Virus record (IMG/VR): IMGVR_UViG_3300027600_000098
Coordinates: 1-28,642 of that record
Strand: one strand, 5' to 3'
Length of the DNA stretch: 28,642 nucleotides
Source of the DNA: a virus
Part shown: positions 1-28,642 of the stretch, in pieces
How positions within the stretch are numbered: position 1 is the stretch's first letter
How the letters are laid out: each line of letters starts with the position of its first letter
The notes under the pieces: model-generated
Databases searched by the model: none
What the model saw: only the letters and a program-made list of their open reading frames with translations
What the model was told of the DNA's origin: nothing
Program-made: the position numbers and the translations under genes

Positions 1-1
1 G

Positions 2-280
2 GCAGCAGTTGGTGCAAAGACCGCGTATGATTATATGAGCGGTGGAGGCGAAGAAACTAAGGTTCAGTCAGGACAAAATCCTGATAGCGGCATCTTAGAA
101 AAAGGGTCAGAACAAGCTAAAGACCAGATGAAAGTGAATGTTCCTCCTCCAACAATAATCAATCAAGGTGGTGGAGGTGGCGGTGCATCCGAAAGCTCCC
201 CGGTACCAAATACTAAAACTTATGTTAGAGATGATGAGAGTAGTTGGATGAGATTTGCTCTAAAACGAGCAATGGCATAA
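2..280 (+). CDS. C-terminal part of an unidentified phage protein (truncated by the window edge)
   Basis: The frame is open from the first bases of the window to a TAA at 278-280, so the gene begins upstream; the ATG at 35 is internal and has no clear ribosome binding site. The visible 92 residues are hydrophilic and look like a disordered tail: a Gly-Gly-Gly-Glu patch, a Pro-Pro-Pro stretch, a run of six glycines, then a short basic end (WMRFALKRAMA). Such low-complexity tails are common in virion structural proteins of T4-like phages, but no family is recognised. It is the only plus-strand gene in the first 15 kb and converges on gp32, with a shared terminator between them. Function unknown. 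Confidence 0.5.
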   Translation, partial: AAVGAKTAYDYMSGGGEETKVQSGQNPDSGILEKGSEQAKDQMKVNVPPPTIINQGGGGGGASESSPVPNTKTYVRDDESSWMRFALKRAMA

Positions 281-313
281 AAAAGGGGCGCTCTAAGCGC
301 CCCTTTCTCTTTT
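281..313. terminator. Bidirectional rho-independent terminator between the plus-strand gene and gp32
   Basis: A perfect 7-bp GC stem (GGGGCGC at 285-291, GCGCCCC at 297-303) encloses a TCTAA loop. It is flanked by AAAA on the left and TTTCTCTTTT on the right, so either strand reads as a hairpin followed by a U-rich tract. It sits exactly between two convergent stop codons. Confidence 0.9.
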
Positions 314-1229
314 AGTCGTCCGCAAGACTTGCGAAGTAACTCATATTATCATCACTCTTTTCATCATTCCAAGGTGGAGTTTCTTCGGTTGTCTTAGCAG
401 CCGTCTTCATCTTGGTTTCAACGAAGAGTTCATCCTCTGCATCAAGCGGATTTACCTTCTCTGCGGTAGGCACACGAGTACCACTACCAAGAACAGTATT
501 CAGCTTGGTCTTGAGTTCATCATAAGACTTGAAGTTTGAGGGATCAAGAAAAGCGGCAAGTGAATGCGTTTGCTTCCAGATTGCTTCTAGCTTATCCTCA
601 TTTTCATCAAGTGGCGTATTACCATCAAATTCTGACTTATCGTAGTTACGATAGCCTTCTACCTGACGAATACGGAGCTTAAAGTTAGCACCTTCCCAGA
701 GGTCGAACGGATTAACCGGCTTCTCATCTTCAAAGGTAGGCTGCATTACGTCCTTGATCTTGTCGAAAATCTTCTTACCATACTTATAGAGAAAGACTTT
801 ACCTTCGTTCTCAGGGTTCGATGGGTCCTTAACAACAAGAACGTTAGAGATATAAGACAAGCGGCGCTTCTGCTTACGAGCAATTTCCTTGTTGGCCTCG
901 ATACCTGAATTCCAGAGTTCTGAATTGAGTTCACCGAGAGGATCTGGCTTGTTAATAGTGGTCAGCGAATTTTCGATATACCACTTTCCGGACGGACCTT
1001 GAAAGCCATGATCATACACACGAACCCAAGGAAGTTCTTCACCTGGAGGAGCAGGAAGAAAACGAAGAACAGCCTGGCCATTGCCAGCCTTATCTACAGA
1101 AGGCTTCCAGAGGCGTTCATCGTCGCCGCGCTTTTCGTTTGTGGGATTTGCAATCTTTTCGACTTCTTTCATAAGTGAGTCGAAGTTGCCACGGTTCTTA
1201 CGGAGTTCCGAGAGAGAATTAAAAGACAT
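312..1229 (-). CDS. 32: gp32-like single-stranded DNA-binding protein
   Basis: 305 residues, close to T4 gp32 (301). The protein coats single-stranded DNA during replication, recombination and repair. The N-terminal basic segment (SLSELRKNRGNFDSLMKEVEK) matches the cooperativity domain, the core keeps WYIENS, YISNVLVVKDP and NPENEGKVF as in T4, and the C-terminus is acidic (DDNMSYFASLADD), the part that contacts partner proteins in T4. Unlike T4 gp32 it contains no cysteine, so the T4 His-Cys3 zinc site is absent; the segment replacing it is NKPDPLGELNSEL. An AAGGA motif precedes the ATG. The order 32, small protein, 59, 33 matches the T4-like core. Four AACGCAA repeats in its leader may serve autoregulation (inference). 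Confidence 0.95.
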   Translation of the reverse strand: MSFNSLSELRKNRGNFDSLMKEVEKIANPTNEKRGDDERLWKPSVDKAGNGQAVLRFLPAPPGEELPWVRVYDHGFQGPSGKWYIENSLTTINKPDPLGELNSELWNSGIEANKEIARKQKRRLSYISNVLVVKDPSNPENEGKVFLYKYGKKIFDKIKDVMQPTFEDEKPVNPFDLWEGANFKLRIRQVEGYRNYDKSEFDGNTPLDENEDKLEAIWKQTHSLAAFLDPSNFKSYDELKTKLNTVLGSGTRVPTAEKVNPLDAEDELFVETKMKTAAKTTEETPPWNDEKSDDNMSYFASLADD

Positions 1230-1245
1230 ATTTGTATTCCTTACT

Positions 1246-1284
1246 TTGCGTTGTATTGCGTTATATTGCGTTAATATTTGCGTT
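1246..1284 (-). repeat. Four AACGCAA repeats in the gp32 leader, possible autogenous operator
   Basis: Read on the minus strand, AACGCAA occurs at 1278-1284, 1266-1272, 1256-1262 and 1246-1252, with spacings of 12, 10 and 10 bases. The array overlaps the last codons of the upstream 55-residue gene and ends just before the gp32 AAGGA. The copies are A-rich and predicted unstructured. T4 gp32 represses its own translation by cooperative binding to an unstructured leader next to a pseudoknot; a similar role here is inference. Confidence 0.6.
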
Positions 1285-1438
1285 GTGTATCATAATCATC
1301 GTAGTCATCGAAATCTTCTTCTTGACTACCAGAGTATTTATACAGGTTTTTGCGGTGCTTACTGGATTTGTCCACACCTTTACGAACTTCTTTGACACGA
1401 GGTTCGTAATCGAAGTCTCTACGCTTAGAATGACTCAT
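1271..1438 (-). CDS. Small charged conserved phage protein (55 aa)
   Basis: A 55-codon frame starts at the ATG one base after the gp59 stop codon and ends with TAA at 1271-1273 inside the gp32 leader repeats. It starts MSHSKRRDFDY and continues with KEVRKGVDKSSKHRKNLYKY, then a very acidic tail (EEDFDDYDDYD). Strongly basic first and acidic last, with no cysteine and no hydrophobic segment, it is probably a soluble nucleic-acid- or protein-binding peptide. Small proteins of this style lie between genes 59 and 32 in other T4-like marine phages as far as I recall. Position, coupling to gp59 and composition support a real gene; its role is unknown. A TATAAATA element inside it may drive gp32. 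Confidence 0.7.
   Translation of the reverse strand: MSHSKRRDFDYEPRVKEVRKGVDKSSKHRKNLYKYSGSQEEDFDDYDDYDTQRKY
1335..1342 (-). promoter_or_regulatory. T4-type late promoter motif upstream of gp32
   Basis: TATAAATA on the minus strand is an exact match to the T4 late -10 consensus. It lies inside the 55-residue gene about 105 bases before the gp32 start, pointing at gp32. A chance match in AT-rich DNA is possible. Confidence 0.4.
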
Positions 1439-2029
1439 TTAACAGACCACTTGGCCTTTCTCCTTGATCCATAGTTGAGAGAATTTGTCTTTATCAAACT
1501 TGACAAAGATGCGGTACTTTGTTATCAAACGAGATACATCTTTCCATATAAAATCATTTGCTAACACAGTATTATTACTATACACGAAATTAAACAATTT
1601 GTCAAGAATAATTAGGGTTTCAAGACTAATTTTTTTACCAAGGTATAGTTTTAATGCTAAGGGATGTTGACCATCACTAATCAATGGATCAACATTTGCT
1701 TTTTCAGCCTCTAACATAAGTGTAGAAATATCTTGGGTGAACAGATATGTCAACTTCTCTTTTCTAGCCTTCCAGTCCCGATATACGTTATCACTTTCGG
1801 CATCAAATAAACCATTATGTCCATTGACAAAGTTAGCAACGAAATAATCTACCATCTCAGTAAAGGTAAATCGTTTGGCCAACTTGCGAAACAATAGAAC
1901 ATCCTTACGTTTAAGAAATGTTTCTCTCTTACACCTGACACCCGATTTCGTTTTTGTGATATCGTAATCATCAGACGTAAAATGAAGTTTGAGTGACATG
2001 TAGACACGATAAACTTCGAAAGAGTCCAT
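1439..2029 (-). CDS. 59: gp59-like loader of the replicative helicase
   Basis: 196 residues (T4 gp59 is 217). The protein loads the gp41 helicase onto gp32-coated DNA at forks. The N-terminus VYRVYMSLKLHFTSDDYDI parallels VYKLYLMIKQHMNGKYDVI of T4 gp59. Later matches include KRETFLKRKDVLLFRKLAKRF, FVANFV, YRDWKARKEKL, LKLYLGKKISLETLIILDKL and a C-terminal basic segment. It is mostly alpha-helical and basic, as the family is. The ATG overlaps the TAA of gp33 by one base, so the genes are translationally coupled. The neighbourhood with 33 and 32 is the classical T4 order. Confidence 0.9.
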   Translation of the reverse strand: MDSFEVYRVYMSLKLHFTSDDYDITKTKSGVRCKRETFLKRKDVLLFRKLAKRFTFTEMVDYFVANFVNGHNGLFDAESDNVYRDWKARKEKLTYLFTQDISTLMLEAEKANVDPLISDGQHPLALKLYLGKKISLETLIILDKLFNFVYSNNTVLANDFIWKDVSRLITKYRIFVKFDKDKFSQLWIKEKGQVVC

Positions 2030-2304
2030 TAGAAGGGTAGCTTTCCATCCTTGCGCTTCAACATATTTAGTTCTTCTGCTTCCGCACGAATCTTTTCTTT
2101 GAGTGAAGTTGTCAATAGAACCGATGCCGATTCCATCTCAATATCATTCTTCACGCAATAATCAACTAGCAAGTCCATACACGGTAGACCTGTTGTTGAT
2201 GCTTGTTTCTCAATAAATTGAGAAAACTCAGTAGAAGTTCTAAACTTTTTCGTAATCAGAAATTCGTTGCTGACTTCATCTACCACTTGAAAATCCTCGA
2301 CCAT
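2029..2304 (-). CDS. 33: gp33-like late transcription co-activator
   Basis: 91 residues (T4 gp33 is 112). In T4, gp33 bridges RNA polymerase and the gp45 sliding clamp so that late promoters are activated. The C-terminal part SLKEKIRAEAEELNMLKRKDG is typical of the gp33 of marine T4-like phages, and the position next to gene 59 is diagnostic. An acidic N-terminus (MVEDFQVVDEVSNEF) precedes a helical middle. The start overlaps the end of the methylase-like gene by 29 bases. Its presence supports reading the TATAAATA motifs in this window as late promoters. Confidence 0.8.
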   Translation of the reverse strand: MVEDFQVVDEVSNEFLITKKFRTSTEFSQFIEKQASTTGLPCMDLLVDYCVKNDIEMESASVLLTTSLKEKIRAEAEELNMLKRKDGKLPF

Positions 2305-2821
2305 AAAATTGTGTTCCGTTCATTTCATTTTTATCAAAAAGATACCAACAAGAATTGTCCTTGCCAGTAAACTTACTATCTTCAATCCACTTTACTCTCC
2401 CGATGGCCACGACCTTACTACAATATTGTAGATAGGGTATTGCTTGTTTAGTATGCATCCAGTCGGCATCAAAGAGAAGCCACGTCGGACGAATACTAGC
2501 AAACCTATCAATCAATGGATGTAGTATCCATCGCGACCAAGGCGGATTAGTTATAATATAGCTGGTATTTACGGGAATGTCAACAGTTAATGCATCATAT
2601 TTTTCAATAGACGGGTCTTTAGGATCAATATCAGAAACCAAAGTAGCTACGGCATTACTGTCTGTTAAGGTGTCGATATGCCTACAGAGTCTACCGTCGC
2701 CAGCACAAGGCTCAGCGAAGGTAAACTCCGAGGGAAGAAAGGGTAAGAGAGGCTTTACTGCATCCAACGGAGTCGGATAGAAATCATTCTTACGATGTTC
2801 AAAGTTACTTCTCTTACCCAT
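2276..2821 (-). CDS. Phage DNA methyltransferase-like protein (NPPW motif)
   Basis: 181 residues. It starts with a DFYPTP segment, then shows the SAM-binding motif I (FAEPCAGDGRL, about residues 35-45), an acidic residue pair after the second strand (SDIDP) and the catalytic NPPW motif of amino-methyltransferases (TNPPW). This suggests N6-adenine or N4-cytosine methylation of DNA. It is short and no target-recognition domain is visible, so substrate and activity are uncertain; such compact proteins are frequent in T4-like marine phages. An AGGA lies 6 bases before the ATG. It follows the endolysin gene by three bases and overlaps gp33, so it is part of the same transcription unit. Confidence 0.75.
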   Translation of the reverse strand: MGKRSNFEHRKNDFYPTPLDAVKPLLPFLPSEFTFAEPCAGDGRLCRHIDTLTDSNAVATLVSDIDPKDPSIEKYDALTVDIPVNTSYIITNPPWSRWILHPLIDRFASIRPTWLLFDADWMHTKQAIPYLQYCSKVVAIGRVKWIEDSKFTGKDNSCWYLFDKNEMNGTQFYGRGFSSGR

Positions 2822-2824
2822 TCT

Positions 2825-3430
2825 TTATCCTGCATAAAATATATGATCACCAATTTTAGTTACTCTACGAAGATTCCAACCTGGACTTACATAGTCGGCA
2901 TGGTAGAATAGAACATTTTTTCCTAATACGCCATGATTAGCCCCATCGAACAATACCTTTTCAGCCACTCTTTTGGCTTGTGCGTATTGTTGCGCACTGC
3001 GCACACTCTTCTTTCCTTCGCACACCCATGAGAACTGACACACACGTTTTGTTCTCTGGTATACAACGGAGCATACGGATTTAGGAAACTTGGGGCTATT
3101 TACCCGATTGATAGTGACAGCAGCAACGGCCAATTTGCCTTGAGTAGACTGGTTACCAGCCTCATAATAGATATTGTCTGCGAGACACTTCAATTCTCTG
3201 TTGTTTGCCAGACGAATATTTTGTGTCTGGATTCTTTGTTGTGTTACTTTACGTTGTTGTTCTTGAGCATCTTCTTTGATGTCCTGGATTACTTCTCCAA
3301 CGCCGAGGGAATATTCCCTTGCTTCTCTTTCGATGGCAGTTTCAGCATATGAATTAATTCCATATAAACTATAACTTAATAGTGTAATAATCGAAAGAAA
3401 CTTGAAAAACTTCTTATTAAAGGAAGTCAT
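2825..3430 (-). CDS. SleB-type cell wall hydrolase, probable exported endolysin
   Basis: 201 residues. Residues 1-30 form an N-terminal basic and hydrophobic segment ending SYA-ET, a plausible signal peptide. Residues 30-75 are a charged linker, probably coiled. From about residue 80 comes the hydrolase_2/SleB domain: LADNIYYEAGNQSTQGKLAV with the glutamate expected to be catalytic, AAVTINRV, VCSVVYQ, and CQFSWVC. The fold cleaves peptidoglycan glycan strands in spore-cortex and phage enzymes. A signal peptide would allow Sec-dependent export and holin-independent lysis (inference). GGAAATAAG precedes the ATG. The gene is isolated from the tmRNA by a strong terminator and leads into the methylase-like gene. 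Confidence 0.85.
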   Translation of the reverse strand: MTSFNKKFFKFLSIITLLSYSLYGINSYAETAIEREAREYSLGVGEVIQDIKEDAQEQQRKVTQQRIQTQNIRLANNRELKCLADNIYYEAGNQSTQGKLAVAAVTINRVNSPKFPKSVCSVVYQRTKRVCQFSWVCEGKKSVRSAQQYAQAKRVAEKVLFDGANHGVLGKNVLFYHADYVSPGWNLRRVTKIGDHIFYAG

Positions 3431-3500
3431 CTTATTTCCATTTTTTTGTTATACTTGAGAGGGTATTAACCAGTGACTCCCCACACTGATTGTCCGAAGA

Positions 3501-3550
3501 CAAAAAATGACCCACTGTGCTTGCTGGTGTCAGGTCGCACAATGGGTCAT
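3501..3550 (-). terminator. Rho-independent terminator of the tmRNA gene
   Basis: A 14-bp stem (3537-3550 with 3507-3520, one G-U pair) encloses a 16-base loop and is followed on the minus strand by six T. It ends the tmRNA transcript before the endolysin leader. Confidence 0.85.
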
Positions 3551-3659
3551 ACAACTATTTAGCATTCATAGGTTCTTAGTTCACTCATTTCATCGTATAT
3601 ACAGAACAGGCGATAGTTTTATTCTGTTTCGAGGGAAAACTATCAAAAACCCAATGAGA

Positions 3660-3704
3660 TTATGCGGCTAGCGCATATCCTGCAAAGGCAACGTTATCGT
3701 TTGC
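3660..3704 (-). other. tmRNA proteolysis tag frame: ANDNVAFAGYALAA-stop
   Basis: Fourteen codons starting with GCA (3704) and ending with TAA (3660) encode ANDNVAFAGYALAA. The ANDN start and ALAA end are the hallmarks of proteobacterial, especially alphaproteobacterial, ssrA tags; the hydrophobic LAA end is what ClpXP and related proteases recognise. The resume codon follows an A-rich segment, as in other tmRNAs. Confidence 0.92.
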
Positions 3705-3785
3705 ATTTACGTTTAGTGGCACTTTGCCAAGCAATCAGTCTCGAACCGCCCTATTACACGAAAATCGAATTCCATGGTCACCCCC

Positions 3786-3873
3786 ATCATCTACACAGCG
3801 AGCCAAGTCGGACATCGTCACCTATGACTCAGCTGGGTTGCGATCCTTGCCACGTCATGGTCTACTGTGTAGA
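3786..3873 (-). other. Intervening segment of the permuted tmRNA, removed by processing
   Basis: An 88-base spacer joins the CCA end of the acceptor half to the first G of the coding half. A perfect 10-bp inverted repeat (3865-3874 with 3789-3798, ATCTACACAG / CTGTGTAGAT) prolongs the acceptor stem, so the precursor folds as a long hairpin that holds both ends together for nuclease trimming. The final base of this stem overlaps the CCA triplet. Confidence 0.75.
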
Positions 3874-3942
3874 TGGTGGAGGTGCGGGGAGTCGAACCCC
3901 GGTCTTTCCGCCTTTATTGTTGATTGTCATCAACTGATATTT

Positions 3943-3973
3943 TATTTATATACTAGTTTGCTTTGGAAGTCAA
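3943..3973 (-). promoter_or_regulatory. tmRNA promoter: sigma70-like, overlapping a T4 late motif
   Basis: On the minus strand TTGACT (3973-3968), a 17-base spacer and TATAAA (3950-3945) form a near-consensus sigma70 promoter. The predicted start near 3938 coincides with the first base of the acceptor piece. The same -10 reads TATAAATA (3950-3943), the T4 late consensus, so the RNA could be made by host-type and late polymerase complexes alike. Confidence 0.75.
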
Positions 3974-3978
3974 CCGTT

Positions 3979-4323
3979 TTATAGATTAAAATTGATACTT
4001 TCTCCGCAGCCGCAACTACTTGATGCGAGAGGTGCTTGTATTTCGATGACGCTACCAATAATATCAACTTTCTTATTGACGGTACTGCCAATAAGATAGA
4101 GTTCAGATGGCCTATCTAACCAGAACGTCCAATCATCATACTCTTGTGGAAAGTCATCTTCTATGAGTTCGTCTGCACTCTTTACCAAATCCCACTTGTA
4201 GCTGAATCCAGCACAGCCGCCACCTGCAAGAGATAGGCGAACACCCAGTGCGTTGTTCGAAACGGAGACATTACGAAAATGCTCAAGTGCGGATTCCGTA
4301 AACTGTATGCGGTCTTTTATCAT
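3979..4323 (-). CDS. IscA/HesB-like A-type iron-sulfur carrier
   Basis: About 114 residues from the ATG at 4323. A-type carriers bind and hand over Fe-S clusters through three cysteines. All three are present: C37 in GGGCAGFSYKWDL, and C104 and C106 in SSSCGCGESINF. Length and spacing fit the family. The frame is open to an ATG at 4359, but family proteins begin near IQFTESALEH, so 4323 is preferred. There is no Shine-Dalgarno sequence before it; AATAAATA lies five bases upstream of the ATG, so a leaderless late transcript is possible. HesB-like proteins occur in other T4-like marine phages. It may supply clusters to phage radical SAM enzymes (inference). Confidence 0.9.
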   Translation of the reverse strand: MIKDRIQFTESALEHFRNVSVSNNALGVRLSLAGGGCAGFSYKWDLVKSADELIEDDFPQEYDDWTFWLDRPSELYLIGSTVNKKVDIIGSVIEIQAPLASSSCGCGESINFNL

Positions 4324-4327
4324 CAAA

Positions 4328-4996
4328 CTATTTATTACGGCTCGCTTCGAATAAATCACGAGTTTCGATAAGTTTTTTGGCCCAGTTGTCGCGCTTTTCT
4401 ACGAACACCTGAGGCTCATCGCCATCCACTGCAATCAAGATAACGAGAAAGGGAACAGGAATACCAGTTCGTTCTTCATACATAATTGCATATGCAGCGG
4501 TCTGCATAAAGTAGGAACTGATATATTCCTTCTTCTTGGGCCGATTAGAAGTCTTAAAGTCGATTACGGCGCGAATACCATTGTATTCTCCGATACAGTC
4601 AACTCGACCAGCCATACGCAGGAAGTCGCTGTATAATGCCAGCTCTTGGCAGTGAATGTTATCGATAGGTTCAAGAATTGACTTAAACTTAGTAAACATT
4701 TCCTTGTCGAGTAAGGACGCTTTCACGCTATCAAAATCGACTTCTTCATTCTTTAGATATGCTTCGGTAAGTGTGTGTATTTTAGTACCACGAGTAGAAG
4801 CCTGCTTAGAAATGCGGTCGGCTTCTTCTTCACCAACGCGCTCACGCCACTTGTTGATGCCATCTTTATTCAGAACACCGAGAACGGTGGTAGCAGAGGG
4901 ATAACCAACACCTGAGGCATTGACATAAACTCTGCTACCATCTTCTCTTGTTTCATCTTGGGCAAAATCGGTATAATCATAGATCGTTTTAAACAT
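4328..4996 (-). CDS. PD-(D/E)XK family nuclease, RecB-like exonuclease
   Basis: 222 residues. The nuclease core is visible: GTKIHTLTEAYLKNEE with the helix carrying H and E, then GRVDCIGEYNGIRAVIDFKTS, which contains the motif D...(D/E)xK as D-C-I-G and D-F-K-T, and QTAAYAIMYEERTG after it. These residues form the metal site of the lambda-exonuclease/RecB/Cas4 fold. It is probably an exonuclease in phage recombination or host DNA degradation. Related proteins are common in T4-like cyanophages and pelagiphages. A sigma70-like promoter lies immediately upstream with its -10 only five bases from the ATG, and there is no ribosome binding site, so translation may be leaderless. Confidence 0.85.
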   Translation of the reverse strand: MFKTIYDYTDFAQDETREDGSRVYVNASGVGYPSATTVLGVLNKDGINKWRERVGEEEADRISKQASTRGTKIHTLTEAYLKNEEVDFDSVKASLLDKEMFTKFKSILEPIDNIHCQELALYSDFLRMAGRVDCIGEYNGIRAVIDFKTSNRPKKKEYISSYFMQTAAYAIMYEERTGIPVPFLVILIAVDGDEPQVFVEKRDNWAKKLIETRDLFEASRNK

Positions 4997-5001
4997 ATAC
5001 T

Positions 5002-5030
5002 CTTATAACATGATTCGCATAGTTTGTCAA
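5002..5030 (-). promoter_or_regulatory. Sigma70-like promoter with CGAATC spacer motif, nuclease gene
   Basis: TTGACA (5030-5025), 17-base spacer, TATAAG (5007-5002). The spacer carries CGAATC (5017-5012) seven bases after the -35, the same place as in the promoters at 27705-27732 and 28073-28100. The predicted start falls on or next to the ATG at 4996. Confidence 0.8.
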
Positions 5031-5035
5031 GTCTT

Positions 5036-5791
5036 TTATGCGTATCTCTCCTCATATTCTAGTCTGGCCAGAATATATTCTTTAACCAATTTGGACCTTA
5101 CTATATCATGAACAGAAAACTCTACAGTTTTGAACGAAGGCATTAGTTCGGCGATAGCGATGAACTTTTGAAGTCCAGACATATCGGTCTTTTTATATAG
5201 ATCAGTCTGTCGGAAATCTCCGCAGAATATGATCTTTGAGTTTCTGCCAATTCTGGTCATAATTGAATTTAATTCCATATCCGTCATATTTTGACATTCA
5301 TCGACAATGACGATGGAATTATCTAGAGTGATACCACGAACAAATGAGGTGATCATAAAGTTCACTGACTTTTGTTCTTGCAATCGCTGAAATGGCTGGA
5401 TGTGATTAAACAAATCCTCGCAGATTTCTACATAAGGTAACTGATAAACTTCTGTCTTTTCTTTCTCATCTCCAGGTAGGTGACCAATTTCTCTTGACGG
5501 AACAGCAGAGCGGACTATTACTACTCGCTCAAATACTGTTTCTGGATCTAGTGCCTCTTCTAGTGCCTTAAAAAGCGCGATGTATGTTTTCCCTGTTCCT
5601 GCTACACCGTGAAGTAATATTGCTGCGGACTGTTGATTATAAAGTTCAAAAAATTGTCTCTGATTAAAGGTTTTTGGTTGAATATTTTTTAGGTCTTCGT
5701 ATTTTACTTTGCATAGCTTGCTCTTCTCTAGGGTTACGGGCGAGTCATTATTTGAGACAACTTGTAAGGCGTTTTGTTTTCTTCTTGACAT
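5036..5791 (-). CDS. phoH: PhoH-like P-loop ATPase
   Basis: 251 residues from the ATG at 5791, chosen because AAAGGA lies just before it and the longer frame would start inside a terminator palindrome. Walker A is GVAGTGKTY, Walker B is IVIVDECQN, and VRSAVPSREIGHLPGDEKEK, IVIVDECQNMTDMELNSIMTR and FCGDFRQTD are the usual PhoH blocks. PhoH proteins are ATPases with possible RNA-related roles, widespread in marine phages where they serve as a marker gene; their function during infection is not settled. The TAA is followed at once by the promoter of the downstream nuclease gene. Confidence 0.92.
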   Translation of the reverse strand: MSRRKQNALQVVSNNDSPVTLEKSKLCKVKYEDLKNIQPKTFNQRQFFELYNQQSAAILLHGVAGTGKTYIALFKALEEALDPETVFERVVIVRSAVPSREIGHLPGDEKEKTEVYQLPYVEICEDLFNHIQPFQRLQEQKSVNFMITSFVRGITLDNSIVIVDECQNMTDMELNSIMTRIGRNSKIIFCGDFRQTDLYKKTDMSGLQKFIAIAELMPSFKTVEFSVHDIVRSKLVKEYILARLEYEERYA

Positions 5792-5820
5792 AACAGTCCT
5801 TTGAGGTTTGAGGTTGATAC

Positions 5821-5870
5821 AAAAAAGGCGACACTGCAATTGCAGTGTCGCCTAGTGCCGAGGGAGGCAC
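5821..5870 (-). terminator. Strong terminator upstream of phoH (28-base perfect palindrome)
   Basis: AGGCGACACTGCAA and its exact complement form a perfect palindrome at 5826-5853, centred on AATT, followed on the minus strand by TTTTTT. A second small hairpin (GTGCC/GGCAC, 5855-5870) precedes it. It ends transcription from the 182-residue gene. No gene is supported in 5792-5917. Confidence 0.85.
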
Positions 5871-5917
5871 GATGGATTCGGGAAGAGAAATCGGTATTAC
5901 TGTCTTCATGTAGTTAT

Positions 5918-6466
5918 TTATTGAGTTGCGTCTCTCCACCACTCAGGAATTTCACGATTTTTCCATTTTGCCATATTATTTTTTGCACCAACATAATAGT
6001 TACGATAAGACTGTAGAGAATCGCCTTGTACCTTATATTCGTCAGGCATAGCAGGTGTCGGTTGTGTTAGATGACTTACAGGAATATTTTTTGGGGGCTT
6101 GCGAAGAAAATAAACTAGCCGGTCAGTGGCATGGATTTTACCATAGCGATGAGTGTATTCTGTAAGAAGAGACTGGAATAGACACATAAGCCAGTTATAA
6201 TTATTGTTAGACTGACGAACCCAGATAGCACTCGGATGATTGATGTGTGTCGCTTTGTAGAGAACTGTTTCAAGGGTGTTATCTTCCATACGCCAGCGTT
6301 TGATTGAACGGCCATTAGCAGTTTTATCTAGGTATTGTTCACCGTCGATTACGCGATGTGCAGTAGATAACAGTTGTGCATATTCTAGGATCATCTTAAC
6401 GACATGCTTGTCATTATGATATTCAGCACATTTGGAAACGTCACGATCCAAATAAAAGATATTCAT
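5918..6466 (-). CDS. Conserved T4-like phage protein of unknown function (182 aa)
   Basis: 182 residues starting MNIFYLDRDVSKCAEYHNDKHVVKMILEYA; this opening with a conserved DKHVVKM and the following QLLSTAHRV is familiar from many T4-like marine phages. Later conserved-looking stretches are HPSAIWVRQSNNNYNWL, PPKNIPVSHLTQPTPAMPDEY and YRNYYVGAKNNMAKWK. The many histidines, aspartates and aromatic residues suggest an enzyme. Annotations for relatives vary and include nucleic-acid repair; I do not assign one. No membrane segment or signal peptide. The gene follows the 90-residue gene by six bases and ends at the palindromic terminator. An ATAAATA sequence spans its stop codon. Confidence 0.8.
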   Translation of the reverse strand: MNIFYLDRDVSKCAEYHNDKHVVKMILEYAQLLSTAHRVIDGEQYLDKTANGRSIKRWRMEDNTLETVLYKATHINHPSAIWVRQSNNNYNWLMCLFQSLLTEYTHRYGKIHATDRLVYFLRKPPKNIPVSHLTQPTPAMPDEYKVQGDSLQSYRNYYVGAKNNMAKWKNREIPEWWRDATQ

Positions 6467-6472
6467 GATATA

Positions 6473-6745
6473 TTAACTTTCTTCAATAGATTCACGTATG
6501 CAGCGTATATGCTCTTTTGCTACATTTGATATTATATCAGATTCCCTCGCAATGTCAAGACATTCTATAACTTCAATTGGGTCCATTTCTAATAAATCGT
6601 CCATCATCTTTCTTTCTGGTGTAACTCCGAAAGCATTGACGCAAAATAAAACAAGCTCCACATCGGCATCCGTATACAATGGTATACGATAGCGTCTAGG
6701 TTCCTTGCGAAACTTGTCCGGGAACTTTAGAATATTATCAGTCAT
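6473..6745 (-). CDS. Small phage protein of unknown function (90 aa)
   Basis: 90 residues, MTDNILKFPDKFRKEPRRYRI at the start, then a helical acidic part (DADVELVLFCVNAF, MMDDLLEMDPIEVIECLDIA). The end is helical (AKEHIRCIRESIEES). No motif is recognised. AATAAATA lies five bases before the ATG with no Shine-Dalgarno sequence, as at the IscA-like gene, so it may begin a late leaderless transcript. It is separated from the carbamoyltransferase stop by eleven bases. Confidence 0.7.
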   Translation of the reverse strand: MTDNILKFPDKFRKEPRRYRIPLYTDADVELVLFCVNAFGVTPERKMMDDLLEMDPIEVIECLDIARESDIISNVAKEHIRCIRESIEES

Positions 6746-6756
6746 GCTAATATTTA

Positions 6757-8190
6757 TTAGGAAAAGACTTTTACGGCATATTTCGCTTCAAAATTATCCG
6801 CATCCTTAAAGTTATTTACCATTGGCATACCCTTGATATTGAGACTTGTATTCAATAGCATTGGACAGCCGGTTTCTTCATACCATCTACTAAGAAGTTC
6901 ATATAGACCAGAGTGTTGCTCTTTTGTCACAGTTTGGACGCGACTTGTGCCATCAGCATGGACAATAGCAGGAAACAAATCAGGATATTTACATCTTGAA
7001 GTATATTGCATATAAGGGGAGTCTTCCCATGACATTTCAAAATAGTCTCTCGCATGTTCCGCCAAAATAACTGGAGCGAATGGACGAAATTGTTGACGCT
7101 TTTTAATGGCATTTACTTTATCCTTAATATCATGGCCCCTTGGATCAGCTAGAAGACTGCGATTGCCTAATGCTCTGGGACCAAATTCAGCTTGACCATT
7201 TGCAACACCCACTATACCAGTATTTCGCAATTCTGTCAACAGTTTTTCTACTGGATATTCTCCTCCCATATCTGCACCCAGATATGGACCTTTCCAGTTC
7301 AATTTTTGTCTGTTGTTAGCTGCAATCGCTCCCAAGGAACTGCCTGCATCACCAGGATTTGGCATAATCCATACATTCTCAAAATACTTTCGTGCAATAT
7401 GATTTGCACTACAGTTTAGCGCACATCCACCCATAAGAACGAGATTGTCTTGAGAGGCGTCTTTCATTTTTGCTCGTATTAGTAGTTTTTCAAATTCTTC
7501 TTCATAGACTTTTTGAGTTGCTGTGGCGACACTATAAATGTTCAGGTCGCTGTCATTGGGTCGCCACCAGCGACATCCGCGATGTAGGTTCTCAGATTTC
7601 CAAAGATTTTTTACTTCGTCATAATACTTTTCGGGGTCACCATATGCTACCATTCCCATTAAGATATATTCATCTTCGTTTGCTTTTAGACCAATACGGT
7701 CAGTCATAGCAGAATAGAACAGTCCCAAAGACTTGGGGTAGTCCATAGACCATTTCTTTTTCAGTTTACTACCAGAACATTTCCAGACTGACGCAGTATC
7801 GAATTCACCGATAGCATCGATAACAAGAGCGGTTGCATTATCATACGGCGAAGTATAGAAGCCAGCTGCGGCATGCGATTCATGATGAAATGCAAATTCT
7901 ACCGGAATATCTTTTAGACCAAAATGTTCAAGATATTGCCTGACACTAAACCGAACTAATCCCTGGCCTGCCAGCAGCCTTCTCATTGCCCTAAGTTTAG
8001 GCTTTTCATACCAGTGTATCTTGTTTGGTTTACCAAACTTCAAAGCAGCATGAATCAAATCAGCATTTAAGTCTTTATCATTCTTGATACCAGAATATCT
8101 TTCCGCATGTGAAGCAAACAGAATTTCATTTCCGAAAACAACAGTCAAAGACGCATCATGCACGGCGGCGGATATACCCCATTCAATCAT
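6757..8190 (-). CDS. NodU/CmcH-type carbamoyltransferase
   Basis: 477 residues from the ATG at 8190; the TTG at 8223 is rejected because it lies inside the 34-residue gene. The family moves a carbamoyl group from carbamoyl phosphate, through carbamoyl-adenylate, to a hydroxyl on a sugar, antibiotic or nucleoside. The N-terminal Kae1-like part shows GISAAVHDASLTVV, the metal-binding HHESHAAAGFY, ALVIDAIGEFDTASVW and LMGGCALNCSAN. The C-terminal domain shows GQAEFGPRALGNRSLLADPR, FRPFAPVILAE and GCPMLLNTSLN. All family blocks are present, but it is shorter than typical members (over 550). It closes the radical SAM operon, overlapping its upstream gene by eight bases. Phage members have been reported to carbamoylate 5-hydroxymethylcytosine in DNA; whether this one does is unknown. 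Confidence 0.9.
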   Translation of the reverse strand: MIEWGISAAVHDASLTVVFGNEILFASHAERYSGIKNDKDLNADLIHAALKFGKPNKIHWYEKPKLRAMRRLLAGQGLVRFSVRQYLEHFGLKDIPVEFAFHHESHAAAGFYTSPYDNATALVIDAIGEFDTASVWKCSGSKLKKKWSMDYPKSLGLFYSAMTDRIGLKANEDEYILMGMVAYGDPEKYYDEVKNLWKSENLHRGCRWWRPNDSDLNIYSVATATQKVYEEEFEKLLIRAKMKDASQDNLVLMGGCALNCSANHIARKYFENVWIMPNPGDAGSSLGAIAANNRQKLNWKGPYLGADMGGEYPVEKLLTELRNTGIVGVANGQAEFGPRALGNRSLLADPRGHDIKDKVNAIKKRQQFRPFAPVILAEHARDYFEMSWEDSPYMQYTSRCKYPDLFPAIVHADGTSRVQTVTKEQHSGLYELLSRWYEETGCPMLLNTSLNIKGMPMVNNFKDADNFEAKYAVKVFS

Positions 8191-8287
8191 AGATAAAGGG
8201 GTCCTGTTTTCGAAGATACTCAATACGTTTCTTCATCTCTTTTTTGGCGCGATATGCTGCAAAGAATTTTTTTATAAATTTAATCAT
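8183..8287 (-). CDS. 34-residue basic protein coupled to the carbamoyltransferase
   Basis: A 34-codon frame starts at an ATG sharing ATGA with the stop of the SGNH-like gene and ends with a TGA inside the first codons of the carbamoyltransferase (eight-base overlap ATGATTGA). It starts MIKFIKKFFAAYRAKKEMKK, an amphipathic basic helix, and ends LRKQDPFIYD. Similar tiny proteins ending in a DPFIY-like motif sit beside carbamoyltransferases in some bacterial polysaccharide clusters, as far as I remember. It may anchor the enzyme at the membrane or pair with it. The two-sided overlap is strong evidence for a real gene; the function is unknown. Confidence 0.75.
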   Translation of the reverse strand: MIKFIKKFFAAYRAKKEMKKRIEYLRKQDPFIYD

Positions 8288-9075
8288 TGGATTATATTCC
8301 CGTCTTTTAACCTGTTATAAACTAAATCTGCAAACTTGATATGATATTCCACCTTAGGGTGTCCCCATCCATGGGTGGCTTGCTTATATGGAGTATCTCC
8401 ATATGTATCAGAAAAAGATACATCTCTTCCTAATAAATGTTTAAACCGCATATTAGACAGCCACGATATGCCCGGAGGAAATGAACGTTGAAGCATATTA
8501 TTCCAAGAATATACAGTTGTAACCATCTTTATTCTTCCGCCAAAAGAATCCGAAAGAAGGTCTAGATATTTTAGATGTTTCGCATGTTCCCAAATAATAT
8601 TGTTATTAGTTCCCCATGTTGCAACCATAAATTCATAAACTTCTTTAGACGGCCAATGTTTTGGTAAGGACAACATTTTAGTTTCCATATAATTATCGCC
8701 GCTGGATAAAATAGAGAATCTAGTAGGACAAGTTACTCCTACAATAATTAAATCGTTATCTCGAATAAGACCCTGTTCAATGTCATGGGTTAGTCTAAAA
8801 ACCGCATCGGCAAGACTTGTGCCTAGATAGGCACGATTCCAATAAGAAACATCTATTTTTTTCGCAAGATGTGTCGGCCAAGAAAAAGTTAAAGAATGGT
8901 CATCGCATTTCTTTTGCATTTCTCGTGTCGGATAGATGGCTTCGCGATTCAAGACTCCTGCGTTCACTTTTCTCTTATCCAATTGATCTACATTGATTTG
9001 CAAAATTTCGGCGTCCCCAAGTTCTTGTCCGGCAGTAAATGAGCAACCATAGGATACTATTCTATCGATTTTCAT
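8284..9075 (-). CDS. SGNH/GDSL-like hydrolase-family protein
   Basis: 263 residues from the ATG at 9075, which shares ATGA with the preceding radical SAM stop. The start IVSYGCSFTAGQELGD resembles block I of SGNH hydrolases with its serine, and the end HGWGHPKVEYHIKFADLVYNRL carries the histidine-containing last block (GHP...H). In between, DNDLIIVGVTCPTRF is a core strand. Such proteins act as esterases, acyltransferases or deacetylases, often on glycans. A central aspartate is not obvious, so catalysis is likely but not shown. Placed between radical SAM genes and a carbamoyltransferase, it may edit the same substrate. No signal peptide, so it acts in the cytoplasm. Confidence 0.7.
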   Translation of the reverse strand: MKIDRIVSYGCSFTAGQELGDAEILQINVDQLDKRKVNAGVLNREAIYPTREMQKKCDDHSLTFSWPTHLAKKIDVSYWNRAYLGTSLADAVFRLTHDIEQGLIRDNDLIIVGVTCPTRFSILSSGDNYMETKMLSLPKHWPSKEVYEFMVATWGTNNNIIWEHAKHLKYLDLLSDSFGGRIKMVTTVYSWNNMLQRSFPPGISWLSNMRFKHLLGRDVSFSDTYGDTPYKQATHGWGHPKVEYHIKFADLVYNRLKDGNIIQ

Positions 9076-10280
9076 ATATTTTTTGCCCAAGGATGCGTTT
9101 GAAATAAATTCTGATTTCTGATTTTATCTAATAACAGTTGCTTAGACACAAACTGCTTTTGCAAGTGAATATTTGTTAAGTTTTTTCTATTTCCATCTAA
9201 AAATGAAATAGTTTCCTGTAACGCCCATCTATTAATACCCATATTTGGCAATTCTTTTTTCATTTCAAGTAAAAATTCTTCGTAGTCTTTTTCCGGCATA
9301 ACATCCGGCTGCAAGAAAACTGGAAAATCAACTGTATGAATTTGAACTTTCAAGTTCTTACTATCAGCCCATCGTAATAACGGTATCATCGCAGGAACTG
9401 ATAAATTTTGTAATGTAGAACTAATACCACATTCTATAGTATCCGTAGTTTCTGTTTGTGTGAGTAAAAGATCAAAGTTTTTTTCTATAGTTTCCCATTT
9501 AGCAGGATTTCTAATATACTCATAGTAATCATAAATTCCATCAATACTAACATTAAGCTGAACCTGCTTAAACTTTTTCCATTGAGTAATAAATTTAGGT
9601 CTGAGGGTAATTCCATTGGTGTTGTATATTAATCTAACTCTAGAACTAACTCCAGAATCTACTAGATAATCTAATAGGGTTTCATGAGCATCAATTATTA
9701 AAGGTTCGCCGCCAATCAAATAAATCTCTCGGACAGTATTCAGGTGTGGTTTTAGCAATTCTTGCATGTCAACAACATCTACCCAATCATCTGGTTCACC
9801 GAATTTGCCGTAGTATTCTTCAGATTCTTTATGAGTAGTGATCTCTTTGCTAATCAAAGAACTACTCCAGGGTGCACACATTCTACAGCGTAAATTACAT
9901 TTTCTACCTAGGTCAAATTCAATTCTTTGGATTCCTAGGGGTTCAGGAGTATTAGTCTCATTAATATAATCGTAAGTATCAGGAAATCTTTGATTTATCA
10001 TTTCACGGAAACTTTGCATACCAGAATCTTCCATTTTCCAGCAGCGATTGCAAATAGGATTTCTTTCTCCTGCAATCATTCCTTTCCGTAATTCTTTATG
10101 AGTATGATTATTTAATAAGCTATCTGTAGTGTAATCCTTCTTTGTTGTAATCATTGCCGTCACATCCGGCGTCTCTTCAATTCTGGCATTAATCGCATTG
10201 CAACATGGCCGCAAATTACCCATAGAACCGACGCTAAGAAGTGTCCAAGGATATACACAGATAGTTTTACCATCAGACAT
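9072..10280 (-). CDS. Radical SAM protein with N-terminal cysteine motif (fourth of four)
   Basis: 402 residues. The radical SAM cluster motif CNLRCRMC gives C128, C132 and C135; IEFDLGRK precedes it and YLIGGEPLI is the GGEP motif that binds SAM. An N-terminal block with C8 in CVYPW, C26-C27 in LRPCCNA, and C77 and C80 in CNRCW could bind a second cluster. The same layout (W or PW, a cysteine, then CxxC-W with E-D) occurs in the first two radical SAM genes of the operon, so this is a related but diverged copy. Twitch-type radical SAM proteins of this sort are frequent in marine phages. The gene overlaps both neighbours (8 bases upstream, ATGA downstream). Substrate unknown. Confidence 0.88.
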   Translation of the reverse strand: MSDGKTICVYPWTLLSVGSMGNLRPCCNAINARIEETPDVTAMITTKKDYTTDSLLNNHTHKELRKGMIAGERNPICNRCWKMEDSGMQSFREMINQRFPDTYDYINETNTPEPLGIQRIEFDLGRKCNLRCRMCAPWSSSLISKEITTHKESEEYYGKFGEPDDWVDVVDMQELLKPHLNTVREIYLIGGEPLIIDAHETLLDYLVDSGVSSRVRLIYNTNGITLRPKFITQWKKFKQVQLNVSIDGIYDYYEYIRNPAKWETIEKNFDLLLTQTETTDTIECGISSTLQNLSVPAMIPLLRWADSKNLKVQIHTVDFPVFLQPDVMPEKDYEEFLLEMKKELPNMGINRWALQETISFLDGNRKNLTNIHLQKQFVSKQLLLDKIRNQNLFQTHPWAKNI

Positions 10281-11550
10281 CGTTTTGTTCTCGTTCTTCT
10301 TTTCTCATCATACTTCTTTTGGTTGTCCCAAGTTCACCCTGATCTAAATTATTATATTCTTCCCCACAACATGCACTACATTGATGACTTCTCAGTTGAT
10401 GTCCTTTGGTAAAACTAAGGGGTAAAAATTTCTGATATAATGGAGAAGCGATAATATCTTCTAATTTATTATGATGGAGTGAGATGGATTTCATTCCTCC
10501 GTTCAATTCAATCATTTTTTTAGATGAATCATTTTTATTAAAATCAGTATTTGCTCTCCACTGTTCTCCACCAAGAAAACAACAGGGATAAACATTTCCT
10601 GCACCATCAACAAAGATTTCGTTTAGATGAAAATATTTAGATTGTTTTGCTCTACAAATTATGCCTAAAGTATTATGCGGAAATACAATCCATTTTTTAT
10701 TTTGATTATCATAAACATGCATATTTTGCTTTGCTTCCGGATCAGGAAGAAGTCTATTAAATTCGTCATCCGTAATAAATTGAGGAATTAATCCAAACTG
10801 TCGTTTAAATTCAATAGAGTTTTCATTTTGAAATTCCTCGTTCACCGGTTGTCGTAGAGTGTGTGTTACGACACCGTCTTTGTATACATCATACAACCCT
10901 CTACCATCATCATCAAAGGAGTTCCAACGGGTTGTTTTTTTCACATTGAAAAAATGAAATCCAAGATCATCTGCAATTTTCTTAGCTTCGTCTACCTGAT
11001 GTTCGTTATGTTCAAAGACAATGTAGTCCCATCTTGCTTTACCGCCTGCCGCAGTATATGCTTTCATATTTTCGTAAATTTTTTCGAAATTTGTATTTCT
11101 GCGATATAGGTGATTGGTGTCCCATAATCCATCCACAGAAAAAATCACATAATCATCACGAGAGCCATCTGGACCACCGTTCATTATGGTAGCGAGTTCT
11201 TCCCACCAAGACGCCGGACGGGCACTACCATTTGTGTGAATTACTAGACCGACTTTATCATTGCACTCCCGAATATATTTGTATATTTCCAGTGTGTCTT
11301 TTGCTGCAATAGGGTCACCATAATTTCCGCATGAATAAATTCGACGCATTTGTTTTAAGTATTCTGGCGAAAACCAACTTTTAAATTGCTGTAAAGTAAT
11401 TTCTGTCATTGGAAGAATTGGATTGATATCAGAGCCTTGTCCAATATGTCTAGGACACATAGGACAAGCAGCATTACATCTCGTAGTAATTTCCAAATGC
11501 ATCGCTGTCAAATCTTTATATGTCTCGTATAGAGGTTCAATTTGCATCAT
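10273..11550 (-). CDS. Radical SAM protein with SPASM-like C-terminus (third of four)
   Basis: 425 residues. The cluster motif CNAACPMC gives C25, C29 and C32, close to the N-terminus (MHLEITTRCNAACPMCPRH); SCGNYGDP is the SAM-contacting strand and FSVDGLWDTN a later barrel strand. The C-terminal part has several cysteines: ICRAKQ, VYPCCFLGG and HQCSACCGEE, a SPASM-like arrangement that may hold auxiliary Fe-S clusters. Unlike its three neighbours it lacks the N-terminal cysteine block, so it belongs to another radical SAM subfamily, closer to SPASM enzymes that modify peptides or sugars. AAGGA precedes the ATG; it overlaps the upstream gene by 14 bases. Confidence 0.88.
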   Translation of the reverse strand: MMQIEPLYETYKDLTAMHLEITTRCNAACPMCPRHIGQGSDINPILPMTEITLQQFKSWFSPEYLKQMRRIYSCGNYGDPIAAKDTLEIYKYIRECNDKVGLVIHTNGSARPASWWEELATIMNGGPDGSRDDYVIFSVDGLWDTNHLYRRNTNFEKIYENMKAYTAAGGKARWDYIVFEHNEHQVDEAKKIADDLGFHFFNVKKTTRWNSFDDDGRGLYDVYKDGVVTHTLRQPVNEEFQNENSIEFKRQFGLIPQFITDDEFNRLLPDPEAKQNMHVYDNQNKKWIVFPHNTLGIICRAKQSKYFHLNEIFVDGAGNVYPCCFLGGEQWRANTDFNKNDSSKKMIELNGGMKSISLHHNKLEDIIASPLYQKFLPLSFTKGHQLRSHQCSACCGEEYNNLDQGELGTTKRSMMRKEEREQNDV

Positions 11551-12928
11551 TAATATCCTTGCACATATAATAAAATTCCGCGTATTCGGGAAATAGTTCC
11601 AGAAGTCCTAGTCCAGGAGTTCTTCTATCATATTCAGTAAAGAATTTATAAAAGTCTTTTCTACCCTGTTGAATAAGTTCGGGTGTTATTTTCGGGCCGC
11701 CAGTTACAAAATAGTTTCGAAGACGCTTCATCTTTTCCCACTCATGTTCATTGAACCCAGATCGCGGACCGTGTTGTGTTATATTATCTTTAATGAACTG
11801 CATATCATCATCAAAATATGATACCCACTCCGGGGGTAAGAGATTAATCATCCAATGAGGCGGTTCTTTCAAATACGGCGTATCAAAACCAATTCTTTCT
11901 TTACCCCACTTGTGGCGAAGTTCTAGAATTTTTTCCAGAAAAGGTCTAAAAGAAGCGACACATAGAATGTTGTAGGTACACATTACGGATATGGAAACAT
12001 CTGGAACAGTCGAAAGATATGTTTCAACATTCTTTAACCATAAATCTTGACTTAGCCCACGGCGCATATATTCTGCTTTGGGGCCCCAGGACTCAAGGCT
12101 AGTGTATAGTCTAAATGTCTTAATCTTTTTGCTCTCAATCATAGTCTTTACAGATTCGGCAAACTTAATTACCCTATTATTCGAAACTCCTAGATTACTG
12201 TTTAGGTTAAGTTCTAGATGGGAAGTATCATCTCCCGCTTCTATCAATTTGAATAGTTTCATTGTATTAGGATTAATAAGTGCTTCGCCCCCCGTAAGAC
12301 GCAAAACCTTCAAATCTTTCTTTAGATCGGGCCACCATTTCCAGAATGCTTCCACATACGGATTATCTTCGTCGTCTGCATATACTTTTGTGGTTTCTAG
12401 ATATTCGATACCGTATTGATTATAACTAATGTCATAGTTACCATGTTCTTTAATTTCTTGCTCCCACAATGAAGATGCTTGGGGACAACAGTAACCGCAC
12501 TTGAAATTACAACCGTTGCCGAAACTAACTTCTAGAAAATATGGATTGAAGTCGGCATCCCAAGGAATATTACGAATACGCTCGGTTTCTTCCGCGGCAT
12601 TAATCCAATGACTTGCGTTATGAAACATTCTATCACTAAAATTTTCGCCAGGAAGATTCTCGACATTCCAGCAATAATAGCATTCTTCCGGGCGGCCGCC
12701 CTCCAGCATAATTTTGCGCTGTTGCTTTTTCCACTTTGTGTTGTGAAGAGCGGATGGATTTTCGGCAATTTCTTCTAGAGGAATACGCTGTGGTCGAGGA
12801 TGATAACAACTGTGATTATCGCCCGATTGAAGATATAAAGTTTCATGTCTCCATTTTTGCAGGCAAAAACCATTACCCACAGTATTCAAGGTGTCTCGAA
12901 CAGCCCTAATATGGTCCAAATTAGACAT
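11537..12928 (-). CDS. Radical SAM protein, tandem paralogue (second of four)
   Basis: 463 residues from the ATG at 12928, preferred over a GTG at 12946 because AAGGA lies eleven bases before it. The cluster motif CNFKCGYC gives C140, C144 and C147, and RLTGGEALI is the GGE motif. The N-terminal block shares FCLxKW, HSCYHP, IPLE, ALHNT and CYYCWNVE with the preceding gene (C22, C41, C83, C86). PYVEAFWKWWPDL is also nearly identical in the two proteins, so they arose by tandem duplication. The C-terminus LFPEYAEFYYMCKD matches that of the preceding protein and of the 26-codon relic. Substrate unknown. Confidence 0.9.
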   Translation of the reverse strand: MSNLDHIRAVRDTLNTVGNGFCLQKWRHETLYLQSGDNHSCYHPRPQRIPLEEIAENPSALHNTKWKKQQRKIMLEGGRPEECYYCWNVENLPGENFSDRMFHNASHWINAAEETERIRNIPWDADFNPYFLEVSFGNGCNFKCGYCCPQASSLWEQEIKEHGNYDISYNQYGIEYLETTKVYADDEDNPYVEAFWKWWPDLKKDLKVLRLTGGEALINPNTMKLFKLIEAGDDTSHLELNLNSNLGVSNNRVIKFAESVKTMIESKKIKTFRLYTSLESWGPKAEYMRRGLSQDLWLKNVETYLSTVPDVSISVMCTYNILCVASFRPFLEKILELRHKWGKERIGFDTPYLKEPPHWMINLLPPEWVSYFDDDMQFIKDNITQHGPRSGFNEHEWEKMKRLRNYFVTGGPKITPELIQQGRKDFYKFFTEYDRRTPGLGLLELFPEYAEFYYMCKDINDAN

Positions 12929-12930
12929 GC

Positions 12931-14583
12931 TTATAAATCCTTGCACTTATTATAAAATGTGAGTAGTTCAGGAAAAGTGTTCGCAAAGGAAGTATTGCGC
13001 CTTCTATCCAACTCATCGACATATTGAGAAAATCTTTTCATATCAGTATTTAGACGACTTGGTTCCATTACTTGACGCATGATGTCCAGGTCTCTACGGA
13101 CTTTGTCGATTTCATACTGTTTAAATCCCCGAAAACTAGTAGAATAATCATCACCCTGAATATTTTTTTCCATGAATTCTACGCTTCGTTCTACCATAGA
13201 TATCATGCCTGCGTCTGCCAATTTTATACTTAACCAACTTGGAGTATGCAGAATAGGAATATCAAACCAGATTTTTTGGCTTTGAGGACTAACTATTTGT
13301 TTTTTGCCGCTTACATCGTAGACCACTTCTGGCTGCTTATCATAGGCAAATTCTTCTCGTAAGTCAAGAACCCATTCTAGAAAATTTTGTAGTTTTGGGA
13401 TGCTTAAAATATTAAAAGTATTAATAAGTGTGATATTAGTGCAGTGAGTTTCCCTCAAGAAAGTTCTAACGTTTGAATCGAGCCTATCGAAATCCATACC
13501 GGTTCGAATATATTCCGCCTGCGACCCAACACTATCACAGCTTACAAATAAAGAAAAATGCTTCATTACCGGAGCAATGCAATCAAACTCATAAGAAAAT
13601 CCACCATCAGTCAAACTTCTTCCGGTTTCTGTCAATTCTGGAATATTTTGTGATTCCATTGACGGCAATTCGCTACGATAAAGCCGCTTATTCTTATCGC
13701 CAATGATATAGTGTTGCCATTTAGTCCATTCGGTTCCATTTTTGGGATCAGGCACATAACATTTTACCTTATGTGGTGCCGTTTCCAGCTTTTTAACTTG
13801 AGTTAAAAACTTATCAAACAATTCTTGTTTCGGTGGACACAAATTGCTTGTGATACTTAACTCCAGTTCTGGATTTGGATTTTCATACACATAATCTAAT
13901 ACTTTGAATGTATTATTATCCATAAGTGGTTCACCACCCGTCATTCTAAAAATCTTTAGTGTTTTATATAATTCGGGCCACCATTTCCAGAATGCTTCAA
14001 CATATGGATTATTTTTGATGGCCATTTTTTTTGGCATCAAACCATATTCTGTTAATGCATTTAGATCATTATGCGCTGCATCCTTAAGAATATAGGGCCC
14101 AAATTTTTCAACTTCTTCCTGCCAGGAAGTGCTAAGATGAGGAGAACAGTAAACACATTTAAAATTACACGCCTGATTAAAATTCACCTCAACATAAGCA
14201 GGTGTGATTGTCTTATCTAGTGTTTTATTCGTTGCGATTTTTTGAAAATCTGGCTCATTCCACCATTCGCTACTACGATAATGTCTATCGCTGGTGTGTC
14301 CGGCATCCTCAATTCTCCAGCAATACGAACAACCCGACGGACGTTCACCTTTGCGCATCTTTTCACGTTCTTGAATTTTCTGTGGTGTATTATGAAGTAA
14401 TCCGGGATTTTCTGCTAATCCTTCAAGAGGAATATCATGTGTAGGAGGATGATAGCAGCTATGAGTTTTACCATTGGTTAAGTGTAAACTTACCATATTC
14501 CATTTTGCCAAGCAAAATGAAGAACTAACCGCGTTGAGTCTTTCCTTCATGGCCTCTGCCGACTCTTTATATTCGCCACTCAT
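12931..14583 (-). CDS. Radical SAM protein, tandem paralogue (first of four)
   Basis: 550 residues. The cluster motif CNFKCVYC gives C139, C143 and C146; FRMTGGEPLMD is the SAM-binding GGEP motif. N-terminal C24, C43 (HSCYHP), C85 and C88 (CSYCW) repeat the layout of the second gene. It is about 90 residues longer than that gene because of an insertion around residues 265-330 and further additions (ILRAYDVSGKK-like region near 430). The end TFPELLTFYNKCKDL is the shared family tail. The ATG shares ATGA with the relic frame upstream. The protein is cytoplasmic and presumably generates a 5'-deoxyadenosyl radical; its substrate cannot be read from the sequence. Confidence 0.9.
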   Translation of the reverse strand: MSGEYKESAEAMKERLNAVSSSFCLAKWNMVSLHLTNGKTHSCYHPPTHDIPLEGLAENPGLLHNTPQKIQEREKMRKGERPSGCSYCWRIEDAGHTSDRHYRSSEWWNEPDFQKIATNKTLDKTITPAYVEVNFNQACNFKCVYCSPHLSTSWQEEVEKFGPYILKDAAHNDLNALTEYGLMPKKMAIKNNPYVEAFWKWWPELYKTLKIFRMTGGEPLMDNNTFKVLDYVYENPNPELELSITSNLCPPKQELFDKFLTQVKKLETAPHKVKCYVPDPKNGTEWTKWQHYIIGDKNKRLYRSELPSMESQNIPELTETGRSLTDGGFSYEFDCIAPVMKHFSLFVSCDSVGSQAEYIRTGMDFDRLDSNVRTFLRETHCTNITLINTFNILSIPKLQNFLEWVLDLREEFAYDKQPEVVYDVSGKKQIVSPQSQKIWFDIPILHTPSWLSIKLADAGMISMVERSVEFMEKNIQGDDYSTSFRGFKQYEIDKVRRDLDIMRQVMEPSRLNTDMKRFSQYVDELDRRRNTSFANTFPELLTFYNKCKDL

Positions 14584-14660
14584 AGAGTTTTACACCAATC
14601 TAAAAATTCGCTCATTTCAGGAAAAACTTCATCGCCACGTTGGTTCTCATCATTGCTCAT
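14580..14660 (-). pseudogene. 26-codon frame, C-terminal relic of a fifth radical SAM gene
   Basis: A short frame shares ATGA with the methyltransferase stop and ATGA with the start of the first radical SAM gene, so it is translated in line with both. Its last residues, EVFPEMSEFLDWCKTL, align with the final residues of the two paralogues (NTFPELLTFYNKCKDL and ELFPEYAEFYYMCKD). It therefore looks like the surviving tail of a deleted paralogue kept in frame as a coupling peptide. An alternative is an independent small peptide, for example a modification substrate, but the alignment to protein tails makes the relic reading better. Confidence 0.65.
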
Positions 14661-15220
14661 TTAAATCCCACCGCCATGTATCTATAAAAATGTCCGCACT
14701 TCAGCATACCTGCATACTGTGGATCTTTAATACTGTTGATTGTTAAGAATTCTTCTAGATTATCAGCAATACGAACATGCTCAGGATTAACTAGATTATT
14801 TCCTTGCACGATATATTTAGTCCCCGTAGGAATGGAGTTCCACCAAGCATCATAAACTTCTTGTGTCACATGTTCGGAACTGGTATTGATAACTAAATCG
14901 GGATATGGATAATTTAGTGGCATACCATTTCGCATGTCGTGCTGACGGAATGTGATATCGTGATAGCACTCATCGATAGCAGCAAATACCTTTTTACATT
15001 CAGAGTCGATGTCCGTGGTTAGAATTTTCGCATCAGGAAACTTGTGGGCAATAAACTGTGCAAGAACTCCGTACCATCCACCAAAAATTACAATAGAGCT
15101 ATCAAGAGGAGTTACATGTTCCAGTAACCATTTCTTACTTTCGATCTGACTATCCCAAAAGTTCTCAGAAAATCTGTATGCATTTTCTGGATTATTACGG
15201 ATATATTGCATCCATAGCAT
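14657..15220 (-). CDS. Class I SAM-dependent methyltransferase-like protein
   Basis: About 187 residues from the ATG at 15220; a GTG at 15241 is also possible and neither has a strong ribosome binding site. It opens with IRNNPENAYRFSENFWDSQI, then motif I is degenerate (SSIVIFGGWYGVLAQFIAHKF), followed by the acidic end of strand 2 (TTDID) and DLVINTSSEHV, where a conserved NT/NP-type strand 4 would lie. Proteins of this form in T4-like marine phages are annotated as methyltransferases. The target may be a small molecule or a product of the following radical SAM enzymes. It is the first enzyme of the operon. Confidence 0.75.
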   Translation of the reverse strand: MLWMQYIRNNPENAYRFSENFWDSQIESKKWLLEHVTPLDSSIVIFGGWYGVLAQFIAHKFPDAKILTTDIDSECKKVFAAIDECYHDITFRQHDMRNGMPLNYPYPDLVINTSSEHVTQEVYDAWWNSIPTGTKYIVQGNNLVNPEHVRIADNLEEFLTINSIKDPQYAGMLKCGHFYRYMAVGFK

Positions 15221-15233
15221 TACAACATCAAAA

Positions 15234-15635
15234 TTAACCACGGCGCATCTTCGCAATCTCCAAAATTTGTTCATCATTGATAACAGGCACAGCATTACTC
15301 TTATGTAGAACACTGATGCCCTTGATAAGTGTGCCCGTATAGACTTTTTCTTTACGAGTATAGTTTACACCAATACCATCGCCAGAAGGATATTTTTGCC
15401 GGTGGTCACTGACTTCATATTTAGGCAGAGGTGTACCACGCAACTTGGGTTTATAATTACCTTGACGATATTGCACATATTCGTCGAAGGTCTTGGTGGT
15501 TGAACCGATGCGCTTCATATGCTTGTTGTATTCTACCCAATCCTGGGAATACCGTGCAGTCACACCTTTGTTAGAAGTCTTGCGCTTCTTGGTGTTAGTG
15601 GTAGTGAAAGCATGTGACATAAGTTGCATAGACAT
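15234..15635 (-). CDS. Conserved T4-like phage protein, first gene of the operon (133 aa)
   Basis: 133 residues, strongly basic in the first half (TKKRKTSNKG, YNKHMKRIGS) and then YRQGNYKPKLRGTPLPKYEV, KYPSGDGIGVNYTRKEKVYTG and SNAVPVINDEQILEIAKMRRG. The KYTGT..GI..LHKSNAVPV-type ending is familiar from T4-like cyanophages, but no function is known. No cysteine and no membrane segment. AAGGA lies seven bases before the ATG at 15635, and a consensus sigma70-like promoter is 30 bases upstream, so this gene opens the radical SAM operon. It may not be functionally related to it. Confidence 0.8.
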   Translation of the reverse strand: MSMQLMSHAFTTTNTKKRKTSNKGVTARYSQDWVEYNKHMKRIGSTTKTFDEYVQYRQGNYKPKLRGTPLPKYEVSDHRQKYPSGDGIGVNYTRKEKVYTGTLIKGISVLHKSNAVPVINDEQILEIAKMRRG

Positions 15636-15665
15636 AATAAAATCCTTTTTCTAACTCAACATACT

Positions 15666-15694
15666 CTTATACCCTATTACGGTAGATATGTCAA
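15666..15694 (-). promoter_or_regulatory. Sigma70-like promoter of the radical SAM operon
   Basis: TTGACA (15694-15689), 17-base spacer, TATAAG (15671-15666) on the minus strand. It is back to back with the plus-strand promoter at 15729-15757; both have AGGG immediately before the -10. The leader is about 25 bases with AAGGA. Confidence 0.85.
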
Positions 15695-15728
15695 GCGAAA
15701 AATTATTATAATTTATGAATAAAGATAC

Positions 15729-15757
15729 TTGACATTTTCAACAAACTAGGGTATAGT
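15729..15757 (+). promoter_or_regulatory. Sigma70-like promoter for the two small plus-strand genes
   Basis: TTGACA (15729-15734), 17-base spacer, TATAGT (15752-15757), a near-consensus promoter. The predicted start near 15764 leaves a leader of about 18 bases that contains GGAG before the ATG at 15782. Confidence 0.85.
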
Positions 15758-15781
15758 GAATATATTGTGATGGAGAATGTG

Positions 15782-15976
15782 ATGACTGTTGATGTAATCT
15801 CTCGTGAAGAAGAATTGTTAGAACTCCTCGGAATTCCGTGGAATGGTTGGGGATATGAACTTGAAGAGTTCGCTCAAATAAACTTCGAACTCGAAGCGAA
15901 TGGTGTTCCCACTTATAAATCATTCGAGGAATACCTCGAATCCCGTGTTAAATATAAGCAAAGGATGGCAGCATAA
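15782..15976 (+). CDS. Small acidic phage protein (64 aa)
   Basis: 64 residues from the ATG at 15782, chosen because GGAG lies six bases before it; upstream GTG and ATG codons would fall on the predicted transcription start. It is acidic and helical: SREEELLELLGIPWNGWGYE, then FAQINFELEANGVPTY and FEEYLESRVKYKQRMAA. No family is recognised. It sits directly behind a strong early-type promoter, which is typical of phage host-takeover peptides (inference). Its TAA shares a base with the next ATG. Confidence 0.7.
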   Translation: MTVDVISREEELLELLGIPWNGWGYELEEFAQINFELEANGVPTYKSFEEYLESRVKYKQRMAA

Positions 15977-16146
15977 TGTCTACATCTATTCACGATCAGG
16001 AACTCGATGAGCACTTCGGTCGAGTTGAAAGCGAACTCAACACACAAGAAGTAACAGAAACTCCTGTTGTGTTTTTCCGATTCAACGAGGAAAAGGACAA
16101 CCCACTACTTACTTGGCCGTGGCACGGTAAACCCCATCGAAGTTAG
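15976..16146 (+). CDS. Small phage protein overlapping the cyclase gene end (56 aa)
   Basis: A 56-codon frame starts at the A of the preceding TAA (TAATG coupling) and ends with TAG at 16144-16146. It is acidic at first (HDQELDEHFGRVESELNTQE) and ends with WPWHGKPHRS. The last 38 bases run antisense through the 3' end of the cyclase gene. Coupling and promoter support translation; the tail may be an accident of a lost stop codon. Function unknown. Confidence 0.6.
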   Translation: MSTSIHDQELDEHFGRVESELNTQEVTETPVVFFRFNEEKDNPLLTWPWHGKPHRS

Positions 16147-18160
16147 CAGGAGGTTCGCCCTCCATGCGCTCTAGCATCATGTCATAGTAATTTACCAACT
16201 CTCCTTGCCAGCACTTCTTTAAGTCGCTGGCAAACTTTTTAGCAACTTCCCAGTTTCCGCTACGGTAAAATCCTAAGAATTTCTTATGTTGTAATTCGCC
16301 AGCAGCATCAAAGAACGGGAATGCTGTATATATTCTAGCAGGTTCTGTCTTACCCTTCACAGCAATCAGATCAAGTTCTACTACTTGGTATACATCCCCA
16401 ACCAATTCGGCAGTTTGCGGTCCGAGGACGAGTTTGACTCCATAAGGTTTGGATTGACCTTCCAGACGAGCAGCCAGATTAACGCCATCACCCAAGCAAG
16501 TATAGTCAAAACGCTGAGTGCTGCCCATATTACCAACAACCACAGTGGCAGTGTTAATACCAAGACCCATCCCAAAAGCGGGCACACCTTCTCCTTTAAT
16601 TTCGTCATTGAAAGTCTCCAAATCTTTTAGCATCTGAAAGGCAGTTCTTACTGCATCTAACGCATGTTTATTATTATCCAACGGTGCATTCCAGAATGCC
16701 ATCTGAGCATCGCCGATATACTTGTCTAGTGTTCCCTTGTTCTCAAGGATTGCTCTTGTCATCACTGTCATGTAGCGATTCATAATCTTTGTCAGACCTT
16801 GAACATCTTCTCCGTAGTGTTCCGAGATAGTTGTAAAACCACGAACGTCTGTGAACATAATCGACAGTTCTCTAGAGTCACCACCAAGTGTCAGAAGTTC
16901 TGGTTGTCTTTGTAACTGAGCAACGAGATCTGGTGACAGATAGGTTCCGAACTGTTTCTTAATTTGCTGCTTCTGTAGATATTCAGAAATATACTTCGCG
17001 GTAAAGATGTGAATGTAGATAAGAGCAATAGCAAATATGTTAAATGTTACATCGAACAGAATACCTTTGCTTGCGAACAGATAAACAGGTAGATAGAAAT
17101 ATCCACCGAGTAAAACAGCAATATAAATTATAGAGAATTTAAAACGCGAAAGAATAATCAATGCCAGAGCAAGACCAAGAAAAGCCGCAAGATCCGCAAG
17201 TTGACTCCACACAGGAATCGACACAGAGTCTCCATTTATCAGAGTTTCAAGAATACTCGCCTGAAGGACGTGGGGATGTTGCGCACCTGATGGAGTCGCT
17301 ACAGGGTTCGCAATTCCAGCAGCAGTTACGCCAAGAATTACAATTTTCCCATCAAGACGAGGAATATCAGAACCTAATTCAACAGATGGAAATACGTAAT
17401 TGGGATTAATGAACGTTCTTCCATATTCATCTGTTTTAATGGTTTCAAACGAAGGAATACGTAATGCCTCAACTCCCGTCTGATTTATCTTCGCTTGATA
17501 CGAAGGATCTCCAGCAGCAACACGCAGCATCTCTAGGGCAAATGCGGGATAGTATTCGCCAGATGATTGCGCTAGAAGAGGAACTCGCCTTACGACCCCA
17601 TCAGTCTCAGGTAGGGTTGATGTTATCCCAACACCGACAGCGGCTTCTTGAAGAGATGAGATATTACTTAGAACGCATGGATATTGAGGAAGAAATTCGG
17701 TTGCTTCTCCATCGCCGACTACGGCAACGCCTGTTTTCCGAATTGTCGCACTTGCCCGTGAACAAGAGTCGCTTACCGTCTGACTGAGAACAACTGGATA
17801 CTGATTTAAGGTATCCGCAAGAACTCGATCAGTCCCCATCCGATCAGACTCAGGCATAAGTATAGTGCTACCAACAAGAGTAGCCCCTCTAGAATAAATG
17901 TCGCTAATAATTTGAGCATGGACCTCACGTGGAAACGGCCACTGACCATATTTCTCAATTGCTTTCTCCCCAATATTAACAGTTACAATTTGTTCAGATT
18001 GCGTCGGTGAACCGAGCATCAAATAATCATAAAACTTCAATCTTGTGGATTCAACCAAGTATGGGTTTGCTAGTTTTACTGTTAACAATACCGCAAAAGT
18101 AATCAGTGCCAACCATGGCGAGAGTAAAACTTTTTTAGTTTTTTGTATAAGAGTATCCAT
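16109..18160 (-). CDS. CHASE2-domain class III adenylate cyclase, membrane bound
   Basis: 683 residues. One transmembrane segment (about 15-33) is followed by an extracytoplasmic CHASE2 sensor (about 37-315, with VTVNIGEKAIEKYGQWPFPRE and LDGKIVILGVTAAG), three transmembrane segments (about 318-338, 343-364, 370-388), a short helical linker and a cyclase domain (about 425-615). All key residues are visible: metal aspartates D438 (IMFTDVRGF) and D484 (YIGDAQMAF), purine-selecting K480 and T554 (FDYTCLGD), and transition-state N561 and R565 (GVNLAARLE). The K/T pair predicts ATP as substrate, so the product would be cAMP. It is the last gene of the curli-type operon and overlaps the previous gene by 26 bases. 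CHASE2 cyclases occur near FecR-domain genes in proteobacteria; a viral copy is striking. Confidence 0.95.
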   Translation of the reverse strand: MDTLIQKTKKVLLSPWLALITFAVLLTVKLANPYLVESTRLKFYDYLMLGSPTQSEQIVTVNIGEKAIEKYGQWPFPREVHAQIISDIYSRGATLVGSTILMPESDRMGTDRVLADTLNQYPVVLSQTVSDSCSRASATIRKTGVAVVGDGEATEFLPQYPCVLSNISSLQEAAVGVGITSTLPETDGVVRRVPLLAQSSGEYYPAFALEMLRVAAGDPSYQAKINQTGVEALRIPSFETIKTDEYGRTFINPNYVFPSVELGSDIPRLDGKIVILGVTAAGIANPVATPSGAQHPHVLQASILETLINGDSVSIPVWSQLADLAAFLGLALALIILSRFKFSIIYIAVLLGGYFYLPVYLFASKGILFDVTFNIFAIALIYIHIFTAKYISEYLQKQQIKKQFGTYLSPDLVAQLQRQPELLTLGGDSRELSIMFTDVRGFTTISEHYGEDVQGLTKIMNRYMTVMTRAILENKGTLDKYIGDAQMAFWNAPLDNNKHALDAVRTAFQMLKDLETFNDEIKGEGVPAFGMGLGINTATVVVGNMGSTQRFDYTCLGDGVNLAARLEGQSKPYGVKLVLGPQTAELVGDVYQVVELDLIAVKGKTEPARIYTAFPFFDAAGELQHKKFLGFYRSGNWEVAKKFASDLKKCWQGELVNYYDMMLERMEGEPPANFDGVYRATAK

Positions 18161-19589
18161 TACATGGTCCAGTTGTGCATGTTATTTCCATTTTCGCAGA
18201 GTCGGTGGCAGTCAAGTTATTTTGTGTGACAGTTACACCGATTCCAGGACTATTTAGTAAAAGTTGAAATTGCTTTGCAAAAGCACCTATTTGAGTAACA
18301 GATGCAGTAACTCCACCGAATGGTGCGCTGATATCTAAAAAGTGGTTAGCACTTCCTTGTTGTAAGGTACTGATATTATTAGAGTTTCCTAAAGCATTGA
18401 TAAACAATGATTTTCCTCCAGCATCTTTTTGTTGTGCTGAGATTTGATTGCCTAAACCATTAGTGATTATCTCGGCATATTTGCTGCCTTGTTGTTGTGT
18501 TAAGGAGACTACGTTGTTATTACCAGTAACTGAAACTTCTGCCAAGTTCTTACCGATTGGAGTTGTTGTCGTTCCTTGGTTGATAGTAACACTGTTGCCG
18601 CTGCCATTAATCGTCATTGCTTGCGCACCATTCACGCCACGAATTTGATTCTGCTTAGAGAACTGTTCGATGTAAACAGAATTACTAGAACCAGTTACGT
18701 TGAGGTAAATGGAGTTTTGCGTAATCGCATTTGTTTGATTAATCTTCAATGATTGATTGGCACTAATTGCTGCCAATGGATATGTCGGAGAAGGAGGTTC
18801 AGGCGCAGGAGGTGGTGGGGCAGAAGAACCTGCGTTTGGTTCGACAGGAGTAAACGTTGCTCCATTCAGCGAGGTTGTGCCTTGCATCTGATCGATAAAC
18901 AGAATTGGTGACAATGCGGTATCACCAAGATTGAACGAAGCGAATCCTAGAAGATAATTACCATCGGCAGGAACTGTGAAGACTGCGACTTGCCAACCAG
19001 TAGCGCCGTAAGATCCCACAGAATAGTTACCAGTGCCTTCGTTTGTAAATCCAAGCAGCGCAAAATTTTGAATTTGCCCATTAATCGTTGGAGTTCCTGG
19101 ACCACCAGTTAATGTAATCATTGAACCATCATTGTATGGAACATAATCGGTTGAAACATATTGCCAAGCATAACTATATGTCGTACCTGCTTGTAGAAAT
19201 ATTGTCCTACTAATCGAAGTTGCATTGGTAGGATTCATATTACCATTTGCGTAGATGGTATTTCTAATAGAGGTAATTGTGGAACCTGTCAATCCCAAAG
19301 TAGTCATCGCTCCGTCAAAACTAGGAGAACCGTCGCCTGCTTGTAGAGAGACCATGTATGAACCATATGGAGTAACAGTCCAGCACTTGCCGTCACCTGG
19401 ACAGTAGTTAGTCATACCAGTTGTAACTTGTGCACCAGAACCACTATCGCTCCAAGAAGTTCTTGCGGTAGTTGAACCGTTGCTCACTGTCCAACCAGTA
19501 TAGTTACCATTCTCAAAACCGTAGTTTGTAACTTGCGCGAATGCTGGGATTGTGAAAAATAATAGAAATAGAGCGATTAGTTTTTTCAT
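18135..19589 (-). CDS. Secreted protein with N-terminal lectin-like domain and C-terminal curlin repeats
   Basis: 484 residues. A signal peptide (MKKLIALFLLFFTIPAFA) is followed by a beta-rich domain from about 20 to 245 beginning VTNYGFENGNYTGWTV, the opening of carbohydrate-binding or PEP-CTERM-type jelly rolls, then a proline linker (SSAPPPPAPEPPSP). Residues 275-480 hold about eight Asn/Gln-rich repeats such as SSNSVYIEQFSKQNQI, GSGNSVTINQG, GNNNVVSLTQQQGSKYAEII and LGNQISAQQ, resembling curlin strands. The protein could join an amyloid-like fibre through the repeats and display the lectin-like head. The ATG shares ATGA with the FecR gene stop. Exported through CsgG is an inference from context. 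Confidence 0.8.
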   Translation of the reverse strand: MKKLIALFLLFFTIPAFAQVTNYGFENGNYTGWTVSNGSTTARTSWSDSGSGAQVTTGMTNYCPGDGKCWTVTPYGSYMVSLQAGDGSPSFDGAMTTLGLTGSTITSIRNTIYANGNMNPTNATSISRTIFLQAGTTYSYAWQYVSTDYVPYNDGSMITLTGGPGTPTINGQIQNFALLGFTNEGTGNYSVGSYGATGWQVAVFTVPADGNYLLGFASFNLGDTALSPILFIDQMQGTTSLNGATFTPVEPNAGSSAPPPPAPEPPSPTYPLAAISANQSLKINQTNAITQNSIYLNVTGSSNSVYIEQFSKQNQIRGVNGAQAMTINGSGNSVTINQGTTTTPIGKNLAEVSVTGNNNVVSLTQQQGSKYAEIITNGLGNQISAQQKDAGGKSLFINALGNSNNISTLQQGSANHFLDISAPFGGVTASVTQIGAFAKQFQLLLNSPGIGVTVTQNNLTATDSAKMEITCTTGPCNGYSYTKN

Positions 19590-20731
19590 CTTGCACCTGT
19601 TTCTTGTATCACAGTGATATTACCCTGTGGTCTACCCGTTCCAGATGTTGTCCACTTATCGTCCATAAAGTTATAGGCATCCACTAATCCGTTTTGAACA
19701 GATACGACTTGCGCTTCCGTTCCTTTTTCTAACCAGATAGTAATTGCCTGTTGTTTATCATCCGACAATCGAGTATACACCCAACCAACCTGGACATTCT
19801 TTTTGAATGTTGGTGATACATTAGTATAGATTGTTTCTGTTGGTTTGCTACCTTCATTAAATTCAGCAAAAACGTCTAGTAGTTCTTGAGGTGTTGCTGG
19901 ACGAAGCATAGCAACCGTAACTTGTTCTACGCTATCATTTGTTCCAGCGTCTGGGTCTTTGTTATCATCCGATGCTGCTTTAGAAGGATTGGTAAACTTC
20001 TTTAAACTATCTCTAGCAAGTTGAAGCAAACTTTGACCGTCATCTGTTTCCAGCGGAACGATTTGAACATTGTTATCCAACGCCTTCATCAAAGGATTGA
20101 TAACTACTGGTGGAGCAGGAGGAGCAAAGTTGTTTTCTACAACTGTTGCTTGAAATGGTTGGTTTAACGTAACTACGCCAGATGCTGTGATGACATCAAT
20201 TGCCCCATTGGGACAGTCCGCAGTTTGTTTTGTGATGTCTAATTCGTTGTAGCATTCGGGAACCAGCACGACCGTAGAACGACCTGCCTCATCAACCGAC
20301 ATAACGAAGTCTGTGCCACGAACTGCGATAGTGGCAGTTGGTGTGCGAATGTTTACGCCTCGTGGGTTTGTTTTTGCGACTTTGCCTGACGCATATCTAA
20401 CTGTTCCAAGAGCAACTCGTAACCCGAGTTTGCCTTTTGATTTCCCTCCACCATCATACACAAAGTCATCCACAAGAAGTCGCGAGTTTTCTGTAATATT
20501 AACTGTAGTCGAGTCATTAAATGTAATCCTAAATCTACCTTGAGAGTTGGTAGAAATTGTGTCCATCTTTTCTACGCCAGCACCTTTAGATGCTACTGTA
20601 GTCTTGGCGCCACGCTTAATAGCACCACCTCCTCTGAAATCTGTTATCGACCCAATACCAGCAAAGGCAGGAGTCGATAACAGAAAAATCAGTAGAAGAT
20701 TAGTGACCAGTTTTGATATTAAACGTGCCAT
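19586..20731 (-). CDS. Secreted FecR-domain protein
   Basis: 381 residues from the ATG at 20731 (the longer GTG start adds four residues). A signal peptide ends near STPAFA-GIG. The FecR core is visible: GRFRITFNDSTTVNITENSRL, LRVALGTVRYASGK and NIRTPTATIAVRGTDFVMSV, followed by VVLVPECYNEL. FecR domains in the periplasm sense or bind envelope ligands, but here there is no transmembrane anchor, as in the stand-alone secreted type. A proline patch (FAPPAPPVV) and a C-terminal region of unknown fold follow. It lies between the curlin-like protein and the lectin-like protein and just upstream of the cyclase, so it may be a matrix or sensor component. Two cysteines (CYNEL, DCPNG) may form a disulfide. 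Confidence 0.88.
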   Translation of the reverse strand: MARLISKLVTNLLLIFLLSTPAFAGIGSITDFRGGGAIKRGAKTTVASKGAGVEKMDTISTNSQGRFRITFNDSTTVNITENSRLLVDDFVYDGGGKSKGKLGLRVALGTVRYASGKVAKTNPRGVNIRTPTATIAVRGTDFVMSVDEAGRSTVVLVPECYNELDITKQTADCPNGAIDVITASGVVTLNQPFQATVVENNFAPPAPPVVINPLMKALDNNVQIVPLETDDGQSLLQLARDSLKKFTNPSKAASDDNKDPDAGTNDSVEQVTVAMLRPATPQELLDVFAEFNEGSKPTETIYTNVSPTFKKNVQVGWVYTRLSDDKQQAITIWLEKGTEAQVVSVQNGLVDAYNFMDDKWTTSGTGRPQGNITVIQETGAR

Positions 20732-21473
20732 TTGATCCCACACTGTTAATATTAATCACAGTCTCAGAAACACCATACTGTTGCGTTGTTACAGTGTTTA
20801 GTGAACCTGTTAGATTTACATATAGTGAGTGACCGAATGTTCCGCCAGTACCAGTTTGTGTAACATCAAAGTCATTGTAGTTGCCTGTCACCAGAATTGT
20901 TTGTGACGCATTTGGTGATAGCGCATCCATGTTGATTGTGTTATTGTTGCCGTTGAAATCCATAGAGTTGCGGATATTAGCACCCGAACCACGGAAAACA
21001 AACGAGTTGTTATTACCAGTGAACTTGGCATTCATGTCGAGTTGATTACATGAGGAATCAGTAACTTCAGTTCCACAACGGATAGTAGCAGTGTTCAAAT
21101 CGCCAATTTGACGAATTGTTACATCGGCGATTCCTTGTGCTCCTGTGTCGGATACGACACCCATATAAAGTTGGTTTCCATTGCCTGTCTGTATTGCGAT
21201 AACGCTTTGGTTATCACCACGTAGGTAAACAGGATCAAGAGTGGAACCGATAACGTTAGCAGTGCCAGTTTGAACGACATTAACATCTACGTTACCCCCT
21301 TGTTGATCAATGTATACCTTATTTGTTGTTGCAACAGTATTCGCTTCTGTTTCATTTGGCGAAGTTGTTACAATTGCTGGAGGAGTTGGTGCTGTTGGTA
21401 GCACTGTTTGTGCAGTCACTGATGTTCCATAACAAAGAGCAGCGCCAACTAATAAAAACTTACTTAGTTTCAT
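20700..21473 (-). CDS. Secreted curlin-repeat protein (CsgA/CsgB-like)
   Basis: 257 residues from the ATG at 21473, chosen because a signal peptide follows it directly (MKLSKFLLVGAALCYGTSVTA). After a Pro/Thr-rich stretch come about seven beta-strand repeats rich in N, Q and G: VYIDQQGGNVDVNVVQTGTAN, QSVIAIQTGNGNQLYM, ADVTIRQIGDLNTATI, FTGNNNSFVFRG, FNGNNNTINMD, VTGNYNDFDVTQTG and LTGSLNTVTTQQYG. Spacing and Asn/Gln ladders fit curlin, the amyloid subunit of curli, though the repeats are less regular than in E. coli. It starts 14 bases before the end of csgG. It is likely the main secreted amyloid-like subunit. Confidence 0.82.
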   Translation of the reverse strand: MKLSKFLLVGAALCYGTSVTAQTVLPTAPTPPAIVTTSPNETEANTVATTNKVYIDQQGGNVDVNVVQTGTANVIGSTLDPVYLRGDNQSVIAIQTGNGNQLYMGVVSDTGAQGIADVTIRQIGDLNTATIRCGTEVTDSSCNQLDMNAKFTGNNNSFVFRGSGANIRNSMDFNGNNNTINMDALSPNASQTILVTGNYNDFDVTQTGTGGTFGHSLYVNLTGSLNTVTTQQYGVSETVININSVGSNGTFNIKTGH

Positions 21474-22284
21474 TTGTTGTTTCCTTTTGTTTGAATCTCC
21501 ATAGACTCTTTCTTTCACCATCCTTGATTAACTCAACAACGGCCGTTTCTATGGCAGAACGTATCGCATAACTACCTGCTTCATTACTTGTTTGTTGTCC
21601 ATCAAATTCAAATGCTTTAGTCGCCATGTCGAAAAATGTGAATGCAGTTACCCCCTCGGAAGTAGAGAGAACAGTTTTCTCTACAGTAACCGAATTGAGA
21701 ACTTCGCCAGTCTGGACAGAAACTAGACGAAGACTAACTGTAACTTGGTCTTGTGTATATTGCTGGTATGGACCGACGCCAAGGAATCTAGCACCAGTAC
21801 CACCAGTTTTAATGTTAGAGTTATAATCAATGATACCACCTTCAATGATGATACCTGCAACCTTTAGTGGTGGAAGAGGTTCAGCAGCTTCTCCTGAAAT
21901 CTGTTCGCGCATCTGTCGAACAAGTTGGCGTTCTTTAATCAGCGAGTCAATACCGACACGCTCCACAGGAATGAACCACTTGCCACCTCCTGTATCTTGT
22001 AATGTCTTAATCAAATACGCATCTGCACCTTGAGTTACCGCAGTTGAGAAACTTGCAAGAGTTGAAGATGGTTTACGTTGACCAGTTCTATCAGTAAACG
22101 AATACAGCGCGATAGGAATTGGTTGACCATCTAACTCAGGAAGATTCTTGAATAGTTTTGGATTTGCAAAACGCTTGACTTCCGCGTCATCTCTAAAGAG
22201 ATATGATTGGTTGGCAGTAGGATGAAGCGCACCAACACAACCAGAAAGAACAAGCAAAAGCGGAAGGAGAACTAATTTTTTCAT
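21460..22284 (-). CDS. csgG: CsgG, outer-membrane curli secretion channel
   Basis: 274 residues, against 277 in E. coli. A lipoprotein signal with lipobox LSGC puts the lipidated cysteine at residue 16. Conserved blocks follow: IPIALYSFTDRTGQRKPSS, STAVTQGADAYLIKTLQD, WFIPVERVGIDSLIKERQLV, GGIIDYNSNIKTGGTGARFLG and DQVTVSLRLVSVQTGEVLNS, each with a clear match in E. coli CsgG. The protein forms a nonameric beta-barrel pore that releases unfolded curli subunits. The gene follows csgF with a nine-base gap holding AAGGAGA. Keeping CsgG and CsgF together indicates selection for working secretion in the host. Confidence 0.95.
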   Translation of the reverse strand: MKKLVLLPLLLVLSGCVGALHPTANQSYLFRDDAEVKRFANPKLFKNLPELDGQPIPIALYSFTDRTGQRKPSSTLASFSTAVTQGADAYLIKTLQDTGGGKWFIPVERVGIDSLIKERQLVRQMREQISGEAAEPLPPLKVAGIIIEGGIIDYNSNIKTGGTGARFLGVGPYQQYTQDQVTVSLRLVSVQTGEVLNSVTVEKTVLSTSEGVTAFTFFDMATKAFEFDGQQTSNEAGSYAIRSAIETAVVELIKDGERKSLWRFKQKETTNETK

Positions 22285-22293
22285 AACGTCTCC

Positions 22294-22743
22294 TTAGAAT
22301 GCGAACGTAGCAATAGGAACGACAACAACCGTAGTATTGCCATTCTTATCGACTACTGTTAGAGTAACTTCAGTACCAGTCTTGACGTAACTCACGGAAT
22401 TACCATCAAGATTAAATGTTCCTGTGGTTGCTGTTCCGCCTTCTGCGAACAGATTGTTTGAAAGTTGTGTGGCAAGTTGAGCATAAACCTGAGAGGTAAA
22501 CAATGCCATGAATTTAGCAAGAGGAGTATTTGCTGCCTCTGCTCGTATCAGTGCGGCTTTTGCTGCTTCTGCATCTTTGATTGCCTGTTCCCGCGAACGC
22601 TCTTGCGCATCGATTGACTGCACATGCGAAGACCACCCATACCCAGTAAAGGAAGGTGATTTAAACTGTTGAACAATTGGGTCCGCAAATGCAGGACTAC
22701 TTAGACTTAGTAGCACCAGGAGCATCGTCGCTCGTTTTAGCAT
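22294..22743 (-). CDS. csgF: CsgF, curli secretion gating and nucleation factor
   Basis: 149 residues with a signal peptide ending SSPAFA-DP. In E. coli the mature N-terminus (QFRNPNFGG) plugs the CsgG pore; here it is QQFKSPSFTGYGWSSHVQSID, a clear counterpart. A helix with DAEAAKAALIRAEAAN follows, then FMALFTSQVYAQLATQLSNNLF and a C-terminal beta part (GNSVSYVKTGTEVTLTVVDK, NGNTTVVVVPIATF) as in CsgF. AAGGA lies eight bases before the ATG. Its start overlaps the tail of a possible 45-residue frame upstream. CsgE is not seen in the window and may be supplied by the host or dispensable. Confidence 0.88.
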   Translation of the reverse strand: MLKRATMLLVLLSLSSPAFADPIVQQFKSPSFTGYGWSSHVQSIDAQERSREQAIKDAEAAKAALIRAEAANTPLAKFMALFTSQVYAQLATQLSNNLFAEGGTATTGTFNLDGNSVSYVKTGTEVTLTVVDKNGNTTVVVVPIATFAF

Positions 22744-22834
22744 CTTTCTCTTCCTTTTTGTTTTTGTTATCCGAAGAAAAATTTAAGTCAAAGGTAAATA
22801 CTTTAAGGATCTCAATCTTTAGATTTATTGTCAT
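22697..22834 (-). CDS. Possible 45-residue protein overlapping csgF
   Basis: A 45-codon frame begins inside the end of the 88-residue membrane protein gene (GAGG about nine bases upstream) and ends with TAG inside csgF, 47 bases past its start. The protein opens MTINLKIEILKVFTFDLNFS and continues with a Lys/Glu-rich tail. Beta-strand opening plus charged tail recalls small proteins of T4-like marine phages next to membrane-protein genes. The double overlap fits the compact style of the operon, but overlap alone is weak evidence. Confidence 0.45.
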   Translation of the reverse strand: MTINLKIEILKVFTFDLNFSSDNKNKKEEKDAKTSDDAPGATKSK

Positions 22835-23078
22835 GGTTATGATCCTCTTTTATTTGCAAAATTACGCTCACCTTCTGGTTCAATCTTATCAAGTCATTAT
22901 CAAGCATACGAACACGGTCAATCAACGCAATTAAAATAACATTAGTTTCGCCAATCAATGGCATCAGTTTATCTGTTACGAATTTATAAATGAACCAGAC
23001 AAAATATCCCATGCCGACAGAAGCGACAATAGGAAATCCATACTGCTTTACAAGTTCCGCAATGATAGAAGGATCCAT
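22812..23078 (-). CDS. Small membrane protein, paralogue of the preceding one (88 aa)
   Basis: 88 residues with one hydrophobic segment (about 14-33, GFPIVASVGMGYFVWFIYKF), a middle part MPLIGETNVILIALIDRVRML and a charged tail (KEDHNHDNKSKD). It has the same plan as the 95-residue protein encoded just upstream: short N-terminus, QYGFPI or VGFPI before the membrane segment, then a helix of L/I/V with N or D and R. The two are diverged tandem copies. Size and topology would allow a holin or an inner-membrane helper for the export system. Start and stop share a base with the previous gene (TAATG). Confidence 0.75.
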   Translation of the reverse strand: MDPSIIAELVKQYGFPIVASVGMGYFVWFIYKFVTDKLMPLIGETNVILIALIDRVRMLDNDLIRLNQKVSVILQIKEDHNHDNKSKD

Positions 23079-23365
23079 TAGTCCTTCCTTGCGTCATTCT
23101 TCCCGTCGGCTCGTGCAATTCTATCTAAGTCTGGTTTCAGACCCAAAGCGGAACTTACAACAGCATCAACGCGAATAATATCATGGTTCATGGTCTTCAC
23201 TCGGTTATCTAACCCCATGATAATACCCTGCATTCCCTTGAGCGCCTTTACAACACCCTCAAGAATGTAATTGATGACAAAATACACGAAGACACCACCG
23301 AGCAAGGCCGCTGCAATGGGGAATCCTACATCTCCAATAAGTTTAAATATCGTATCGTATGACAT
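23078..23365 (-). CDS. Small T4-like phage membrane protein (95 aa)
   Basis: 95 residues: DVGFPIAAALLGGVFVYFVI makes one membrane segment (about 12-32), followed by an amphipathic helix (VKALKGMQGIIMGLDNRVKT) and the tail SSALGLKPDLDRIARADGKN, an ending I recognise from T4-like cyanophages where the function is unknown. It opens the operon that contains csgF, csgG and the cyclase. TATAAATA lies eight bases before its ATG and there is no Shine-Dalgarno sequence, so a nearly leaderless late mRNA is suggested. A holin is one candidate function. Confidence 0.78.
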   Translation of the reverse strand: MSYDTIFKLIGDVGFPIAAALLGGVFVYFVINYILEGVVKALKGMQGIIMGLDNRVKTMNHDIIRVDAVVSSALGLKPDLDRIARADGKNDARKD

Positions 23366-23373
23366 ATCAATTC

Positions 23374-23385
23374 TATTTATAAATA
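23374..23385. promoter_or_regulatory. Bidirectional T4-type late promoter (TATTTATAAATA)
   Basis: The palindromic 12-mer holds TATAAATA on the plus strand (23378-23385) and on the minus strand (23381-23374). On the plus side it is 22 bases before a gene with AAGGAAGA; on the minus side it is eight bases before the start of the curli-type operon. Both readings equal the T4 late consensus, which agrees with the presence of gp33. Confidence 0.75.
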
Positions 23386-23407
23386 AACGTAAAGAAGGAA
23401 GATAAAA

Positions 23408-24142
23408 ATGGCGGGTGCATCAGCAGAAAGACAAGAAAATACCTTTGTTGACTCGATAAACAATGCTGTGAAGAAAAATCCAGCTGGAATTAAGATAAAA
23501 GCCGGTTCCCAGACTATTTCTGGAGTAATTAAAGCGGAAAAGTTCACCGGAAGACAAGTTTCCGGCTCTGAACCCTATATTGATGTCAATTTACATCTGG
23601 CCGACGGCAAAACTACAGTAGGTATCTCTATGAAAGGCAACACTGCACCCTCATTAGCGGGTGGCGGACTGAAAGGCATCAATTTAGCCGTACCTGGTCT
23701 TGCAAATAAGTTCATGAAAGCGGTTTTAGAGCATTTGAAGAAAAAAATAAAGCCGGGAGACAAAGTTCCCGACTGTTATGGTAAGATTAGTGACCAACAT
23801 AAGGTAAAAATCGTTGTTGGTAACAAAGATATGGGTGGTCCAATCGATTACATGTATATTGGCAACATGACTCCGGTATCAAACTATAACAAAAGCACCA
23901 ACACGCTGGCTTTTAACAACGGGAACTTCTATGAAGCAACCAAATATGCTAAGTCACATGACCTATATTTCAGACTTCGTGCTAGAAGAGAAGACCAAGT
24001 GTTTGATCCAACTGCAAAAGACAGTATGAACGTGCCTAAAATCTATTCTAAGTCACCAAGTAAAGGGGACTCCGCCGGTAGAATAGTTGTTACCGACAAA
24101 GTCCCCAATAATGCATTACAAAATGTAGTTAATATAGTCTAA
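23408..24142 (+). CDS. Conserved phage protein of unknown function, late expressed (244 aa)
   Basis: 244 residues starting MAGASAERQENTFVDSINNA. AAGGAAGA precedes the ATG and a plus-strand TATAAATA lies further upstream. It shows VISMKGNTAPSLAGGGLKGI-like text around residue 75 (GISMKGNTAPSLAGGGLKGI), a basic stretch LKKKIKPGDKVPD and a mixed alpha/beta C-terminal half. Proteins with the ASAERQE opening are found in T4-like marine phages, sometimes as virion components. A restriction-endonuclease-like fold is conceivable (an acidic-residue-x-K arrangement is not clearly visible), but I do not assign it. Its TAA overlaps the stop of the convergent glycosyltransferase-like gene by three bases. 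Confidence 0.8.
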   Translation: MAGASAERQENTFVDSINNAVKKNPAGIKIKAGSQTISGVIKAEKFTGRQVSGSEPYIDVNLHLADGKTTVGISMKGNTAPSLAGGGLKGINLAVPGLANKFMKAVLEHLKKKIKPGDKVPDCYGKISDQHKVKIVVGNKDMGGPIDYMYIGNMTPVSNYNKSTNTLAFNNGNFYEATKYAKSHDLYFRLRARREDQVFDPTAKDSMNVPKIYSKSPSKGDSAGRIVVTDKVPNNALQNVVNIV

Positions 24143-25077
24143 ACGTAATCTTCTACGTCTAGTGACATCGAATACTTAGTATCAGGCGGCAGTGTAATCA
24201 GCTTCATACCGTAATTATTGACACCTTCTGGTAGCACAACACCGTCTTTTAACTTCAACGTGTTCTTCTTGAAGGGTGTGTAGTCAACATAATGATGCCA
24301 ACGACCATAACGCCAGACAACACGTGCCACATCAGGGTGCATATCAGCCAACATCTGTGACTTATTGATGGTACCCTTCTCGTGGTAACGCTTGCCTTCG
24401 ACTTCTTCGCCCTCTTCCAAGAATTCTTTGTGATAGAACTCTGCGGTGTTACCACCCTTGATGGTCTGTGTAGCTACTTTACCCTGCAAGAAAGCATTGA
24501 ACTGCACGGTGCAGTCACCATCTTTCAATACACGCAAACAAATATCGGTATCTTCATTGTAACGACCGCGCCAGCGATGCTTACAATCGTTACGGATTAG
24601 CAATGTTGAGTAGATACGAGTGTTTGCGACATATGGAGGATACTTCTGGTTAGGTGCAATGAAGAACCGATACTGAGGACCAGCAATGTAGAGGTTTTCA
24701 TATCGGTCAAAGAAGTCTTCCATTACTGAGAAGAACACACCAGACTCCACGCGAATACGTTCGTTGCGATGAAGGCGATAGAAGTCTGAAATGTTATCGT
24801 CTAGAACCCAGTGCGCTTCTGCACCGATGCTGATAGAATGGTCCCATGCCCAGTTTCTTGCACGACCAGGACCATCACCATGATTAGAGAACGGTGCAAC
24901 AAGCAGAGTGACACCAGAAAGTCCGAAATTGGTTAACGCATCTTTATAGGGCTGCAAGTCTTGTGGTTCGATGATGATATAATGCGGCACTCTCATACGA
25001 GAAAGCGACCGCGAGGTAATCATACTTTCGGCACGACCCTTAGAAACTATGTAAACGGGATACTTAGGGTTAGTCAT
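24139..25077 (-). CDS. GT-A glycosyltransferase-like protein (TET-associated glycosyltransferase type)
   Basis: 312 residues. The start PVYIVSKGRAESMITSRSLS and PHYIIIEPQDLQPY, then HGDGPGRARNWAWDHSISIG, HWVLDDNISDFYRLHRN with the metal-binding D-D-N, YIAGPQYRFF, RWRGRYNEDTDICLRVLKDG and FLQGKVATQTIKGGNT are the blocks of a family common in T4-like phages that I recognise as TET-associated glycosyltransferases. Members of that group have been reported to add sugars to 5-hydroxymethylcytosine in phage DNA. Neither a TET/JBP dioxygenase nor a hydroxymethylase is in this window, so its acceptor is open. The ATG directly follows the stop of the 287-residue gene. Confidence 0.8.
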   Translation of the reverse strand: MTNPKYPVYIVSKGRAESMITSRSLSRMRVPHYIIIEPQDLQPYKDALTNFGLSGVTLLVAPFSNHGDGPGRARNWAWDHSISIGAEAHWVLDDNISDFYRLHRNERIRVESGVFFSVMEDFFDRYENLYIAGPQYRFFIAPNQKYPPYVANTRIYSTLLIRNDCKHRWRGRYNEDTDICLRVLKDGDCTVQFNAFLQGKVATQTIKGGNTAEFYHKEFLEEGEEVEGKRYHEKGTINKSQMLADMHPDVARVVWRYGRWHHYVDYTPFKKNTLKLKDGVVLPEGVNNYGMKLITLPPDTKYSMSLDVEDYV

Positions 25078-25940
25078 TAAAATAAATCCTTCAAATTGCC
25101 TCTTTGTGCTGAACCAAGTGCTTCACTCCAGCGAATTTTGCTTTTGCCAAAGTCACGAAATCCACCTTTGATACGCTCACCAGTCTTATTGTCATATAAA
25201 ATTGTAAAAATACCAGGAAACATTGATTCAACAATCTTGTGATCTCGCTGTGTATTCTCATACGTCTGTTCATCCCACACAGTAGAAGTCATATTCGCTT
25301 TGTGGACACTGTTATTAAAGAATATAAACTCTTGGCTGACACGATTGCCATAACCATGAGCCAATAAACTCAAAAGAAAAACAACATCTTCTGCTACCTT
25401 GACACGAGTTAGTTCAAGTTCGGGTAGCAAGTCTTTGAAATCAGTACCATTTACAAAAATTGCACTACTAAGAGAAGAGTTGTTAATATAAGAACTATCT
25501 CGTGGTGGGTTCTCGGCATGACCAGGACCACATACTGTCACGGTCGTATCGTCTAACCACTTACTATATAGGTGAAACATCTCGAAGATATCTTCGTCTG
25601 TAGCTTTACGCTTTGACATTTCCATATTAGACACGCCTGTCCAGTATTTGGCGTTACGCCGACCGAATGTAATGTCATCATCAATGACTGCATACTTCAT
25701 GTTCTGACCAGCCTCGTAGATAATCTTACGTGTCTTTGGTAGACAGTAATAGTCAGACAGATTAATCTCTTCTGGCAGCACCAGATAGTCGCATGGGTAT
25801 TGATACTTGTCACGCTCCCACGCTTGCACAACCATAGTCACTTTGCTCTTCAACTCTTCGGGAAGATTATTGTATGTTATTTGGTTATCCGCACGATTAA
25901 CTGTAGGGATGAAGATACGTTCAATCACTCTTCGACCCAC
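25077..25940 (-). CDS. Second glycosyltransferase-like phage protein
   Basis: 287 residues. IFIPTVNRADNQITYNNLPE, then YAVIDDDITFGRRN with the D-D-D metal motif, SSLSSAIFVNGTDF, RVKVAEDVVFLLSLLAHGYG and an R/K-rich end. The order (IP-x-x-x-R opening, strand ending in DDD, then a VAEDV-type acidic motif) follows the neighbouring GT-A-like protein, so it is probably a remote relative or partner. Assignment rests on these motifs only. The end of the gene shares a base with the start of the next and the start overlaps the 202-residue gene by 16 bases. Confidence 0.65.
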   Translation of the reverse strand: MGRRVIERIFIPTVNRADNQITYNNLPEELKSKVTMVVQAWERDKYQYPCDYLVLPEEINLSDYYCLPKTRKIIYEAGQNMKYAVIDDDITFGRRNAKYWTGVSNMEMSKRKATDEDIFEMFHLYSKWLDDTTVTVCGPGHAENPPRDSSYINNSSLSSAIFVNGTDFKDLLPELELTRVKVAEDVVFLLSLLAHGYGNRVSQEFIFFNNSVHKANMTSTVWDEQTYENTQRDHKIVESMFPGIFTILYDNKTGERIKGGFRDFGKSKIRWSEALGSAQRGNLKDLF

Positions 25941-26533
25941 CTCAGAAGATAGTTGGGTGTTCGCTCTAGCTTGGGGTGCCAGATTGCTTTAGACTTATCG
26001 GTCAGCACCTGGTCAATACGCCGCGAGAACTCTTCATAGTCTTCAAGCCGACGAAACTTCACAATCACCGAACGTATTGGACCACTATCTTCTAGATACT
26101 CAAACTCTGGCATGCCAACCCAATGCTCTTTCCAAGCATCGTCTTCCGTTTCATTCACTTCTACGTCAAGCGAAGCTAGATTCTTATCCGTTCGCGGAGC
26201 GCACAAGCGAACGTCCACATCCACCAAAGGTGCTTGGCCGTCATCAAACAGCGAAGCGCGAGGGTCTGCCAAAGGGTACCAGAAGTCTTTAATATTACTT
26301 GCTACGGTAAAGCCGATACGCTTAGAGAGGTCTACGATATCCTCAACGGTACGGAAGTGGAGATAGATAGCCTTCCACAAGTCCGGGTCGACTTTCTTCT
26401 TACCAGAATTATCTGAAAGAGGTGTATCTATCACTCCTACAAGATGTTCAAGAGACATTCGATACTCGTCTTGCATACGTGCATCTTGGTCCAGATAGTT
26501 TTCGTATTCACCAGATTCTTTTACATCTACCAT
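25925..26533 (-). CDS. Phage protein with an internal duplication, partner of the glycosyltransferase-like pair
   Basis: 202 residues. Two similar segments are seen: LHFRTVEDIVDLSKRIGFTV followed by IKDFWYPLADPR (about residues 58-92), and VKFRRLEDYEEFSRRIDQVL followed by SKAIWHPKLERTP (about 158-196). The shared pattern is F-R-x-x-E-D-x-x-x-x-S-x-R-I then W-x-P. Proteins with this pattern lie beside ParB-like or glycosyltransferase genes in many phages, and their role is not known to me. GGAG precedes the ATG at 26533. It heads the three-gene unit. No signal peptide or membrane segment. Confidence 0.75.
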   Translation of the reverse strand: MVDVKESGEYENYLDQDARMQDEYRMSLEHLVGVIDTPLSDNSGKKKVDPDLWKAIYLHFRTVEDIVDLSKRIGFTVASNIKDFWYPLADPRASLFDDGQAPLVDVDVRLCAPRTDKNLASLDVEVNETEDDAWKEHWVGMPEFEYLEDSGPIRSVIVKFRRLEDYEEFSRRIDQVLTDKSKAIWHPKLERTPNYLLRWVEE

Positions 26534-26565
26534 ACCACTGCGACTCCATATGTATTATTTCTTTC

Positions 26566-26594
26566 ACTATACAGTATATAGGTGAAAAAAGCAA
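26566..26594 (-). promoter_or_regulatory. Probable sigma70-like promoter of the glycosyltransferase unit
   Basis: TTGCTT (26594-26589), 17-base spacer, TATAGT (26571-26566). The -10 is good, the -35 weaker. It lies about 30 bases before the ATG at 26533, with GGAG in the leader. Confidence 0.6.
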
Positions 26595-26609
26595 GAGTTT
26601 TTTTCAGCA

Positions 26610-26867
26610 TCATGTAGAACGATACTGTTCAGTGATAGTGGCATTAACCAACTTCCACAGAATTTGCTCAATAATATTGGCTTCTTTATCCATATCCATA
26701 TCATAGAGGGCCAGCTGTAGTTCTCCTACTCGGCCGTCCATAAGGTCATCGAAGTAGGGTGCATCGGCCTGTAACGCTTCTTCGAGTGTTGGCACCAGTG
26801 TCATAGAGGCTTTCGGTACGGCCTTCGGTGCGAACGCGGTACCATCAATCTTAGTAACATTACTCAT
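26610..26867 (-). CDS. Small acidic phage protein (85 aa)
   Basis: 85 residues from the ATG at 26867, chosen because AAGGA lies seven bases before it; in-frame ATG codons further upstream lack this. The sequence opens MSNVTKIDGTAFAPKAVPK, then PTLEEALQADAPYFDDLMDG and an acidic helix with NIIEQILWKLVNATI. No family is recognised. It precedes the glycosyltransferase unit, but a separate promoter lies between them, so they need not be co-transcribed. Confidence 0.65.
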   Translation of the reverse strand: MSNVTKIDGTAFAPKAVPKASMTLVPTLEEALQADAPYFDDLMDGRVGELQLALYDMDMDKEANIIEQILWKLVNATITEQYRST

Positions 26868-26902
26868 AATATCATCCTTGTTCATTACATTCACTCCTCG
26901 AC

Positions 26903-27037
26903 TTATTTAGGTTCGAATTTTCTGGCCGGAAAAAAATTGCCAGAGGGAATAGACTTTTTCTTTGGCGTGGTATAGACGAATAGAAAGCAAGTCTCGCTAA
27001 ACCCCCGGTCGGTGCCCAACCACCACCAGATTTTCAC
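26903..27037 (-). CDS. Possible 44-residue protein with a GTG start
   Basis: A 44-codon frame starts with GTG at 27037 and ends with TAA at 26903. It reads MKIWWWLGTDRGFSETCFLF at the start and ends with a basic FFPARKFEPK. The composition looks like a real protein and not like random translation, but the start is GTG, no good ribosome binding site precedes it, and an in-frame stop lies just upstream. Confidence 0.35.
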   Translation of the reverse strand: MKIWWWLGTDRGFSETCFLFVYTTPKKKSIPSGNFFPARKFEPK

Positions 27038-27063
27038 TATGGCTTACCCGGCTCTAAGTCTGT

Positions 27064-27095
27064 GCAACCGTACCTTACTGCAACCGTACCTTACT
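27064..27095. repeat. Perfect 16-base tandem repeat, two copies
   Basis: GCAACCGTACCTTACT occurs twice without a gap (27064-27079 and 27080-27095), between the 74-residue gene and the possible 44-residue gene. It could be a replication-slippage product or a binding site. Confidence 0.8.
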
Positions 27096-27100
27096 ACAAC

Positions 27101-27325
27101 TCACTTCATGGCCCTCCGAAGCCGACCCATGTCTTTATCCATAAAATCACCATCGGCTGCCCACTGACGGAACGCTACACATTCCAGCAACTTGGCGCCA
27201 CACTCTTCCATCATACTACATCCATCACAGGGAAGTTCCCGCGCGGACTCAGGCGTACCAGTATCCAACATCGATACCCGACTGGGTTCGTGCTGATAAT
27301 ACATATCAAAGCCAATCATATCCAT
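27101..27325 (-). CDS. Small cysteine-rich phage protein (74 aa)
   Basis: 74 residues from the ATG at 27325, which has AAGGA eight bases upstream. After MDMIGFDMYYQHEPSRVSML comes a cysteine cluster: PCDGCSMMEECGAKLLECVAF (C-x2-C-x5-C-x6-C), then RQWAADGDF. Four cysteines with this spacing can hold zinc or an Fe-S cluster; similar short proteins are seen in T4-like phages. It may be a DNA-binding or regulatory protein. It follows the 110-residue conserved gene by 16 bases. Confidence 0.75.
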   Translation of the reverse strand: MDMIGFDMYYQHEPSRVSMLDTGTPESARELPCDGCSMMEECGAKLLECVAFRQWAADGDFMDKDMGRLRRAMK

Positions 27326-27341
27326 AATATATTTCCTTTTA

Positions 27342-27674
27342 TTAGAGGTAACGTGGGCCAGTCCACTGGATGCTATAGCCACCGTCTACGATGTTACCAC
27401 GTGCTTTGTTCTTAGTAGGTGCATTCCAACCGGCAGCCTTGAGGATATCACCCTTACGGAACCCCTTAGCGCAGTCTTCTTTCTGAATGAAGCCCCACAC
27501 GCTGTTCTGTGTCACAATACGGATATACTTACGGCCTTCTTCGACCCGGATACCCTCAACGAACTCTTCATACATGCGGTCATTAATCTCGCTGCGGGCC
27601 TTACCACTGCATGTCTGCCATGCGAAGTAGTCGGCGTTGATGTCTTGGATTAGCTGTTCAATCTGGTTCTGCAT
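27342..27674 (-). CDS. Conserved phage protein of unknown function (110 aa)
   Basis: 110 residues from the ATG at 27674. The C-terminal text VWGFIQKEDCAKGFRKGDIL, KAAGWNAPTKNKARGNIVDG and YSIQWTGPRYL is widely conserved among myoviruses and other phages, usually annotated as hypothetical. The first half is helical and acidic (QIEQLIQDINADYFAWQTC). No catalytic motif is evident. It is the first gene after a strong sigma70-like promoter, pointing to early expression. Confidence 0.85.
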   Translation of the reverse strand: MQNQIEQLIQDINADYFAWQTCSGKARSEINDRMYEEFVEGIRVEEGRKYIRIVTQNSVWGFIQKEDCAKGFRKGDILKAAGWNAPTKNKARGNIVDGGYSIQWTGPRYL

Positions 27675-27704
27675 GATGATTCTCTCTTTTCTGTCTACTA
27701 TACC

Positions 27705-27732
27705 AATATACACGATTCGCAGGGAATGTCAA
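27705..27732 (-). promoter_or_regulatory. Sigma70-like promoter with CGAATC spacer motif
   Basis: TTGACA (27732-27727), 16-base spacer, TATATT (27710-27705). CGAATC (27719-27714) sits seven bases after the -35. The -35 overlaps the stop codon of the small gene upstream. Confidence 0.85.
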
Positions 27733-27809
27733 CGGTTAATTTTGAACCTAATGTAAATAGGTATACCGTTGGACCACATCGTCACTAGGGCGCCTAGAAG
27801 TTCCATCAT
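27729..27809 (-). CDS. Possible 26-residue protein
   Basis: A short frame starts at ATGATG overlapping the TGA of the 44-residue gene and ends at a TGA inside the -35 of the next promoter. It encodes MMELLGALVTMWSNGIPIYI and a short basic end. Coupling to the previous gene supports it; length makes it uncertain. Confidence 0.4.
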   Translation of the reverse strand: MMELLGALVTMWSNGIPIYIRFKINR

Positions 27810-27940
27810 GCTACCAACTCAGCATAGCGAATGCCTGCTTGGACACGCATATAGTTCCAGAACTTACGAGCATCATCATACTCTTCAAAGAACTTGGTCT
27901 TGAGGGAATAGTTGTAATAGCGGTACTGGACTTTATACAT
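27806..27940 (-). CDS. Small phage protein (44 aa)
   Basis: 44 residues, MYKVQYRYYNYSLKTKFFEE at the start, then YDDARKFWNYMRVQAGIRYA. Many aromatic residues; similar short proteins with the RYYNYSLKT text occur in T4-like marine phages. GGAG lies nine bases before the ATG, which shares a base with the TAA of the preceding gene. Probably early expressed; function unknown. Confidence 0.7.
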   Translation of the reverse strand: MYKVQYRYYNYSLKTKFFEEYDDARKFWNYMRVQAGIRYAELVA

Positions 27941-28041
27941 TATACAATCTCCGCAGGGACTAGGACATAACCGGCAGCAAGGTCTTCACGAACGATCTGG
28001 TACACCACAACAAGTACCATTACAAGAGCAAACAACCACAT
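27940..28041 (-). CDS. 33-residue single-pass membrane peptide
   Basis: 33 residues with a hydrophobic helix at the start (MWLFALVMVLVVVYQIV) followed by a polar end (REDLAAGYVLVPAEIV). It would insert into the inner membrane. The TAA shares a base with the ATG of the next gene, and the gene lies about 30 bases after a strong promoter. Tiny membrane peptides of this kind are common in early phage regions. Confidence 0.6.
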   Translation of the reverse strand: MWLFALVMVLVVVYQIVREDLAAGYVLVPAEIV

Positions 28042-28072
28042 TTCGAATCACTTTCTCTCTGACTTCTATTTC

Positions 28073-28100
28073 ACTATAGCAGATTCGACAGCAATGTCAA
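28073..28100 (-). promoter_or_regulatory. Sigma70-like promoter with CGAATC spacer motif
   Basis: TTGACA (28100-28095), 16-base spacer, TATAGT (28078-28073). CGAATC (28087-28082) sits seven bases after the -35, as in the promoters at 27705-27732 and 5002-5030. Confidence 0.85.
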
Positions 28101-28163
28101 CCATTCATTTCAGCAGTGATTAGTGATTGATTCAATAGAGTTATTCTTTAGTCGCTACACTCC

Positions 28164-28192
28164 TTTATACCACATGGTGGGTGATTCGTCAA
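28164..28192 (-). promoter_or_regulatory. Sigma70-like promoter without a gene directly behind it
   Basis: TTGACG (28192-28187), 17-base spacer, TATAAA (28169-28164). CGAATC overlaps the -35 here (28188-28183). No gene lies between it and the next promoter 65 bases on, so it either adds to early transcription or makes a short RNA. Nothing else is seen in 28101-28163. Confidence 0.65.
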
Positions 28193-28202
28193 GAGAAAAA
28201 CG

Positions 28203-28237
28203 AAAAAAAGGTCCCCGAGTCGTTAAACCCGAGGACC
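28203..28237 (-). terminator. Rho-independent terminator of the 58-residue gene
   Basis: An 11-bp stem with G-U pairs (28237-28227 with 28220-28210), a six-base loop and seven T on the minus strand. Confidence 0.9.
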
Positions 28238-28266
28238 TAAGTGTGACCTAGAGAAAGGAAGTAAAA

Positions 28267-28443
28267 CTAGGTCATAATGAAACGCGATGGCATAGCCCGT
28301 GGCATACGCTTGTTGATATAGTTAGAGGCATATTGCTCTACGGCCTGCTTCGAACCCTGTCGGTCCGCTACCCATGAGCCGTTAACGTATAGGTCCAGCA
28401 GGTAGGTACCGGGCTTTATCTTCGTAATGGTATAGTCTCGCAT
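28267..28443 (-). CDS. Small phage protein (58 aa)
   Basis: 58 residues from the ATG at 28443, which has GGAG seven bases upstream; the longer frame would begin inside the leader. It reads MRDYTITKIKPGTYLLDLYV, then NGSWVADRQGSKQAVEQYAS and a basic tail. The beta-hairpin start followed by a helix gives the look of a small compact domain, no family recognised. It has its own promoter and terminator, so it is a single-gene, probably early, unit. Confidence 0.75.
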   Translation of the reverse strand: MRDYTITKIKPGTYLLDLYVNGSWVADRQGSKQAVEQYASNYINKRMPRAMPSRFIMT

Positions 28444-28475
28444 GGTGGTTCTCCGATGATTCGTTCTATATCTAT

Positions 28476-28504
28476 AATATAACACAAAGGCACCGCCATG
28501 TCAA
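28476..28504 (-). promoter_or_regulatory. Sigma70-like promoter of the 58-residue gene
   Basis: TTGACA (28504-28499), 17-base spacer, TATATT (28481-28476). Here CGAATC lies downstream of the -10 (28463-28458), in the early leader. No gene is seen between 28505 and the window end. Confidence 0.85.
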
Positions 28505-28642
28505 GATAAAAACACCGTGGGTGGTCCAAGGAAAACTTTTTTGCCAAAGCAATTATCTCAGCCTATGGACGAGCGGTTTCTCTTTTTATCCGTGGTCTAG
28601 TTCATGGTTGGTGGAATGCGAATAATATACTAATAGTTAGTG

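Follow-up and report, generated by a model that had tools for sequence, protein, structure and literature searches.

A palindromic T4-type late octamer between divergent phage genes as a predicted two-way promoter for a curli operon

We report on a stretch of viral DNA of 28,642 nt (hereafter the window, which is the whole record), a fragment of a T4-like phage with homologues of gp32, gp59 and the late transcription coactivator gp33, the last encoded at 2029-2304 on the minus strand (Pfam PF16805 and phrog_254). A minus-strand block running from 23365 to 16109 comprises two small holin-like genes followed by genes for CsgF, CsgG, a curlin-repeat-like protein, a FecR protein, one more protein and a CHASE2-cyclase. 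The first gene (23078-23365) encodes a 95-aa protein (phrog_18771, and a weak match to the holin family phrog_4898) and the second (22812-23078) its 88-aa paralogue (phrog_18771); the Pfam search returned no family for either. That the first product is holin-like is weakly suggested by the one weak PHROG match together with the endolysin partner of its relatives in L130, L131 and L136, the endolysin family having been matched for L130 only. A cell wall hydrolase gene (2825-3430, minus strand; PF07486), a candidate lysis enzyme, lies distant from the holin-like genes.

The remaining genes of the block, all on the minus strand, encode CsgF (22294-22743; PF10614, E 1.5e-16), CsgG (21460-22284; PF03783, E 6.5e-53), a curlin-repeat-like protein (20700-21521; PF07012, E 6.5e-4, narrowly short of the curated cut-off), a FecR-domain protein (19586-20743; PF04773), a curlin-like protein (18135-19589; without a Pfam match and named by position, from the gene order of HTVC008M and Melnitz) and, last, a CHASE2-adenylate/guanylate cyclase (16109-18160; PF05226 and PF00211). 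The window thus has what we take to define a phage curli operon, csgF and csgG together with curlin-like and FecR genes. Such operons are described in the available text of reports on pelagimyophages (PMC7029224) and on phage Melnitz (PMC9004378), and HTVC008M and Melnitz have the same order as the window: two small genes, csgF, csgG, curlin-like, FecR/hypothetical, curlin-like/hypothetical and cyclase. In these two phages, however, the genes just upstream are co-directional with the operon, whereas in the window the operon and a plus-strand gene diverge at a palindromic late octamer.

This plus-strand gene (23408-24142) encodes a putative 244-aa phage protein with phage homologues, a weak PHROG match and no family in the Pfam search. 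One homologue, in Pseudomonas phage PA5oct, adjoins structural proteins detected by MS, and a second is present in Synechococcus phage Sf-FS3. Next to it, at 24139-25940 on the minus strand, are two TET-associated glycosyltransferase-like genes (PF20691), and radical SAM and carbamoyltransferase genes are present elsewhere in the window; together these might constitute a DNA-modification set.

The 42-nt gap between the divergent ORFs (23366-23407) holds, at 23374-23385, the perfect 12-nt palindrome TATTTATAAATA, which consists of two T4-type late octamers TATAAATA with four bases in common, one on the plus strand (23378-23385) and one on the minus strand (23374-23381). An earlier note on this DNA had claimed that one 12-base palindrome supplies the late consensus on both strands and lies between divergent genes; both points hold, with an exact TATAAATA on each strand and the flanking ORFs at 23408-24142 (plus) and 23078-23365 (minus) diverging around it. 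The same note had proposed a search for further copies. None is present in the window (one copy observed, 0.01 expected from dinucleotide shuffles), while copies were recovered in relatives and in T4. A gap this short and A/T-rich might be thought to yield such a 12-mer by chance, but under a first-order random model of the gap 0.03% of draws contained the 12-mer and 4% contained one octamer on either strand.

The two ends of the palindrome are not equivalent. The plus-strand ATG is 22 nt away, and its leader contains a Shine-Dalgarno-like AAGGAAG (23395-23401, read from the sequence), whereas the minus-strand ATG is just 8 nt away with no room for a leader, a feature that the earlier note does not mention. 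The T4 late promoter is an 8-bp box that begins with a T at -13 and lies about one helical turn 5' of the start (PMC2988020, available text). With the octamer in this register (-13 to -6), transcripts would begin at approximately 23391 on the plus strand and 23368 on the minus strand. Opposed starts 7-25 bp apart around a symmetric element are what we regard as a bidirectional promoter; here the symmetry is present and the predicted distance is 23 bp. As to the machinery, gp33 is encoded in the window itself, while homologues of the annotated late sigma factor (gp55) and sliding clamp (gp45) of Melnitz are encoded by a close relative, G001, whose junction is 93% identical to that of the window and carries the same palindrome.

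The first operon gene has at least 593 relatives; to follow the operon side of the junction we used 80 of them, which formed 54 junction clusters (36 close and 18 more distant), and scored divergence by the longest upstream ORF reaching within 250 nt. The full palindrome is present in 9 of the 54 clusters and all nine have a divergent upstream ORF, compared with 5 of 43 judged clusters among the 45 without the palindrome (two were unjudgeable; Fisher 5e-7). At the operon the palindrome was thus seen only where genes diverge, and in none of the tandem junctions among the clusters; the tandem operon relatives keep just TATAAATA-N5-ATG. The divergent partner varies: it is the 244-aa protein in the window, L002 and L003, a 354-aa protein in L090, a 304-305-aa protein in L091 and L110, a 70-aa protein in L121, L126 and L135, and an endolysin in L130, L131 and L136. 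A similar 23-nt divergent leader is common to the window, L002, L003, L090, L091 and L110, that is, to loci with 244-, 354- and 304-305-aa partners, so promoter and leader seem to have been retained while the coding partner was changed.

We rejected a count of nine origins for the nine palindromic clusters, since six changes on the tree are needed and six loci have one leader in common, the latter leaving about three clearly separate contexts. The tree was built from 32 of the 56 rows, after removal of those in which no second gene had been parsed (L130, L131 and L136 among them), and at least three of its six changes of the palindrome label are forced by well-supported (starred) branches; L110, with the palindrome, is sister to L111, which is tandem and without it (support 99/95).

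On the plus side, the palindrome is kept in L002 and L003 (relatives of the plus-strand gene, 97%), while L004 and L005 (63%) have the plus octamer only, 29 nt 5' of the ATG, and L006 (59%) is without an octamer at the corresponding place. In L004 the gene upstream of the plus-gene relative is in tandem, and its stop overlaps the octamer. Each half is therefore kept alone where one direction suffices, in the tandem relatives of the operon and in L004 and L005. Alternatively, only one half in the window could be active; the near-symmetry of TATAAATA would then have produced the other octamer incidentally, and the other gene would be read from elsewhere. TATAAATA is already half-symmetric, so that four extra bases make the palindrome, and HTVC008M has a separate octamer directly before csgF, so that the curli genes need not start at this junction. 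Symmetry would, however, be equally cheap at tandem operon junctions, where the palindrome is missing; both halves lie at functional distances from start codons, no further TATAAATA occurs in the window between 3950 and 23374, and a search of the gap for a sigma70-like promoter found none. We consider activity of one half alone unlikely.

Across 164 loci (2.59 Mb), all 8 distinct TATTTATAAATA sites are two-sided, compared with 4 of 42 sites of the other 63 A/T-only palindromes; a Fisher value of 3e-14 for this comparison counts both palindrome halves and is not our main figure. Because these loci had been chosen via the operon, IMG/VR was also scanned, independently of it, with a 14-mer (the palindrome with C and G flanks) and a control palindrome of the same composition. 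Among the matches listed, 23 of 80 late sites were two-sided before the removal of near-copies, some of these calls depending on doubtful small ORFs. After filtering, which removed near-copies and edge sites (24 of 80 late and 11 of 80 control, among the matches listed), the late palindrome lay between divergent ORF starts at 17 of 56 sites and the control at 1 of 69, again among the matches listed. The partners at two-sided sites include head closure with baseplate tube cap (tail tube cap), baseplate hub, tail tube and tail sheath genes.

T4 has one exact 12-mer (116450-116461), between the divergent baseplate genes 26 (minus) and 51 (plus), with a Shine-Dalgarno site before gene 51. Scarlato et al. 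(1989, in Virology) reportedly mapped overlapping divergent late promoters between these two genes. As in the window, the identical 12-mer occurs once and between divergent genes; the start codons, however, are 21 and 17 nt beyond the T4 palindrome compared with 8 nt on the operon side of the window, and the gene content is different. The 12-mer is absent from the genomes of KVP40, S-PM2, P-SSM2, RB49, 44RR, HTVC008M, Melnitz and Sf-FS3, and our comparisons brought up no cultured phage that has exactly the junction of the window. Recurrence of the palindrome in T4 and where other genes diverge, with the excess over the control, leaves chance as an explanation that we hold to be extremely improbable. 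The comparisons instead indicate that divergent late-gene junctions of T4-like phages repeatedly carry putative symmetric late promoters.

The perfect dyad symmetry might also suit binding by a dimeric protein, such as a DsbA-like A/T binder, in which case the palindrome would be an operator and not itself a promoter; the A/T-rich binding sites of T4 DsbA overlap late promoters (PMC2988020, available text). An operator would not account for single halves being kept with tandem neighbours at promoter distances, nor for the promoter-like behaviour of the octamer across the loci, where 101 of 155 TATAAATA sites are 60 nt or less before an ORF start, and we regard it as very unlikely. On the combined evidence, TATTTATAAATA is very probably a symmetric T4-type late promoter, usable in either orientation and giving rise to both transcripts. 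The proposal of the earlier note, a single late site acting in both directions, is in this way supported by comparison: halves are kept singly, the palindrome occurs only at divergence, and T4 has a copy.

In the mechanism that we infer (start sites, two-way use, mutual exclusion, leaderless translation and whole-operon read-through alike), late RNA polymerase, in which the host core carries gp55 and gp33 and is tethered to the gp45 clamp, would bind the palindrome either way. In the plus orientation the transcript would start at about 23391 with a 17-nt leader carrying the Shine-Dalgarno-like site; in the minus orientation the operon transcript would start at about 23368, roughly 3 nt ahead of the ATG, and be effectively leaderless. 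The octamers overlap by four bases, so that one polymerase at a time could be accommodated. From the tight packing of its genes, the whole operon would be read as a single 7-kb transcript from the palindrome.

The operon-side spacing is consistent with this leaderless start, by which we mean a 5' end that coincides with the start codon or lies only a few nt from it, in the absence of a Shine-Dalgarno site. In 22 of the 36 close clusters an exact octamer ends 8 nt or less before the ATG, in 17 of the 36 at exactly 5 nt, and with one mismatch allowed 27 of the 36 have a spacer of 4-8 nt. Six palindromic clusters have an operon spacer of 22-29 nt, which makes leaderlessness and the palindrome separate features; three close clusters have no octamer, and the 18 distant clusters mostly have longer, leadered spacings or are without an exact octamer. 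Since the bases between octamer and ATG vary, it is position and not sequence that is conserved. An octamer at -13 to -6 followed by N5-ATG would start transcription at the A of the ATG, so the 5-nt spacer of the 17 clusters fits the T4 register. The window has a spacer of 8 nt instead of the usual 5, and the predicted start at 23368 gives a 3-nt leader; the operon-side late mRNA would then be effectively leaderless.

Similar spacings are found elsewhere in these genomes. Octamers 60 nt or less before an ORF number 24 of 32 in T4 (none closer than 13 nt), 14 of 21 in HTVC008M (five at exactly 5 nt, csgF among them), 17 of 25 in Melnitz (two at 5 nt) and 15 of 24 in G003 (two at 5 nt), while control octamers at 4-6 nt gave 2, 1, 1 and 0 sites in T4, HTVC008M, Melnitz and G003, respectively. 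Late octamers exactly 5 nt before an ATG are thus a class in HTVC008M, Melnitz and G003 that is absent from T4, and they might mark leaderless late genes in general. The csgF gene of HTVC008M (L516) has its own octamer exactly 5 nt 5' of the ATG, so that late transcription of the curli genes can begin past the two small first genes. At L296 (6484-6495) palindromic late octamers are 5 nt from the ATG on both sides, one partner being a radical SAM protein, and this palindrome is possibly leaderless in both directions. We found no report of leaderless late transcripts in T4-like phages; in the available text of PMC9004378 the word occurs in the reference list only. Late promoter prediction was reported as unsuccessful for pelagimyophages (PMC7029224, available text).

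The layout is known but rare, with a precedent in T4; what is new is the predicted near-leaderless operon side, which together with the recurrence at changing partners makes it a variant worth mapping. The bacterial bidirectional promoters described by Warman, Grainger and colleagues (PMC12825309 and PMC10268837, available text) likewise have a pseudo-symmetric -10-type element used in two orientations; the palindrome differs in being built of the octamer of the late sigma gp55, with no -35 element, and in its predicted starts 23 bp apart, compared with usually 18 bp in E. coli (PMC10268837, available text). The gp45 clamp activates late transcription in T4 in an orientation-dependent manner (PMC2988020, available text), which suggests that fork polarity might conceivably choose the direction at the palindrome. 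Taken further, and as a speculation by analogy to which we give little credence, the palindrome could be a direction switch: the clamp-loaded strand would pick either the plus gene or the leaderless membrane/curli operon, each event would give just one of the two outputs, with fork polarity balancing them, and the leaderless message would be favoured when initiation factors are short late in infection. With the palindrome as a symmetric late promoter, the phage curli operon gains a predicted late, effectively leaderless start, and the site would offer a natural template for how clamp orientation picks direction at a symmetric promoter.

A late octamer is also present at the tmRNA of the window: on the minus strand, 3943-3950 lies 8 nt before a permuted tmRNA (3660-3935, minus strand; RF04321), and its predicted start, 3937, is a near-match to the tmRNA 5' end. 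For Melnitz, an early promoter is described upstream of the tmRNA (PMC9004378, available text). In G003 an octamer (14736-14743) falls within the beginning of the tmRNA that ARAGORN predicts, which has the same tag peptide.
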